Source: Synechococcus sp. KORDI-100
Lineage (GTDB): Bacteria; Cyanobacteriota; Cyanobacteriia; PCC-6307; Cyanobiaceae
Length of the DNA: 64,000 nucleotides
Assembly (NCBI RefSeq): GCF_000737535.1
Contig: NZ_CP006269.1
Location: 868,001-932,000, forward strand
Direction of reading: 5' to 3'
Below, one piece after another: positions 1 to 64,000 of the stretch. The notes under the pieces were generated by a model. It was not told the DNA's origin. It saw nothing but the letters and a program-made list of their open reading frames with translations, and did not search any database. Each line of letters starts with the position of its first letter. Position 1 is the first letter of the stretch. The position numbers and the translations under genes are program-made.

Positions 1-1
1 T

Positions 2-958
2 CTGCTGCGGGGGCCAGAGGCCAGACGTCGCTGGGCTTTGCCGCCTCTTCCGGCCGGAGTCTCCCCCGCGCTTCTCAGTCGCGTGGCCGTGGAGTGCCTC
101 CGGCTGAACCCTCGGCTGGTCGCCCTCGGCCTTCCCCACGAACCAGACTTCCCGCACCTGCGCCTGGAATCGATCAGCCAGGGCCCGGCGGCCTGTCTTT
201 CCGGAGGCCAGGCGATGGCTCCGTCCCGTGTGGAAAGGCTCTGGAGCCAGGGGGAACAGCTTGGACGAGGACTGCGCCGTCCTCTGGTGCTGGCCGAGTG
301 TGTTCCAGGGGGCACGACAACGGCGTTGGCGGTCCTCACCGCCCTGGGGCTGCAGGTTGGCGAGCTCGTCAGCGGCAGTGCCAGGCAACCGCCACAGGCT
401 CTCAAGCAGCAACTGGTGGAGGCCGGACTGCGCCAGGCTCAGCTGCCGCCGGATCCATCAGCACGTGCCGTGCTGGCTGCCGTTGGCGATCCCTTTCAAG
501 CCGTGGCGGCAGGCCTGCTGTGCGGGGCTGCCGAGGCGGACCAGCCCGTTCTCCTCGGCGGGGGAAGTCAGATGGTTGCTGTGCTCACCCTGGCGCTCAG
601 CGCGCTGCCGTTGCTGCTTCGCCAGCGCCTGTCGCAGCGGGTCTTGATCGGAACCACCGCCTGGCTGGCTGAAGAGTCGGTTGTTCCGCCCGTGGGCTCC
701 ATGTTCAGCCGGCTTGTTGCGCTTGCCGGCGACCGTTGTGCCGTGCCCCTGGCGGCCATGGCCAGTGGTGTTCGGTTCAGTCGCAGTCGTCATCAGCAGC
801 TGAGGGACTTTGAGCGGGGATATGTGAAGGAGGGGGTGGGCGCCGGGGCCTTGCTGCTGCTGGCCCAATTGCAGGGGTTTTCAACAGACCAGCTGCAGCA
901 GAGCTGTGATCGCGCGATGGATCGCCTGCTGAACGCACCCGTAGGGTCTGGGGCATGA
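2..958 (+). CDS. UPF0284 / CobT-like protein, 5' end cut by the window
   Basis: The frame is open from base 2 with no start codon before the edge, so about 318 C-terminal residues are visible. The protein has glycine/alanine-rich stretches typical of the nicotinate-nucleotide-dimethylbenzimidazole phosphoribosyltransferase fold (VLLGGGSQMVAVL, GVGAGALLLLAQ), and it resembles the cyanobacterial and archaeal UPF0284 family (TIGR00303). Family knowledge suggests a role in activating the lower ligand of cobalamin or pseudocobalamin, but this is not proven. Its stop overlaps the next start (ATGA), so the two are probably co-transcribed. cobM at 23.6 kb shows that the strain makes a corrinoid. Confidence 0.85.
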   Translation: MLRGPEARRRWALPPLPAGVSPALLSRVAVECLRLNPRLVALGLPHEPDFPHLRLESISQGPAACLSGGQAMAPSRVERLWSQGEQLGRGLRRPLVLAECVPGGTTTALAVLTALGLQVGELVSGSARQPPQALKQQLVEAGLRQAQLPPDPSARAVLAAVGDPFQAVAAGLLCGAAEADQPVLLGGGSQMVAVLTLALSALPLLLRQRLSQRVLIGTTAWLAEESVVPPVGSMFSRLVALAGDRCAVPLAAMASGVRFSRSRHQQLRDFERGYVKEGVGAGALLLLAQLQGFSTDQLQQSCDRAMDRLLNAPVGSGA

Positions 959-1965
959 GCGGAGCCATGCCTCTCAGCCGCCGTCATCTACTTCTGCACT
1001 TCGGAGGAGCAGCAGGCCTGGCTTTGCTGGCAGGCTGCCGCCAGGGAATGGCACCGCCGAAGCTGCTGGCTGCGCCGGAGACGGTGCCGGGTCGCTGGCA
1101 AAAAGCACTGCCGTCTCCCTGGCAGTTTCTGCCGCTAGAGCCGGAGGACTCGATCACGCCTCTGGAGAAGGCTGAGCAGGATTCCGTGGATCTGATCGCC
1201 TTGACGGATGGATGGCTGTCCAGCCTTCCGCAGGATCGGCTGCAGCCGGTTCAGGCGGCAGCTCTGCAGTCCCAGCTGGATCAGATCGCTGCTCGTTTTT
1301 TGCAGCTGCAGGGCGCTGCCAGGGCAGCACAACTTCTGCCCGTCGGCGTCAGTCCCTGGGTGATGCTGTTCCGGGGGAGTGATTCCTGGAACTCCGCCTC
1401 CGTCGACAGCTGGGATGTCTTGCTGGACAGGGCTCTGACCGGCCATGTGGTGTTGCCTCGGAGTCCGCGGCTTGTGATCGAGCTCGCCGATCGCATTGAG
1501 GCACCGGATGCGTTGGAGAGGTTGCGGCGTCAAGTTCTCACCTATGACGATCGTCAGGGCATCAACTGGCTGCTCAAGGACCAGGCCCGGGTTCTGGTCA
1601 CGCCCCTCCAGCGCTGCATGAGATTGCTGCGCCGTGATCCGCGTTTGAGCGCTGTTCTTCCCACTCAGGGTGCTCCTCTGCACTGGACGCTGCTCATGCG
1701 TCCCGCCGAAACCCGTGAACCGTTGCCCCAGGCCTGGGTGGAGACGGCCTGGAGCCTGCCGATGCTCGGTCGCCTGGTCGGCTCCGGCTGGCGTCCGCCA
1801 CTGAAGTCATTGGATGTCCCTCAGTTGCGATCAGGTCTCCCGACCCGCTGGCGGGACCTGCTGCTGCCACCGATGGAGGTCTGGTCCCGTTGCTGGTCTC
1901 TGCCGCCATTGACGCAACAGCAGCGCACCTCCCTCAGCCGGCGTTGGCAGGCGTCAGCTCCGTAG
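955..1965 (+). CDS. Tat-type lipoprotein, possible periplasmic substrate-binding protein
   Basis: 336 residues. The N-terminus has a twin-arginine-like SRRHLLL followed by a hydrophobic stretch and a lipobox-like LLAGC at about residues 24-28, predicting export and lipid anchoring. The rest contains segments reminiscent of type II periplasmic binding proteins (LLPVGVSPWVMLFRG, GHVVLPRSPRLV), hence the tentative link to polyamine/iron-type binding proteins. No permease or ATPase gene is adjacent. A second in-frame ATG at 967 (MPLSRRHLL) is a good alternative start. It overlaps the CobT-like gene by 4 bases. The function is inferred from weak resemblance only. Confidence 0.7.
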   Translation: MSGAMPLSRRHLLLHFGGAAGLALLAGCRQGMAPPKLLAAPETVPGRWQKALPSPWQFLPLEPEDSITPLEKAEQDSVDLIALTDGWLSSLPQDRLQPVQAAALQSQLDQIAARFLQLQGAARAAQLLPVGVSPWVMLFRGSDSWNSASVDSWDVLLDRALTGHVVLPRSPRLVIELADRIEAPDALERLRRQVLTYDDRQGINWLLKDQARVLVTPLQRCMRLLRRDPRLSAVLPTQGAPLHWTLLMRPAETREPLPQAWVETAWSLPMLGRLVGSGWRPPLKSLDVPQLRSGLPTRWRDLLLPPMEVWSRCWSLPPLTQQQRTSLSRRWQASAP

Positions 1966-1967
1966 CT

Positions 1968-3095
1968 TCAGCCCCACAAGCGACGGCGGGGTGCAGCTTT
2001 CAAGCGCTGATGGGTATCGCGCAGAAGGTCCGGAATGGCGAGTTGATGGGGGCAGCGCGGCAGGCAGTCGCCGCACCGGCGGCAAGCGTCGGCATCGATC
2101 TCCTCCCACCAGTGCCCCGCACGCCCGATCAGGTTGTACCGCTCCTGGCAGAAACCGATCAGGTCGTGGCCAACGGCAAGATTGCGGAGGCGCAGGAGAT
2201 CCGGGATGGGCAACTGCTGCGGACAGGGAAGGCACTCCCGGCACTGGTGACACTGGTCGTCGCCCAGTCGCGCAGCGCGCTGCTGCATCAGTCGGCTGAG
2301 GGCGTTCTCCTCCTCGGGACCGAGCGGTTCGCAGGCCGCTCTGAGCTGACTGGCCAGGACGAGATCAGTGGGATCTCCGGCGCCGACCGACAGGGTGCTG
2401 ATGCCTGCGGCCAGCAGGAACCGGTAGGCGAGCCGCAGGGGTTGGATTGGCGTGCAGTCCTCCACGAGCGTCGGGCTGGGGTCCTGAAGTCGTCCGCCCT
2501 TGTCGGCGGGTGAGATCGCCAGAACGCCCATTCCTCTCTCAAGGGCTCGGCGGGCCAATGGCAGGCGCTGAGGGTCCAGCAAATGCAGGTGCAGATTGCA
2601 GAAACCGAAGCGTTCCGATGCGATGGCCTCGCCAATCAGCTCCTGGCTGCCGTGGCTGCTGAATCCAATCTGCTCCACCAGTCCGCTTCGCACGGACCAG
2701 TCCAGAAGTGCTGCGCCTTCCCCATGCAGGGCCCATTCGAGGTGTTCGGGCCGATTGAGCCCGTGGACGGCGAGGTTGTCGAGTTTGCTGCGGCCGAGCC
2801 GCTGAAGGATCGCCTTCAGTTGTCGTTGGCCTTCGTCCAAGGAGATTCCCGGCAGCAGTTTGCTGGTGATGACCCAGCCCTCTGCGGGGTCCAGTCCCTC
2901 CTCCTCAAGTCGCTCCAGTGCCTGCCCCAGGAACCGTTCCGACGGGCCGTAGGCCGGAGCGGTTTCGAGGTGGTTGATGCCGGCATCGTGAGCGGCCCTG
3001 AGGACCGAGAGCATCTGGTCTGGAGAGGCAAGGGCGCGCATGGTGCCCAGGCTGAACAAACTGACCGAGCGTCCGTTGCCGAACGGTCGTCTCAC
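1968..3095 (-). CDS. aldo/keto reductase with C-terminal 2x[4Fe-4S] domain
   Basis: 375 residues. The N-terminal about 270 residues form an aldo/keto reductase barrel: FSLGTMRAL, then NHLETAPAYGPSE, where the catalytic Tyr lies in AYG, and LDNLAVHGLN. The C-terminus has two ferredoxin motifs, CHQCRECLPCP and CRRCGDCLPRCP, separated by about 45 residues. Such fusions are common 'predicted oxidoreductases of the aldo/keto reductase family' in cyanobacteria; the substrate is unknown. The start is GTG at 3093-3095, overlapping the stop of the upstream nuclease-family gene (GTGA), so translation is probably coupled. Its end is 2 bases from the end of the convergent lipoprotein gene. Confidence 0.9.
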   Translation of the reverse strand: MRRPFGNGRSVSLFSLGTMRALASPDQMLSVLRAAHDAGINHLETAPAYGPSERFLGQALERLEEEGLDPAEGWVITSKLLPGISLDEGQRQLKAILQRLGRSKLDNLAVHGLNRPEHLEWALHGEGAALLDWSVRSGLVEQIGFSSHGSQELIGEAIASERFGFCNLHLHLLDPQRLPLARRALERGMGVLAISPADKGGRLQDPSPTLVEDCTPIQPLRLAYRFLLAAGISTLSVGAGDPTDLVLASQLRAACEPLGPEEENALSRLMQQRAARLGDDQCHQCRECLPCPQQLPIPDLLRLRNLAVGHDLIGFCQERYNLIGRAGHWWEEIDADACRRCGDCLPRCPHQLAIPDLLRDTHQRLKAAPRRRLWG

Positions 3096-3739
3096 GGTTT
3101 GTCCGCCGATGATTCGCCGTCCTTGGAATCGCTGTCCCTGGAATCGTCGTCGTTGGTTTTGTCGTCGATGGATTGGTTGCCACCGGACTCGTTGGCTCCT
3201 CGGTGACGAAGGTGGCGCACGAGGGCCGCAGGGCTGAGGTCGTCGACGAACCGGTTGAAGGCGCTTTGGTCTTCCGCATCCGCTTCAGCATCAACTGGGA
3301 TGGAGGCCTCTGCCACCACTCTCTCCAGCATCCAGATGCCGCTGCCTGTTCGCACGGCAAGGGCAATGGCGTCACTCGGGCGGGCATCGACTTCGATCAG
3401 CTCCTGGTCTGCCTCTGAGCTCGGCTCATCCACGTTCGTCTCACTCTCCTCATCTGTGATCTCCTGGAGTTTCAACACCGCATGAAACGTGCTGTCCTCG
3501 ATGGCATGAACGATCACGCGTCGCAATTCCAGCCCTCCAGCCTCCAACAGTGCTGCCATCAAGTCATGGCTCAGCGGTCGGGGGGATTCGGTGCCCTGCA
3601 GCCCCGCCATGATGTTGTGTGCCTGGGCCTGATCGATCCAGATCGGTACCTGGCGTCGGCCTGAGGGATCTCTCAGCAGAACGATCGGCGTGCGACTTGC
3701 CGCATCGAGGGCAATTCCAGCCACGCTCATTTCAACCAT
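3092..3739 (-). CDS. bifunctional nuclease family protein (DUF151/BFN)
   Basis: 215 residues from the ATG at 3737-3739 (MVEMSVAGIALD). An upstream ATG at 3805 would overlap ribE, so the shorter start is preferred. The DUF151 domain covers about residues 1-140, with LRDPSGRRQVPIWI near the start and the family hallmark DARPSDAIALAVR. The tail of about 60 residues is acidic and low in complexity (many D/S/N). Plant members have RNase and DNase activity, but bacterial roles are unclear. It is co-transcribed with the downstream reductase (4-base overlap) and divergent from ribE with 58 bases between starts. Confidence 0.88.
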   Translation of the reverse strand: MVEMSVAGIALDAASRTPIVLLRDPSGRRQVPIWIDQAQAHNIMAGLQGTESPRPLSHDLMAALLEAGGLELRRVIVHAIEDSTFHAVLKLQEITDEESETNVDEPSSEADQELIEVDARPSDAIALAVRTGSGIWMLERVVAEASIPVDAEADAEDQSAFNRFVDDLSPAALVRHLRHRGANESGGNQSIDDKTNDDDSRDSDSKDGESSADKP

Positions 3740-3797
3740 GGCGATGCGTCGGCCCTGTCCGATTATGGCCAGAGGCCATGGCGCGGGCGAGGCTGGC

Positions 3798-4466
3798 ATG
3801 TTCACAGGACTGGTTCAGGCCATCGGACGACTGCAGCGGCGGTCCGGCGGTCTGGTGATCGAAGGATGCGCTCCATTCGCTCCTCTGGCGCTTGGTGACA
3901 GCGTCGCCGTCGATGGGGTCTGCCTCACGGTGGCTGAACTCTGCGGCGACGGATTTCGCGCTGATGTCAGTGAGGAGACCCTCAAACGAACCACCCTGGG
4001 AGCCAAGGCGGAGCGAGGCGGGGCCGTCAATCTTGAGCCAGCCCTGCGCCTCAGTGATCGTCTTGGTGGTCATCTCGTCAGTGGCCACGTCGATGCCTGT
4101 GCGCAGGTGATGGCGATCGATGCTCTCCCCCAGTCCTGGGAGCTGGAGCTGCGCTGGGATGATCCCGGCTTCGGGCGCTACATCTGCGATAAGGCCAGCA
4201 TCGCCGTCGATGGCATCAGTCTCACGGTGGCCCGTTGCGCAGCGGACGGATCCCATTTCACCCTGGCTGTGATTCCCCACACCTGGAGCATCACGACGCT
4301 GAGCCATCGCGCCGTTGGGGATCGCGTCAATCTTGAAGCCGATCAGTTGGCCCGCTATGCCGAACGCTTGATTCAAAGCGGCGCAGACGATCCGAGCGAG
4401 CAGTCGTCAGCACCGGTGAATCCACCGCTGTCAGCGGATTGGCTGAGTGCCCATGGTTGGCAGTGA
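3798..4466 (+). CDS. ribE: riboflavin synthase alpha chain
   Basis: 222 residues starting MFTGLVQAIG, the canonical N-terminus of riboflavin synthase. The two lumazine-binding repeats are visible: repeat one has DSVAVDGVCLTV and LGGHLVSGHVD; repeat two has ASIAVDGISLTVA and LAVIPHTWSIT. The enzyme dismutates two 6,7-dimethyl-8-ribityllumazine molecules to riboflavin in the cytosol. An in-frame start at 3690 is rejected because it precedes the universal MFTG N-terminus and overlaps the divergent gene. The C-terminal 25 residues are a low-conservation tail. Confidence 0.97.
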   Translation: MFTGLVQAIGRLQRRSGGLVIEGCAPFAPLALGDSVAVDGVCLTVAELCGDGFRADVSEETLKRTTLGAKAERGGAVNLEPALRLSDRLGGHLVSGHVDACAQVMAIDALPQSWELELRWDDPGFGRYICDKASIAVDGISLTVARCAADGSHFTLAVIPHTWSITTLSHRAVGDRVNLEADQLARYAERLIQSGADDPSEQSSAPVNPPLSADWLSAHGWQ

Positions 4467-4473
4467 ATCCGCC

Positions 4474-4863
4474 CTAACCGTCCGATTCGACCGGCTGACT
4501 GCTGGGCTCGGCAGACTCCTGCTCAACGGGAAGAAGCCAGATCGAGCCGGAATCACGATGGAGTTCAATCTTGAATTCCTGGCCCGGTTCCAATCCGAGA
4601 CGACGGGTGTAGGCGTGGCCGATTAAAAGGTTGCCGTTTCCGTGCACCCTTGTGCGGAACTCGGCCTGACGCCCTCGGGTTCCATTGCTGCCGCCGTTGC
4701 TGGAGGGAACCTTGTACCCCTTCGCTTCCACAAGGGCTCGATAGAAACTCTTGCGCAGCACCCGGCCACTGGGGCCGACGTAGCCGCAGCCACGAGCAAT
4801 TTCGTCCTCTGGCCTGTTGCTCAGAGATCTGGCTTTGTCGAGTAATTCCTTGCCGATCAGCAT
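4474..4863 (-). CDS. cyAbrB-type transcriptional regulator
   Basis: 129 residues. It contains the cyanobacterial AbrB signature: an N-terminal half with ARGCGYVGPSGRVLRKSFY, then an AbrB-like DNA-binding segment near the C-terminus (GNLLIGHAYTRRLGLEPGQ, FKIELH). Known cyAbrB proteins influence nitrogen uptake, carbon metabolism and stress genes. The gene is 7 bases from the convergent ribE end. The ctaCDE genes lie upstream on the same strand, with 54 bases between this start and the ctaE stop, so read-through is possible. Confidence 0.93.
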   Translation of the reverse strand: MLIGKELLDKARSLSNRPEDEIARGCGYVGPSGRVLRKSFYRALVEAKGYKVPSSNGGSNGTRGRQAEFRTRVHGNGNLLIGHAYTRRLGLEPGQEFKIELHRDSGSIWLLPVEQESAEPSSQPVESDG

Positions 4864-4917
4864 TTTGACAACTGATTCAACTGAATTCTGGCGTCGCTTC
4901 TCAATGCTGGCAAGGGA

Positions 4918-5544
4918 TCAGAGCAGATAAAGGATCACAAACAGGATCACCCAGATGCCGTCGACGAAGTGCCAATAGAGCTCAGCTGCTTCGAGGGGGA
5001 AGGCATTGCTCCGGCTGACGCGACCCCCGTCAGGCCTGGCCTGCCACCAAACGATCAGGATCATCAGGGCGCCGAGGGTGACGTGAAGGCCATGAAACCC
5101 TGTGGCGGCAAAGAATGTGCTGGCGTAGAGGTTGTCGGTGAGGCCGAACGGAAGGGTGAAGTACTCGACCATCTGACTCACCAGAAACGCGATGCCCAGA
5201 CCTGCTGAGACCAGCAGCCACTTGCGGCAAAGCGGGTTGTTCCCGAGATGCAGTGCCTTGCCTGCCCGATGGAAGGTGGCACTGCTGACCAGCAGGAGGA
5301 CGGTGTTGAGGATGGGCAGGGGCAGTTCCAGCTCGTAGATGGCCCCGGCAGGCAGAGGATTCACCGCTTTGAAGGTGAGATAGGCAGCGAAGAAACCCGC
5401 AAAGGTCATGCCATCGGCAATCAGAAAGGTTGCCAACCCGAACATGCGGTGGTCGGCATGCTCCTCATGCCCGTGCTGGTGATGGTCCAACTGACCATCG
5501 CCTTGGGACTCGCCTTCATGGTTGACGGAGATGGTGGTTGTCAT
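4918..5544 (-). CDS. ctaE: cytochrome c oxidase subunit III
   Basis: 208 residues from the ATG at 5542-5544, which overlaps the ctaD stop (ATGA); an ATG 5 codons upstream is less likely. After a His-rich N-terminus (DHHQHGHEEHADHR) come five hydrophobic helices with subunit III hallmarks: FLIADGMTFAGFFAAY, GFHGLHVTLGALM and ELYWHFVDGIWVILF, which contains the conserved WHFVD. It stabilises the proton-pumping oxidase core. Third gene of the ctaCDE operon. Confidence 0.97.
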   Translation of the reverse strand: MTTTISVNHEGESQGDGQLDHHQHGHEEHADHRMFGLATFLIADGMTFAGFFAAYLTFKAVNPLPAGAIYELELPLPILNTVLLLVSSATFHRAGKALHLGNNPLCRKWLLVSAGLGIAFLVSQMVEYFTLPFGLTDNLYASTFFAATGFHGLHVTLGALMILIVWWQARPDGGRVSRSNAFPLEAAELYWHFVDGIWVILFVILYLL

Positions 5545-7214
5545 TTTCCGCTGCTCCAAAGGTCACTGCCGCTTGTGGCAGCAAGGTCGAACTGATCTGG
5601 GGAGACGCCGTAGCAGTAGGGCTCTTCAACCAAGGGGGCTTCGCCGATCCAGTTCTCCACGGGGGGTGGGGAGCTGGTCAGCCATTCCGGCGTCAAGGCA
5701 TTCCAGGGGTTGTCTCCGGCCGGTTGCCCTTTGAAAGCGCTGTGCACCACGTTCCAGAGGAAGGGAAGGGTGCTGATCGCCATCAGCAGGGCGCCCACGG
5801 AACTGATCTGATTGATCAGGGCGAACTGGGGGTCGTATTCCGCAACCCGCCTTGGCATTCCGTTCAGGCCCAGCCAGTGCTGGGGGCCGAAGCAAAGGTT
5901 GAAACCGATAAACGTCAGTGCGAAGTGAAGACGCCCGAGGTCCTCATTGAGCATCCGTCCCGTGAACTTCGGATACCAGTGGTAGATGGACGCAAAGATC
6001 ACGAACACCGACCCTCCGAAGACGATGTAGTGAAAGTGGGCCACCACGAAGTAGGTGTCGTGGACATGAATGTCGAACGGAACCTGAGCCAGAGCGACTC
6101 CTGTGATTCCACCGAGCACGAAATTAACGATGAAGCCACAGGAAAACAGCACTGCGCTGTTGAGGCTGATCCGACCACCCCAGAGGGTTGCCAGCCAGTT
6201 GAAGAACTTGATGCCGGTCGGCACGGCGATGAAGGCAGTGGCGATTGTGAAGAACAGGCGCATCCAGGGAGGCGTTCCACTGGTGAACATGTGGTGAGCC
6301 CAGACGATCAGGCCCAGAACGACAATGGCCATGATCGAATAAACCATGGTGGTGTAGCCGAACAGAGGCTTCCTGGCATGAATGGGCAGGATCTCACTGA
6401 CCAGCCCGAAGGCCGGCAGAACCATGATGTAAACCGCAGGGTGCGAGTAAAACCAGAACAGGTGCTGATAGACAACAACATTGCCGCCGAGGGTGGGATT
6501 GAAAAATCCTGTGTGGGCAACGATGTCGAAGCTCAGAAGCACCAGAGTGCCTGCCAGAACCGGCGTTGACAGCACCACCAGAAGACTGGTGCCCAACATG
6601 GCCCAGCAATACATCGGCAACTGCATCAGTTTCAAGCCTGGTCGCCGAAGTTTCAGGATTGTTGCGATGAAATTGATTCCACCGAAGATGGAACTTCCAC
6701 CAAGAAGCAGAACACTCAGAATCCAGATGATCTGCCCTGTCGCTGGTGTTGTGATGCTCAACGGCGGATAGGCGGTCCAGCCTGATTGAGCAGCCCCAGT
6801 GATGAAATAACTGCTGATCAAAAGCAGTCCGGCCGGTGGAATCAGCCAGAAGGCCACCGCATTCAATCGAGGGAATGCCATATCCCTCGCTCCGACATAG
6901 AAAGGGATCAAATAGTTCCCGAAAGCACCATTAACAACCGGGACGATCCAGAGAAAAATCATCACCGTGCCGTGAAGCGTGAGGACCTGGTTGTAAACAT
7001 CACGCGCCATGAAATCGGCGACGGGGCTGGCCAGCTCGGTTCTGATCGCGCCTGCCAAAGCTCCGCCGATCAGATAGAAGAGAAATCCACAGACCAAGTA
7101 CTGCAAGCCAATCACCTTGTGATCGACGCTGAAACTGAAATACCTCAGCCAACCTGTTGGCTGAAGCCTTGGCGAACGTTCGGTTCCGGTGTCTGGATGG
7201 AGGGCGACAGTCAT
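5541..7214 (-). CDS. ctaD: cytochrome c oxidase subunit I (A2-type heme-copper oxidase)
   Basis: 557 residues from the ATG at 7212-7214 (MTVALHPDTG), one base after the ctaC stop; an upstream in-frame start at 7334 would overlap ctaC by 119 bases. Heme and copper ligands are present: His81, the CuB His258 with cross-link Tyr262 (SHPAVY), His307-His308, and His393/His395 (VAHFHY). Helix VI reads YSHPAVYIM rather than GHPEVY, so the D-channel Glu is absent and Tyr-Ser replaces it, the mark of A2-type oxidases. The protein reduces O2 to water and pumps protons in the thylakoid membrane. Middle gene of ctaCDE. Confidence 0.98.
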   Translation of the reverse strand: MTVALHPDTGTERSPRLQPTGWLRYFSFSVDHKVIGLQYLVCGFLFYLIGGALAGAIRTELASPVADFMARDVYNQVLTLHGTVMIFLWIVPVVNGAFGNYLIPFYVGARDMAFPRLNAVAFWLIPPAGLLLISSYFITGAAQSGWTAYPPLSITTPATGQIIWILSVLLLGGSSIFGGINFIATILKLRRPGLKLMQLPMYCWAMLGTSLLVVLSTPVLAGTLVLLSFDIVAHTGFFNPTLGGNVVVYQHLFWFYSHPAVYIMVLPAFGLVSEILPIHARKPLFGYTTMVYSIMAIVVLGLIVWAHHMFTSGTPPWMRLFFTIATAFIAVPTGIKFFNWLATLWGGRISLNSAVLFSCGFIVNFVLGGITGVALAQVPFDIHVHDTYFVVAHFHYIVFGGSVFVIFASIYHWYPKFTGRMLNEDLGRLHFALTFIGFNLCFGPQHWLGLNGMPRRVAEYDPQFALINQISSVGALLMAISTLPFLWNVVHSAFKGQPAGDNPWNALTPEWLTSSPPPVENWIGEAPLVEEPYCYGVSPDQFDLAATSGSDLWSSGK

Positions 7215-7215
7215 C

Positions 7216-8094
7216 TCAGGTGTTGGTTGGGGCTGTTTCGGCGTTGGCTGTTTCGGAGGTGGCCATCTCTGTCGCCAGGTCTGGTTTGGCATTGCTGCTG
7301 AACCAGGCGTCCCAGGCGTCCGGTTCATCGACAACCACGGTGGATCTCATGCCGCCGTGATACGGACCGCAGAGCTCAGCGCAGACGATCGGGTAACGCC
7401 CCGGGCGGGTTGGCGTGAAGCTCAGTTGCGTTGGTTGGCCGGGGATGACGTCCTGCTTAAGACGAAATTCCGGGACCCAAAACGCATGGATCACGTCCTT
7501 GGCCTCCAGTCGGAGCGTGACCGGGCGGCCGGCGGGAACGTGCAACTCTCCGGCTGTGATGTCTCCATCGGGGTAATGGAACAGAAAGGCGAACTGCATG
7601 GCTGTCACCTCGATCGGCAAGGCATCGACAACGCCGGCATCGACGGTGCCCGAACTGATTCCTCCCCAAATCCGTTCCTCTGCCATCCCGGCCTCGGTCA
7701 TCCCTGCGGAGTGGTCATGGGCAAGGGGAACCATGCCGCCCATCCGGTCGTAGATGTCGTAGCTGTAAAGGCCGACGAACAGAACGACAACGGCGGGAAC
7801 GGCTGTCCAGAAAATTTCCAGCGGAAGATTGCCTTCGATGGCGATGCCATCGCCGAGCTGCCCCGGTCGACGTCTGAAACGCACCAGGCTGAACACCAAC
7901 AGTCCGATGATGCCGATGAAAAGAATGGCCCCAATCGTGAACAAAACCTGAAAAAGTTCGTCGTAGATCGGAGCATTCACGCTGGCATCAATCGGCAGAA
8001 GATTGATGTTCTGGCCAATCCACATCCCGCCAAGGACAAGGACCATGCCGATGACAAGAGTGATGATTGCTGAAGGGATCTGCAATTCCTTCAT
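7216..8094 (-). CDS. ctaC: cytochrome c oxidase subunit II
   Basis: 292 residues. Two N-terminal transmembrane helices (about 10-30 and 50-72, with a further hydrophobic stretch at 95-112) precede the lumenal cupredoxin domain. The CuA site is complete: His203 (VIHAFWVPE), then CAELCGPYHGGM giving Cys238, Glu240, Cys242, His246 and Met249. It accepts electrons from cytochrome c6 or plastocyanin. The usual aromatic patch QWxW reads QFAF here. First gene of ctaCDE, divergent from ctaA across 237 bases. Confidence 0.97.
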   Translation of the reverse strand: MKELQIPSAIITLVIGMVLVLGGMWIGQNINLLPIDASVNAPIYDELFQVLFTIGAILFIGIIGLLVFSLVRFRRRPGQLGDGIAIEGNLPLEIFWTAVPAVVVLFVGLYSYDIYDRMGGMVPLAHDHSAGMTEAGMAEERIWGGISSGTVDAGVVDALPIEVTAMQFAFLFHYPDGDITAGELHVPAGRPVTLRLEAKDVIHAFWVPEFRLKQDVIPGQPTQLSFTPTRPGRYPIVCAELCGPYHGGMRSTVVVDEPDAWDAWFSSNAKPDLATEMATSETANAETAPTNT

Positions 8095-8331
8095 CCCTGA
8101 CTGCGTTCAGCCTATGGAGCCTGGTTGTGAACTCCATGGTGCGATTGTTAAGGCCGCCTGAAAATCGTCTGATTTGATCCATTTCCGCTTGATTTGACTG
8201 AACACGTGTCAGCAAAAGTGGATTAATTCTCTTTTCAGGATGTTGCAGTCGTCCATACAACGTGCCGCTTAGGAGGCAATCGCTACGGTCCGATTAACGC
8301 TCCGGGAATCACCCCGGGCGGAGATGCCTCG
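8095..8331. promoter_or_regulatory. divergent promoter region between ctaC and ctaA
   Basis: 237 noncoding bases separate the oxidase structural operon (minus) from the heme A synthesis genes (plus), so both promoters should lie here. A GGAG at about 8320-8323 sits 8 bases upstream of the ctaA ATG. No confident -10/-35 pair was identified by eye. Shared control of oxidase subunits and cofactor synthesis is inferred from the arrangement. Confidence 0.5.
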
Positions 8332-9258
8332 ATGACTGTTTCATCCACGTCTCCAGTTCGGCGGCGTCTGGCCCTTCTGTCTGCTCATCTCGTGGTTGCC
8401 TTGATTGCCCTTGTGGTGATCGGTGGTGCCACTCGCGTCATGGAGGCGGGTCTGGCATGTCCGGACTGGCCCCTCTGTTATGGCACCCTGCTGCCGGGAC
8501 GGCAGATGAATGTCCAGGTTTTCCTGGAGTGGTTTCACCGTTTGGATGCCTTCGTCGTTGGTGTTGCCTTGCTCGTGATGGCGACTGCTTCGGTTGTCTG
8601 GAGACGTCTCCTTCCCCAATGGCTCCCCTGGCTCTGCACGGGGCTGGTCTGTCTCGTCGCACTGCAGGGAGGTCTTGGAGCTCTGACCGTCCTGCAGTTG
8701 TTGCCATCCGGCATCGTGACGGCTCATTTGGCCCTGGCTCTCACCCTCGTCGTGCTGATGAGTGGACTGACTCAGCGGTTGCTTCAACCCTCCGCGGATG
8801 ACTCCCCCCTCTGGTGGCGTCTCTTCTCCGGTTTCGCCCTGGTTGGTGTTGTCAGTCAGAGCCTGCTGGGAGCACGGATGGCGACGTCCTGGGCCGCTCA
8901 GCGGTGCCTTTTCGACGGTGAAAACTGCCGCTGGTTGCTGTGGCATCGCTCGATGGCAACTCCTGTTGCATCTCTGGTGCTTCTGTTCGTGGTCACGGCA
9001 CTGATCGCTGGGGGTTGGAGTCGCCGTCAGTGGCCCTTTCTGCTCGGCCTGAGCCTGCTTGTCAGCGCCCAGGTGGCATTGGGTGTGTTGACCATGCGCC
9101 TGGGTCTGTCTCAGCCCGGCGTCACCGTCGCCCATCAATTGGTGGCTGCTCTGCTCGTCGCCCTGCTCGCCGCCCTGGTGGCCAGGCGTCCACAGACGTC
9201 AACTTCCCCTCTTCCCGTCGTCCTCGACGACACCCCCATGGAGCCTTGTCATGGCTAG
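8332..9258 (+). CDS. ctaA: heme A synthase (heme O monooxygenase)
   Basis: 308 residues with eight predicted transmembrane segments. The first half has [17 protein letters not shown] with the Cys43/Cys49 pair in the extracytoplasmic loop, followed by heme-ligand candidate His69 (EWFHRLDA) and a second His in VTAHLALAL. The second half repeats the pattern ([19 protein letters not shown]). CtaA oxidises the C8 methyl of heme O to give heme A for the oxidase encoded next door. Its end overlaps ctaB by 8 bases, so the two are co-translated. Confidence 0.96.
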
Positions 9259-10234
9259 TTCGGTCTCTGTTTCTGCCACGCCTACCCGTGAGGAGGTGGT
9301 TCCATCACGCAAGAGGGTCAAGCTCCCTCCCTGGCTTGAGGTGGCCAAGCCTCGTCTGATTCCCCTGTTGCTCGCCACAACGCTCGGGGGGATGGCGCTG
9401 ACGGAGGGATGGCCCCTGTCCTCTCCCCGTCTCGTCTGCACCTTGGGTGGTGGTGCGCTGGCTTCAGCTGCTGCCGGTGTCCTCAATTGCCTGTGGGAAC
9501 AGGATCTTGATGCCCGCATGGCGAGAACAAGCGGCCGGGCCCTGCCGTCGGGTCGTCTCTCGCCAACCAGTGCCTTCATCGGTGCGATCGCCTGCACGTT
9601 GACGGCGGCCATGCTGCTCGTCAGCGGGGTGAACTGTCTCGCCGCCGGACTCTCCCTGCTTGGTCTTTGCAGCTATGTCCTCCTGTACACAGCACTGCTC
9701 AAACCGCGCACGCCTCAGAACATCGTGATCGGTGGTGTTGCAGGAGCCATCCCCCCCCTGGTTGGCGCTGCTGCCGCCACGGGGCACATCGGCCTCGGTG
9801 GCTGGTGGCTCTTCGCTCTTGTGATGGTCTGGACCCCAGCCCACTTCTGGGCTCTGGCCCTGCTGCTTAAGGAGGATTATCGATCCGTCGGCATCCCGAT
9901 GCTTCCGGTCGTCAAGGGACCCGTCGTCACGGCACGGGCCATTCACCGGTATGGCTGGGCCACCGTCCTCCTCAGCGGTTTCGGCATCTGGGCCCTGCCT
10001 TCGGGGGGGATCTTCTACGGAATGATGTTGCTGCCGTTCAACGGACGCCTTCTGCAGATGGTGAATCGGTTGGGGTCAGATCCGGACAGCCTGCCCGGCG
10101 CCAAAGGTCTGTTTCGCTGGTCGATTCTTTACCTGTTCGGGATCTGTCTGTTGCTGGTGCTCAGTCGAACGTCCCAGGCCAGTCTTTTTGACCAGCAGGT
10201 CTGGTCGCTGGTGACCCAACTGCAGACCGGTTGA
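9251..10234 (+). CDS. ctaB: protoheme IX farnesyltransferase (heme O synthase)
   Basis: 327 residues. A hydrophilic N-terminus of about 27 residues precedes a UbiA-type membrane prenyltransferase. The first Asp-rich site is [18 protein letters not shown] and the second conserved loop is [13 protein letters not shown]. Between them are eight or nine hydrophobic helices. It attaches a farnesyl group to heme B, giving heme O for CtaA. The start overlaps ctaA by 8 bases. An ABC exporter follows after 51 bases. Confidence 0.97.
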
Positions 10235-10285
10235 GCCTTCTTAAAGTCGACTTCCCAGACAGAATTACCAGACGACAACATCGCA

Positions 10286-11299
10286 ATGGCGTTGATTGAA
10301 CTGCGTCAGATCCACAAGTCCTATGGCGCTGTCGTCGCTCTTCGGGATCTCTCTCTGAAGGTTCCTGAGGGTTGTCTGTTCGGTCTGCTCGGCCCCAACG
10401 GGGCCGGTAAGACAACAATGCTCAGAATCCTGGCCACCCTTCTGGCACCCGACAGCGGAAAGGTTCTGGTAGCTGGTGTCGATGCCCTTGAGCAGCCGAG
10501 AGCTGTCAGACAGATGCTTGGCTACGTGGCTCAGGAGGTGGCGATCGACAAGATTCTCACCGGTCGAGAGCTGCTCCAACTTCAAGGCGATCTTCACCAC
10601 CTGAGGTCAATCGATCGCGATTCCCGCATCGTTGATCTCATCGACCGCCTTGGGATGGGTGACTGGATCGATCGTCGTTGTGGCACCTATTCCGGAGGCA
10701 TGCGCAGGCGTTTGGATCTGGCAGCCGGACTTCTGCATCAACCCAAACTGCTCGTTCTTGATGAGCCCACTGTCGGGCTGGATATCGAGAGTCGGACTGC
10801 CATCTGGGAGCTGCTTCAACGACTGGTCTCAGAAGGCACCAGTGTGCTGCTGAGCAGTCATTACCTCGAGGAGGTTGAGGCCCTTGCCGATCGCATGGCC
10901 ATCATTGATGACGGCTGCGTGATCGCCGAGGGTGCGCCCGATGAGCTCAAACGGCGCCTCGGGGGTGACCGTGTCACCTTGCGGGTCCGGGAGTTCAGCA
11001 ACCAGGAGGAGGCTTTCCTGGTTCGGGACCTGCTCGAGCAGGTCGACGGGGTTCGTCAGGTTGTGATCAATCGTGCCCAGGGCTACTCCCTCAATCTTGT
11101 GATCGAGGACGACCCTGTCATCGCCCGTCTGCGTGATCGTCTGGCGCACGAAGGCCTCTCTGTGTTCGCTCTCGCACAGAGCCGGCCAAGCCTTGATGAT
11201 GTGTACCTGCAGGCCACGGGCCGCACGCTAATGGATGCGGAACTCGCCACTGCAGGACAGCGCGACGTCAAGCAGGAACGGCGCCAGTCGATGCGTTGA
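10286..11299 (+). CDS. ABC-2 type exporter ATP-binding protein (DrrA-like)
   Basis: 337 residues. Walker A GPNGAGKTT at residues 36-44, signature YSGGMRRRLDLA near 136-147, Walker B LLVLDEPTVGLD near 156-167, and an H-loop in LLSSHYLEEVEALADR. A C-terminal domain of about 100 residues follows, as in daunorubicin-resistance-type ATPases. The permease partner starts 41 bases downstream. The substrate is unknown. Placement behind ctaAB raises a link to heme or redox metabolism, but this is inference from position only. Confidence 0.93.
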   Translation: MALIELRQIHKSYGAVVALRDLSLKVPEGCLFGLLGPNGAGKTTMLRILATLLAPDSGKVLVAGVDALEQPRAVRQMLGYVAQEVAIDKILTGRELLQLQGDLHHLRSIDRDSRIVDLIDRLGMGDWIDRRCGTYSGGMRRRLDLAAGLLHQPKLLVLDEPTVGLDIESRTAIWELLQRLVSEGTSVLLSSHYLEEVEALADRMAIIDDGCVIAEGAPDELKRRLGGDRVTLRVREFSNQEEAFLVRDLLEQVDGVRQVVINRAQGYSLNLVIEDDPVIARLRDRLAHEGLSVFALAQSRPSLDDVYLQATGRTLMDAELATAGQRDVKQERRQSMR

Positions 11300-11340
11300 A
11301 CATGTTTGTTGCCCACCTTCCAACCCGTGCTGCCTGATCG

Positions 11341-12195
11341 ATGACCACGCCGAGCCTTCAAGCCCCAGTCGCTCCCAAGGCACCCAGTGCCCTCTCGGAA
11401 CTCAGTCAGGAAACCCTGGCCCTGACCCGACGTCTGTTCCTGCAGCTTGCTCGCCGACCGTCCACCCTGGTGGCAGGAATCCTGCAGCCATTGATCTGGC
11501 TGATTCTGTTCAGCGCATTGTTTGCGAAGGCTCCGGACGGCCTGTTGCCAGGCGGATTGAGTTACGGCCGTTTCCTCGGCGCCGGAGTGATCGTGTTCAC
11601 GGCATTCAGCGGTGCTCTCAATGCCGGGCTGCCGGTGATGTTCGACCGTGAATTTGGATTCCTCAACCGGTTGCTGGTGGCGCCACTTCGAAGTCGCAGT
11701 TCGATCGTGCTGGCCTCAGTGATCTACATCACGGTGATCAGCCTGCTGCAGAGTCTGGCGATCATGGGAACGGCAGCTATTCTCGGTTACGGCTGGCCAG
11801 GGACAGGAGGTCTCGCTCTCGTGGTCTTCAGCCTGTTGTTGCTGGTGTTCGCTGTCACTGCCTTGAGCCTCGGGCTGGCCTTTGCCCTGCCGGGTCATAT
11901 CGAGCTCATCGCTGTCATTTTCGTGGCCAACCTGCCGTTGCTGTTCGCCAGCACGGCCCTGGCACCCCTGTCCTTCATGCCGTCCTGGTTGGGCTGGCTT
12001 GCATCACTGAATCCACTTACCTTCGCGATAGAACCCATCCGGGCTGCTTACAGCGGTCCAGTTGATCTCTCGTCAGTCCTGCTGGAGGCTCCTTACGGAC
12101 AGCTCACCGGTTTTCACTGTCTGACGGTCCTGATGGTGCTCACAGTCGGATTGTTTCTCCTGATCCGTCCTCTGCTCAACCGAAAGCTCTCCTGA
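11341..12195 (+). CDS. ABC-2 type transporter permease
   Basis: 284 residues with six hydrophobic segments, an N-terminal cytoplasmic stretch of about 30 residues, and the ABC-2 signature region (LNRLLVAPLRSRSSIVLASV; FASTALAPLSFMPSWLGWLA; LNPLTFAIEPIRAAY). It is the membrane partner of the ATPase immediately upstream and should form a homodimeric exporter with it. The hypothetical gene that follows starts 4 bases after its stop. Confidence 0.93.
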   Translation: MTTPSLQAPVAPKAPSALSELSQETLALTRRLFLQLARRPSTLVAGILQPLIWLILFSALFAKAPDGLLPGGLSYGRFLGAGVIVFTAFSGALNAGLPVMFDREFGFLNRLLVAPLRSRSSIVLASVIYITVISLLQSLAIMGTAAILGYGWPGTGGLALVVFSLLLLVFAVTALSLGLAFALPGHIELIAVIFVANLPLLFASTALAPLSFMPSWLGWLASLNPLTFAIEPIRAAYSGPVDLSSVLLEAPYGQLTGFHCLTVLMVLTVGLFLLIRPLLNRKLS

Positions 12196-12199
12196 ATCC

Positions 12200-12889
12200 G
12201 TGCCGACTTCCCCGTTTCAGCAACCCTCGTCTCGACGGAATGCTCTCGCCAGCTTGATTGAGGAGGCTGATCGGCACGGCGATGCTCGGCGATTGCTCCT
12301 CTTGCGGAGTCAGTGGGCCCATCGCTACGGGGTCGACTCGATGCCAGTTCTCTCAGTGCCAACGCCATTGATGGCAGACGAGCCGATCGCGGAGGTGGAC
12401 ACCGCGGAGACGGAGACTGCGGATGTGGGGACAGTGGATGTGGGGACAGTTGATCTGGAGATCACGGAGGTGGCGACCGCGGATGTTGCGACTGAGGAGG
12501 CTCTGAGCGATGACCTGCCCGTGAGCGATCAGCCCGCGATTGATGAGCCTCAGATTGAACAGCCCGAGTTTGAACAGCCCGAGAACGAAACGTCTGGGCT
12601 TGATCATCTCAAGCTCGATGCTCTGGAGCATGATCAGCTCAAGTTGGAGGATCCCAGTGCGACAGAGCCCGTGCTGGACGAGTCAACGCTTGAAGAGGGA
12701 GAGCTCGAACGGTCCATGGATGATTCATCTGCAGCCGATCCATCGCCCGAGCCCATGTCGTCGCGGCCCTTTGAACCGGTTCGTTCGATCCCTGCTGCGG
12801 TTTCCATCCCAGCTCCACCGATCAGCACGCCCCGCTCGCTGCGTCGCTGGCTTCCCGGCGCTGACGACCAGCTTCCCAAAGCATCCTGA
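12200..12889 (+). CDS. acidic low-complexity protein of unknown function
   Basis: 229 residues starting at GTG, 4 bases after the ABC permease stop. The first about 50 residues look folded and basic (RRNALASLIEEADRHGDARR, LLLLRSQWAHRYG). The middle is acidic and repetitive, built from short ExxTAD/VGTVDL units and then DEPQIEQPEFEQPEN-like units. The C-terminus is Pro/Ser-rich and ends SLRRWLPGADDQLPKAS. No signal peptide or membrane helix is seen. The spacing suggests co-transcription with the exporter. Not recognised as a named family. Confidence 0.75.
   Translation: MPTSPFQQPSSRRNALASLIEEADRHGDARRLLLLRSQWAHRYGVDSMPVLSVPTPLMADEPIAEVDTAETETADVGTVDVGTVDLEITEVATADVATEEALSDDLPVSDQPAIDEPQIEQPEFEQPENETSGLDHLKLDALEHDQLKLEDPSATEPVLDESTLEEGELERSMDDSSAADPSPEPMSSRPFEPVRSIPAAVSIPAPPISTPRSLRRWLPGADDQLPKAS
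12421..12450 (+). repeat. 15-bp direct repeat, two copies, inside the acidic protein gene
   Basis: Two identical 15-base units (ggatgtggggacagt) lie back to back, encoding repeated DVGTV. Being a multiple of three, the repeat can expand or contract without breaking the frame. Confidence 0.85.
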
Positions 12890-12895
12890 TCCACG

Positions 12896-13585
12896 ATGCT
12901 GATGACAGCCGAAGACCTGGATGGAGGACTGATCGTCTCCGTTCAAGCACCTCCAGGTTCACCAATGCGCGACCCCGAGGTCATCGCAGCGATGGCCGAG
13001 GCGTCCTTGCGCAATGGTGCTGTGGGTGTTCGTCTTGAGAGTCCGGAACACATCGGAGCTGTGCGCCGGCGCTGCCCAGACGCTTTGATCATCGGACTGT
13101 GGAAGCGAACCTTCCCCGACAGCTCGGTGTACATCACGCCGGGCTGGCGCGAGATTCAAGCAGTCTGGTCCGCTGGTGCCGACGTGGTAGCCGTTGATGC
13201 GACGTCCCGTTTCCGGCCGGATGGCCAACGTCTCGAGGATCTGATTCAGCGATGCCGCGACGAATTGCGGGCTCCGCTGATGGCCGATGTCGATTCCGTC
13301 GAGAACGGTTTGCAGGCTGCTGAACTGGGTTGCGAGTGGGTTGGAACCACGCTGTTCGGCTACACGGAAGAGACGTCAGATTGCAGTCCGCCGGGACTCA
13401 CCCTGCTTCCGAGTTTTCGTCAAAAGCTGAAGCCATCCGTCCGTCTGATCTGTGAAGGCGGTATCGCAACGCCGCAGGCTGCCCGCTCCGCCCTTGAGGC
13501 CGGAGCGGACAACGTTGTCGTCGGAACGGCGATCACCGGAGTGGATCTGCAGGTGGCCGCCTATTGCCAGGGCATGGCTTGCTGA
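12896..13585 (+). CDS. nanE: putative N-acylglucosamine-6-phosphate 2-epimerase
   Basis: 229 residues forming a TIM barrel of the NanE family. Visible hallmarks are GAVGVRLESPEHI, IIGLWKRTFPDSSVYITP, AGADVVAVDAT, PLMADVDSVENGLQAAELG, CEWVGTTLFGYT and the phosphate-binding end ICEGGIATPQAARSALEAGADNVVVGTAIT. The enzyme interconverts ManNAc-6-P and GlcNAc-6-P. No other sialic-acid catabolism gene is nearby, so its role may be amino-sugar recycling. It ends exactly where the convergent groEL ends, with no spacer. Confidence 0.92.
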   Translation: MLMTAEDLDGGLIVSVQAPPGSPMRDPEVIAAMAEASLRNGAVGVRLESPEHIGAVRRRCPDALIIGLWKRTFPDSSVYITPGWREIQAVWSAGADVVAVDATSRFRPDGQRLEDLIQRCRDELRAPLMADVDSVENGLQAAELGCEWVGTTLFGYTEETSDCSPPGLTLLPSFRQKLKPSVRLICEGGIATPQAARSALEAGADNVVVGTAITGVDLQVAAYCQGMAC

Positions 13586-15427
<1,842 letters not shown>

Positions 15428-15440
15428 TTAACGTCGAGGC

Positions 15441-15617
15441 ATGGCCGACTCCGGTGCGCTGTTTTTTGTTCTGATGGCTGGCCTCGCCGCATCGATGGCG
15501 CTCGTCTATGTCCCCCTCAGGATTTTTCTGACGGCAACGGCACGAAGCCGAAGGTTGAGGTTGCTGCAGCGCATCCGCCGTCTTCGCGATGAGTTGGCGC
15601 AGCCGCTTGAGCTGTAG
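15441..15617 (+). CDS. small membrane protein of 58 residues
   Basis: ATG at 15441 to TAG at 15615-15617. The product has one N-terminal transmembrane helix (about residues 6-32, ALFFVLMAGLAASMALVYV) followed by a strongly basic segment (TARSRRLRLLQRIRRLRDEL) predicted to be an amphipathic cytosolic helix. It sits between divergent groEL and convergent fabG, 3 bases from the fabG stop. It is conserved-looking but of unknown function, and short enough to be missed by length cut-offs. Confidence 0.65.
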   Translation: MADSGALFFVLMAGLAASMALVYVPLRIFLTATARSRRLRLLQRIRRLRDELAQPLEL

Positions 15618-15620
15618 TGC

Positions 15621-16373
15621 TCAGGCCATCACCATTCCGCCATCGACCTGCAGCACCTGTCCAGTGATGTAGGCCGCGGCTGGATCGGCGGCCAGAAAAC
15701 GCACGGCTCCAGCAACCTGCTCCTGCGTCCCGAAGGTTCCCAGGGGGATGTCACGAAGAATGGCGTCGGCATCCAGACCTTTGGTCATATCGGTGGCGAT
15801 GAAACCGGGGGCCACCGCATTCACCGTGATGCCGCGGCTGGCCAGTTCCTTGGCCGTGCTGCGGGTCAGTCCAACAACCCCCGCCTTGGCCGCTGCGTAG
15901 TTCGCTTGGCCGGCATTCCCCATCAGGCCCACCACCGATGTGATGTTGATGATTCGACCACTTTTCTGCTTGAGCATCGGACGTGCGACGGCACGACTGC
16001 ACAGGAACACCCCTGTGAGGTTGAGATCAATCACCGCCTGCCAGTCGCTGGTTTTCATGCGCATCAGCAGGCCGTCCCGCGTGATCCCGGCGTTGTTCAC
16101 GAGAACATCCAGTCGACCGCTGCGCTCCAGCACGGTTTTGAACAGGGTTTCCACGTCGTCTTCGAGCGACACATTCGCCTGCAGCGCGTAGGCCTTGCCG
16201 CCTCCCTCCCTGATCAGGCCGACGACCTCTTCAGCGGCTCCTGCGGAACTGGAATAGTTCACCACCACTTCAGCCCCTGCGTCTGCCAACGCAAGCGCGA
16301 CGGCGCGGCCGATGCCCCGTCCGCCTCCCGTCACCAGTGCGGTCTGACCGGCGATCGAAGCAGGGGTGGTCAT
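15621..16373 (-). CDS. fabG: 3-oxoacyl-[acyl-carrier-protein] reductase
   Basis: 250 residues. NADPH-binding TGGGRGIG at residues 15-22, NNAG at 93-96, catalytic Ser146 (ITSVVG), Tyr159 and Lys163 (NYAAAKAG), and the C-terminal YITGQVLQVDGGMVMA typical of FabG. It performs the first reduction of fatty-acid elongation. The K+ channel gene lies 57 bases upstream on the same strand. Confidence 0.96.
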   Translation of the reverse strand: MTTPASIAGQTALVTGGGRGIGRAVALALADAGAEVVVNYSSSAGAAEEVVGLIREGGGKAYALQANVSLEDDVETLFKTVLERSGRLDVLVNNAGITRDGLLMRMKTSDWQAVIDLNLTGVFLCSRAVARPMLKQKSGRIINITSVVGLMGNAGQANYAAAKAGVVGLTRSTAKELASRGITVNAVAPGFIATDMTKGLDADAILRDIPLGTFGTQEQVAGAVRFLAADPAAAYITGQVLQVDGGMVMA

Positions 16374-16430
16374 GAAGAGCTTTGAGCTCGCAGGATCGTA
16401 GGGATCCGCAGTTCCATCCTCAAAGAGCGT

Positions 16431-17498
16431 TCATGCAGGCATGTTGTCGACGGTGATCACCGCCTCACCCAGCAGGCCCTGAAAGACGGCGAGTTGCTCC
16501 TTGCTTCCCAGCACAATCAGCAGTTGTCCTGGACCGAGCTGCACATCGCTGCTGGGATTGGCGATCAAACGTTCACCATCCCGAATCGCAAGAACCATGG
16601 CGCCACTGCGGCTTCCCAGTTCCAGTTCCTGAAGCGATCGGTGATGAACGGTCGTCAGCTGCCGTGGATCGCTGCTGAGCTGAAATTCCTCGATTTCATA
16701 GTCGGATCCCGCCAGGAGTTCCATGAAATTGACCGCCAGCGGACGCAGCGCCGATGCGGCCATCACACGGCCGCCGGCCACGTAGGGGCTGACCACAACG
16801 CTGGCACCGGCCAATCTCAGCTTGGATGATGCTTCGGCACTGTTGGCTCGGGCGATCAGCCGGCAGTCAGGTCGCAGATCCCTGGCACTCAGAATCACAT
16901 AGAGATTGGAGGCATCCCCGGGCAGTGCCGCAACGAGGCTCCGGCACTGCTCCAGACCCGCATCAAGCAGGGTGTCGTCCATGGTGGCGTCGGCATGCAC
17001 CACGTTCAAACCTCTGGTTTCCGCCACATCACGACGGTCTGGATCGGTTTCGATCACGACCAGTGGAATCGCCTCCTTCTGAAGCTGTGCTGCGATCTCC
17101 TGGCCCATGCGGCCATATCCGCAAAGGATGACGTGATCACGCATGCGCATCAGCGTTCGCTGGAAACGGAGTTCCCTCAGACGCCTGAAGTATCCCGATT
17201 CTGTCAGCCCCAGAACGCGTTGGATCGATAACTGCACCACCAGCAGTCCTCCAATCACGATCAGGACCGTGACCAGCCGTCCCTGCGGCGAGAGCGGTTC
17301 GATCTCGCCATAACCGATGGTGCTGATTGTGATCAGCACCATCCAGAGGCAGTCCCCCCAGTCCCATCCTTCCGTGATGCGGTATCCTGCTGCGCCGGCG
17401 ACGATCACGGCGGTCATGGCGGCAAAGGGTCCGCGCCACGGCGCTGTCAGGGTCTGGAGATGTCGCCTCGCCTGATTCTTTCGCCATGGCCGCGACAT
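16431..17498 (-). CDS. potassium channel with RCK (TrkA-N/TrkA-C) domains
   Basis: 355 residues. Two transmembrane helices flank a pore loop with the selectivity filter TIGYG at residues 60-64. A Rossmann RCK domain begins at about 121 (HVILCGYGRMGQEIA), and a TrkA-C domain closes the protein (about 265-350, ending LGPGQLLIVLGSKEQL). This is the MthK-like architecture for ligand-gated K+ flux. It starts 8 bases after the GT9 gene ends, so the pair is probably co-transcribed. Confidence 0.94.
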   Translation of the reverse strand: MSRPWRKNQARRHLQTLTAPWRGPFAAMTAVIVAGAAGYRITEGWDWGDCLWMVLITISTIGYGEIEPLSPQGRLVTVLIVIGGLLVVQLSIQRVLGLTESGYFRRLRELRFQRTLMRMRDHVILCGYGRMGQEIAAQLQKEAIPLVVIETDPDRRDVAETRGLNVVHADATMDDTLLDAGLEQCRSLVAALPGDASNLYVILSARDLRPDCRLIARANSAEASSKLRLAGASVVVSPYVAGGRVMAASALRPLAVNFMELLAGSDYEIEEFQLSSDPRQLTTVHHRSLQELELGSRSGAMVLAIRDGERLIANPSSDVQLGPGQLLIVLGSKEQLAVFQGLLGEAVITVDNMPA

Positions 17499-17506
17499 CG
17501 TTGGAC

Positions 17507-18340
17507 TCAGAAGCCGAGGGCTTTGAGCACCTCATCCTCTTGAAGCGTCGTCAGCTCTGAAGCAGTTCCGAGGCAGCGCAAGTCGCTCCTTTCAGGCAGC
17601 AGGCCTGGTTCGGCACCGAGAGCGACAAGGGGGGTGCCGCTGAACACCGTCAAAATCTGGGTAATCGGACAACTGGTCAGCACGACATCCGCACAGGCCA
17701 CGGCAGCGGCTCTGCGGATCAGGGGCAGACCCGCCGGGAGTCGGTCGCAGCGCAGGGTGGCGAGGCGCGTTTGGATGGCGCTCGGCAGTTCGATCCAGTG
17801 TTCCTCCGGCCAATCGGTGGCGCCTCCCTGGGGAGCCATCAGCAGCAATGGACCATCTCCTTCGGGATGGTCTGAGCGAACCTGATCGAGCACCGGCTGC
17901 GGAAGGGTGAGTCGGAAAGCATCTGCATCAAGGGACACCCCAAGCGGCTCCAGCCAGGGGGCCAGGCGTTGGGCCGACCAGCCAGGTCCATCGACGACGC
18001 GCTCGGTGGAGGAGAAACCCGTGCGTCCGATCCTGGTCATGATGCGGCTCATCGAGAGCATCAGGTTCACCTGGCGTCCTTCGACGAAATTCAGGCAGAT
18101 CTGGAAATCGGGTTCTCGGATCGATCCAAGCAGATTGGCCCAGTCGGCCAGGGCTGGATCGTTGTCAAAGTCGATCGGGATCAGTTTGTCCAGGGCTGGA
18201 AGCAGCATCCAGGCTTCCCGGCAGGCCGGGGAACAGGCCACCTGGAGGCTGGCTCCCAGCGTGCGGCAGAGGCTCGCGAGGGCCGGCATGCGAACCAATT
18301 GATCCGATAGCGGCCCCGGGCTGAGGGCAAGAACTCGCAT
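17507..18340 (-). CDS. glycosyltransferase family 9 (heptosyltransferase-like) protein
   Basis: 277 residues from the ATG at 18338-18340 ([21 protein letters not shown]); a frame extension to 18472 would overlap ispD and lacks family similarity. GT9 features are the N-terminal [18 protein letters not shown] and a C-terminal nucleotide-sugar site region ([47 protein letters not shown]). GT9 enzymes transfer heptose or other sugars onto lipopolysaccharide. Most marine Synechococcus lack heptose LPS, so the sugar is uncertain. Divergent from ispD. Confidence 0.8.
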
Positions 18341-18402
18341 CAGACCGCCCCCCGAAAGCGTTTCAACTGATTTTATGGAGGTCGTATCCCCCTGCCTGCG
18401 GC

Positions 18403-18407
18403 AGGAG
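18403..18407 (+). promoter_or_regulatory. Shine-Dalgarno AGGAG deciding the ispD start
   Basis: AGGAG lies 6 bases before the GTG at 18414, where the conserved protein ([14 protein letters not shown]) begins. The upstream in-frame ATG at 18375 has no comparable site, so GTG is preferred. Confidence 0.7.
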
Positions 18408-18413
18408 TCGCTT

Positions 18414-19094
18414 GTGCATCTGTTGATCGCCGCCGCCGGCAGCGGTCGGCGTATGGGAGCGGATCGCAACAAATTGCTGCTGCCGCTTGCCGGCCGTCCG
18501 CTGATCGCCTGGACACTTGAGGCGGCGCTGAGGGCAGAGCGGATCTCCTGGATCGGACTGGTCGGGCAGGAGGTGGATCGCCCCGCGATTCTCTCGCTGG
18601 TCGAGAACGCCCAGAAAACCGTCGTGTGGATTCAGGGAGGTGACACCCGCCAGGAATCCGTGCTGCGTGGTCTCGATGCTCTGCCTCCGCAGGCCAACCA
18701 CGTTCTGATCCATGACGGAGCTCGTTGTCTGGCGGAGCCTGATCTGTTCGATCGCTGTGCCGCAGCCCTCGAGCAGGGTGCTGCCCTCATTGCGGCCACA
18801 CCCGTCACCGACACGATCAAGAGGGTGGATGCTGATGGCCTGATCGTGGAGACCCCGCTGCGATCTGAGCTGTGGGCCGCTCAGACGCCCCAGGGCTTTG
18901 TGGTCAACCAACTCCGCCAGGGCCATGCCGAGGCCCTGAACCAGGGTTGGAGTGTCACCGACGATGCTTCGCTTTACGAACGACTCGGCTGGCCGGTCCG
19001 CGTGCTCGATGCGGGGCCTTCCAACATCAAAGTGACGACGCCATTCGATCTCACCGTTGCCGAAGCCGTGCTGGCTCTCAGGCGACCAGGCTGA
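18414..19094 (+). CDS. ispD: 2-C-methyl-D-erythritol 4-phosphate cytidylyltransferase
   Basis: 226 residues from GTG. CTP-binding [15 protein letters not shown] at the N-terminus, [16 protein letters not shown] in the middle, TPQGF and the C-terminal [12 protein letters not shown]...NIKVTTPFD. IspD makes CDP-methylerythritol in the MEP isoprenoid pathway, feeding chlorophyll phytyl, carotenoid and quinone tails. Its 3' end overlaps the convergent LD-carboxypeptidase gene by 17 bases. Confidence 0.96.
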
Positions 19095-19965
19095 GTTGGC
19101 CCGTGTCTCCGTCGAGGCGCGCCAGCCGTCCCATCGGCAGGGCTGCATTGCCGGCGCCATGGCCAATGGGCAGGTTCAGGACCCTTGGGATGCCCAGGTC
19201 GTCGGTGCGTTCCTTCAACACCTGATCAAGGCTAAAACACCAGTTCTGCGGACGGTCCTCGTCACAGCAATCCAGGAATTGTCCGAAACCGATTCCGGCC
19301 AGACCCTTCAGGGCTCCACAGAGTCGCCAGTGCGTGAGCATGCGATCGATGCGATAGGGAGCTTCACCAACGTCTTCCAGGATGAGAAGTGCTCCCTTGA
19401 GATCGGGAACGTGGCCGGATCCCAGGAGATGGGTGGCCACAGTCAGATTGGCAACCACCAGAGGACCGGTTGACTGGCCTCCGCCGAGCCCGACTCCGTT
19501 GAGGTCACTGACGGGTTCGCCGAACAGGAGTTGACGCAGACGTTCCTGGCTCCAATCCGGTTCCGCTGCCAGGGTCGTGAGCAGAGGTCCATGGATGCCT
19601 CCGTCATACCCGGCGGCAAGACGGCTCCAGAGCAGAGCCGTGACATCGGAGAAACCAAGCAGCCAACCTGGCCGCCAGGGAAGATCCGACTCCAGCAGGC
19701 GAGCTGCTCCCCAGCCACCCCTGGCACAGGCGAAAAGCGCTGCCGATTCCGGTGTCAGAAGATCGCTGCGGCGGTCAGCATCGCTGCCGGCCAGGTAGCC
19801 CCAGTGTCGTCCAACGACGTCGGAACCCAGGCAGATCAACCCCCAGCTCTCCAGCACAGCCAGCCCCTGCAGCAGACGTTCGTTGTCGGGGATGGCGGAG
19901 CTGGCTGCCACGGTGGCCACGGTGGCGCCTTTGGTCAGCGCTGGGGCTGGGATCAGCGGCTTCAT
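19078..19965 (-). CDS. ldcA: LD-carboxypeptidase (peptidase family S66)
   Basis: 295 residues. Nucleophile Ser106 in [11 protein letters not shown], charge-relay Glu in [18 protein letters not shown], and catalytic His in [15 protein letters not shown] complete the S66 triad. It removes the terminal D-Ala from murein tetrapeptides during peptidoglycan recycling. The plus-strand ispD overlaps its end. The upstream prenyltransferase stop overlaps its start by one base, so the two are co-transcribed. Confidence 0.93.
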
Positions 19966-20888
19966 CAGGCGAGGCGACCCAGGACAAAGCCCAGCAGAAG
20001 CAGGCTGCCGAGCTGCACCTGTCGACTGAAATGTCGACCGAAGAGAGCCATCGAGGCCTGCTCGCCCTCCAGGGGGCTGCAGCTGAGCTGCATCAGCACA
20101 CTGGCCGCAAGCCAGAACGGCCAGACGCTCCAGTTCATGCCGGCGCTCATCGCTGCGATGCCAAGCAGCACACTCACGGCCCCGTAACTGAGTCTCACGG
20201 TCGTCACAGCGGCTTCTCCGAGGGTGAGGGCACTGCTCCTCAGGCCGAGGGCCGCATCGTCGCGACGGTCAGCCATCGCGTAGACCGTGTCGAAGCCGAA
20301 GGTCCAGATCATGGTGGCAAGCCAGGTGCTGAACAGTCCCCAGCTGAAGCTGATCTGTGTTTCCGCTGCTGCCCAGGGGATCAGTACGGCAAACCCCCAG
20401 CAGAGGGCCAGCACGGCCTGCGGAAAGGGACACCAGCGTTTGGCTGACGGGTAGAGAAGGACGGGTGGAAGAGCCATGAGCGCCAGTGCGAGACAAAGCC
20501 GCAGGCTGTCCACAGGAAGACTGAGCACCACAAGCAGGCTGATCACCAGCAAGGCGATCAGCATTGCCAAGGCAGTGCGGACCCTGATGGCGCCCCTGGC
20601 GAGAGGACGCAACCTGGTGCGCTCAACGCGACCATCGATGCGCCGATCCCAGAGGTCATTGGCAATGCAGCCGGCGCCACTGACGGCCAGACCTCCAACC
20701 ATGATCTGCAGGATCAGGAGCAGGTGGGGAGGTGCCGAGGGGCTCAGCCACAGAGCCCAGCCCGCCGGAATCAGAAGAATGAGTCGACCTGTGGGCTTGT
20801 TCCAGCGCAGCAGCTCGACCCAGGGCCCCATGGCCTGCCGGCGAAAAGGACTGGTCACAGCGTCAGAGGTTTGAAGAACCCTAGTCAT
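19965..20888 (-). CDS. plqA: UbiA-family 4-hydroxybenzoate polyprenyltransferase (plastoquinone pathway)
   Basis: 307 residues from the ATG at 20886-20888; an internal start at 20831 (MGPWVELLRWNKPTG) is also possible. A longer extension to 21020 is rejected because it runs into ppx. The two Asp-rich sites are ANDLWDRRIDGRVERTRLRP and DTVYAMADRRDD, with about eight hydrophobic helices. It attaches a polyprenyl chain to 4-hydroxybenzoate, an early step of cyanobacterial plastoquinone synthesis. Divergent from ppx. Confidence 0.93.
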   Translation of the reverse strand: MTRVLQTSDAVTSPFRRQAMGPWVELLRWNKPTGRLILLIPAGWALWLSPSAPPHLLLILQIMVGGLAVSGAGCIANDLWDRRIDGRVERTRLRPLARGAIRVRTALAMLIALLVISLLVVLSLPVDSLRLCLALALMALPPVLLYPSAKRWCPFPQAVLALCWGFAVLIPWAAAETQISFSWGLFSTWLATMIWTFGFDTVYAMADRRDDAALGLRSSALTLGEAAVTTVRLSYGAVSVLLGIAAMSAGMNWSVWPFWLAASVLMQLSCSPLEGEQASMALFGRHFSRQVQLGSLLLLGFVLGRLA

Positions 20889-20946
20889 GGCCTCCCAGCT
20901 CCGGATGCGGGTGTCAGAGTGGCTCGCAGATGGCTGGGGGCTGTCC

Positions 20947-22608
20947 ATGCTGGATGCGGAGACCACAGCGCAGGCCTCTGACCCTGCCCGTCCAGCTCGG
21001 CCATCCCCTGACGCCAACATCGAGGGGGTTCAACGCGATCAACTGCGTCGGGTCGCTGCCATCGATATCGGCACGAACTCGACCCACCTGCTTGTGGCTT
21101 CGGTTGACACCGCGTTGCGGACATTCCGGATCATCCAGGCCGAGAAGTCCACGACGCGCCTCGGTGAACGTGACCCCGACACAGGGGAACTCACCGAGGC
21201 TGCGATGCAGCGTGGCTATGACACCCTCAGGCGGTTCAGGGACCTGGCCACCAGCCACCAGGTCGAGCAACTCGTGACCGCCGCCACCAGTGCTGTCCGC
21301 GAGGCGTCCAACGGCCGCGACTATCTGCAGCAGATCAAAGATGGTCTTGGAATCGAGGTGGATCTTGTCAGCGGTTCCGAGGAAGCTCGACTGATCTATC
21401 TGGGCGTGCTCTCCGGCATGCCCTTCGGCAACCGCCCCCATCTTCTGCTGGACATCGGTGGCGGCTCCACCGAACTGATTCTCGCGGACGGTCGCGATGC
21501 CAGAGCCCTCACCAGTACAAGGGTTGGTGCGGTGCGTCTGCAGCGAGATTTCGTCAAGGATGATCCGATTCCGCCCCGGGGACGGGCTTTTCTGCAGGCC
21601 TTCATCCAAGGCTCTCTGGAACCTGCCGTCGACAAGGTGCGTCGCCGGATCCAGCCGGGTGAAGTTCCGGTGTTGGTCGCCACCAGTGGAACGGCCATGG
21701 CCATCGGTGCCCTGGCCGCCAGTGAGGACGATCGCCCCCCTCTCAAGCTGCATGGCTACCGGATGTCGCGTCAGCGGCTTGATCGCGTCGTTGAAAAGCT
21801 GGTGGGGATGTCACCGGAGCAGCGCCGACAACTCGCTCCCATCAACGAGCGCAGGGCTGAGATCATCGTCCCTGGAGCGTTGATTCTGCAGACCACGATG
21901 CAGATGCTGGGAGCCGAGGAGCTGGTTCTCAGCGAACGGGCGCTTCGCGAGGGGTTGATTGTCGACTGGATGTTGCGCCATGGATTTCTGGAGGATCGGT
22001 TCAGCTTCCAGAGCAGCATTCGTCAGCGCACAGTGATTCATCAGGTCCAGCGCTTTGCGGTGAACCAGACCCGTGCCGAGCGCGTGGCATCCCATGCTCT
22101 GAGCCTTTACGACCAAACCCGCGGGGTGATGCACCAAGACCCAGGTCAGGGCCGTGAGCTGCTCTGGGCAGCAGCGATGCTGCACGCCTGCGGTCAGCAC
22201 ATCAACCTCAGTGCTTATCACAAGCACTCCTGGTATCTGATTCGTCATGGGGAATTGCTGGGCTATTCCGAGGCGGAACACCTGATGGTTGCGGCCATTG
22301 CTCGCTATCACCGCCGCAGCCTGCCCAAGAAACGTCATGAGTCCTGGCAGGCATTGGACACACGCGAGAATCGACGCCTCGTCAACGAGATGGCGCTCCT
22401 GCTGAGACTGGCTGCGGCGATGGATCGCCGCCCGGAACCCGTCGTCGCTTTCGTGCGCGCTGAAACCACTCCGACTGAGCTTCGCTTGGAGCTGGTTCCC
22501 GAGCGACTGAACCAGAACCTCAGCCTCGAGCAGTGGAGCCTTGACAATTGCGCAGAGGTGATTCGCGAGGCCTCAGGGGTCAGGCTGGTCGTCAGCGTTC
22601 AGGGATGA
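20947..22608 (+). CDS. ppx: exopolyphosphatase / pppGpp phosphohydrolase family
   Basis: 553 residues from the ATG at 20947 (MLDAETT); in-frame ATGs at 20887 and 20905 exist but overlap the divergent prenyltransferase or its promoter space. The ASKHA phosphatase domain shows VAAIDIGTNSTHLLVA, TAATSAVREASNG and HLLLDIGGGSTEL. The second half is an HD-like region (AAMLHACGQHINLSAYHKHS; VAAIARYHRR). The enzyme hydrolyses polyphosphate, important for phosphate storage. Its end overlaps the convergent RodZ-like gene by 17 bases. Confidence 0.93.
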   Translation: MLDAETTAQASDPARPARPSPDANIEGVQRDQLRRVAAIDIGTNSTHLLVASVDTALRTFRIIQAEKSTTRLGERDPDTGELTEAAMQRGYDTLRRFRDLATSHQVEQLVTAATSAVREASNGRDYLQQIKDGLGIEVDLVSGSEEARLIYLGVLSGMPFGNRPHLLLDIGGGSTELILADGRDARALTSTRVGAVRLQRDFVKDDPIPPRGRAFLQAFIQGSLEPAVDKVRRRIQPGEVPVLVATSGTAMAIGALAASEDDRPPLKLHGYRMSRQRLDRVVEKLVGMSPEQRRQLAPINERRAEIIVPGALILQTTMQMLGAEELVLSERALREGLIVDWMLRHGFLEDRFSFQSSIRQRTVIHQVQRFAVNQTRAERVASHALSLYDQTRGVMHQDPGQGRELLWAAAMLHACGQHINLSAYHKHSWYLIRHGELLGYSEAEHLMVAAIARYHRRSLPKKRHESWQALDTRENRRLVNEMALLLRLAAAMDRRPEPVVAFVRAETTPTELRLELVPERLNQNLSLEQWSLDNCAEVIREASGVRLVVSVQG

Positions 22609-23380
22609 GTTCGTGCCAGCGGACATCATCAATCGTGCTGATGCGTCTCGGTTCCTGATCTGACACGTTGACCATGACCAGATCGGGTCGACCGGCATAG
22701 ATCTCGACGTTTTCAGGGTCATCGATCGTGATCGGTTCGTCCAGGGTCCCCTGAAACTCAACGGTCCCGCCGCGACGGAGTGCGATCCAGCTCGGCTCAG
22801 CGCTGCTGATTTCAACAGTGATCGTCTCGGGTGCGGCTGGAGGGTCTTGATCGGCAGTTGGCTGGATGGCAGTGCTGTCCTCTGTCACCGGCTTGCTGCT
22901 TGGAACCTCCGAAGGCGGAACAGGTTGATCGGCATCGCTGAGCTTGACCTGCCAGAGGGTGTATCCAGCTCCCCCCCCGAGAAGCAGCAGAATTGGAACC
23001 AGCAACAACACAGAGCGTCGCTGTCGGTTTGGCGTTGACACCGGCGCAGGCCACGGAGCCGCAGTGAGCGGGTCCCTGATCTGGGATGAGATCGAGGCTG
23101 TGGGACCAAGTTTCTTGACGAGATCGTCGGCATTCATCCGCAGATGGCTCGCCAGTCTGCGGACCATCGCCTTGATGAACACCGGCTCGGGAAGTCGATC
23201 CTCATCGCCGAGTTCCAGGGCCGTCAGCTGCTCGACACCCATGTGCATGGTGGCCGCCAGTTGCTCGGCCGAAAGTCCACGTGCCTGCCGCTGGGCCCTG
23301 ATCAGTTGGCCAACCTGGGCCAGACCGCTCTCAGAGGGAAGTGTCGTCCCAGAATCCTCTGAATGGTTCTGGGGAGCCAT
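22592..23380 (-). CDS. RodZ-like helix-turn-helix membrane protein (DUF4115)
   Basis: 262 residues. A cytosolic Xre-type HTH occupies about residues 22-90 (LIRAQRQARGLSAEQLAATM), a single transmembrane helix lies at about 123-143 behind a basic RQRR, a Pro/Ser/Thr-rich linker follows, and a beta-rich DUF4115 domain starts around 183. This is the RodZ architecture linking the MreB cytoskeleton to wall synthesis, though MreB is not encoded here. It overlaps the ppx 3' end. Confidence 0.85.
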   Translation of the reverse strand: MAPQNHSEDSGTTLPSESGLAQVGQLIRAQRQARGLSAEQLAATMHMGVEQLTALELGDEDRLPEPVFIKAMVRRLASHLRMNADDLVKKLGPTASISSQIRDPLTAAPWPAPVSTPNRQRRSVLLLVPILLLLGGGAGYTLWQVKLSDADQPVPPSEVPSSKPVTEDSTAIQPTADQDPPAAPETITVEISSAEPSWIALRRGGTVEFQGTLDEPITIDDPENVEIYAGRPDLVMVNVSDQEPRRISTIDDVRWHELIPER

Positions 23381-23494
23381 GAACGCCTTCGGTTCGCAGG
23401 AGCGTAATTGCGATGAAAATAACTGTTTTTCAGGCTATTGACAGAAAATTTTAGCCCAGCAGCTTGAATCTTCCCCCCAGGAAAACTCTTCAGA

Positions 23495-23566
<72 letters not shown>

Positions 23567-23594
23567 GAACGGCTGAATGTTAGACCACGTCATC

Positions 23595-24353
23595 TCATCG
23601 GTTTGGTCGAAACAGGTGAACATGGTCCGGTGAATAGAGACGTGAACGCTCAGGGCCTGGCACCAGTGCCGGACTGATGATGTAGAGGGTGGTTCTGATG
23701 AGACTGCGTTCACGACTCGTCTGAGCCATCTCCCTGAGTGGAACGATCGTGAGCCATTGATCAGGCCAGCTCACCCGGTGCCCGATGGCGACCGGCGTGT
23801 CATCGGGATAGTGATGCAGAAGCATCTGCTGGACCTCTTCCACATGCCGAGCACTGAGGTACAGACAAAGACTTGCTCCAATGGATGCCAACCGTTCCAG
23901 CTGCTCGCGCTCGGGGACGCCGGTTCGACCACCAGCTCGGCTGAGCACAATGGTCTGAACCACACCTGGAACGGTGAGTTCCCGCTCGAGTGCGGCAGCC
24001 GCGGCTTGATAGGCGCTGACCCCGGGAACCACCTCCAAGGGGATGCCCTCATCGTTCAGGGTGCAGATCTGCTCGTTGATGGCGCTGTAGAGCGCTGGAT
24101 CGCCATCGTGCAGCCGGACGACGCGAAGGCCCGTTCTGTACCCCTCGATGAGAAGCGGAAGAACGTCTTCCAGCGTCAGATGACTGGTCCTGATCCGTTC
24201 ACACTTGGCTGGAACGAGTTCTGCGATTGCCGGGCTGACGAGTGAATCCGTCCAGATCAGTCGATCGGCATGCCGGAGTCGATCAGCCGCACGCAAGGTC
24301 AGCAGATCAGGCGCTCCGGGCCCGGCTCCAACGAAGCAAACAGGGCTGCTCAA
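23595..24353 (-). CDS. cobM: precorrin-4 C11-methyltransferase
   Basis: 252 residues from a TTG at 24351-24353, which overlaps the lgt stop; no ATG gives the conserved N-terminus. SAM-dependent tetrapyrrole methylase hallmarks are [16 protein letters not shown] at the start, [15 protein letters not shown], and [20 protein letters not shown]. The enzyme methylates C11 in corrin-ring synthesis, aerobic or anaerobic (CbiF) route. It is translationally coupled to lgt upstream. Confidence 0.95.
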
Positions 24354-25189
24354 CGAACCCCTGCCGGATCAGGCAGGTCCTGGTGACGGGCATACAGCCA
24401 GAGAAGACCGGCGACTCCGGCCAGCATCAGCAGCCCGCTCACCAACTGGGCGATGCGCAGGCCTCCTTCACAGGCTGGGGGTAGCGCTCCAAGACAGAGC
24501 GGATCGATCCTCAACCCTTCGATCCAAATTCGACCGAGGCTGTATCCAAGCAGATACGTGCAGGCGAGAGCACCGGAGGGGAGCGTCATTTTTCCCTGCT
24601 CTCCCCTGCGGAACAACACAATCAACAGCAGAAACAGTGCAAGGTTCCAGATGGATTCATAAAGGAACGTCGGGTGGAAAAACTCTGCATTGGCGTAGAT
24701 CACAGGCCTGTTCTGGTATGGAATGAACAGCTTCCAAGGGAGGTCCGTTGGGACTCCGAAGGCTTCGGAGTTGAAGAAATTTCCCCAGCGCCCTATTGCC
24801 TGACCCAGGGCCAGGGAAGGCACCAGAACATCGAGAAGATCCCAGAAGGACTGACGCCTCCAGCGACAAAACAGGATCAGGGTGAGTGTGCCTGCAATCA
24901 GAGCGCCATGGATGGCGATGCCCCCCTCCCAGATGGCTAGAGCCTTGATCCAGTTGTCGGAATAATTTCGCCATTCAAAGGCGACGTAGTAAGCACGTGC
25001 GCCAAGCACCGACGCGAGAATCAGAATGGGAAGCAGATCGCTGATCAGACCGTTGTCCAGGTCGCGGCTGCGAGCGAGGCGGCTTGAAATGTTGAGTCCG
25101 ATCAGAACCGCAGCAGCAATGAGCAGTCCGTACCAGCGCAACGTGAAGGGCCCGAGCTGAATCAGCTCAGGGCCCGGGGAGGTGAACAT
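24350..25189 (-). CDS. lgt: prolipoprotein diacylglyceryl transferase
   Basis: 279 residues with about seven transmembrane helices. The Lgt signature is [28 protein letters not shown] at the N-terminus and [15 protein letters not shown] are also conserved. It transfers a diacylglyceryl group to the lipobox Cys of prolipoproteins, and would act on the lipoprotein predicted at 955. It starts 4 bases after the petA stop, so it may be read from the petCA transcript, and its stop overlaps cobM. Confidence 0.96.
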
Positions 25190-25193
25190 TGCC

Positions 25194-26126
25194 TCAGAAA
25201 CCCTCGGCTGCCTGAACTTTCTCCACCTGTTTCTTCTTCAGAACCAACATGATCTGAGCCAGAGCCACTGCAGCGAAGAAGGCCAGCAAACCGTAGATCC
25301 GCACTGGATTCTGGAGAACCACTTCGGCATCAACCTGGCCGAAACCGCCCACGTTTGGATCATTGGTCAGGGGTGCACCAGCTTCAACGCTGTCGCCAAC
25401 ATTCACGAGCAGAGCAGGGCCGACGGGCACCGTTTCAGTTGTGCTGTCACCTTCGGTGGTGTTGATGGTGACCAGCTTTGCGCCGTTCTCCCCATCCTCA
25501 ATCGCGGAAACAGTGCCGCTGGCGGCTGCTGTGAAGGCGGTGTTGTTGCTTTTCTCTCCCGTGGGGTACACCTGGCCACGGCCGCGGTTGCCGCCGACGT
25601 GGATCTGATATTTGCCGAAATGAATGTTGCTGTCGGTGGCCGGATCGGGCGAGAGAACAGGAAAGACGATCTCCTGGTGTTGATCACCTGGGATCGGTCC
25701 CACCAGAAGAATGTTGGGTTGGTCGTCGCTGTACTGGCTGAAGTAGACACCCTCGGTCTCTTCGCGGATCTCGTCGGTCCAGCGGTCCTGAGGTGCCAGG
25801 GTGAATCCGTCAGGAAGCATCACGACAGCACCCACCTGGAGGGGTACGTCGCTGCCGTCTGCCCCGATTTCCTGGAGTCCGTCTTCGTAGGGAATCTTGA
25901 CGCTCGCTTTGAAGACACTGTCCGGAAGCACCGCTTGGGGGACTTCCGCCTGCGTGAGCTTCTGAGCGAGGTGACAGTTCGCACAGACGATCTTGCCTGT
26001 GGCCTCACGGGGACTTTCGTAGTTCTGCTGGGCCCAGAAGGGATAGGCCCAGCTGGCCGCAGGCGCAATCAGGACAGCAAGGCCGAGAACCAGAGATCCG
26101 AGCAGGAGGGAGAGGTGACGACGCAT
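25194..26126 (-). CDS. petA: apocytochrome f
   Basis: 310 residues from the ATG at 26124-26126. A Sec signal peptide (residues 1-27, ending APAASWA) precedes the mature N-terminus [12 protein letters not shown], whose Tyr amine ligates heme. The CANCH heme site is Cys48-x-x-Cys51-His52. The large lumenal domain is followed by one C-terminal transmembrane helix ([20 protein letters not shown]). It passes electrons from the Rieske centre to plastocyanin or cytochrome c6. Second gene of petCA, 38 bases after petC. Confidence 0.98.
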
Positions 26127-26164
26127 GGAACGGGGGATGAGGGAATCAGACGTGGAAGAAAAGA

Positions 26165-26701
26165 TCAGGCCCACCAGGGTTTGTCGCCGGTGCGGAAGTC
26201 GGTGTCCGTCCACTGGCTGACGAACACGTTGTCGTTCTCGACGCTGACATTCGCCAGTGCTAGCGAAAGAGGTGCCGGTCCCCGGACCACCTTCCCGGTG
26301 GCGTCGTACTGGCTGCCGTGACAGGGACACATGAATTTGTTGGCTCCACTGTTCCAGGGCACGACACAGCCGAGGTGTGTGCAGATGGCGTTGATTCCGT
26401 AACTGCCGATGGCGTCATCACCTTCGACGATCAGGTACGTCGGGTCGCCTTTAAGACCCTGCACCAGGCTGCGGTCGCCGTCGGCATGGGTGGAGAGCCA
26501 TCCACTGGCCGTGACGGGATTGCCGAGTTCATCTTTCGCGCTGGTGCCGCCACCCGATCCGGCAGCCCGGGGCGGGATGAAGTAGTTCACCACTGGGTAA
26601 AGGGCGCCGAGGGCGACTCCGGTCACCGAGCCGAAGGTCAGCAGGTTCATGAACTGCCGACGACCCATTCCGGGCACATCGCTCGAGGAAAGTTGGGTCA
26701 T
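26165..26701 (-). CDS. petC: cytochrome b6-f complex Rieske iron-sulfur subunit
   Basis: 178 residues. A Tat-like N-terminus with GRRQFMNLL and a hydrophobic helix (18-44) remains as the membrane anchor. The [2Fe-2S] ligands are in CTHLGC (Cys107, His109) and CPCH (Cys125, His128), with the disulfide cysteines Cys112 and Cys127. The GSGGG hinge is at about 48-52. It oxidises plastoquinol at the Qo site. tatC, needed for Rieske translocation, lies 1.2 kb away. Confidence 0.98.
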
Positions 26702-26804
26702 GGCGGACGGTCATCCAGCACGTATCGACGTCCATTATGGACGCTTAACTGCCTGTCACGCTTTACAACGACTGGCGTTTTGCTGGTCCTGCTCCACGAA
26801 ATCT

Positions 26805-27164
26805 GTGCTTGAGGAATCAAACAAACCAGCAGACCAACCCCTTGCCGTCGAGGAGGTCATTGCCTGTCTAAGACGGCGCTGGAAGGCGACTTACGACCTC
26901 CAGCTGGTGGTTCGTCGCCAGCGTCTTTACCTGCAGGTGATGTGGGCATATCTGGAGCAACAGTCGTTCCCGATGGACGAAAACACGTACCGGGAGCATC
27001 TGGCCGAAGTGCTGGATGTTGTGAATCGTCTTGGTTTGGCGACGGATGTACGTCAGTGGCTCGACTCAACCAGGGACAAACCACGGCTTGGGAAGGCCTT
27101 GAGTCTGCAATTGCAGGCCCAGGGTCCTGAAGCACAAACGCTTCTCAGGGAGTTTCTGGTCTGA
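26805..27164 (+). CDS. DUF3067-type conserved cyanobacterial protein
   Basis: 119 residues from the GTG at 26805; an upstream start at 26649 would run antisense over petC and is rejected. The conserved part runs from about residue 15: VEEVIACLRRRWKATYDLQL, LYLQVMWAYLEQQSFP, and VLDVVNRLGLATDVRQWL. Small, cytosolic, no cofactor motif. DUF3067 proteins occur in cyanobacteria and plastids; function unknown. Divergent from petCA by 103 bases and overlapping the tatC 3' end by 20 bases. Confidence 0.8.
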   Translation: MLEESNKPADQPLAVEEVIACLRRRWKATYDLQLVVRRQRLYLQVMWAYLEQQSFPMDENTYREHLAEVLDVVNRLGLATDVRQWLDSTRDKPRLGKALSLQLQAQGPEAQTLLREFLV

Positions 27165-27942
27165 TGCTTTCAGCCAGAGCGACAAGCCCGATCCCAACCA
27201 GAAAGAGGGCGGTGATGGCGCCAGCCAGCAGCAGCATGGTGATCGGATCCGTGGAGGGTGTCAGCACGGCCCCGGCCAGGGCTGCGCTGAGGACCACCCA
27301 TCGCCAGGCGCCCAGCATGGTGCGCCAGCGCACCAGACCCAGAACCCCCAGCAGCAGTTGCAGAACGGGCAGCTGAAAAGCCAGGCCGGTCGCCACCATC
27401 AACAGCAGGACGAAGTCGAGGTAGCGCTCAATCGACCACAGCGGCTCCACCACATCGGCGCCGTAACTCACCAAAAATCCGAGAGCGGCCGGTACGAGTG
27501 CCCACCAGGCAAAGGCCAGGCCTGCGAAAAAGAGAATGGCTGATCCAGCGACGGCAGGTGCGATCAGCCGCCCCTCCCGTCGCGTCAGGCCCGGCAGCAC
27601 GAAGGCGAGCGCCTGGTACAGCACGTAGGGCAAAGCCAGGGTGAGACCGGCATAACCGGCCACTTTCAGGGACACGAAGAGAAACTCACCTGGAGCCAGT
27701 TGCAGAAAATGAATGCCGTCGGCAGGCGCTTCCAACAGCCGAACCAGGGGCTTCACCGCCAGCAGGCAGATCAAGGCACTGACGACAACCGCCAGCAAGC
27801 TGCCGAGCACTCTCTGACGAAGTTCTTCCAGATGATCCACCAGAGGCATCTCGACCTCATTGGGCAGGTCTGTGTCGCCATCAGCTCCGATACGGATCGG
27901 AGGGGGAGGTTTCAGGACTGGGCCGTCGGGCTGGTCGGACAC
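27145..27942 (-). CDS. tatC: Sec-independent protein translocase TatC
   Basis: 265 residues with six transmembrane helices. The TatC signature region is MPLVDHLEELRQRVLGSLLA, followed by PYVLYQALAFVLPGLTRREGR and AWWALVPAALGFLVSYG. It recognises twin-arginine signal peptides. Likely clients in this window are the Rieske protein, PhoX and the lipoprotein at 955. No tatA/tatB gene is adjacent. Confidence 0.97.
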   Translation of the reverse strand: MSDQPDGPVLKPPPPIRIGADGDTDLPNEVEMPLVDHLEELRQRVLGSLLAVVVSALICLLAVKPLVRLLEAPADGIHFLQLAPGEFLFVSLKVAGYAGLTLALPYVLYQALAFVLPGLTRREGRLIAPAVAGSAILFFAGLAFAWWALVPAALGFLVSYGADVVEPLWSIERYLDFVLLLMVATGLAFQLPVLQLLLGVLGLVRWRTMLGAWRWVVLSAALAGAVLTPSTDPITMLLLAGAITALFLVGIGLVALAESIRPETP

Positions 27943-27982
27943 GGGCGAGAAAGCCGGGCTGGAGGGAGTTCCATCCCAGACG

Positions 27983-29692
27983 TCAGGCTAGGAGTCTGCG
28001 GGCTGTCAGACGCTCTTCGGCTCGGCCGGGTTCACCCCAGCGAATCGTGCCACCACGGTGTCGAACCGTTCCTGGTGCGGCACCTGGAATCCTCTGGAGC
28101 CGGTCGGTAGGCACCATCACCACGGGGACGCGGCGATTGCCGCGAGCTCGACTGAAGTGGGCCGCGAGATCGCTTGCGAACTGCAGATCGACCTCCTCCG
28201 GCAGTCCATTGGAGGACTTCAGCACCACATGGCTGCCAGGGCATTCCTGCGCATGGAACCAGAGGTCGCCACTACGAGCCTGGCGCAGGCTGATCCAGTC
28301 GTTCTGACGGTGGTTGCGGCCAACCTGAAGCAGCAATCCGCCTGGGCCGGTGAGCTCCAGGGGTTGCGGGACACCGGACTGTTTTTTTCGCGCGTCCTGC
28401 CGTCTTGACCGGGGATTGAGCAGGTCGTCCAATTCGCTGCAGAGATCCTCCAACGCAAGCAGCCGCGGGGGCAGATCTTCCCAGTGCGATGTGGCCAGAT
28501 CGTCGATGAAGACTTCGCTGGCTTCGATGAGCTGGAGTCGTTGTTCGTGGTGCTGGATCCGTTCATTCAGAACGGCGACCGATCGCCGCAGCTTGCGGGC
28601 CCGTTGGTACAGCTTCTGAGCCTCCTGCACCTGGTCTCGGCTGGGAGCCTGAAGGCAGAGCAGCGCATCTGCTTTCTCTTGAAGAGCAGCGCTGTCGGCG
28701 GTCCCGGCCAAGCGTGACTGCTGCTCATCAAGGGCAGTCCGCTCTTTGCGGCTCCAACGAGTCAGCCGCTGCTCCACATCCCTGCGGCGTTGAATCAGGG
28801 ACTTCTGCTCAAGCCGCTCTCGGTACCAGGCACCCAGTGCGAGCGCCAGATTCTGTTGATCGGCGATCTGATCATCAGCTTGGGTTGGCTCGGCTGATGG
28901 TCCCCAGACCCTGTAGCGGTTGTTCGGCTCAACCTGAAGCGCATAGGTGTTGTCTCTCAGGCACCGCAGCCAACTCGTCCAGCGCTGATGCAGCTGCTGC
29001 CACTGGTCCGTGGAGATCTCCTGAACCGGTTCCCGGCCAAGCGGTCCGGCCAACTGCTCCACCAGCGGTGGGCTGATCCCCTGATAACACTGCTGCAGCG
29101 CTGTTTTGAGAGAGACCGGTACCAGCGTGAGCCGGCGCCGCCAAGCATCCAGGGATTCCTCGGCATGCGGTGGAAGGCCCCGCAATGGCGGTGGCGGGAC
29201 GTAGGCATCACCGGTACCGATCGGTCGGATGCGTGACTGGTGATCACGCACCTGTCGTCCGATCGTGACCACACGCCGTTGGTCATCGAGAAGCATCACG
29301 TTGCTGTGGCGCCCCATCAGCTCGAGGACAACGGAGCGCTGGATGGACTCACCAGGTCGGGCACTGAACTGAAAGTCCACCACGCGTTCGAATCCGCACT
29401 GCTGGATGCCCACCAGGGCCATCTGTCGCAGGCTGTGCTGGAGCTGCTGCGCCAGGGTGCTGCCGGACCCCTGACGAGCCGGTGGCTGGATCTGCACCAG
29501 ACGGGGCGCATCGGCCTGCCAGCTCAGCTCCAGCCAGACCATGTTGTGCAAGGTTCGGAAGCCGAGTTGCAGGGTCAGTGGGTCAGGCTGCTGGGCCTTT
29601 TCAAAACGACCCGGCAACAGGGAGGGCGTCAGGTCATTCAGCACCGCCCGGAGCGTGGTGAGATCCATCATCTGAAGCGTTGCTGAGGTCAT
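27983..29692 (-). CDS. rqcH: RqcH/NEMF-family protein (fibronectin-binding-like, NFACT)
   Basis: 569 residues. The N-terminal NFACT-N region begins [13 protein letters not shown], a central coiled coil of about 150 residues spans roughly 270-420 (rich in R, Q, E, L), and the C-terminal NFACT-R carries [19 protein letters not shown] and [14 protein letters not shown]. Bacterial RqcH adds Ala tails to nascent chains stuck on 50S subunits. Starts at 29692, 29671 and 29668 are all possible; MDLTTLRA is where conservation begins. It faces the divergent gmk. Confidence 0.9.
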
Positions 29693-29757
29693 CTCTGCGT
29701 CGCTCAGATCCGCCGGGCCGTCCCCTTCCTACTCTGCTGTCCCCGACTCAGGCCTGG

Positions 29758-30318
29758 ATGGCTGCCAACAGCGGACGGCTCACCGTGATCACCGGTCCCA
29801 GCGGCGTCGGAAAGGGGACCCTTGTGAAGCAGCTCCTGGAGCGGCATCCAACGATCTGGTTGTCGGTCTCAGCAACCACCCGTGCGCCTCGCGATGGCGA
29901 GCTGGAGGGTCAAAGCTATTTCTTTCACAGCCATGAGCAGTTCGACCAGCTGGTGAAAGCGGGGGGACTACTTGAATGGGCCGAATTCGCAGGAAACCGG
30001 TACGGCACACCCCGCCAGCCGGTGGAGGAGCATCTCAGCAATGGCCGTCCAGTGCTGCTCGAGATCGAGCTGGAAGGTGCCCGTCAGGTGCGCCGCAGTT
30101 TTTCGAATGGTTTTCAGATCTTTCTGGCACCGCCAAGTTTCGAGGAGCTCGAACGCCGCATTCGGGGACGAGGAACCGATGCGGACGAGGCCATCCAGCG
30201 AAGGTTGCAGCGGGCTCAACAGGAACTTCAGGCTCAGGAGGAATTCGATGCTGTTGTCGTGAACGACAACATCGAACGAGCGCTCGCTGAACTGGAGACG
30301 CTCATGGGGCTGGTTTGA
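29758..30318 (+). CDS. gmk: guanylate kinase
   Basis: 186 residues from the ATG at 29758 ([13 protein letters not shown]); a frame extension to TTG 29680 overlaps rqcH and is less likely. P-loop GPSGVGKGT at about residues 12-20, then [13 protein letters not shown] and [13 protein letters not shown] for GMP binding, and [14 protein letters not shown] at the end. It phosphorylates GMP to GDP. The psaF-psaJ transcript converges on it. Confidence 0.95.
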
Positions 30319-30339
30319 ATCCTTTCGGAACGGCCCATG

Positions 30340-30361
30340 AAAAAAGCCCCTTGCGGGGCTT
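30340..30361 (-). terminator. Rho-independent terminator of psaF-psaJ
   Basis: Inverted repeat AAGCCCC-TTGC-GGGGCTT at 30344-30361 is followed on the minus strand by a run of T (A-tract 30340-30345 on plus). It lies 20 bases after the psaJ stop and also just after gmk, where its U-tract on the plus side is weak. Confidence 0.85.
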
Positions 30362-30380
30362 CGAAAATTCTGAGATCTGA

Positions 30381-30500
30381 TCAGCCCAAGGGGTGAAACA
30401 GGAGATCGGGAAAGAACCGGTTCCACTCGATCATGATTCCGGCGGTGAGGGTGAACCAGATAGCGGCGACGACGGGAGCCGTTGTGAGGAATTTCTTCAT
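30381..30500 (-). CDS. psaJ: photosystem I reaction centre subunit IX
   Basis: 39 residues: [16 protein letters not shown] at the start, one transmembrane helix, then [16 protein letters not shown], which is the conserved PsaJ C-terminus. ATG at 30498-30500, stop TGA at 30381-30383. PsaJ anchors PsaF in photosystem I. It is 36 bases downstream of psaF on the same strand and ends just before the terminator, giving a psaF-psaJ operon. Confidence 0.96.
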
Positions 30501-30536
30501 GGGTGAAAGGTGTGTGGGAGCTGAAGAATGGAAGGG

Positions 30537-31013
30537 TCAGCGGGGGGAAACCGTCACTTTGTCGTCGCTTTCCACGAGCTTGCCGCTGGTGAATTCCCCG
30601 AAGGCGGCGAGGGGCCAGGTGGCTGAGGCGAGAACGCTCTTCAGGGCGATCGATGTGTCGATCTGGATCTCATTCATGGCAGCGTTCTTGCCACGGGTTG
30701 CCTTGAGATATTCCCTGCCGGCCCAACCGATGCATCCGGCGACATAAAGAAACATGATGCCCGGCAGGACGAAGTCGCCGGCATGGCTCCAGCGGCCGTC
30801 AACGATCAGATGGGGCAGGCCGTCGTCACCACAGGATGCCTGGCTGTACATCTCGAAACGGGCTTTGGCCTGAGGCGTGTTGGCTGCAGCGGCTCGCTGC
30901 TGGAAGCGGGCGCTTTCAGAGCAGGGCGTCAGACCCGCCACATCCGCCTTGGCGATGGGGGCAAAGCCGAACACCAGCAGGGCCGAAAGCACAATGGCGA
31001 AAAGACGACGCAT
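30537..31013 (-). CDS. psaF: photosystem I reaction centre subunit III
   Basis: 158 residues from the ATG at 31011-31013 (MRRLFAIVLSALLVF); the upstream extension to 31256 overlaps tsaD and is rejected. The signal peptide ends at IAKA, and the mature start DVAGLTPCSESARFQQRAA is diagnostic. Later conserved parts are CGDDGLPHLIVDGRWSHAG and a transmembrane helix with LPGIMFLYVAGCIGWAGRE. PsaF helps dock plastocyanin or cytochrome c6. Divergent from tsaD by 78 bases. Confidence 0.97.
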   Translation of the reverse strand: MRRLFAIVLSALLVFGFAPIAKADVAGLTPCSESARFQQRAAAANTPQAKARFEMYSQASCGDDGLPHLIVDGRWSHAGDFVLPGIMFLYVAGCIGWAGREYLKATRGKNAAMNEIQIDTSIALKSVLASATWPLAAFGEFTSGKLVESDDKVTVSPR

Positions 31014-31091
31014 CGGATCGATTCCTGTTGAAAAATGCCCTGGAAGGGCAGGATGTCCACTGACGGACAGTAGGGGAGGGTCCTGACCACG

Positions 31092-32162
31092 ATGGCGTTG
31101 GTGCTGGCCCTCGAAACAAGTTGTGACGAGTCCGCCGCCGCCGTTGTTGCGTCGCGGGATGGCGATTGCCAGGTTCTCTCCTCTCGGATTGCTTCTCAGG
31201 TTGAGGAGCACGCCCGCTGGGGAGGTGTGGTGCCGGAGATTGCGTCCCGTCGCCACGTGGAAGCTCTACCGGTGTTGGTGGAGACAGTGCTGGCGGAGAC
31301 CGGTGTCACCGTTGGTGATCTCGATGCCGTTGCGGCCACGGTGGCCCCGGGCCTGGCGGGAGCGCTCATGGTGGCTTCTGTGACCGGCCGCAGCCTTGCG
31401 GCTTTGCACGGGCGACCGTTCATCGGCGTGCATCACCTCGAAGGTCATCTGGCTTCCGTCCAACTTGCTGATCGATCGCCCGAAGCTCCCTACCTCGTTC
31501 TTCTCGTCAGTGGTGGACACACGGAACTCATCCGGGTCGATCGTTCCGGAGGGATGCTGAGGCTCGGCCGCAGCCACGATGATGCGGCTGGTGAAGCATT
31601 TGACAAGGTTGCCCGGCTGCTGGGGCTGGGTTACCCCGGCGGTCCAGCGATCCAGACGGCGGCTGAATCGGGGGATCCCCAGCGCTTCCCGTTGCCGAAG
31701 GGTCGGGTCTCCCGCCCCGAGGGTGGCTTCTATCCCTACGACTTTTCTTTCAGCGGTCTCAAGACCGCCATGCTGAGAACGGTTGAGAAACTTCGTTCCG
31801 ATCAATCCGAGTTGCCGCTCGCTGATCTGGCAGCCAGTTTTGAACAGGTGGTGGCTGAGGTGCTGGTCGAGCGTTCGCTTCGATGTGCCCGTGATCAGGG
31901 TCTGGATCAGCTGGTGATGGTGGGTGGCGTTGCGGCCAATCGTCGCCTTAGATCTCTGGTGACAGAGCAGGCCGAGGCTCTCAATCTGGGAGTGACGATT
32001 GCACCTTTGAAGTTCTGCACTGACAACGCGGCCATGATCGGCGCTGCGGCGCTCACACGATTGGCCAGAACGGTGACCGCCAGCTCCCTGGAGATCGGGG
32101 TGGCCCCCCGCTGGTCTCTCGATCAGGCCGATGACTTGTACAAAACGCCACCTCCGTTTTGA
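31092..32162 (+). CDS. tsaD: tRNA N6-adenosine threonylcarbamoyltransferase
   Basis: 356 residues. N-terminal [10 protein letters not shown], metal ligands His115 and His119 in [10 protein letters not shown], phosphate loop [11 protein letters not shown], and [19 protein letters not shown]. Together with TsaB/C/E (not here) it makes t6A37 in ANN-decoding tRNAs. hli follows within 12-45 bases, so read-through is possible. Confidence 0.97.
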
Positions 32163-32174
32163 AATTCGCTGCGT

Positions 32175-32390
32175 ATGGTGGCTCCGCTCAACGGCATGTC
32201 CATCGCTATGGCTGAGCCCTCAGGACAAACTGACACCAATCTCGTTGAACCCGTCGGTTCAGACGAACTCAATTCCTGGAAACGGGGATTCACTCCCCAG
32301 GCGGAGATCTGGAACGGCCGTCTCGCCATGATCGGATTGTCGGTCGGTCTCGCCGTAGTGCTTCTGGTCCGGGTGTTCAGCGGCAGTTGA
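32175..32390 (+). CDS. hli: high-light-inducible protein (one-helix LHC-like)
   Basis: 71 residues if the first ATG (32175) is used; ATGs at 32196 and 32208 are alternatives and none has a clear Shine-Dalgarno. The C-terminal half has the chlorophyll-binding motif AEIWNGRLAMIGLSVGL, where Glu and Asn/Arg match the LHC helix, followed by hydrophobic residues and a short tail. Hlips bind chlorophyll and carotenoid and protect photosystem assembly under light stress. Ends 3 bases from the convergent pilT. Confidence 0.92.
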   Translation: MVAPLNGMSIAMAEPSGQTDTNLVEPVGSDELNSWKRGFTPQAEIWNGRLAMIGLSVGLAVVLLVRVFSGS

Positions 32391-32393
32391 TCA

Positions 32394-33677
32394 TCAGCTG
32401 CGACCACGCAAGGCCTGCGCCAGCTCGTTTGGCTTGAGGCTTGCGGAAACGGCGTTTTCAGCCTCCACACGACCCGCTTCGACGAGGGCTTGCAGCGACT
32501 GATTGCTGGTGACCATGCCATCGAAACTGCTGCGTTCCATGATTTCCTCCACCTCATCAAGGGCTCCACGCTGGATGTAGTCCTTGCAGGCGTCGGTGTT
32601 GATCAGAATGTCGTGGTACGCAGCGCGCTTGCCATCCGTGGTGCGGATCAGGCCCTGTGCGATCACGCCCAGAAGCGATTCAGATAACGAACGCCGCACG
32701 CTCTCCTGTTCTTCGGGCGGGAACATGCCCAGCACCCGTTCCACCGTTTTCACCGCCGAATTGGTGTGCAGGGTTCCAAAGACAAGGTGACCTGTCTGCG
32801 CGGCCTCCAGAGCCGTGGACAGGGTTTCCTGGTCTCGGATCTCTCCCACCAGAATCACGTCCGGGTCCTCGCGCAAAGCTGCCCTCAGCGCGTTGTGGAA
32901 TTTCAAGGTGTGCATCCCCACCTCCCGGTGCCGGATCAGAGAGTTCTTGCTCTCATGAACGAATTCAACCGGGTCCTCAATCGTGAGGATGTGGCGCGTT
33001 TCATTGCGGTTGATCCAATCGATCATCGCCGCCAGGGTGGTGCTCTTGCCGGATCCGGTCGGACCGGTGACCAGAATCAGGCCCTTGGGTCGCGCAGCCA
33101 GCTCCCTGAGCACATCAGGGAGATTCAGCTGCTCCATCGTCAGGATCGTCTGGGGGATGAGCCGCAGGACCATGGCGGGCCCCCGCAGTGAATCCAGCAG
33201 ATTGATCCGGATGCGCACAAACGGGAAGGCATGGGAACCATCGAACTCCTTCTCCCGGAAGAATTCATCAATCTGCTGAGGAGAAAGAATCTCCCTGAGC
33301 CAGTTCTGGAAAACGTCCTGGTCGGTGATGGGCCATTCGGTTCTCAGCATTTCTCCCCTTGCCCGGTAACGGGGGGTTTCTCCAACACCCAGATGCACAT
33401 CGGAGTGACCTTCGTCGTGGGCGAGGCGCACGATCTGTTCGAGGCTCGGTGACGAGTCACCTGACCCTTCACCTGACCCCGCAGCCGATGTCTGCCGGAC
33501 TGTCTGTGGCTGTGATCCTGGCGGTGATGGTGGGGAAGCTGTTGCTCGACCTGGGGGTGCAGCAGGTCGAGGCGGGAAGCTTGGAGGGAAGACCGGCTGG
33601 GCCAAGGCAACACTGCGTCTGATCTCTTCAGGATGCCTGAAAACGCCCGTAAGATCCGGTGATTCCAGCTTCCTCAT
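32394..33677 (-). CDS. pilT: PilT-type ATPase
   Basis: 427 residues. A low-complexity Pro/Ser/Ala-rich N-terminus of about 80 residues (PPSFPPRPAAPPGRATASPP) precedes the standard PilT core. Walker A is GPTGSGKSTT, the Asp box RHILTIEDPVEFVH, Walker B DPDVILVGEIRDQET, and the His box TGHLVFGTLHTNSA. PilT powers type IV pilus retraction; in marine Synechococcus pili may serve competence or surface interactions. The ATG shares bases with the divergent wecB start, so the true start may be internal. Confidence 0.94.
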   Translation of the reverse strand: MRKLESPDLTGVFRHPEEIRRSVALAQPVFPPSFPPRPAAPPGRATASPPSPPGSQPQTVRQTSAAGSGEGSGDSSPSLEQIVRLAHDEGHSDVHLGVGETPRYRARGEMLRTEWPITDQDVFQNWLREILSPQQIDEFFREKEFDGSHAFPFVRIRINLLDSLRGPAMVLRLIPQTILTMEQLNLPDVLRELAARPKGLILVTGPTGSGKSTTLAAMIDWINRNETRHILTIEDPVEFVHESKNSLIRHREVGMHTLKFHNALRAALREDPDVILVGEIRDQETLSTALEAAQTGHLVFGTLHTNSAVKTVERVLGMFPPEEQESVRRSLSESLLGVIAQGLIRTTDGKRAAYHDILINTDACKDYIQRGALDEVEEIMERSSFDGMVTSNQSLQALVEAGRVEAENAVSASLKPNELAQALRGRS

Positions 33678-34788
33678 GGCCGATCAGCCGCGCGTCACGA
33701 TCGTTTTGGGAACACGACCTGAGGCGATCAAGCTGGCTCCCGTGATCCGCACTTTTCAGGCCTGCCAGGCGTTGCGGACCCGTGTCGTGCTGACAGGACA
33801 ACACCGGGAGATGGTCGCTCAGGTCATGTCTCTGTTCAACCTCGAGGCCGATCGTGATCTCGGTCTCATGGCCCCCCGCCAGACCCTGACCCATGTGACC
33901 TGCGCCGCGTTGAATGGTTTAAGGGAAGACTTCCAGGCCTATCCGCCGCAGCTGGTGCTGGTGCAGGGGGATACGACAACAGCGTTTGCAGCAGGGTTGG
34001 CGGCGTTTTACGAGCAGATCCCCGTCGGTCACGTCGAAGCAGGCCTGCGCACCGACAATCTTCTCGATCCGTTCCCGGAGGAAGCCAATCGACGCCTGAT
34101 TTCTCAGATCGCAACCCTGCATTTCGCTCCGACCACCAAGGCTGAGGCCAACCTCCATGCCTCCGGCGTGGTTGGTCAGGTGTCCGTGACGGGCAATACG
34201 GTGATCGATGCCCTGTTGTTGATGGCTGAGACGGCCCCGGAGATCCACTTCGACGGTCTCGACTGGCAGAACCAACGGGTGATTCTCGCCACGGTGCATC
34301 GTCGTGAGAACTGGGGTGATCGGCTCAAGGACATCGCAGAGGGCATGCTGCGGGTTCTTGACCGTTTCCCAGACACGGCGCTTTTGCTGCCGCTGCATCG
34401 GAATCCGACCGTGCGCGAACCGCTGCAGGCACTCCTTGGCGAGCATCCTCGTGTGGTGCTGACCGAACCTCTCGATTACGACCGTCTTGTGGCGGCGATG
34501 AAGGGGTGCACATTGCTTCTCACCGACTCCGGTGGCCTGCAGGAGGAGGCTCCGGCTCTCGGGAAACCGGTTCTTGTGCTCCGCCGCACCACAGAACGTC
34601 CTGAAGCTGTTGAGGCTGGGACGGCTCGACTGGTGGGCACCGACCCCACAGAGATATCCTCTGAAGCCTCGCGACTCCTCGAGGATTCGGCGGCCTATTC
34701 AGCCATGTCCCGTGCAGTCAATCCTTTCGGCGATGGCCAGGCCAGCAGCAGAATCCTGGATCTCTCCTGTAAGCATCTCGGTGTCTGA
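33676..34788 (+). CDS. wecB: UDP-N-acetylglucosamine 2-epimerase (non-hydrolysing)
   Basis: 370 residues. Family hallmarks are VLGTRPEAIKLAPVI, TGQHREMV, VQGDTTTAFAAGLAAFYE, VGHVEAGLRT, PEEANRRLIS, TVHRRENWGDRL and LLTDSGGLQEEAPALGKPVL. The enzyme makes UDP-ManNAc for surface polysaccharide. Its ATG overlaps that of the divergent pilT (CATG at 33675-33678). The next gene starts before its stop. Confidence 0.95.
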   Translation: MADQPRVTIVLGTRPEAIKLAPVIRTFQACQALRTRVVLTGQHREMVAQVMSLFNLEADRDLGLMAPRQTLTHVTCAALNGLREDFQAYPPQLVLVQGDTTTAFAAGLAAFYEQIPVGHVEAGLRTDNLLDPFPEEANRRLISQIATLHFAPTTKAEANLHASGVVGQVSVTGNTVIDALLLMAETAPEIHFDGLDWQNQRVILATVHRRENWGDRLKDIAEGMLRVLDRFPDTALLLPLHRNPTVREPLQALLGEHPRVVLTEPLDYDRLVAAMKGCTLLLTDSGGLQEEAPALGKPVLVLRRTTERPEAVEAGTARLVGTDPTEISSEASRLLEDSAAYSAMSRAVNPFGDGQASSRILDLSCKHLGV

Positions 34789-35371
34789 AGCTGGATCTGA
34801 TGCCGGATTCAGCGCAGATGGCCATTACCGCTGGTGGCTTCGTCGGAGCTGGCCTGGCGGACATGGAACATTGCTGTTCATCGGTCTCAATCCCTCCGCT
34901 GCCGATGATCGAAGAGACGACCCGACCCTGCGACGACTGATCGGTTTCGGCCGCGGCTGGGGGTACAGCGCGCTGGTGGTGCTCAATCTGTTCGCACGAA
35001 TTTCAGCCTCTCCTGCTGTTCTGAGACGTGTTCAGGACCCGATCGGAGCAGCCAACGATCTCGAGCTGAAAGGCTGGTGCGGCCGCTGGGCGAGCCAGGC
35101 GTCGATCGACCTCTGGTGCGGCTGGGGGGGATCCGGCTCCTGCCGGGGCCGCGATCAAGAGGTGTTGGCATGGCTGGACCTGCTCCGCAGGGAACGCCAA
35201 CGCCGTTGCCCCGCTGCCTCCTCACCGCTCTGCATCGGCCTGACAAGGTCGGGTCAGCCACGACATCCCCTCTATGCACCGGCTGACCGGACGCTTCGCC
35301 CCTTCATTTGGGCAGGAGCCGAATCGATCGGCCATCCTGAGGGAACCCCACAGGCTCTCCTTCAACGCTGA
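34781..35371 (+). CDS. DUF1643 family protein
   Basis: 196 residues from the GTG at 34781, overlapping the wecB stop by 8 bases; the longer frame to 34532 lies inside wecB and is rejected. DUF1643 hallmarks are LLFIGLNPSAADDRRDDPTLRRLIGF and YSALVVLNLFA, then a helical region and a C-terminal HPLYAP. Function unknown; DUF1643 proteins often accompany nucleic-acid or phage functions, but no such neighbour is seen here. The next gene starts on its stop codon (TGATG). Confidence 0.82.
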   Translation: MSEAGSDAGFSADGHYRWWLRRSWPGGHGTLLFIGLNPSAADDRRDDPTLRRLIGFGRGWGYSALVVLNLFARISASPAVLRRVQDPIGAANDLELKGWCGRWASQASIDLWCGWGGSGSCRGRDQEVLAWLDLLRRERQRRCPAASSPLCIGLTRSGQPRHPLYAPADRTLRPFIWAGAESIGHPEGTPQALLQR

Positions 35372-35616
35372 TGCCACGCACACCACGCCGCTATGCGGTG
35401 CATCTTCACCTTGTCGGGGGGCAGACCGAGCAGGTTCATTTCCCGAAGCTGGAGATGTTTCAGGAGTGGTACCAGGGCATCGTCAACGCTGAGGGACAAG
35501 GGGGCTTTGTGAATGTGCCGATCAGCGATCTCGAGGGTGAGTACCTGGTTGTTCGTCCTGAGGCGGTGATCGGCGTGCGCGTGGAACCTCAGTTCTCATC
35601 CGTCGATGACGCCTGA
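35371..35616 (+). CDS. conserved small cyanobacterial protein
   Basis: 81 residues. A compact alpha/beta protein with AVHLHLVGGQTEQVHFPKLE, FQEWYQGIV and a C-terminal EYLVVRPEAVIGVRVEP. It starts on the preceding stop (TGATG) and overlaps the next gene by 11 bases, so four consecutive genes (wecB to the antiporter) form a tight unit. Not recognised beyond 'conserved hypothetical'. Confidence 0.7.
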   Translation: MPRTPRRYAVHLHLVGGQTEQVHFPKLEMFQEWYQGIVNAEGQGGFVNVPISDLEGEYLVVRPEAVIGVRVEPQFSSVDDA

Positions 35617-36874
35617 GCGGCTGGGTCTGCTCTGGGGTGTGACCGTCTTCGCCGGGGCATCCGCTCGGCTGTTGGCGGCGGTCTCGAGCCTGCCGGGGGT
35701 TGTCCTGCTGCTGTTGTCCGGGCTCCTGATCGGCCGTTCAGGGCTTGGGCTGGTCGAACCCCTGGACCTTGGCTCCGGTCTCGGCACGGTGGTGGGGCTG
35801 CTGGTCAGTCTGGTTCTGTTCGATGGCGGGCTGAACCTTCGCCTTCCGGGAGACACGATCAAAACCACGGTTCAGCGCATCGCCATCCTGCGCCTGTTGA
35901 TCTCACTTGGTGCAGGACTGCTGGCCGCTCACTGGTTGGCCGGCCTGAACTGGTCAGTCGCCGCGGTTTACAGCGCCATCGTGCTGGCCACGGGGCCAAC
36001 CGTGGTCACTCCCCTCGTCCGACAGATCCGGCTGGCTCCCCCGTTGGGTGATGTGCTCGAGGCCGAAGGGTTGGTCCTGGAGCCCGTGGGGGCTGTTCTG
36101 GCGCTGCTTCTGCTGGAACTGGTGCTTGGCGATCTGCATGGTTGGAGAGAACTCGCCTTCGGCCTGTTGTCTCGTCTTGGGGGCGGCACCCTGATCGGAG
36201 CCAGCGTCGGTTGGCTGCTGTCGGAGCTCCTGCGGCGACTGGAGTCTGATCAGGCTGCCAGCGGTTTACCGCTGCAGCTCAGTCTCGGCATGTTGTTTCT
36301 GATGTATGGGATCAGTGAGTGGCTCCTGCCGGAATCAGCCCTTCCTGCGTCCGTGGCTGCTGGTCTTGTGGTGGGACGGCGACGCAATCAGCACACGGCA
36401 GACCTCGATGGCTTGATTCAGGAGCTGGCTCAGTTGGCGATCACCATGCTGTTTCCTCTCCTGGCGGCTGATGTGTCCTGGGCTGAACTCAGCCCGCTGG
36501 GGTGGGGTGGGGTCAGTTGTGTCCTTGCCCTGATGTTGCTGGTTCGACCGATCGCCGTCGGCATCGCCACAACGGGACTCCCCCTTGATCTGCGCCAGCG
36601 TGTGTTCATGGGATGGCTCGCTCCACGCGGAATTGTCACCGCCTCCGTGGCCTCTCTCTTTTCGATCCGTCTCGAGCAGGCCGGCATCCTCGGTGCTGGC
36701 CGCCTTCAGGGTCTGGTGTTCCTGACGATCTTGATGACTGTCGGCTTGCAAGGGCTTACGGCTCAACCGCTGGCGCGTGTTCTTGGCTTGATTGAATCGC
36801 CGGATGAACCCGACTCAGCGTCCGTTGAGACAGCGACGCAGCCTGGGCAGGTCCTCCCCGATCCGAGCCAGTAA
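35606..36874 (+). CDS. Na+/H+ antiporter, CPA1 family
   Basis: 422 residues with about twelve transmembrane helices. Hallmarks include [27 protein letters not shown] in the crossover region, and [17 protein letters not shown] near the end. The C-terminus is hydrophilic and acidic (about 25 residues). It exchanges Na+ for protons at the membrane. The 3' end overlaps the convergent gltX by 60 bases. Confidence 0.92.
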
Positions 36875-38254
36875 GCCCCAGGTCGTGAGCAGGTCGGGGC
36901 CCTGCATCCGACCGAGCAGAGCAGCCCGCAGGGATTTCATGATCATCCCTTTCTTCACGCCCGCAGCCTTTGCGGAATCGCCCAGAAGCTGCTGGGCACG
37001 GTCCCTGTCCACGCCATCCCAGGCGGCTGTTTCGAGCGTTTCTGCAAGGGCGTGAATGGCTGGTCTGGCTCCTTCGAGATCCAGTTGCTTGACGCCGTCA
37101 TCCTCAAGCGGCGGCAGCTCGAAAAAGGGACGCGCCTGTTCGACGCCGTCCTTCAGAAGCGTGAGCGATGGGCCCAGTAAGGCGCAAAGCTCAAGGGTCC
37201 ACCCGTCCAGGTCCGGTGGGGTCCAGTCATTGGCCAGCCAGAGCGGCAGAAGGTCCTGAAGCAGTTGCTCCGGCGTCAGGTCGTGGAGAACCTGACCGTT
37301 GAGCCAATTGAGCTTGTCCCAGTCAAAGCGGGCACCGGCCTTGTTGACGCGATCGAAGCTGAACACCTCGGCGGCCTCGCCGAGGCTGAAGCGTTCGTTC
37401 ATGCCCTCAGGCACAGACCAGCCCAGCAGCGTCATGTAGTTGGCAATCGCTGCCGCGGTGTACCCCATGGCGCGGAAGTCATTGATGGAGGTGACCCCAT
37501 CGCGTTTTGACAGCTTTCGGCCCTCGCCGTTGAGGATCAAGGGCGCATGGGCGAACTGAGGCGTCGGCAGGCCAAGCGCGTCGTACAGCAGAAGTTGTTT
37601 CGCTGTGTTGGCGATGTGATCTTCGCCTCGGATCACATGGCTGATCGCCATGGCGGCATCGTCGACGACGACGACCAGGTTGTAGAGCGGGTCGCCGATT
37701 TGATCCGCCGGGGCCCGTCGTGCAATCACCATGTCGCCACCGAGGTCGGCACCGCGCCAGCTCATCGGACCACGGACCAGGTCATTCCACCGGATGTCGG
37801 CATCGTCTGCGATGCGGAAGCGAACCACGGCCTGGCGACCTTCCGCCTGAAAGGCCGCTTCCTGCTCAGGGCTGAGATGCCTGTGACGATTGTCGTAACG
37901 GGGCGCCTGGTTGGCGGCCTTCTGGCTGCTCCGCATCGCCTCGAGCTCCTCTTCGCTGGCGTAACAGCGGTAGGCCAGGCCGCTCTTCAAGAGACCCCGA
38001 ATGGCGGCTTGATGCTGCTGGAGACGCTCGCTCTGAATGACGGGTTCTTCGTCCCAGTCGATGCCCAGCCATTGCAGTCCTTCGAGGATGTTCTGGGTGA
38101 ATTCCGGCTTGGACCGCTCTTTGTCCGTGTCCTCGATGCGCAGTAGAAAAGCGCCCTTCTGATGGCGGGCGAAGAGCCAATTGAACACCGCTGTTCGCGC
38201 TGTGCCGATGTGCAACGTACCCGTAGGGCTTGGGGCCAGACGAACACGCACCAT
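36815..38254 (-). CDS. gltX: glutamyl-tRNA synthetase
   Basis: 479 residues. HIGH-type motif [15 protein letters not shown] at the N-terminus (HIGT at 15-18) and KLSKRDG in the catalytic domain, followed by the helical anticodon-binding domain. In cyanobacteria it charges both tRNA-Glu and, before amidation, tRNA-Gln, and supplies Glu-tRNA for the C5 route to the substrate of hemL. tRNA-Asp lies 22 bases upstream on the same strand. Confidence 0.97.
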
Positions 38255-38276
38255 GGCCTTGATTCAGGGGTGAGAA

Positions 38277-38350
38277 CGGGACCGACGGGGCTCGAACCCG
38301 CAACTTCCGCCGTGACAGGGCGGTGCTCTAACCAATTGAACTACGGTCCC
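38277..38350 (-). tRNA. tRNA-Asp (GTC)
   Basis: 74-base cloverleaf on the minus strand: acceptor GGGACCG/CGGTCCC with discriminator G73, anticodon stem CCGCC/GGCGG around CTGTCAC (anticodon GTC), T arm GCGGG-TTCGAGC-CCCGT. It lies just upstream of gltX and may share its transcript. CCA is not encoded. Confidence 0.97.
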
Positions 38351-38497
38351 AGAGCGACCTCGACGACGGAACTCGCCCGGTGAAGTCTTTCTGTGTCGCC
38401 TGTGCGACAGAGGCAGTATCGACTCTTGCCATGCCCGCCGTCAACCAATCGACACGACGCATCGATCAGGCCAATCCTTGCTTGTCTGCAGCAAAAA

Positions 38498-38524
38498 CGT
38501 CCCGTTGACACTGTCAACGGGACG
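38498..38524 (-). terminator. strong Rho-independent terminator
   Basis: A near-perfect palindrome of 13 bases each side (CGTCCCGTTGACA / TGTCAACGGGACG) around 38511, followed on the minus strand by TTTTTG. It lies 31 bases past the stop of the 62-residue gene at 38555 and separates it from tRNA-Asp. Confidence 0.88.
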
Positions 38525-38554
38525 GGGAATATGAACGATTTTCAGGGTGCTCCG

Positions 38555-38743
38555 TCAGGGACGGAACCCGGCAGGCTCGATCAGGCGAACCTGATTGCCC
38601 CGGGCGGTAAATTCCCGACCTTGATCGCTTTGCACGACCACACGACCACCTGACTTGACACGGATGACGCGGGCGCGGACCCAGCCGAGAGCGGCTGACT
38701 CCAGCACCTTCACAACATCACCAGGTTGTAGATCCAACTCCAT
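38555..38743 (-). CDS. 62-residue SH3-like conserved protein
   Basis: Start ATG at 38741-38743 (MELDLQPGDVVKVLES); an extension to 38809 would run into tRNA-Trp. The protein is all-beta in character (VRARVIRVKSGGRVVVQSD, then REFTARGNQVRLIEP), like small KOW/SH3 barrels. It is flanked by tRNA-Trp and its own strong terminator. Possible RNA or ribosome partner given the neighbourhood, but this is inference. Confidence 0.75.
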   Translation of the reverse strand: MELDLQPGDVVKVLESAALGWVRARVIRVKSGGRVVVQSDQGREFTARGNQVRLIEPAGFRP

Positions 38744-38779
38744 GCTGAGAACCGGGAAACTGCACAAGGGCTCATCGGA

Positions 38780-38852
38780 CGCGCCGTGGAGGACTCGAAC
38801 CCCCGACATCAGGTTTTGGAGACCTGCGTTCTACCAACTGAACTAACGGCGC
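38780..38852 (-). tRNA. tRNA-Trp (CCA)
   Basis: 73-base cloverleaf on the minus strand: acceptor GCGCCGT/ACGGCGC with discriminator G73, anticodon stem CAGGT/ACCTG around CTCCAAA (anticodon CCA), T arm GGGGG-TTCGAGT-CCTCC with a G-U pair. It lies between rplS and the 62-residue gene. CCA end not encoded. Confidence 0.97.
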
Positions 38853-38869
38853 AAGGCGATGAACCCCCA

Positions 38870-38888
38870 CCATCACAATTCGTGATGG
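38870..38888 (-). terminator. hairpin after rplS
   Basis: Inverted repeat CCATCAC-AATTC-GTGATGG lies 26 bases past the rplS stop. No T-run follows on either strand, so it may be a processing or weak termination structure before tRNA-Trp. Confidence 0.45.
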
Positions 38889-38914
38889 CAAATGGATTGA
38901 ACGAGGTCGAAACC

Positions 38915-39370
38915 TCAGCGATCGAAGCGCTGCTTCACGCGGGTGGCCTTGCCCACCCGTTCCCGCAGATAAAAAAGCTTCGCCCTACGTACTTTACCGC
39001 GCCGTTCAACTTTGATCGATGCCACCTGGGGGCTGTGAAGCATGAACACCCGCTCCACGCCGATGCCCTGGAAGATGCGGCGCACGGTGATGGTCTCGTT
39101 CAGCCCTCCGTGGCGTTTCGAGATCACCACACCTTCGTAGGGCTGAACCCGCTCTTTGTTTCCTTCACTGATGCGAACGCCCACCCGAACGGTGTCTCCC
39201 ACGTAGATCTCAGGCAGTTCGCTCTTGAGCTGCTCCGCTTCAAATCCTTTGATCAGCTCTTCGGCAGACAGCTTCTTCGGCGAGGGCGTTGCCGTCGCAA
39301 CCGCTGTGGCTTCCGTTGTCTCCTCTGGGGTGTCTGTCGTCACCGTCGTGTCCGTGGGGTCGGCTGCCAT
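38915..39370 (-). CDS. rplS: 50S ribosomal protein L19
   Basis: 151 residues from the ATG at 39368-39370 (MAADPTDTT). A Thr/Glu/Ala-rich extension of about 35 residues, typical of picocyanobacteria, precedes the L19 core: [52 protein letters not shown], and the basic tail [21 protein letters not shown]. It sits at the 30S-50S interface. PepSY-like gene upstream, tRNA-Trp downstream. Confidence 0.97.
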
Positions 39371-39398
39371 CCCAGCTCCGCGTTGTATCGCCAAACAA

Positions 39399-39683
39399 TC
39401 ATTGTACCCGCCGACGCCAACGCTGAATCAGCAGCGTTGTTCCCGTGGTCAGCATCCAGAGCAACCCGATCGCATTGAACAAAACGACAATCGGTTCAAT
39501 GGTTGGTCCCAGCCACTCTCCCTCATGCACCACCATGAGCCAGTGGACCTGATCTCTGCTGAAGCCGAACCAGTCCTTGGCAAGCCGGTAGCTGACGCCG
39601 GTGCTGACCGTCACCAGCAGTGGCAGCAGAACAAATGGGGCGATCCGCCAGTGCAGCTCTCGTGCCTTCGCAAACAAAGACAT
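39399..39683 (-). CDS. small PepSY-associated membrane protein
   Basis: 94 residues from the ATG at 39681-39683 ([16 protein letters not shown]). Two hydrophobic helices ([20 protein letters not shown] and [20 protein letters not shown]) surround a loop with [12 protein letters not shown], matching the PepSY-associated TM type in which the first helix is followed by HEG. Function unknown. Longer upstream extension overlaps map and is rejected. It ends 28 bases from rplS. Confidence 0.8.
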
Positions 39684-39725
39684 GGGGCGGCATTCTTCTA
39701 TACGAACTTGATAGCTTGAGCTTGT

Positions 39726-39731
39726 AAGGAG
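39726..39731 (+). promoter_or_regulatory. strong Shine-Dalgarno of map
   Basis: AAGGAG, 6 bases before the map ATG at 39738. The 54 bases between this start and the divergent PepSY-like gene must hold both promoters. Confidence 0.75.
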
Positions 39732-39737
39732 TGGCTC

Positions 39738-40577
39738 ATGAATCTGTTCTCTGAACTTCTGGCCACGACTAAGGCGTCCCAGGCCACAGCCACAGGTCCA
39801 CGCATTCAGAAGCGTCGTGGTGTCGAGATCAAGTCGGCGCGGGAGGTCAAGATCATGCGCCAGGCCAGTGCGATCGTCGCCACTGTGCTGCGGGAAATCA
39901 TGTCCATGGTCGAGCCGGGTCAGACCACCGGTGAGCTCGATGCCTACGCAGAACGTCGCATCCGTGAAATGGGTGCCACGCCAAGTTTCAAGGGATACCA
40001 CGGATTCCCCGCCAGCATCTGCGCCAGCATCAATCACGAGGTCGTTCACGGAATCCCCAACAAGAAGCGGGTGATTCACAAGGGGGACCTCTTGAAGGTC
40101 GACACCGGTGCTTACTTCGAGGGTTACCACGGCGACAGCTGCGTCACCATCTGTGTCGGCGAAGCCAGTGATCTAGCGCAGACGCTCAGCCGTGTGGCTC
40201 GCGAATCACTGATGGCCGGCCTGGCTCAGGTGAAAGCCGGCAACACGCTTCTCGACATTGCCGGTGCCGTTGAAGATCACGTCAAGGCCAATGGGTTCAG
40301 TGTGGTGGAGGACTACACCGGTCACGGTGTCGGTCGCAATCTCCACGAGGAGCCTTCAGTCTTCAACTTCCGGACCGATGAACTCCCAAACGTCACCCTG
40401 CGTCCCGGCATGACCCTGGCGATCGAACCGATTCTCAATGCCGGCAGCAAGGCGTGCAGAACCCTCAACGACCGCTGGACGGTGGTGACGAGGGATGGAT
40501 CCCTGTCCGCTCAGTGGGAACACACGGTGCTGGTGACCAGCGATGGATGTGAAATTCTCACCGATCGCGGCGATTGA
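39738..40577 (+). CDS. map: methionine aminopeptidase, type I
   Basis: 279 residues. An N-terminal extension of about 28 residues precedes the pita-bread core. Metal ligands are in [17 protein letters not shown] (two Asp), [13 protein letters not shown] (His), AIEPIL (Glu) and [11 protein letters not shown] (Glu). It removes initiator Met. Its end overlaps the convergent SDR gene by 20 bases. Confidence 0.96.
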
Positions 40578-41295
40578 GCGCTTTGCTGTAAGTCCAGCGG
40601 CCCAGTTCATTGAGAGGCATCAAGAGGTAGGTCAGCGGATTGGGCGTCACGATGATCAGGGACAGGTTCAGCCGGGCCATCACGAGAATCTGTCTGGCGA
40701 CAAAACCTGCCGTCATCACGCCAATCGGATTGAGGTCCGAGCGAAACGGACCCAAAACAAGCTTGCGGATGCGCAGTCTGCGCCGTTGTTCCGGGGTGAG
40801 ATTGGCGCCGCGCAAACTCACGAGTTGACCGATCAGCCGCTTGCTGAGCTCGTAGACAGGGCTGATGGCCGGTTGAATTTCAGCCTCTGACGTATTGACC
40901 CAGAGCTCGCGGGGTCTGTCGTCGGAAGCCTGGGCGACGAGCCGTTCAAAACGCTGCATGAGCCGCCAGCTGCTCAAGGCGTTGATTTCCAGAGCACGAT
41001 CAACATCCTCCGGTGTCTGATTCCCTTGCGGGTTGATGCCGTGATTGATCACGAGAATGTCCAGTTCCGCCAGGCAGGATTCCAGTTGTGCTTCCTCACC
41101 GCAGGACCAGCGCACCCAGCGATCAGGACCATCTGCGGAGACGTGCTGGGGAGGTTCGCTGTGGGTCAGGCCGGTCACATCGGCGCCCTGCTGACGAAAT
41201 GACTGGCTCAAGGAACGACCGAGGCTTCCACGAGCGCCGGTGATGCCGATGCGTCGGCCACTCCAGGGGCCAGGGGGAGAAGGGGTCTGGGCCAT
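40558..41295 (-). CDS. short-chain dehydrogenase/reductase
   Basis: 245 residues from the ATG at 41293-41295 (MAQTPSPPG). The Rossmann motif is [24 protein letters not shown] replaces the usual [14 protein letters not shown] and [12 protein letters not shown] give a possible Ser and Tyr-x-x-x-Lys. The C-terminus is hydrophobic ([17 protein letters not shown]). Substrate unknown. The start shares CATG with the divergent gene at 41294. Confidence 0.85.
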
Positions 41296-41713
41296 GGCTT
41301 CAGCTTGGGGCATCCTTGGGGAACGACGGTCTCGGGCGTTGCCACCTCTCTCAGACGCAGCACTGCGGGCTCTGTTCGCGCCCTATTGCGGAGGCGTTGC
41401 CCGTGAAGTTGAGCTCCTTGCTGCGCTGCAGCTCCTGAACCAGCAACAGCTGCAAGGGTTCCGTTCGGTGGAGGGAGGGCTTGGTCACCCCTACACCCTC
41501 AGCTGGCTGGCCGTCCGCTCTCCATTGGAGACCACACGGTGCAACCTGCGCTTCCCCGAGCGACCGGATCTGCTCTACGACTTTGAGCTGGTGACCCATC
41601 AGCTTGTGAGTTGGCTGATGGACTGCCGTGAGGAGGAGCATGGCAGCGTTGACCTGCCGGATGGGTTCTGGCAATGGCTGCTGCTTGGTGCGGATCCCGC
41701 CGTTGAGGTCTGA
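41294..41713 (+). CDS. conserved hypothetical protein
   Basis: 139 residues from the ATG at 41294; TTG at 41339 is another possible start. The body is ALRALFAPYCGGVAREVELL, LNQQQLQGFRSVEGGLGHP, and EVTHQLVSW-type helices near the end. No signal peptide or known motif. Divergent from the SDR gene with overlapping start codons; the DRTGG-protein gene follows 56 bases downstream. Confidence 0.7.
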   Translation: MASAWGILGERRSRALPPLSDAALRALFAPYCGGVAREVELLAALQLLNQQQLQGFRSVEGGLGHPYTLSWLAVRSPLETTRCNLRFPERPDLLYDFELVTHQLVSWLMDCREEEHGSVDLPDGFWQWLLLGADPAVEV

Positions 41714-41769
41714 ACGAAGCGGCTGCCGGCCACTAGATTCCCCCACTAAGGACCAACCATTGGCTGTTC

Positions 41770-42867
41770 ATGGGAACGACCCTGCTGATCGGATCCTGCG
41801 AGCCCTTCAGTGGCAAGTCCGCATTGGTTCTTGGCATTGCTCAGCAGCTGATCCAGTCAGGTTTGCCGTTCCGTTTCGGCAAGCCGCTGGCGACCAGCCT
41901 GGAGTGGGATCCCAACAAGGGACCCCTGCCGCAGCCCTTGATCGATGACGACGTCCGCTTCGTGGGCGAGACCCTGGGAATGGCTGCGGATCGTTTGATC
42001 CCGTCCCTGCATTTGCTCTCGCCCACAACGGCGAACCAGCGTCTGGGGCAAGGCCTGCTGGACGCGGGAGAGGGGTTTGACTGGCTCACGACTGAAGTGT
42101 CGGCCTCGGACGGCCTCACCCTGCTGGAGTGTGCGGGCAGCCTTCAGGAAGGCCTCTTGTTCGGGCTCAGCCTGCCGCAACTGGCTGAAGGGCTTGAAGC
42201 CAAGGTGGTGCTGGTGCATTTGTGGCAGGACAGCTGCAGTGTGGATGCCCTGCTGTCTGCGAAGCAGATCCTGGGGGATCGTCTGGTGGGGGTGGTGCTG
42301 AATGCCGTGACCCCTGATGAGGTGGAAAGCCTCGAACGTCAGGTGGTTCCTGCTCTTGAGAATCTCGGCCTCAAGGTGTTTGGTGTGATGCCGCGATCAC
42401 CGCTGCTGCGCAGCGTCACTGTGGGGGAACTGGTGAGGCGTCTGGATGCGCGGGTGATCTGCTGCGCGGATCGGGAGGAGTTGCTGGTGGAGACGCTGAG
42501 CATCGGAGCGATGAATGTGAATTCCGCCATGGAGTTTTTCCGGCGTCGCCGCAACATGGCGGTGGTGACAGGTGCTGATCGCACCGACATCCAACTGGCG
42601 GCCCTGGAGGCGTCCACCCAGTGCCTGATCCTCACAGGCGCGGGTGAGCCACTGCCCCAGTTGATCAGTCGTGCCGAAGAGCTCGACGTCCCGTTGCTGA
42701 AGGTGGAACACGACACGCTGGCCACCGTTGAGGTGATCGAGCAGGCCTTCGGTCACGTTCGCCTGCATGAAGCGGTGAAGGCCACCTATGCCTTCCGGCT
42801 GGTGGAGGAACACTGTCATCTCGATCGACTGTTCGAAGCCCTCAACCTCACGGTTCATTCCGGTTAA
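41770..42867 (+). CDS. P-loop NTPase with DRTGG domain (BioD/phosphotransacetylase-N-like)
   Basis: 365 residues. P-loop GSCEPFSGKSALVLGIA at the N-terminus, with a BioD-like ATPase fold (about 1-210), followed by a DRTGG domain (about 210-330; VGELVRRLDARVICCADREE, GADRTDIQLAALEAS). This is the N-terminal region found in some phosphate acetyltransferases, here without the acyltransferase domain. Probably a nucleotide-sensing regulator; target unknown. Confidence 0.85.
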   Translation: MGTTLLIGSCEPFSGKSALVLGIAQQLIQSGLPFRFGKPLATSLEWDPNKGPLPQPLIDDDVRFVGETLGMAADRLIPSLHLLSPTTANQRLGQGLLDAGEGFDWLTTEVSASDGLTLLECAGSLQEGLLFGLSLPQLAEGLEAKVVLVHLWQDSCSVDALLSAKQILGDRLVGVVLNAVTPDEVESLERQVVPALENLGLKVFGVMPRSPLLRSVTVGELVRRLDARVICCADREELLVETLSIGAMNVNSAMEFFRRRRNMAVVTGADRTDIQLAALEASTQCLILTGAGEPLPQLISRAEELDVPLLKVEHDTLATVEVIEQAFGHVRLHEAVKATYAFRLVEEHCHLDRLFEALNLTVHSG

Positions 42868-42904
42868 GCGCTGCTAGTTTCCTGGGAGGGCCGATGGGTA
42901 GTGA

Positions 42905-43417
42905 TTGGGTCAGTCTCTGGATCTCCCAGCCCTTGATCGGGTCGATACGCTCGCGCAAGAGCTGGCCTTGCTGCAGGACAAGGGACAGCGGCGGATCGCG
43001 ATTCTTGGTAGCCGTCACGTCCCGGTGGTGGCGATTCATCTGATTGAGCTGGTGGCCCGCTCCCTGGTGCAGGAAGGCCACTCCCTGATCACATCGGGTT
43101 CGCAGGGCGTGAATGCCGCCGTGATCCGTGGCGTGCTTGAGGTGGACCCCTCCAAGCTCACAGTGTTGCTTCCCCAGAGCCTCGATCGCCAACCGTGTGA
43201 GATCAGAGACCTGCTTGAAAGGGTGCTTCACCTGATTGATAAACCAGAACAGGATGATCTGCCGTTGCCGATGGCCAGCAGCCTCTGCAATCAGGAGATC
43301 ATCAACCGTTGCGATCAGTTGATCTGCCTTGCGTTTCACGACAGTGAAACGTTGCTAGCGAGTGCGCGAACAGCGGAAGATATGGGCAAGGTGGTGAGTT
43401 TGTTGTATTTCGACTGA
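42905..43417 (+). CDS. DprA/SLOG-like Rossmann protein
   Basis: 170 residues from the TTG at 42905, directly after an in-frame stop; no ATG or GTG fits. The fold is Rossmann-like: RRIAILGSRHVPVVAIHLIE, HSLITSGSQGVNAAVIRGVL, and INRCDQLICLAFHDSETLL. This resembles the SLOG/DprA nucleotide-binding family but is shorter than DprA. Role unknown; DNA uptake or nucleotide binding are possibilities. It marks the left edge of the A/T-richer region. Confidence 0.75.
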   Translation: MGQSLDLPALDRVDTLAQELALLQDKGQRRIAILGSRHVPVVAIHLIELVARSLVQEGHSLITSGSQGVNAAVIRGVLEVDPSKLTVLLPQSLDRQPCEIRDLLERVLHLIDKPEQDDLPLPMASSLCNQEIINRCDQLICLAFHDSETLLASARTAEDMGKVVSLLYFD

Positions 43418-43786
43418 TCACTCAGGGTGTGCACAATCGATCCTGGGTCTGATCTGGAGTGCTCGCACTTTCAGCCAAGCTGCTGTACTCAGAATTGAGT
43501 AATTGATCACAAGACAAAAAACAATCAGGCGTCATCGATGACGGATACAAGATGATGGCTCATTGATCAATCAAAATGTTGACCTCTTGAGTGTGTGCTG
43601 ATGTGCCAATAGATCAAAGATCTTCAGGGAATTTGTTTGGGGGTTGTCCATATTCATGAGCCAATGTTGGCGATTTCGGCATTGCTAGATCCTGATCAGG
43701 CTATTTAATTTGATGCACAATCATAACAAATTAGATCAGATATTAGAGCTTGATCGTGTTAACGCGCCGTTCTCCTGTTCATTGCA
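43418..43786. other. noncoding A/T-richer gap of 369 bases
   Basis: No credible reading frame, tRNA or clear terminator was found. The sequence is visibly richer in A/T than its surroundings, with several GATCA-type words. It could hold the hydrolase gene's 3' region or a decayed gene. Confidence 0.6.
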
Positions 43787-44965
43787 TTAATCAGGCCAAT
43801 TCCCTTGGGTATTAATCACCTTTAGGCTGCTTTTGATGAAGGCGTACTGAGGAATATTTGTCGTCAGCCAGGGGTTTGGCCCTTTGTTGATTAAGAACAC
43901 AGCCCCGTGATTGCCATCAAGACTGATGATGGAAAGGCTGACGGCGCCGTTGCCCGTTCCTGAGTGGAAGAGGTAACCGCCCCTTGCTTTGGCGTCTGCG
44001 TCGCGGTTGCCGAGTTCAAACCCCAAGCTTCGTTCAGCGGTGGAGCTTGGGATACTCAACTGTTCAGCCAACTGCTGATCGATCAGCGGGTGGCCGGAGT
44101 TCAGCGCTTTCGTGAAGGCGAGATTGAATCGGGCCAGATCGCTTGCTGTGCTCCACATCAAACCGGTGGAGAGGATGGGATGCCGCATCGGTGCTCGCCC
44201 GTGGGGCTTCCCATCAACGTCATGGGGGATGGCGATCGTGCTGGTGTCGTTGAGAAAAAAGGTGTTGTCAAAGCTGGTGTTGTCCATGCCGGCCGGTGTG
44301 AACACCAACTCCTGCATCAAGCTGGGGAAGGATTGCTGGCTGATGGATTCCAAGGCCGGCTGCAGCACCGTGTAGCAGCCGTTGCAGTAGTTGAAGCTTG
44401 TTCCTGGAATCCGTTCAACGGTGAGGGGTTTGTTCGTCGCGGGAGGCAAACCTCGCAACACCTGCTGCAGGGTCGGCAGTGGTTCTCCAGGCCCGCAGCA
44501 GCCGTCGGGGTAGGGATTGCTCAAACCGCCGGTGTGGTTCAGCAGCATGCGGAAACTCACCGGCACCTTTTTGGTGAAGTCGTTCTCTGGGATCGTCCAA
44601 CCCGACAGGTAACGGTTGACGGGTTCATCCAGAGCGATCTCCTCGGCGGCAAGGAGCTTCACCGTGGCCAGGGCTGTGAGGGTCTTGGTGATCGACTGGG
44701 CCTGAAACAGGGTGTCGGCCGTGACCGGTCGACCGCTGGCCAGATCCGCCAGGCCAAACCCCCGCGCCCAGGCAATCCGGCCGTTTTGGATCACGGCGAT
44801 GGATGCACCGGGAATGTCGTGCTCCTGTCGAAGGGTCTCGATCTGCTGTTGAAGCGGAGTGAAGAGGGCGACCGATGCCTGCGCCGACCCTGCCAGCACC
44901 ATCGAGACGTTGAACGCTGCAATAGCGATCAGCCACCTCAGCCTGCCTCGATGCTTGCGAGTCAT
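43787..44965 (-). CDS. secreted serine hydrolase, beta-lactamase class C / PBP family
   Basis: 392 residues. A signal peptide (about 1-30, ending GSAQA) precedes the domain. Catalytic Ser91-x-x-Lys94 (QSITKT), Tyr193-Cys-Asn195 (FNYCNG) and a C-terminal HSGTG near residue 336 replacing the KTG box. Four Cys in the middle (CC at 156-157 and CNGC at 194-197) may form disulfides. Such proteins act as esterases or D-amino-peptidases as often as beta-lactamases. It is isolated in the A/T-richer stretch. Confidence 0.88.
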   Translation of the reverse strand: MTRKHRGRLRWLIAIAAFNVSMVLAGSAQASVALFTPLQQQIETLRQEHDIPGASIAVIQNGRIAWARGFGLADLASGRPVTADTLFQAQSITKTLTALATVKLLAAEEIALDEPVNRYLSGWTIPENDFTKKVPVSFRMLLNHTGGLSNPYPDGCCGPGEPLPTLQQVLRGLPPATNKPLTVERIPGTSFNYCNGCYTVLQPALESISQQSFPSLMQELVFTPAGMDNTSFDNTFFLNDTSTIAIPHDVDGKPHGRAPMRHPILSTGLMWSTASDLARFNLAFTKALNSGHPLIDQQLAEQLSIPSSTAERSLGFELGNRDADAKARGGYLFHSGTGNGAVSLSIISLDGNHGAVFLINKGPNPWLTTNIPQYAFIKSSLKVINTQGNWPD

Positions 44966-45011
44966 CCCGTTGCGAAAGCGCTGATTTCAAACCTAGGGAT
45001 GGGCTGCTGGT

Positions 45012-45464
45012 TCAGCTGCCAAGCAGCGCTTTCAGGCCTTCTGAATACAAAATGCCGCTGCAAAGAAGCCCTGTGGCCCAGCACAGCCCACGAGCTGGAG
45101 GCACATTGCCGACGTAGGCGGCGATATAGGCAAGCCGCAGCACAGGATGGGCGAAGGCTGCGACAACGGCCATGGCGGGCAACGGACCGGTTTGCTGCGC
45201 AGCGATCAGAGCCAGTAATGCCGCTGGAGCCTGCAGGGTGAAGGCCTCGAAGCTGTTCTGGTGAGCCCAGCTGGCCCGTTTGCCCCAGGCTGGAAAGCGT
45301 TCGAACATCGCGCGGGGTGCCGCCATGTCCTTCATTTCGAAGTTGGCAGCCGAGCGTGCGGCGCCGAGGGGAATGATGCTGGCGATCACTGTTCCGCCAG
45401 ACAACACCAGGGACCAGGAGAAAGGGGCGGCATCCGTGGCTGTGAACAGCTGCAACAGCGACAT
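45012..45464 (-). CDS. MAPEG-family membrane protein
   Basis: 150 residues from the ATG at 45462-45464 (MSLLQLFTATD). Four hydrophobic helices, with the MAPEG-like segment FERFPAWGKRASWAHQNSFEAF (here cut in two: FPAWGKRASWAHQ and NSFEAF) and AAYVGNVPPARGLCWATG. Eukaryotic members are glutathione or leukotriene enzymes; bacterial substrates are unknown. Longer starts up to 45530 lack support. Confidence 0.85.
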   Translation of the reverse strand: MSLLQLFTATDAAPFSWSLVLSGGTVIASIIPLGAARSAANFEMKDMAAPRAMFERFPAWGKRASWAHQNSFEAFTLQAPAALLALIAAQQTGPLPAMAVVAAFAHPVLRLAYIAAYVGNVPPARGLCWATGLLCSGILYSEGLKALLGS

Positions 45465-45618
45465 GGCGAGGGCTTGAAGCGGCGCCTTTCTAAGCTGAAG
45501 ACTCGAACAAACGCGAGCGACTGAGAACACCTCAATGTTGGTATGCCCTGAATGCTGCCTGCAGGGTTCACGCGTTCAGGGCGTTCGCGGCAAAGTAACG
45601 ACCCTGTGCACCATTGCG

Positions 45619-45834
45619 ATGGCTCTCGATCAGCTCAAGGCGTTCATCCTGAAAATGCAACAGGACGATGACCTCAAGCAAACCGTCTTGGCGGCATCAA
45701 CGGCTGATGATGTTGCCAAGATTGCGTTGAGACAGGGTTTCGAGTTCAGCGGCGACGAACTGTTGAGATTCAGTGGGAAGACAGTGGGCCAGGTCACTGT
45801 GGTGAAACCCGATCATCCGGGTGAATATCACTGA
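45619..45834 (+). CDS. Nif11-like leader-peptide family protein
   Basis: 71 residues from the ATG at 45619 (MALDQLKAFILKM). The N-terminal half matches the Nif11 domain (LKAFILKMQQDDDLKQTVL; ADDVAKIALRQGFEFSGDEL). In related picocyanobacteria this domain leads lanthipeptide (prochlorosin) precursors, but here the tail has no Gly-Gly site and no Cys. It therefore looks like a free-standing Nif11 protein. No modifying enzyme is encoded nearby. Confidence 0.88.
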   Translation: MALDQLKAFILKMQQDDDLKQTVLAASTADDVAKIALRQGFEFSGDELLRFSGKTVGQVTVVKPDHPGEYH

Positions 45835-46348
45835 TGCTGGGTCCTTTGGCGAGTGGGTGTCGCTGTTACAGACCATCGGACATCAGCAGTCATCTTGACG
45901 TCGAGACGTCGTGGGCTGGCGTTAAGAGTTTCGAGATAAACAATGATCGGTTTTTGGCATCAATCATTGGTTGAAATACTGCATGATCATGGACTCTTTT
46001 TGGCATGATATTCCTCGTCACGGTTCTGACAGGGGTAGCGAAGTGCGATGATCCAGTCTTCTTTGAACCTTGCTTGTTATCGATTGAAATTATCTTGATC
46101 ACCGGTTTGTTTGTTGCCTTGTTGTGAGGCACGCGGAGATTCGTGTCTGCAATGTTCAGGATGGTTGGTCTGGCTCATTGATCCATCGCCTCTGAACGGT
46201 ATGTCCATGTGTTTCTGTTCGTCCTCTGCCATTCCAGCGCCGTTCTTCCAGCTCGTTGTGTTGTTGGGGTGATGGTGCTTGCTGCTGGTTGTGGCATGGA
46301 AGAGCTGCCTGGGTAGGTTGGACCAAGCAACCCCGTGAGGACCAAGGA
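45835..46348. other. noncoding stretch of 514 bases
   Basis: Only short implausible frames are present. A/T-richer than the core, with a GACGTC-GAGACGTC palindrome near 45898. No tRNA, integrase fragment or terminator was recognised. The yajQ promoter should be at its right end. Confidence 0.55.
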
Positions 46349-46849
46349 GTGGCTTCCAATACCTATTCTTTTGATGTGGTCTCCGATTTCGACCGGCAGG
46401 AGCTCGTCAATACCCTTGATCAGGTGCGTCGAGAAGTTGGCAATCGATATGACCTCAAGGATTCCAACACTGAGTTGGACCTGGAAGAAACCGAGCTTTC
46501 GATCACCACGGCAAGCGATATGACCCTTCAGGCTGTGGAGGATGTATTGAGAACCAAGGCCACGAAGCGCAATCTGTCGTTGAAGATCTTTGATTTTCAA
46601 GATCCCGAAAGCGTTGGCGGCAACCGGGTGAAGCAGGTTGTGAAGTTGCGCAAGGGGCTCAGTCAGGAGATTGCCAAGAAGCTCAGCAAATTGGTTCGGG
46701 ATGAGCTGAAGAAAGTCACCGTGTCAATCCAAGGCGAAAGTGTACGGATCACTGGCAAGAGCAAGGATGATCTCCAGGCTGCAATTCAACTGGTGAAAAG
46801 CAAGGAAGATGAATTGGATGTGCCATTGCAGTTTGAAAATTACCGCTAA
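46349..46849 (+). CDS. yajQ: YajQ-family nucleotide-binding protein
   Basis: 166 residues from the GTG at 46349 (ASNTYSFDVVSDFDRQE). A GAGG lies 8 bases upstream; an AAGGAG overlaps the GTG itself. Duplicated ferredoxin-like halves (VRREVGNRYDLKDSNTELDL; VVKLRKGLSQEIAKKL) and the end QLVKSKEDELDVPLQFENYR are canonical. Members bind cyclic-di-GMP or nucleic acids in some species. It is a core gene embedded in the A/T-richer stretch. Confidence 0.95.
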   Translation: MASNTYSFDVVSDFDRQELVNTLDQVRREVGNRYDLKDSNTELDLEETELSITTASDMTLQAVEDVLRTKATKRNLSLKIFDFQDPESVGGNRVKQVVKLRKGLSQEIAKKLSKLVRDELKKVTVSIQGESVRITGKSKDDLQAAIQLVKSKEDELDVPLQFENYR

Positions 46850-46941
46850 ACAGGTGCGCTGCTGATTACAGCTTGACTTGGATTTGATACCTGTTTCTGA
46901 TGCCAGATCAGATCAGATTCGCTGCGAAGTAACTTTTAGGC

Positions 46942-47172
46942 CTAATCTTTGCTTGTATTATCGTAAGTTAATGTGCATTTGTAGCGGCTTTCAAAGCCCA
47001 CATCAATGCTCGTGCAGCTCGTGTCAGTGATCGTTGCGCCCTTGGGGACAAGACGCATCGCCTGGGCAGTGGCGAACTCTTCAGTCGGTCCTTGTGCACT
47101 GGCTGTGCCCTGATGGGCAGAGGCATTGGCTGCGAAGAGAAGCGTCGCTGCCAGACAGGCTGTCAAGCGCAT
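46942..47172 (-). CDS. small secreted protein
   Basis: 76 residues: signal peptide MRLTACLAATLLFAANASA (cleavage near residue 19), then a soluble part with two Cys (DTSCTSIDV, YKCTLTY) that could form a disulfide. Periplasmic or extracellular; no known family. The ATG is at 47170-47172. Confidence 0.65.
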   Translation of the reverse strand: MRLTACLAATLLFAANASAHQGTASAQGPTEEFATAQAMRLVPKGATITDTSCTSIDVGFESRYKCTLTYDNTSKD

Positions 47173-47217
47173 GAAAGCGTCCTAGTGCTTGCTCAGTTCT
47201 AGTCATTCCAGTGGGAT

Positions 47218-47243
47218 GGGGCAGCTGAATGGGGCAGCTGAAT
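47218..47243 (+). repeat. 13-bp direct repeat, two copies
   Basis: ggggcagctgaat occurs twice in tandem, upstream of the small secreted protein gene (minus strand). The unit is not a multiple of three and lies in noncoding sequence. Confidence 0.8.
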
Positions 47244-47355
47244 GGGCGCTTGGCTGCTCAGGGCTCCCATGGGGGATGCCAACACAATGAGATGAAGTTT
47301 GGTGTGGGAGTTGCAAGATTTATGTTTTCTTGAAGGAAAAACGTCCATTTCCCTT

Positions 47356-47508
47356 ATGTTTCTGTTCCTCTCCATCAGAGCGATGCGCAGCTATTCAGAA
47401 CGCAAAAGGCACAACGATGTGGCCATCGGACTTTCGTTTGTCGCCGTTGCACTGCTTGTGCTTGGTTTCATGGGTATGGCTCAACATCTGGAGATCATGT
47501 CTCTTTAA
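47356..47508 (+). CDS. possible 50-residue membrane protein
   Basis: ATG at 47356 (or 47383) to TAA. The C-terminal half has one hydrophobic helix (VAIGLSFVAVALLVLGFMGMA) behind a basic stretch (MRSYSERKRHND). The ribosome-binding site is weak and no homology is recognised, so it may not be real. Confidence 0.35.
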   Translation: MFLFLSIRAMRSYSERKRHNDVAIGLSFVAVALLVLGFMGMAQHLEIMSL

Positions 47509-47576
47509 AGCTGTAGACATTGAGCCGTGTCTTCTTGACAGCCCCCCATAATGAATCAATAAGATTCTCGGTTTCG

Positions 47577-47852
47577 ATGCGCATAGCGACATTTTTATTT
47601 TTGAGAACTGGGCTGAATCTCTTTAAGCCAGGCGTCAACTTCACTGCTGGCCTGGCAAAGACGTCTGTCACCGATAACAGTGCTGATCAGGCTGGCATTC
47701 AAGTGCCCGATAGCTCAGATCCAGTCAACGATGAGATCAATGATCGTGGGCGTCTGAAGGTTGTTGATTCTGAAACGATTCACATCGGACCGCGTGGGGG
47801 GCGTTATCGCCTCGATGAAGCCGGGCGCAAAATTTATCTCAAGGCCGCTTGA
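47577..47852 (+). CDS. small basic-tailed secreted-like protein
   Basis: 91 residues from the ATG at 47577 (MRIATFLFLRTGLNLF); a TTG at 47520 would add 19 residues. After a hydrophobic N-terminus comes an acidic linker, then a C-terminal segment ETIHIGPRGGRYRLDEAGRK, which recalls the short GPRGG...GRK.YL adaptor motif seen in PBCV-type and picocyanobacterial proteins. Function unknown. Confidence 0.55.
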   Translation: MRIATFLFLRTGLNLFKPGVNFTAGLAKTSVTDNSADQAGIQVPDSSDPVNDEINDRGRLKVVDSETIHIGPRGGRYRLDEAGRKIYLKAA

Positions 47853-47861
47853 TATCTGGCT

Positions 47862-47882
47862 GATCGAGCTTGTTTCTCGATC
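47862..47882 (+). terminator. terminator-like hairpin
   Basis: GATCGAG-CTTGTTT-CTCGATC, followed on the plus strand by TTGATATT. It starts 10 bases after the stop of the 91-residue gene. The T-run is short, so termination strength is uncertain. Confidence 0.4.
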
Positions 47883-47963
47883 TTGATATTCGATGCCATC
47901 ACGATGATGATCATTGCCAGGTGATGCAATGTTGATTGATTGTGATCTGTGGATGCCTGTCGC

Positions 47964-48239
47964 TCAGGACTCAGCGCTGCGGCGGCGATCGATGATTCTG
48001 GCCAGTTCAAGGACGTAGCCGGCTGTGCACCAACGCCCGTGACTGCGGGCTCGATTGTCGGGATCGGATCGGATTTCAGCCGTCTCCGCCATCAGAAGGT
48101 CGAGATCGCCCTGTGGGAGTTCATAGAGATCCTGCAGTTCCAGCTCCCGTCCCAGCAGGTGACTGCGGAACCACTTGCGCAGCTGTTCCTGAGGGGGGAT
48201 CTCATTCGGCATCCGGTACCTTCCGGGTGAATCAGTCAT
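47964..48239 (-). CDS. conserved small hypothetical protein
   Basis: 91 residues from the ATG at 48237-48239 (MTDSPGRYRMPNEIPPQ). Helical and charged: LRKWFRSHLLGRELELQDLY, LDLLMAETAEIRSDPDNRAR, and WCTAGYVLELARIIDRRR. A second start (MPNEIPPQ) is possible. The longer frame to 48656 overlaps the plus-strand salvage genes and is rejected. Divergent from the phosphoribosyltransferase gene by 6 bases. Confidence 0.7.
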   Translation of the reverse strand: MTDSPGRYRMPNEIPPQEQLRKWFRSHLLGRELELQDLYELPQGDLDLLMAETAEIRSDPDNRARSHGRWCTAGYVLELARIIDRRRSAES

Positions 48240-48245
48240 TCTCCA

Positions 48246-48644
48246 GTGATGCGGGAGCTCACCTGGCAGCAGTTTGATGGTGTCGTCTCCGCCTTCGCAG
48301 AACGATTTCAAGGTCGCCGCTTTCCTGGCGTCTACGGCGTTCCCCGTGGCGGATTGTGCCTCGCTGTGGCCCTTAGCCATGCCCTGGAGTTGCCCCTGCT
48401 GATGGCTCCGGAATCCGGTTGTCTGATCGTTGATGAGGTGTTCGAAACGGGGCAGACCCTCGCGGCCCTGCGTCAGCAGTGGCCCGATGCAGCCTTTGCT
48501 GTTTGGGTCAGCAAGAGCCCCCCAACCTGGTGGGAGGCTGTTGACGTCACCAACAGTCAGGAGTGGCTGGTGTTTCCCTGGGAAAACCTTCAGAGAGCCC
48601 GTGCCGATGAACAGCGGTTTCGAGCCTCTCGCGGGCTGGACTGA
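48246..48644 (+). CDS. phosphoribosyltransferase-like protein
   Basis: 132 residues from GTG 48246 (ATG 48249 is equivalent). The PRPP loop motif is GCLIVDEVFETGQTL, an acidic-pair variant of the type I PRTase signature, and YGVPRGGLCLAVALSHAL gives the substrate side. Substrate unknown. The next gene begins on its stop (ATGA), so the two proteins are probably made together. Confidence 0.85.
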   Translation: MMRELTWQQFDGVVSAFAERFQGRRFPGVYGVPRGGLCLAVALSHALELPLLMAPESGCLIVDEVFETGQTLAALRQQWPDAAFAVWVSKSPPTWWEAVDVTNSQEWLVFPWENLQRARADEQRFRASRGLD

Positions 48645-49108
48645 TGGCACGGTCAACGATCTATCTCGCCTCGCCTTACGGATTCTCGGAGCAGTGGAAA
48701 CGCTTGCTGCTGCCCGAGTTCATCGCTGCACTTGAGGGTCTGGGGCTTGAGGTGTGGGAACCATTCGTTCGCAATGGCCAGGTGGATCTGTCCCAGCCCG
48801 GATGGGCCTGCGAGGTGGCCAAACGCGACCTGCAGGACGTTCGCGACGCCGATGCTCTTCTCGCCATCGTGAACGGGACGCCGCCGGATGAAGGGGTGAT
48901 GGTGGAGCTCGGCGCGGCGATCGCCCTGGGCAAACCCACCTTCCTGTTTCGCGACGACTTCCGGCGCTGCACCGATTCGGAGCAGTATCCGCTGAACCTG
49001 ATGCTGTTCGCCGGTCTGCCGTCCGAGGGCTGGCAGGACTTCTTTTACGACAGCATCGAATCCCTGTCGGATCCCAGAAAAGCTCTCGCCCTCTGGGCCA
49101 AGGGCTAG
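48644..49108 (+). CDS. nucleoside 2-deoxyribosyltransferase family protein
   Basis: 154 residues: TIYLASPYGFSEQWKR at the N-terminus, LEVWEPFVRNGQV, DADALLAIVNGTPPDEGVMVELGAAIALG, where the catalytic Glu lies in VELG, and FRDDFRRCTDSEQYPLNLML. These match the NDT family, which moves deoxyribose between bases or hydrolyses nucleosides. Start overlaps the PRTase stop. A cytidine deaminase gene lies 0.7 kb away. Confidence 0.9.
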   Translation: MARSTIYLASPYGFSEQWKRLLLPEFIAALEGLGLEVWEPFVRNGQVDLSQPGWACEVAKRDLQDVRDADALLAIVNGTPPDEGVMVELGAAIALGKPTFLFRDDFRRCTDSEQYPLNLMLFAGLPSEGWQDFFYDSIESLSDPRKALALWAKG

Positions 49109-49139
49109 ATCCGCCGAACCATCTTCAGGAGTTGAGCCC

Positions 49140-49742
49140 TCAGGTGTCCTCATCCATGTCAAAGGGCTTGGCAACACTGTCGATGATCGGGCAGTAGCGA
49201 TCGGCGACCGCCTGGGCCGTCGGGTCTTCACCCACAGCCATCCAGCCTTTGTTTCCGAATCCGCTGAAATCGCCCTTTCTGTCGAAGGTGAGATCTTTGC
49301 AGTCGAGCTGATACCGGAAACTGCGTCGCTCGACTCCTCCCGGTGTCCCCGCTCTGTAGCTGGGAGCCACGTAACCAACCTGCTGGCAGCTTGTCGTCTT
49401 GTAGAGGCCGTTGGGTGTCGTGGTGGTTGTGCAGACCCTGCGTCCTGGCGAACCAGGGTTGTAGCTGGCAGGTGTCCCGGAGTACGCATTCAGCGTTGTG
49501 CCCGTGAACGTCAGGTAGCGCCCATAGCTGCCGCGTATTTTCAGCTGGCGCACAGAGCGAGGGTTGTAGTTGTGATCACTTGGCGCGGCGACCTCAACCT
49601 TGCCCTGAACGGGCCCTCCCGAGTGGTACTCCCGGCAGCCCTTGTAATCCGCCGCTTGCAGGCATGGGTCGGCGGCGTCCGTCTGCGCCAGGCCTGGGGA
49701 CGCGATCAGCACGATGATCCAGGGCAACAGTCGCCAGTTCAT
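49140..49742 (-). CDS. secreted hypothetical protein
   Basis: 200 residues. A signal peptide (1-19, MNWRLLPWIIVLIASPGLA) precedes a soluble domain rich in Thr, Tyr and Gly with about six Cys (ADPCLQAADYKGCREY, RRVCTTTTTP, KTTSCQQVGY, QLDCKDLTF, DRYCPIID). Probably a disulfide-bonded periplasmic protein, perhaps a COG-less picocyanobacterial family. Function unknown. Confidence 0.7.
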   Translation of the reverse strand: MNWRLLPWIIVLIASPGLAQTDAADPCLQAADYKGCREYHSGGPVQGKVEVAAPSDHNYNPRSVRQLKIRGSYGRYLTFTGTTLNAYSGTPASYNPGSPGRRVCTTTTTPNGLYKTTSCQQVGYVAPSYRAGTPGGVERRSFRYQLDCKDLTFDRKGDFSGFGNKGWMAVGEDPTAQAVADRYCPIIDSVAKPFDMDEDT

Positions 49743-49769
49743 CAGCCATCAAAGGAATTTGTGCTGACG

Positions 49770-50180
49770 TTATTGACAATTGTCTTCTTCAACTAGCGAA
49801 AACGCATCTGGTAGCAACTCGGCCAAACGGCGTGAACCAACCCCGTCGATGTGAATTGTCGCCTGAGCAGGCAGGAGTTCCTGCATCACCTGGCGGCAGG
49901 CCCCGCAGGGCATGCGCAGCCCAGCGGGACCATCGGCAGGAGCGTCAAGGCAGCTCAAAGCCAGTTCCTCGGGTCGCAGACCACGGGCGACAGCGTTGAA
50001 CAAGGCGACGCGTTCAGCGCAGATGCTCAGCCCATAGCTGGCATTCTCAACGTTGCATCCCTCGACGATCTCTCCGTTGGAGCAACGAACGGCGGCGCCC
50101 ACCCGAAACCGCGAGTAGGGAGCATGGGCTTTCAAGGCTGCGCGCCTTGCCATTGGGAGAAGGGGCTCAGCGCTGCTCAT
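49770..50180 (-). CDS. cdd: cytidine deaminase
   Basis: 136 residues from the ATG at 50178-50180 (an ATG at 50204 is also in frame). Zinc ligands lie in the conserved CAERVALFNAV and PCGACRQVMQE. Other hallmarks are HAPYSRFRVGAAVR and CNVENASYG. It converts cytidine or deoxycytidine to uridine forms in pyrimidine salvage. Overlaps the upstream gene end by 14 bases, so they are likely co-transcribed. Confidence 0.95.
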   Translation of the reverse strand: MSSAEPLLPMARRAALKAHAPYSRFRVGAAVRCSNGEIVEGCNVENASYGLSICAERVALFNAVARGLRPEELALSCLDAPADGPAGLRMPCGACRQVMQELLPAQATIHIDGVGSRRLAELLPDAFSLVEEDNCQ

Positions 50181-50634
50181 CACAACGGCCGGAGGCCTCT
50201 TCACGAAGGCGCGTCAGAACCGACCCTCCGTTGCGAGCGCTGACGCTGGAGAGATTCACAAGGGTGAATCGTCTGTCCGACTGGATGGTCAGGCGTCCCT
50301 CGATCGTGGCCAGCGAATCGTTGATCGTGACCGGGTTGTCCGGATCGCTGGAGATGGCACCAAGGGGGGCCTCAAAGGACCAGCTGTAGTTGATGCTGCC
50401 ATCCGGTTGCCGGGTCAGAACCGGAGCCTGTGGTTCGTCTGCCAGCAGCGTCAAGCGGCTGTCGATCACATAACGGGGCTCAACGGTGATCGGTGGTCCG
50501 GGTTGCAGGCGGAACTGCATCCCTTCCAGCACGCGCACGGAACGGATCGGCCGGGGTTGCCAGTGACTCTCCACCGTTTTGATCGTGCAGAGCAGCGCTG
50601 GTGGTGGTGTCGACGCAACAGCCAGCAGCAACAT
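50167..50634 (-). CDS. secreted hypothetical protein
   Basis: 155 residues. A short hydrophobic N-terminus (MLLLAVASTPPPALL) may be a signal peptide. The rest is beta-rich (FRLQPGPPITVEPRYVI, SINYSWSFEAPLG, EGRLTIQSDRRFTLV). No known motif. Its start lies 7 bases after the hemL stop, and it overlaps cdd. Confidence 0.65.
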   Translation of the reverse strand: MLLLAVASTPPPALLCTIKTVESHWQPRPIRSVRVLEGMQFRLQPGPPITVEPRYVIDSRLTLLADEPQAPVLTRQPDGSINYSWSFEAPLGAISSDPDNPVTINDSLATIEGRLTIQSDRRFTLVNLSSVSARNGGSVLTRLREEASGRCDEQR

Positions 50635-50641
50635 GCGGATC

Positions 50642-51943
50642 TCAGGCGATGGCAGCGAAGCTTTCGCGGAAGGCGTTCAGCGTTGTTTCGATGTCTGCCT
50701 CCGAATGGGCCAGGGAGGTGAAGCCAGCCTCAAACGCGCTGGGAGCGAGATACACGCCTCTCTCCAGCATGGCGCGGTGAAGCCTGCCGAATCGCTCGGC
50801 ATCGGTGGACTTGGCTTCCTCGAAGTTGCGGACAGGTCCTTCGCAAAGGAAGAAGCCGAACATGGCGCTCACGCTGCCGCCCGTGATGGGGAGCCCGGCT
50901 TCGCGACCGATCTCGAGAATGCCGTTGATCAGCGTTTCGGTGGTGGCAGCCAGCTTTTCGTAGGTGCCGGGTTGCTTCAGCAGCTCCAGTGTCTTGATTC
51001 CGGCGGTCATCGCCAGGGGATTCCCGCTCAACGTCCCCGCCTGGTACATCGGCCCTGCGGGGGCGACCATCTCCATGATCTCCCGGCGGCCTCCATAGGC
51101 GCCGACCGGCAGCCCGCCTCCGATCACCTTGCCCATGGTGGTGAGATCAGGGGTGACGCCGAAATGGGCCTGTGCTCCGCCGTAACTGATCCTGAAGCCG
51201 GTCATCACTTCGTCGAAGACCAGCAGGGCGCCGTTTTCTTTGGTGAGCTCGCGCAGCCCTTCCAGGAAGCCTGGCTCCGGCGTGATGAAGCCCGCATTGC
51301 CGACGATGGGCTCCAGGATGACGCCGGCGATCGCTCCAGGGTTTTCGGCGAACAGCTGCTTCACCGACTCGAGGTCGTTGTAAGGGGCCGTCAGCGTGTT
51401 GGAGGTGGTGCTGCGGGGGACGCCGGGGGAGTCCGGCAGCCCGAGGGTTGCCACACCGGACCCCGCCTTCACCAGGAACATGTCGGCATGGCCGTGATAA
51501 CAGCCTTCGAACTTGATCACCTTGTCGCGCCCTGTGAACGCGCGCATCAGGCGCAGCACCGCCATGCAGGCTTCGGTTCCGCTGTTGACGAAACGCACCA
51601 TCTCCACACTGGGAACGGCATCAATCACCATTTCGGCCAGGGTGTTCTCGAGGCCGCAGGGTGCTCCGAAGCTGGTGCCTTTCTCGATCGCTTCCTGAAG
51701 AGCGCTGGTCACCTCCGGGTGGGCATGGCCGCAGATGGCCGGTCCCCAGCTGCCGATGTAATCGACGTATTTGTTTCCATCGACGTCCCAGGCGTAGGGC
51801 CCCTTGACTCGATCGAACACGATCGGCTGACCACCAACCGACTTGAATGCCCGCACTGGAGAGCTCACTCCACCGGGCATCAGGGCCTGGGCGGCACTGA
51901 AGATGGCCTCAGAGCGGCTGGTGTTCAACGCGGGACTTGTCAC
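50642..51943 (-). CDS. hemL: glutamate-1-semialdehyde 2,1-aminomutase
   Basis: 433 residues from the GTG at 51941-51943, matching the family length; an upstream frame to 52078 has no similarity. PLP site: [15 protein letters not shown], then [16 protein letters not shown] with the Schiff-base Lys (about residue 273). Also [17 protein letters not shown] at the start. It converts glutamate-1-semialdehyde to 5-aminolevulinate, the entry to chlorophyll, heme and cobalamin. Divergent from glcD. Confidence 0.97.
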
Positions 51944-52048
51944 GGTGACCGACGCCAAAGGGCAGTTGCAAACCGTGCAACATCCTGACCCAAGAATGAC
52001 CCGATGCGCCTGAAGTGTGTCTCGAGGTACAGGGTCACTCCTTAGCGT

Positions 52049-53521
52049 GTGGGCAGCAAGCACTCCCGCGTGTCCCACGACTGGTCAGCTCTGGAAAGGG
52101 ATTTGCGCCGCCAGCTACCTGTCAAATCGGTACTCTCGAGGCGCCAGGAGTTGTTCAGTTACGACTGTGACGGATTGACCCTGGAGCGTCATTGCCCGCC
52201 TCTGGCGGTGTTGCCGGAGACAACGGAGCAGGTGGCGGTCGCCCTTCGTCTCTGCCACCAGCACAACGTGCCGTTCGTGGCGCGCGGCAGTGGCACCGGC
52301 CTGTCGGGAGGGGCGCTGGTCGATGAGCAGGCGCTGTTGGTGGTCACCAGTCGGATGCGTCGGGTGTTGCAGGTCGATCTGGACAACCACTGCGTCACGG
52401 TGCAGCCAGGCGTGATCAACAGCTGGGTGACCCGTGCCGTCGCCGGTGAGGGGTTTTATTACGCCCCGGATCCGTCCAGTCAGGTGGTCTGCAGCATCGG
52501 CGGCAACGTCGCCGAGAACTCCGGTGGCGTGCACTGCCTGAAATACGGGGTTACCAGCAACCACGTGCTGGGCCTTGAAGTGGTTCTGCCCGATGGAACC
52601 GTCACGACCCTGGCAGGCTCCCTTGCGGAAGTTCCGGAACTGGACCTGCGCGGGGCGTTCATCGGCAGCGAAGGAACGCTTGGGATCGCCACGGCGATCA
52701 CGCTTCGACTTCTCAGAGCCCCGGACTGCGTGAATGTTCTTCTGGCCGATTTCTCCACGATGGAGGCCGCCGGTGAAGCGGTGCGGGCGGTGACGGCTGC
52801 CGGTCTCCTGCCCTCCGGTATGGAGATCATGGACAACGTGACCATCAACGCGGTCAACGATTTCTTCGGGTACGACGAATACCCGCGCGATGCGGCAGCG
52901 GTTCTTCTGATCGAGCTGGATGGCCAGAAGGAGGAAGTCCAGGCTTCAGCGGTTCAGGCTGAGCGCTTGTGCCAGGTGGCCGGGGCCAGGGGGCTGCGCA
53001 GAGCGGAGGATCCCACCGAATGCGCGGTCCTCTGGAAAGGACGCAAGTCCGCCTTCTCCGCCGTCGGAAAGATCACGCCCACGTACTACGTGCAGGACGG
53101 CGTGGTGCCGAGAAGCAGTCTCCCAGCCGTTCTAACGGCCATTGAGCGGCTCAGCCGCGAACACGGGCTGCCTGTGGCGAATGTGTTCCACGCCGGCGAC
53201 GGCAATCTCCACCCCCTGATTCTTTATTCGGCGTCGGAGCCGAAGGTGGAAAGCCGCGTCAAGGCGCTCGGAGCAGCGATTCTTCAGGAGTGTCTGGCCG
53301 TTGGTGGCAGCATCAGCGGAGAGCACGGCATCGGGGCTGATAAACGCTGTTATCTCGATTGGATGTTTGCCCCCGACGATCTTGAAACCATGGCCTTGCT
53401 GCGCCGTGCTTTCGACCCGGATCAGCGGGCGAATCCCGGCAAGGTGCTGCCGACACCGAAAACCTGTGGAGAATCAGCCAGGCGATCGGTGACCCTGCCC
53501 AGCGGTGTGGATCTGTTCTGA
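52049..53521 (+). CDS. glcD: FAD-linked glycolate dehydrogenase subunit D
   Basis: 490 residues from the GTG at 52049; GTG at 52070 is also possible. FAD-binding PCMH domain: [50 protein letters not shown]-terminal catalytic half with [27 protein letters not shown] and NPGKVLPTP. It oxidises photorespiratory glycolate without making H2O2. Ends in a short tandem repeat at the stop codon. Confidence 0.95.
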
Positions 53522-53563
53522 GACAACAGCCTTTGAGACGACAGCCTCTGAGACAACAGCCGA
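53519..53563 (+). repeat. 15-bp tandem repeat x3 at the glcD stop
   Basis: Units tgagacaacagcctt, tgagacgacagcctc and tgagacaacagccga run head to tail. The first TGA is the glcD stop codon, and each unit again starts with an in-frame TGA. It lies 21 bases from the convergent xth end. Confidence 0.85.
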
Positions 53564-53583
53564 TGGGATCAGATCGTTGCGAT

Positions 53584-54417
53584 TCAAAACAATGGGTCGT
53601 CGTCCAGGTCTTCTTCGGCAGGGGGCCAGTCCAGGTCAACGCTCACCGGGGCATGGTCGCTCGGCTGGTTCCTGCCCCGTTCATCCTTGTGGATCGAGCA
53701 ACTGCGAGCCCGGTTCAGTAACTCGTCGCACAGGTAGATATGGTCGATCCGCCAGCCCTGATCGCGATCCCAGGCCCCAGTGCGGTAGTCCCACCAGCTC
53801 CAGTGGCCTGTCTCGGACTCGAACAGCCGGAAGACGTCGTGAAGCCGGCCATTCATGGCCAGGTCGAGAGCCTCGCGTTCGGCGTCCGTGGCCATGATCC
53901 CCCCTGTCAGACGCTCGGGGTCATGGATGTCTCTGGCCTCGGGTGCGATGTTGAAATCCCCCACCACACAGAGCGGCTCATCCCGTTCGGCGATCGCCGC
54001 CAATGAACGCTGCAGACAGCTGAGCCAATCGAGCTTGTAGCGGTACTTCTCCGACCCCACGGAGGATCCGTTGGGGACATACAGATTGAGAACTCTCACG
54101 CCATCGAGGCATGCGCTGATCACGCGCTTCTGCTCTCCCAGTCGCTTGGCTTCCGCATCGTCCGGCAACTCAGCCTGGAAGCCACAGCGCACATCCTCCA
54201 GCGGTGTCCGGCTCACAAGGGCCACACCGTTGTAGGCCTTCTGTCCATGAACGCTGACATGCCAACCGAGTTCCTCGAACCGTTTCAGCGGAAAGACCGG
54301 ATCGTCCACCTTGGTTTCCTGCAGGCAGAGCAGATCGGGTTGCTCGGATGCCAGCCAGGCCAGGACATGCTCCAGTCGGGTCCGCACCGAATTCACATTC
54401 CACGAGGCAATCCGCAT
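53584..54417 (-). CDS. xth: exodeoxyribonuclease III (AP endonuclease)
   Basis: 277 residues. Hallmarks: MRIASWNVNSVRTRL, DLLCLQETKV, LNLYVPNGSSVGSEKY, CVVGDFNIAPEARDIHDP, WSWWDYRTGAWDRDQGWRI, and the C-terminal QPSDHAPVSVDLDW. It repairs abasic sites and trims 3' ends. The C-terminus adds a short acidic tail (EEDLDDDPLF). Confidence 0.96.
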   Translation of the reverse strand: MRIASWNVNSVRTRLEHVLAWLASEQPDLLCLQETKVDDPVFPLKRFEELGWHVSVHGQKAYNGVALVSRTPLEDVRCGFQAELPDDAEAKRLGEQKRVISACLDGVRVLNLYVPNGSSVGSEKYRYKLDWLSCLQRSLAAIAERDEPLCVVGDFNIAPEARDIHDPERLTGGIMATDAEREALDLAMNGRLHDVFRLFESETGHWSWWDYRTGAWDRDQGWRIDHIYLCDELLNRARSCSIHKDERGRNQPSDHAPVSVDLDWPPAEEDLDDDPLF

Positions 54418-54461
54418 GGACTTAACCCATCAGCCAATGACGCTTAGCATTCAGCTCCCCC

Positions 54462-54758
54462 ATGAAATGGTCGATGGTCTGCCGTCTGGTGTTGTCCACC
54501 CTTGCTGCAGTGGTCGTGATTCCCAGCCTGGCCACTGGTGTTTCAGCTCAGGTTGAAGCTCCGTTTCAGAACCGGGAGGAGCGTGCGATCTACGGGACAG
54601 GAGACAACTCCGACGTGCTCGATGCCACCAACCCGATGGACCTGATCAACCGACTGCGTCAGTCGGGAATGATGGACGACGCCACACCGCCGTCGGACGC
54701 GGTGGACGCTGCTCTCAAGGCGTTTGAGATGGCCCCTGTTTCGGCTCCAGCACCCTGA
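54462..54758 (+). CDS. small secreted protein
   Basis: 98 residues. Signal peptide about 1-29 (ending TGVSA). The mature part is acidic and Ala/Asp-rich (NREERAIYGTGDN, NPMDLINRLRQSGMMDD). Divergent from xth by 44 bases and overlapping the convergent TPR gene by 44 bases. No known family. Confidence 0.7.
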   Translation: MKWSMVCRLVLSTLAAVVVIPSLATGVSAQVEAPFQNREERAIYGTGDNSDVLDATNPMDLINRLRQSGMMDDATPPSDAVDAALKAFEMAPVSAPAP

Positions 54759-55497
54759 GTCGGGCGGCGGATACCCCCCAGCTGGCTGCCAGTTCTTCAA
54801 TGCGATCCGTCGGTCGGCCAGCCAGCTCCTCCCGCCGTCGGGCCTCGTTCAGCAATCCCATCAGCGTCTTGTGATCTCCCATCTCCTGTGCAAGGAGAGC
54901 GTGGGCAATCAAAGAACGTGTGTCCTGTTGATTGGTTTTGGCGAGGTCCTGATACGTCGCCACCGCGGCGGCCTTCTTTCCGCTTCTGAGCTGCGCATCA
55001 GCCAGAAGCAAACCAAGGTTGATGCGTTGATCGGCGCTGGCGGCCTTCAGGCGTTGTTCCATCACGTTCAGCGCCGCTTCAGGGGAAGCGGTCTTGAGGG
55101 TCAACAGACCCTGCTGGCTGAGCACGTCAGGGTGGGATGGATGAAGCCGCTGCAGTCGCTTCATCCCCTCAGATGCGGCCTTGAGATCACCGTTACGACG
55201 CTGCAAATCGATCAGCAGCAGACGCTGCTGACGTGACCATGGCGCTTCGGCTGAGGCTTCCAGAAACCGTTGGGAGTCCCGTTGCCGGCCCGATGCCAAC
55301 AGGCGTTCGAGCAGTTCCCGGCGCTCTGAATCACCAAGATCTTTCTTGCGTCCCTCACGGATGAGTTCGATGACCCTTGAATCGCCGTCGGTTCCCTGGC
55401 TCTTTCCCGTCGCGGTTGGCATCCACAAGGGCAGTGATGCCAGGAGCCCGGCTCCTGCTGCCAGAAGGGTGATCGTGGCCAACCGTCGTCCTGGCAT
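54715..55497 (-). CDS. TPR-repeat membrane-anchored protein
   Basis: 260 residues. An N-terminal hydrophobic segment (about 7-27, ITLLAAGAGLLASLPLW) anchors or exports the protein. The rest is helical with tetratricopeptide-like units (AALNVMEQRLKAASADQRIN; LLLADAQLRSGKKAAAVATY; SLIAHALLAQEMGDHKTLMG). Partners unknown. Divergent from the 55586 gene cluster. Confidence 0.82.
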   Translation of the reverse strand: MPGRRLATITLLAAGAGLLASLPLWMPTATGKSQGTDGDSRVIELIREGRKKDLGDSERRELLERLLASGRQRDSQRFLEASAEAPWSRQQRLLLIDLQRRNGDLKAASEGMKRLQRLHPSHPDVLSQQGLLTLKTASPEAALNVMEQRLKAASADQRINLGLLLADAQLRSGKKAAAVATYQDLAKTNQQDTRSLIAHALLAQEMGDHKTLMGLLNEARRREELAGRPTDRIEELAASWGVSAARLRVLEPKQGPSQTP

Positions 55498-55585
55498 CGC
55501 TGCTTAAAGCTTGCGAGCCAGTCTGTAGAGGTTGCCTTGCCGCGGCTAGAATGGTTTGGCGGGATACTTCACCGCCCAGTAATCG

Positions 55586-56236
55586 ATGCGCGATCATCCA
55601 ATCCCCCCGGTCACTGAGCCGCTGCAATACCGGGCTATTGGTGTCGTCAGGGGCGTCTACAAGGCCAAGGAAGACGATCAACTCACCCGCGGCATCCTGC
55701 TGGATGCTGATGGCAACGAGCTCGAAACCGTTGTGCTGGGGAGGGTGCTCACGCTGATGCGCCGACATCTGGCCATGAATGAACCCCACCTCTGGGTGGT
55801 TTACCCCCGTTGTCGCGAAAGTGAGCATCTCCACCTTCAAATTGCCGGGATCTGGGAGCCCAGCACCCTTTCGCCTGATCAGGCCGGCGCGGAAGACAGC
55901 CTCACGGAAGGAGACGACTTCTTCTCCGTCAGGGGAGAGTTGATTTACACGAAGCCCGAAACGGGCGAACTGGTGGTGAAAATTCGCCAGCAACCCAGGG
56001 CTGATGGCAGCCGTCCGCTGCCATTCAAGATTCAGGCGAAAGGGACTGTGCCTCTCGAGCACCTGCGTCACTTCGTCAGCCTTGAGCTTCGCCGTCAGGG
56101 CCAGGCCCTGCATCTGGAGCGATTTGAAGTGATCGCTCCGATGCCGACGCGTGGAGGCAAATCCAAGGGCGGTCGAGGCCGTCAGGCCACCGGACGCGGT
56201 CCATCCATCCAGAGAAGCGGCCGCGCCGGCGTCTGA
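55586..56236 (+). CDS. conserved cyanobacterial hypothetical protein
   Basis: 216 residues. The core is a beta-rich domain (YRAIGVVRGVYKAKEDDQLT, GNELETVVLGRVLTLMRRHL, HLWVVYPRCRESEHLHLQI, FFSVRGELIYTKPETGELVV), and the C-terminus is a basic Gly/Arg/Lys tail (PTRGGKSKGGRGRQATGRG) suited to binding RNA. It starts a co-directional cluster, and its stop overlaps the HEAGH gene. A TAGAAT near 55543 could be a -10 element. Confidence 0.8.
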   Translation: MRDHPIPPVTEPLQYRAIGVVRGVYKAKEDDQLTRGILLDADGNELETVVLGRVLTLMRRHLAMNEPHLWVVYPRCRESEHLHLQIAGIWEPSTLSPDQAGAEDSLTEGDDFFSVRGELIYTKPETGELVVKIRQQPRADGSRPLPFKIQAKGTVPLEHLRHFVSLELRRQGQALHLERFEVIAPMPTRGGKSKGGRGRQATGRGPSIQRSGRAGV

Positions 56237-56880
56237 TGGAGGAGGGGCAAGGCTCCACAGGGGCGCTCAGAGCGGGTGTCGCCGTTGCGGTGGTCACCGG
56301 TCTGGGAGCCTTCGGACCGGCAATCGGAATCTCCCCCGCCTGGATTGTGATCCTCGTCGGAGGGGGATTGGTTGCCTTGAGTGTCGATGCAGCCACCTGT
56401 CAGGGCATGGGAGGTCATGTTCTGGCCGAGGCGCTGCCCGGAGGCGAGGCCAGGTTGCGACGCATCGCTGTTCATGAAGCCGGCCATCTCCTGATCGCTG
56501 AGGATGAGCAGCTCCCTGTCCAGCGCGTGATGGTGGGCACCTTGGCCTGTCTTCAGGCTGGTTTGCGCAGCAGCGGAGCGACTGAATTCACCGTTCCGGA
56601 CAGTGTTCGCATGCCTCTCGAGGACCTGCGCCGCTGGAGCCGGGTCTTGCAGGCTGGCATTGCTGCCGAAACGGTCGTTTACGGCATCGCTCGCGGAGGT
56701 GCTGATGACCGAGCTCTCCTGGGACGTCTCTGGGGTCTGTCTGGTCACGATGTGGCCACCGCTCAGAGGGAACAACGGCGTGCTCGTCGTGAGATTGAAC
56801 AGCAGCTGAAACGCCGTCACCAGGACCTTGAGACCAAGGCCGGCGAATTGCTCAGCCTTGCGCCGCGACTGATGCGATGA
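56236..56880 (+). CDS. membrane protein with FtsH-type peptidase (M41) motifs but no AAA domain
   Basis: 214 residues. Two hydrophobic helices (about 14-32 and 34-50) precede the zinc-peptidase motif HEAGH at residues 80-84. Further on, IAAETVVYGIARGGADDRAL at about 142-161 parallels the FtsH segment that supplies the third zinc ligand, an Asp after GA. A helical tail rich in R/E/Q follows. The AAA ATPase of FtsH is missing. It may be an ATP-independent membrane protease or a regulator. Start overlaps the preceding stop (TGATG). Confidence 0.8.
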   Translation: MEEGQGSTGALRAGVAVAVVTGLGAFGPAIGISPAWIVILVGGGLVALSVDAATCQGMGGHVLAEALPGGEARLRRIAVHEAGHLLIAEDEQLPVQRVMVGTLACLQAGLRSSGATEFTVPDSVRMPLEDLRRWSRVLQAGIAAETVVYGIARGGADDRALLGRLWGLSGHDVATAQREQRRARREIEQQLKRRHQDLETKAGELLSLAPRLMR

Positions 56881-56890
56881 CGAACGACGG

Positions 56891-58105
56891 GTGACGGTGG
56901 AACTGCACGTTGATTGTCCGACCGGTCTCGCTGGGGACATGCTGCTGGCTGGTCTCATCGATCTCGGGGTGCCCCTGGAGGTGATCGAGCGCCCCTTGAT
57001 TGCCCTCGGTCTCGACGGTCGCTACCGGCTTGATGCTCTCGAGGCGCGCAGTGGTGGCCTGCGGGGACGGCGCGTCGTCGTCCAGGGCCTGGAGCCGGAT
57101 CCGCCGGCAAGGCACTGGGCTGAAATCCGCCGTCAGATTCAGGACGCGGACCTGGATCGGGAGCTGCAGACGCAGGTGCTGAGGGTGTTTGGTGCCCTGG
57201 CCGATGCCGAGGCTGCCGTTCATGGCTGTGAGGCTGAAGCCGTGCATTTTCATGAAGTCGGCGCCATCGATGCCCTGGTGGATGTGGTCGGCGTCTGCGC
57301 TGCCGTGCGCCATCTTCAGCCGGCCATCGTGAGCTGCACCCCGCCACCGATGGGGCATGGATCCGTGCCGACAGCCCACGGTGTCTTGCCGGTTCCTGCT
57401 CCCGCCGTAATGGAACTAGCCCGCCGTCATGCTGTTCCGCTCAAGCATTCGGAAGGATTCCCCCCTGGAGAGCTGACAACGCCCACCGGTCTGGCAATGA
57501 TGGCGACCTTGGCTGAGCGGTTCGCCCCTCCCTCGACCTTTGTTCCCCTTGCGGTTGGCGTGGGCCTCGGACATCGCGACCTCGATCGTCCCAACCTGCT
57601 GCGAATCTCTCGTTTGCAGGTTGATGCGGAGGTGCCATCCGGGTTGCGGTGGCAACCACTCGTGGTTCAGGAAGCCTGGATCGATGACGCATCCCCGGAG
57701 GATCTGGCCTGGTTGCTCACACGGTTAAGAGAAGCTGGTGCGTTGGATGCCGCGGTTGTTCCTCTGCAGATGAAGAAGGGACGGGCCGCCCACGCGGTGA
57801 CAGCGTTGGTCAGCCCCGAGAAGGCGGAATCGCTTCGCCAGGTCTGGCTGGCGACAGGATCCAGTCTTGGCCTGCGCGAACGGCAGCAGGGGCGCTGGGT
57901 CTTGCCACGCCGGTCTGGAACACTCAAAACGCCCTGGGGAACCCTGCGCGCCAAGCAGATGCGTCGACCCGATGGCCGCTGCAGTGTGAAACCAGAAGCG
58001 GATGATCTTCAACGCCTGAGCCGAACGAGTGGATGTTCCATCGAGGAGTTGCGTTTGGCCGCTGCGTCCGTGCCCTTTGAAACCGAGGAGTCGTGGGACT
58101 GGTGA
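56891..58105 (+). CDS. larC: LarC-type nickel-insertion protein
   Basis: 404 residues from the GTG at 56891. LarC hallmarks: DCPTGLAGDMLLAGLIDLGV, HFHEVGAIDALVDVVGVC, CTPPPMGHGSVPTAHGVLPVP, and EGFPPGELTTPTGLAM; the C-terminal half is the LarC2-like CTP/metal domain (WIDDASPEDLAWLLTRL). LarC completes the nickel-pincer nucleotide of lactate racemase. larA, larB and larE are not nearby. Ten bases after the HEAGH gene. Confidence 0.92.
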   Translation: MTVELHVDCPTGLAGDMLLAGLIDLGVPLEVIERPLIALGLDGRYRLDALEARSGGLRGRRVVVQGLEPDPPARHWAEIRRQIQDADLDRELQTQVLRVFGALADAEAAVHGCEAEAVHFHEVGAIDALVDVVGVCAAVRHLQPAIVSCTPPPMGHGSVPTAHGVLPVPAPAVMELARRHAVPLKHSEGFPPGELTTPTGLAMMATLAERFAPPSTFVPLAVGVGLGHRDLDRPNLLRISRLQVDAEVPSGLRWQPLVVQEAWIDDASPEDLAWLLTRLREAGALDAAVVPLQMKKGRAAHAVTALVSPEKAESLRQVWLATGSSLGLRERQQGRWVLPRRSGTLKTPWGTLRAKQMRRPDGRCSVKPEADDLQRLSRTSGCSIEELRLAAASVPFETEESWDW

Positions 58106-59022
58106 TGCGCTGGCTGCGCCAGCCAAAGTTGTGGATCACCCTCGCCAGCCTGGTACTGATCGGAATCGCCCTGGTGCAACAGGGCGGTCAGCTCAGGGAG
58201 CAGACCCTGGATGCTCGGGGCTGGTGGTGGTTGTTGCTGGGTCTCGGGATCAGCTGGATCAGCATTCTCGTGAACGGAGCCGCCTGGCGTCTGTTGCTGG
58301 ATTGGCTCGGTCATCGTCCAGCGCAGCTGGACGTGATTCCCTTATTCGTGCGAAGCAATCTGCTCAAGTACCTGCCCGGCGGCATCTGGCACCTTGTTGA
58401 GCGGTTGCGTGTCCTGCGATCCCAGATCGGGGCAGGACCGGCGCTGGCAGCGGTGATCCTGGACCCGCTGCTGATCGCGGCAGCGTCTGTGCTGATGATC
58501 GTTGTTGGCGGCTGGCAGAACGGATTGCTGTTGGTGGCGCCATTGCCCGCTCTCCTGATGGTGCCGCGCTGGCGGGAACCGATCCTGCAACGTCTTGAAC
58601 GCATCAAGGCCCGCCAGTTCGAGAGCAAGGGCGGGGGAAGCCTTGAGATCGAGACCTACGGCAGTGGTCGCGGCGGGTATCCATGGACACCGATGGCTTG
58701 GCAATTGGCCTTCGTGGCCTGCCGTTTCCTCGGTTTTTATTGCTGCGTCTTTGCGTTCAGGCTGCCGGATCCGGCCTGGTTCATCTGGCTGGCGTCCTTT
58801 TCGCTGGCCTACGCCGTTGGTCTGGTGGTGCCAGGGGCCCCTGGAGGTCTCGGGGTGTTTGAAGCCACGCTGTTATTGCGGCTGGGCAGTTCGGTCGCGG
58901 AGGCACCGCTGCTGGCGGTGGTGCTGAGTTACAGGGTCATCTCAACGTTGGCGGACCTGCTGGCCGGGGGCGCGCTGGTTGTGGATGGGGCCTTGCTGCG
59001 ACGCCTCAGCCCCCGTCCATAA
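58105..59022 (+). CDS. UPF0104 / lysylphosphatidylglycerol-synthase-TM-like membrane protein
   Basis: 305 residues from the ATG at 58105, which overlaps the larC stop (TGATG). About eight transmembrane helices, with the family segment LFVRSNLLKYLPGGIWHLVE and the C-terminal VVPGAPGGLGVFEATLLLRL. It is probably a flippase-like integral membrane protein. Part of the same plus-strand cluster as the HEAGH protein and LarC. Confidence 0.85.
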   Translation: MRWLRQPKLWITLASLVLIGIALVQQGGQLREQTLDARGWWWLLLGLGISWISILVNGAAWRLLLDWLGHRPAQLDVIPLFVRSNLLKYLPGGIWHLVERLRVLRSQIGAGPALAAVILDPLLIAAASVLMIVVGGWQNGLLLVAPLPALLMVPRWREPILQRLERIKARQFESKGGGSLEIETYGSGRGGYPWTPMAWQLAFVACRFLGFYCCVFAFRLPDPAWFIWLASFSLAYAVGLVVPGAPGGLGVFEATLLLRLGSSVAEAPLLAVVLSYRVISTLADLLAGGALVVDGALLRRLSPRP

Positions 59023-59030
59023 GGCTTGCC

Positions 59031-60041
59031 TTAAAGAGATTGTTCCAGCCTTGATTGTTGGGTTTTGAGCGATGACATCGGCAGGTCGAGGAACAGATAA
59101 ACAACGTGTATGAAGACGCCGACGGCAAACAGAAATTCGGCGATTTCCTGTTCGCGAGTATGGAAATAAACCAAATCAATTCCTTGCTTTTCAAGCACGA
59201 CACCCCAGTACATCAATGCGGCAATGGCGAAATAACTGGCTGTGCAGCCGATCGGCAGCAGGAGGTCGGCGATGGATCCCAGGCGCAGAGTTCCATTGCG
59301 CCTTAAGAGGAATCCGATGACGGCAGTGAAGGTCAGGAGGGTGAAGACGCAGGCGGCAATCGTCCAGGTGTGGTAATGCAGAAAAGAGAGGTTATGGAAG
59401 TTTGTCTCCTGCTGCATGTTGTGTTGATCCATCACCTCTGGCGACGTCCAGTTGAAAATCATCTGGCCCCAGCTCATTTCTTCCATGGCCAACAGAAAAA
59501 GGCCAAATCCACCAGCTTGAGTCAGAAATCTCAAGCGCTGTCCGCGAACCTCGGAGGCCACTTTGAACAGCAGAAAGCTTGAGCCAAGAAAAAGAACAAA
59601 TCCCAGCCATTCCACAAGGCTTCCCTCCGAAATTCGCCTGAGATAACTTTTGAAATCGGAGAGCTGAAATCGATAAATCAAGAAGATTGGCCAGATCAGC
59701 AGTGGAACAAGAAAAATGCGTAACCGCCCGGATTTCGCTGTGTCGATCGACGCAACAAGTTTGATGATCAAACCCTTCAAAGAGCTGGCCAGAAGAACAG
59801 CGCCAAGGACACCCTGCATCAGCTGAACCCAGGAGGTGGTTCCCCAGCCCGCCTGGCTGATCGTCAGCACATTGGCGATCAAAATAATGATTAGGGCACT
59901 GCCCACCAATCCTGTGATCCACGACGCCAGAATGCCGATAAAGAGGATTCGTTCCCGTCTTAATCGCGAGGCGACAAGAAATTGATTGTTGTCCTGAAGA
60001 GAATCCTCAAGTTGATCGTGAATCGAAGCCAAGTCTGCCAC
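59031..60041 (-). CDS. multi-pass membrane protein of unknown function
   Basis: 336 residues with about eight transmembrane segments. Notable motif FLLAMEEMSWGQMIFNW with two Glu in a helix, and a His-rich loop NFHNLSFLHYHTWT. The N-terminal 30 residues are soluble. It resembles no family recognised here. It converges on the UPF0104 gene (8 bases between ends). The gene looks A/T-richer than its neighbours. Confidence 0.75.
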   Translation of the reverse strand: MADLASIHDQLEDSLQDNNQFLVASRLRRERILFIGILASWITGLVGSALIIILIANVLTISQAGWGTTSWVQLMQGVLGAVLLASSLKGLIIKLVASIDTAKSGRLRIFLVPLLIWPIFLIYRFQLSDFKSYLRRISEGSLVEWLGFVLFLGSSFLLFKVASEVRGQRLRFLTQAGGFGLFLLAMEEMSWGQMIFNWTSPEVMDQHNMQQETNFHNLSFLHYHTWTIAACVFTLLTFTAVIGFLLRRNGTLRLGSIADLLLPIGCTASYFAIAALMYWGVVLEKQGIDLVYFHTREQEIAEFLFAVGVFIHVVYLFLDLPMSSLKTQQSRLEQSL

Positions 60042-60327
60042 TTATTGTCTTTACTCAGAGTTAACCATATTAAGCCCCCTTTAGGGGCTCGTTTTAGTCG
60101 CTCTGAAAACCATCTGCTGGCAACAGCTCCTCGTTGCGATCAGGCACCGGGATTGCCGCTTGCAACGCCTGACCAGGCCCGATCCATCAGCGAATCTCTT
60201 ACTGGTGACATGCACATTCAACGGCGAGATCGCTTGCTTCGATGGTTTAAATCCCTGTGCTGATTGTGAAAATCAATGTGTCAACGGATCTTGAACGCAG
60301 ACTGAACCGGACCAAGGTCTTCCGATC
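60042..60327. other. intergenic region between the membrane protein and the phytase-like gene
   Basis: 286 noncoding bases. They hold a plus-strand hairpin (60073-60095) and the promoters for two divergent genes. A GTTAACCAT near 60060 recalls part of a PhoB box, but the paired half-site spacing is wrong. Confidence 0.5.
60073..60095 (+). terminator. plus-strand terminator-like hairpin without an upstream plus-strand gene
   Basis: AGCCCC (60073-60078), loop CTTTA, GGGGCT (60084-60089), then CGTTTT. No plus-strand coding gene ends nearby, so it may end a small RNA or an antisense transcript of the membrane protein gene. Confidence 0.5.
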
Positions 60328-61290
60328 ATGATGCCGCTGGATCTGCCGCTGCCCTGCCCGCTGGATGCCGGCTGGGACTTGATCCGCACGGAAGCCCTCC
60401 CCCGCGAAGCCAGGGACGGACGCCCGATCGGCGGTTTCTCAGCTGCCGCGTACCAGCCCCGGCAGGATCGTCTCTGGTTGCTCAGTGATTCACCTCGTGG
60501 ACATCTGATCCCCTGGGGCGGGCTGGCCAAGCTGCTTCGGGGAACCCAGACCAAGCTCACGCCTGGTCCGCGCTTGCAGTTGCGAGATCGGTCGGGTCAA
60601 CCGTTGCCGGAGGGATTTGACGGTGAAGGTCTGGTGCTGGACGGGAACAATGCCTGGATTGCCAGCGAGGGGCAACGCACGCCGGAACGCCCGGCCAGAT
60701 TGATCCGCATCGATCTGGCGACGGGGCGGCAGCAGCAGACCATTCCACTTCCAGACAGCTGGCAGGCCTCACCGGGACGGGGACTGGCGGTCAACAAGGG
60801 ACCGGAATCGCTCACGGCACTGAGCCCGACGGAGCTGCTGCTGGCCGCTGAACGGCCATTGCTGCAGAGCGATGACCCCGCGGCGGTGCCGATCGCACGG
60901 ATCGGCCACCATGGAGCCGTGGGGCTGAGTGGATCAATGGATCTCTCGTCTGTTGGAGAAAACGACGGGCTGACCGAGCTCCTGGCACTGCCTGCCTCCC
61001 ATCACGTGCTGGGTCTGATCCGCGGCTATCAGCCGCCGATCTCCTGGTCCGCCACGCTGCTTCTGCTTCCTTACCCCGACAGGTCGGCTCCACCTCTGAA
61101 GCCGGTGTTGGGGTGGGATCTGCTGGCTGCCGGTCTGCCTGCAGACAACTGGGAGGCCCTGGCTGTTGGTCCTCAGTTGAGCGATGGACGCACTACGTTG
61201 GTATTGGCGAGTGACGACAACTTCAACCCACTCCAGTCAAGCTGGATCGCAGTGATGGCTCCGCGCCGCACTGACGCCTGCCCTGACTGA
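60328..61290 (+). CDS. esterase-like / phytase-like protein
   Basis: 320 residues. Beta-propeller-type protein with IGGFSAAAYQPRQDRLWLLSD at the start, GEGLVLDGNNAWIASEGQR, and a C-terminal GWDLLAAGLPADNWEALAVG and TTLVLASDDNFNP, matching the esterase-like activity of phytase domain. It lacks a clear signal peptide, which is odd for a phytase. PhoX starts 4 bases downstream, so a role in organic phosphate use is likely but inferred. Confidence 0.82.
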   Translation: MMPLDLPLPCPLDAGWDLIRTEALPREARDGRPIGGFSAAAYQPRQDRLWLLSDSPRGHLIPWGGLAKLLRGTQTKLTPGPRLQLRDRSGQPLPEGFDGEGLVLDGNNAWIASEGQRTPERPARLIRIDLATGRQQQTIPLPDSWQASPGRGLAVNKGPESLTALSPTELLLAAERPLLQSDDPAAVPIARIGHHGAVGLSGSMDLSSVGENDGLTELLALPASHHVLGLIRGYQPPISWSATLLLLPYPDRSAPPLKPVLGWDLLAAGLPADNWEALAVGPQLSDGRTTLVLASDDNFNPLQSSWIAVMAPRRTDACPD

Positions 61291-61294
61291 TGCG

Positions 61295-63451
61295 ATGACG
61301 CTGCGCCGCCGCTCTGTTCTGTCCATGCTCGGCTTTGGGGGCGTGGGTTTGCTTGCGGCCAAGGCCGGGGGTAGCTCTTCAGCCCGCGCGTCCGCTGCTT
61401 CGCCAAACAGCAGCGCTTTCCCCTTTCAACCGGTGCGCGTTCCCCTGCCGGTGAACAGTGATGGCCTGACGGCAGCTCAACAGCAGACCACCTACCGCGA
61501 GATGACTGTTGAGGACCGGCTTGTCGTGCCGGAGGGGTTCCGTTCCGATCTCCTCGCGGCATGGGGGGATGCCCTGGGCAGCAGTCGTTTCGGGTTCAAC
61601 AACGATCACCTCGGCTTTGTGCAGCACGATGCGAACCGGGCATCGATGACCGTGAACTTCGAATACATCAGCCCGAAGCCCTGGGTGGATGGCTTTCAGG
61701 AGGTGGTGGGTCAGCCTCTCCCTTACACAGCTCTGGTGCGGTCCTTGGCGCCAGTGGATGGCGTGATCGATTGCACGGCCCTGGCCGCCACGGACCCCCG
61801 TCTGGGGCAGATCCGTGCCGTCGCTGATCAGGCGATGACCGATCTCGGGATTGGTGTGATGACCTTGAAACGCGATGGCAAGGGCCACTGGGTGCGCGCC
61901 AACGGCCCCCAGGACCGGCGCATCGATGGCATCGCCGGCCTCAACCATCCGGCCGATCGGCTGTGTTCGACAGGGCCGGCCACCAAGGTGTTTGAGGCGG
62001 CCAGCCGTCTGGGTTACAACGACGGACTGGGCAGCGCGGTGATCGGCACCTTCGCCAACTGCGGCGGCGGCACCACCCCCTGGGGCACGGTGCTCAGCGC
62101 GGAGGAAAATTTCCAGTCCCAGGTGCCGGAGCCCGTGTTCGCTGACGGCAGTTCTGTCCCTCCCGGGCAGCGTCCCTTCCTCTGCCGAGAGCGCAAGTTG
62201 TACGGGCTCGGCAATGTCTATGGCCTGGCGGGGAACAAGTACGGCTGGATGGTGGAAGTCGATCCGGACGCCCCCGATCAGCAGGCGGTCAAGCACACGG
62301 CGCTGGGACGGTTTCGCCATGAGGCGGTGGCGGTGCGTGCGGAAGCGGGCCAACCCCTGCTGGTGTATTCCGGCTGCGACAGACGCGGTGGCCATCTCTA
62401 CCGCTTCGTCAGCAGCAAGACGGTCACGGATGTGAAGGACAAGGCCAATTCCCGTCTTCTGGAGGACGGTGAGCTGCAGGTGGCCCGCTTCCAGGCCGAT
62501 GGCACGGGCACTTGGCTGCCGCTGCGCCCAGACACCGCGGTGGATCCATTCCTGCCAAGCCGGTTTGATCAAGCGGACCTCGCCTGCCCCGTGGAGCTTC
62601 CCAACAGCGATCGCCTGCAGGCCGTTGCCGAGCTGTTCCGCGACGATGCGTCCGTTCAGGCTTACCGCGAGCGTTACCCAACCCTTGCCAGCCTTTATCG
62701 GGGCGATGGGGATGCGTTGCAGGGGGCGATTTTGGTGGATGCCCACCTGGCGGCCAGCGCCATCGGGGCGACTCCGACCGCCCGTCCGGAAGACACCAAG
62801 ATCGACCCCATCAGTGGTGATCTGTTGATTGCCTTCACGTCCGGTTCGCCGGGAAGCACCGGAGGTGCTGATCCTGCTGTGTTTCAGGGGCCGGAGGGTC
62901 AGTCCAGCTGGCCCAACGGCTGGGTGATGCGTCTCAGCGACCAGGGTGAGAACGGTTTCCGCTGGAGGATGGCAGCGACTGGGGGCACCCCCTGGGCCGG
63001 TGGTCTGGGGTTCACCAATCCCGACAATGTGGCTGTCGACTCGAAAGGAAATCTCTGGGTTGTCACGGATCGCTCGATGAAAGGGTCAGCGGGGGATGTG
63101 TTCGGCAACAACAGCTGCTGGTTTGTACCGCGTCAGGTTGACTCGGAGGAGTCGGCAGCCTGTTTTGCCATCGGTCCCATGGAGTGTGAGGTCACCGGCG
63201 TCTGTCTGGATCGCCCGGAGGAGACAGTCTTCCTTGCGATTCAGCATCCCGGTGAGCTGCATGGATCTCGCCAGCAGGGCGATGAGGAGTTCCAGGCTCA
63301 TGACCTGGTGGATCGTGAGGGCAACGTCTTTCAGCAACTGCGCCGGCTCCCGCTTGGCTCCAACTGGCCAGCCCAGGCGCCCGATCGGCCGCCCCGCTCC
63401 GGTGTGGTGGCGATCCGTCGCAGCAGCGGTCAGTCCTTGCTGGAGGCCTGA
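61295..63451 (+). CDS. phoX: alkaline phosphatase PhoX
   Basis: 718 residues. Tat signal LRRRSVLSMLGFGG at the N-terminus, cleaved near residue 35. DUF839/PhoX domain hallmarks: FGFNNDHLGFV, PWGTVLSAEENFQSQ, YSGCDRRGGHLYRFVS, FTNPDNVAVDSKGNLWVVTD. PhoX is a calcium-dependent, usually iron-containing phosphatase of the periplasm or outside, releasing phosphate from esters. Exported through TatC (gene at 27 kb). Overlaps the convergent iron permease by 22 bases. Confidence 0.93.
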   Translation: MTLRRRSVLSMLGFGGVGLLAAKAGGSSSARASAASPNSSAFPFQPVRVPLPVNSDGLTAAQQQTTYREMTVEDRLVVPEGFRSDLLAAWGDALGSSRFGFNNDHLGFVQHDANRASMTVNFEYISPKPWVDGFQEVVGQPLPYTALVRSLAPVDGVIDCTALAATDPRLGQIRAVADQAMTDLGIGVMTLKRDGKGHWVRANGPQDRRIDGIAGLNHPADRLCSTGPATKVFEAASRLGYNDGLGSAVIGTFANCGGGTTPWGTVLSAEENFQSQVPEPVFADGSSVPPGQRPFLCRERKLYGLGNVYGLAGNKYGWMVEVDPDAPDQQAVKHTALGRFRHEAVAVRAEAGQPLLVYSGCDRRGGHLYRFVSSKTVTDVKDKANSRLLEDGELQVARFQADGTGTWLPLRPDTAVDPFLPSRFDQADLACPVELPNSDRLQAVAELFRDDASVQAYRERYPTLASLYRGDGDALQGAILVDAHLAASAIGATPTARPEDTKIDPISGDLLIAFTSGSPGSTGGADPAVFQGPEGQSSWPNGWVMRLSDQGENGFRWRMAATGGTPWAGGLGFTNPDNVAVDSKGNLWVVTDRSMKGSAGDVFGNNSCWFVPRQVDSEESAACFAIGPMECEVTGVCLDRPEETVFLAIQHPGELHGSRQQGDEEFQAHDLVDREGNVFQQLRRLPLGSNWPAQAPDRPPRSGVVAIRRSSGQSLLEA

Positions 63452-64000
63452 TCGAGGCTTGGCACCAGCGCCATCGATGCCAGCAGGCCCAGCACCAGGA
63501 TCATCAGGGCCGGCAGCAGAGCTTCGGCGAGCCGTTCATCGCCGGCGTACTGATAGACCCGCACGGACAGGGTGTCGAAATCGAAGGGGCGCAGCGCGAA
63601 CGTGAGCGGCAGTTCCTTCACCGTGTCGACGAACACCAACAACAGCCCAACGGTCATCGGACCCCGCAGCAGGGGGAGATGCACGTTCTGAAGAACCTGA
63701 AGCCAGTTCAGTCCCATGCCGGTTGCAGCCTCATCCAATGACGGATTGATGCGCTCCAAGGCGGCATCAATTCCACCTTTGGAGACGGCCAGAAATCGGT
63801 CGCTGTATCCCCAGAGCAGAAGAACAATCGGACTGAACTGCCATGGTGCGTTGGCAAACAGCAGAGCCAAGGCCAGCACGGTGCCTGGAATGGCGTAGCC
63901 CATCCCGGCCAGGAAGGTGAGGCCTTTCAGCCAGCCAGCCTCGATCCAGCGTTTCGCCAGGGCAAGAATCAGTGATGCCAGGACGGCGAGCAGAGCTGCG
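63430..64000 (-). CDS. futB: iron(III) ABC transporter permease, 5' end cut by the window
   Basis: The frame stays open to base 64000, so the N-terminal part is missing; 189 C-terminal residues are visible. The EAA loop of binding-protein-dependent permeases is DEAATGMGLNWLQVLQNVHL, followed by PLLRGPMTVGLLLVFVDTVKELPLT. Helices flank it on both sides. This matches FutB/SfuB-type ferric iron permeases, which supply photosystem I and PhoX with iron. Convergent with phoX. Confidence 0.88.
   Translation of the reverse strand, partial: AALLAVLASLILALAKRWIEAGWLKGLTFLAGMGYAIPGTVLALALLFANAPWQFSPIVLLLWGYSDRFLAVSKGGIDAALERINPSLDEAATGMGLNWLQVLQNVHLPLLRGPMTVGLLLVFVDTVKELPLTFALRPFDFDTLSVRVYQYAGDERLAEALLPALMILVLGLLASMALVPSLDQASSKD

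Follow-up and report, generated by a model that had tools for sequence, protein, structure and literature searches.

A conserved ATP-free membrane protein of cyanobacteria with a predicted M41 peptidase fold

The M41-like gene and its protein

The window, a 64,000-nucleotide stretch of the Synechococcus sp. KORDI-100 genome, carries on its plus strand a gene for a putative ATP-free, M41-like membrane metallopeptidase of 214 amino acids (P0001; positions 56,236–56,880), assigned from its open reading frame, profiles, homologues and predicted fold. The ATG start codon shares one base with the stop codon of the preceding gene (TGATG; stop at 56,234–56,236), which encodes a conserved protein of 216 amino acids with a basic tail (55,586–56,236). 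Downstream lie larC, for nickel pincer cofactor biosynthesis (56,891–58,105; PF01969, E = 1.2e-114; TIGR00299), and a gene for a flippase-like membrane protein (58,093–59,022; LPG_synthase_TM, PF03706, Pfam E = 5.8e-15), all on the plus strand.

The M41-like gene is single-copy in its genome, where four ordinary FtsH genes with frames of 601–689 amino acids are also found. Comparison with eight relatives of the same genus gave dN values of 0.034–0.153 and, in six of the eight comparisons, a dN/dS of 0.054–0.083, the other two being saturated in dS; the low ratios imply strong purifying selection. Together with the homologues and the invariant residues described below, they confirm 56,236–56,880 to be a real gene, beyond chance.

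Secondary structure in the predicted model and hydropathy both place a first membrane helix at residues 6–30 (56,251–56,325) and a second at residues 34–55 (56,335–56,400), forming a predicted hairpin with a very short loop. By hydropathy, the hydrophobic part of the chain holds both N-terminal helices, and no strongly hydrophobic 19-residue stretch starts beyond residue 39. The HEAGH motif occupies residues 80–84 (56,473–56,487) and is predicted to supply the catalytic Glu and two zinc ligands. A segment AGIAAE...YG at residues 140–150 (56,653–56,685) matches GGRAAEE..FG of FtsH in the alignment and is followed by GGADD at residues 154–158 (56,695–56,709), with Asp158 predicted to act as the third ligand of zinc. 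The original prediction of a short membrane protein with HEAGH at residues 80–84 was borne out, and the downstream GA-D segment it had pointed to reads GGADD, with Asp158 falling on the Asp column of FtsH.

His80, Glu81, His84 and Asp158 were each found in 159 of 159 distinct homologue rows; because a HEAGH pattern had been used to retrieve 75 of these rows, the motif is more fairly judged from the rows obtained independently of it, 84 of 84 (own row counted), in which all four residues were likewise kept. A consistent lack of the His/Glu/Asp triad among homologues, which the original prediction had raised as a possibility, was therefore not seen. Gly141, Glu145 and Gly154 were also present in all 159 rows, and Asp51 and Arg76 in 158 of them. 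In the alignment with FtsH, the Asp158 column contained Asp in 24 of 24 FtsH rows.

Scoring against curated profiles gave sub-threshold values throughout. On P0001, the Pfam M41 model (PF01434) reached 17.6 bits with a cut-off of 29.9, M50 (PF02163) 14.4 bits with a cut-off of 27.2, DUF922 15 bits with a cut-off of 27 and the NCBIfam FtsH model TIGR01241 12.2 bits with a cut-off of 600; three other family members scored 18.8, 19.5 and 22.2 bits with PF01434, again under 29.9. The Pfam scan of P0001 yielded no match to an AAA domain, and M41, M50 and DUF922 were the only matches it gave, in agreement with the earlier claim that the protein has no AAA domain. The 159 family rows span 201–286 amino acids, and the Walker A-like string present in one of them is a chance occurrence. 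The family is thus named by neither Pfam nor NCBIfam at their cut-offs; with the Pfam cut-off applied, P0001 should not be classified as M41, nor should it be classified as FtsH.

Predicted fold and relation to FtsH

The AlphaFold2 model of P0001, built with 50 family sequences, had a pLDDT of 92.1 and a pTM of 0.84. It contains helices at residues 6–30 and 34–55 (the membrane hairpin), 58–66, 70–90 (carrying HEAGH), 102–107, 128–149, 156–168 (carrying Asp158), 173–193 and 195–208, and strands at 95–100 and 114–118. A Foldseek search against the PDB returned chains of FtsH, YME1 or AFG3L2, or of the Ycf2/Orf2971-FtsHi complex, as 48 of the best 50 rows, the other two being 5iqj; a single match reached E ≤ 0.001. 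With VIA-align, superposition on the integrative model of E. coli FtsH gave Z = 15.7 at 2.4 Å over 141 residues with 23% identity, and superposition on the crystal structure 3kds gave Z = 15.7 at 3.0 Å over 143 residues. The proposed superposition on the FtsH peptidase domain thus succeeded for model residues 57–210, a range that includes the helices carrying HEAGH and Asp158, the first 57 residues being barely covered. In this alignment, the outcome named beforehand as speaking against the prediction, a HEAGH helix lying away from the Asp segment, did not appear.

Profile searches pointed in the same direction. When PDB sequences were searched with the family profile, FtsH chains were found with a best whole-sequence E of 0.00034, the separate stretches each being weak, and the match aligned HEAGH, the Asp segment and a C-terminal helix with FtsH. 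In genome searches, FtsH genes were also picked up by profile A1, built from ten members (E down to 7.5e-9), and by the larger profile A2 (E down to 3.0e-6). Profile, predicted fold and conserved residues support the assignment of the soluble part of P0001 to the FtsH (M41) peptidase fold, and very likely the protein shares the catalytic chemistry of FtsH, as judged from its sequence and model.

The solved structure 5iqj from Vibrio cholerae, of unknown function, is likewise a stand-alone M41-like chain (Z = 10.1, 3.5 Å, 111 of 125 residues); it was compared by fold and, unlike P0001, is soluble as solved, without a membrane anchor. Among viral predicted structures, the best matches were FtsH-type proteins of giant viruses, and a 214-amino-acid phage protein named as M41-domain (A0A6J5RJ76) shares the fold (E = 0.015). 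Since 5iqj and A0A6J5RJ76 share the fold, motor-free M41-like proteins may be more widely spread.

When 25 family rows were aligned with 24 FtsH domains, the spacing from HEAGH to the Asp proved similar, at 70–86 residues in the family (median 76) versus 72–78 in FtsH (median 73.5). Counted onward from the Asp, however, the conserved Leu191 column is reached after 33 residues in the family versus 71 in FtsH, so that the family has lost, or never had, approximately 38 residues of the M41 domain; this gap lies downstream of the zinc Asp and ahead of the last helices. FtsH and the family are thus alike in the peptidase fold, HExGH, the GxAAE segment, the position of the Asp, the C-terminal helices and an N-terminal membrane anchor, and they differ in the AAA domain and the approximately 38 residues, both of which the family lacks. 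A further difference lies in the anchor of P0001, where, unlike in FtsH, only residues 31–33 separate the two helices, leaving no room for an extracytoplasmic domain.

In the tree computed from the same rows, all 24 FtsH rows lay on one side of a branch and all 25 family rows on the other, with support of 99/95, so that the phylogeny proposed against FtsH paralogues set the two groups apart. The tree is unrooted and its FtsH rows come from the cyanobacterial phylum only, some from its other classes; without FtsH of other phyla, it shows separation and not which group came first. A second, very divergent M41-like copy (L094:4039-4731, in genome G047) formed a long branch beside the FtsH side, its placement being unsure.

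By sequence, the family is a lineage apart from the sampled FtsH and not a cut-down paralogue. Recent truncation of an FtsH gene was ruled out by the separation of family and FtsH in the tree, and also by the gene upstream (55,586–56,236), which is a different conserved gene and not an AAA remnant. The original description as FtsH-like holds for fold and residues but needs qualifying, in that the Pfam M41 cut-off is missed and the lineage is separate. P0001 is a conserved ATP-free membrane protein for which the M41 peptidase fold is predicted; it represents a variation on a known kind and is not categorically new.

Distribution and gene neighbourhood

A single-sequence search at E ≤ 0.01 matched 50 of 58 other related genomes. 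The family to which the window belongs was surveyed through 200 genomes of 90% completeness or more, with presence set at E = 1e-20 or better, and the M41-like gene was found in 132; the remaining 68, which make up 16 of 34 genera, showed nothing better than 7.5e-9. Profile A2 was then run on twelve of these 68 and on 12 further genomes that had given no clear match, four from the same family and eight from the class; all matches lay in frames of at least 360 amino acids, bar one frame of 76. The matched frames were FtsH-size, or of about 360–450 amino acids and matching only around HExxH; one frame of 409 amino acids (genome G380) matched A2 at positions 31–97.

A search of 291 genomes across the phylum detected the family at E below 1e-50 in 94 of the 104 genomes of the same class but other families that were listed with a match, which is not a full rate, as 77 genomes of the 291, those without a match, lie outside that list. 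In other classes of the phylum, the best value among the matches listed was 1.5e-7, and the match with this value was FtsH-sized. A contig scan with one HEAGH pattern yielded at least 80 loci, all cyanobacterial by title among the matches listed, with Synechococcus, Cyanobium, Nostoc, Calothrix and Leptolyngbya among the named carriers. The family is therefore widespread in the class but patchy in the window's own family. Genome G047, with one clear and one divergent member, hints that the family may be as old as the class.

At two loci from genomes without the M41-like gene (L177 and L179), the homologue of the upstream gene is directly followed by larC, with a gap between the open frames of about 140 and 70 bases, respectively. 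As these neighbours remain side by side, the M41-like gene was either cleanly lost or never inserted there. A mobile or phage origin was considered but not borne out: tblastn of the gene against phages and plasmids gave no match at E ≤ 0.01, and PHROGs contained nothing for P0001.

The gene context was examined in 49 picocyanobacterial loci, comprising 20 from the related-genome search, 19 chosen mostly to span genera and 10 from the contig scan. A homologue of the 55,586 gene upstream and larC downstream were present on the same strand in all 49. Under a stricter rule, with the matched parts at most 400 bases away on both sides, the arrangement was retained in 41 of the 49, and in the other eight the matched parts were up to 1253 bases apart or overlapped. 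In 90 loci of other cyanobacteria, a set in which at least one contig is counted twice and some contigs end early, the flanking stretch examined contained no 55,586 homologue, no larC and no flippase-like gene. The coupling to these three genes that had been proposed is thus correct for the window and kept in picocyanobacteria, but it was not seen in the 90 loci from outside them, and the idea that the M41-like gene, larC and the flippase-like gene serve a single pathway is weakened by this lineage specificity (0/90 loci).

Of 78 genomes searched from the class (own genome counted), 77 carry the 55,586 homologue, and some of these lack the M41-like gene. The open frames of the homologues are between about 200 and 520 codons long. 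The 55,586 protein gave no NCBIfam match and a Pfam match at chance level only, and its AlphaFold model was poor (pLDDT 54.6). Outside picocyanobacteria, a VanY-type D,D-carboxypeptidase gene, assigned from one scanned example (PF02557, E = 4.1e-46; loci such as L026:4705-5553), lies upstream on the same strand in 36 of the 90 loci, at a distance of at most 300 bases in 28 of the 36 and with an overlap of 1–4 bases in four. Neither neighbour set points to a substrate.

Proposed activity and comparable proteins

The literature search returned no description of an ATP-free M41-like family in cyanobacteria, and no mention of one was found in the available text of two FtsH reviews (PMC9020784, PMC11287208). 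Such proteins had been called little described in picocyanobacteria; the family is no speciality of that group, being found widely across the class.

A known protein of comparable design is VIR3 (VIRESCENT3, At1g56180) of the plant chloroplast. According to the passages on it in PMC9166295, which cites the main VIR3 paper (Qi et al. 2016, JBC), VIR3 has membrane helices, no ATP-binding domain and a stroma-facing HEAGH at residues 235–239 that is needed for its function, and it is proposed to function as a monomer or as part of a small complex. The same passages name tAPX and GAPB as proposed partners, which were bound even when HEAGH was mutated and whose amounts were inverse to that of VIR3; the activity of recombinant VIR3 and direct proteolysis could not be assayed (PMC9166295). 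HEAGH, the membrane helices and the lack of an ATP-binding domain are shared with P0001, as far as VIR3 is described in that text (PMC9166295). VIR3 is a plant gene with its HEAGH at 235–239 instead of 80–84, likened here by description only. By analogy, P0001 is likely to be a cyanobacterial counterpart of VIR3; the match in design is close, and kinship is a lead.

Plant FtsHi proteins keep the AAA domain. They are without the zinc motif and thus the opposite of the M41-like family, both being FtsH relatives of altered make-up. Two further Arabidopsis loci may be M41-like. One of the two appears as 'unknown protein' in the available text of PMC3529323. As FtsHi proteins have lost the zinc motif (stated in the available text of PMC8643629), VIR3 fits better than the FtsHi proteins originally suggested as the plant comparison.

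In FtsH, the Asp is the third zinc ligand. Carrying this chemistry over to P0001, we consider it probable that the protein is a zinc endopeptidase anchored in the membrane, which has the catalytic fold of FtsH (M41) and operates with no ATP motor, zinc binding and catalysis being deduced from FtsH. The two-helix hairpin would serve as the membrane anchor and leave both termini on the cytosolic side, as suggested by the hairpin itself, FtsH and VIR3, and the peptidase domain would sit at the membrane surface. Zinc would be bound by His80, His84 and Asp158, with Glu81 as the general base activating water. Given that the AAA ring is missing and the M41 domain is shorter by approximately 38 residues, the protein probably acts alone or as a small oligomer. 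As it could not pull substrates apart without AAA, its targets would likely be proteins bound to the membrane or next to it, attacked at segments that are exposed, loosely folded or presented by a partner. It would cleave them to a limited extent or serve their regulated turnover, perhaps in response to stress, and would not unfold them processively.

The four full FtsH genes in the same genome and the shared predicted fold would also be consistent with an accessory peptidase subunit or regulator of ordinary FtsH hexamers, which enters or docks onto them and borrows their ATP motor. We regard this as unlikely, since the family lacks AAA and approximately 38 residues of the M41 domain, and since the re-searched picocyanobacteria without the M41-like gene still show FtsH-size matches, implying that FtsH does not need the M41-like protein. 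A catalytically dead pseudo-protease that binds partners, like plant FtsHi, would parallel the binding of tAPX and GAPB by VIR3 with mutated HEAGH (available text of PMC9166295), but it appears improbable with all four predicted active-site residues invariant in 159 of 159 rows, as FtsHi proteins lost the zinc motif (available text of PMC8643629). An intramembrane site-2-type (M50) instead of M41-like protease, as might be read from the weak Pfam M50 match (14.4 bits) and some fold likeness to SpoIVFB (Z = 5.8, the highest for M50 proteases in VIA-align), is hardly credible, because the HEAGH helix (70–90) is separate from the hydrophobic helices 6–30 and 34–55 in the model and the far stronger FtsH matches (Z = 15.7) cover the Asp segment and the C-terminal helices.

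With an ATP-free zinc endopeptidase as the preferred reading, a broader history may be outlined, which we put forward tentatively and with somewhat more doubt than confidence: the family could represent an ancient ATP-independent branch of FtsH-superfamily peptidases in oxygenic phototrophs, reaching back to the deepest of the sampled cyanobacterial lineages, never fused to AAA within cyanobacteria, handed to plants as VIR3 and its relatives, and dropped by many picocyanobacteria.

A compact, motor-free protein of the FtsH peptidase type is present in much of the cyanobacterial genome set tested. The family may offer a small bacterial system in which the catalytic claim for VIR3 could be settled, and it poses the question of how an active site of the FtsH fold would choose and engage its substrates without ATP-driven unfolding.
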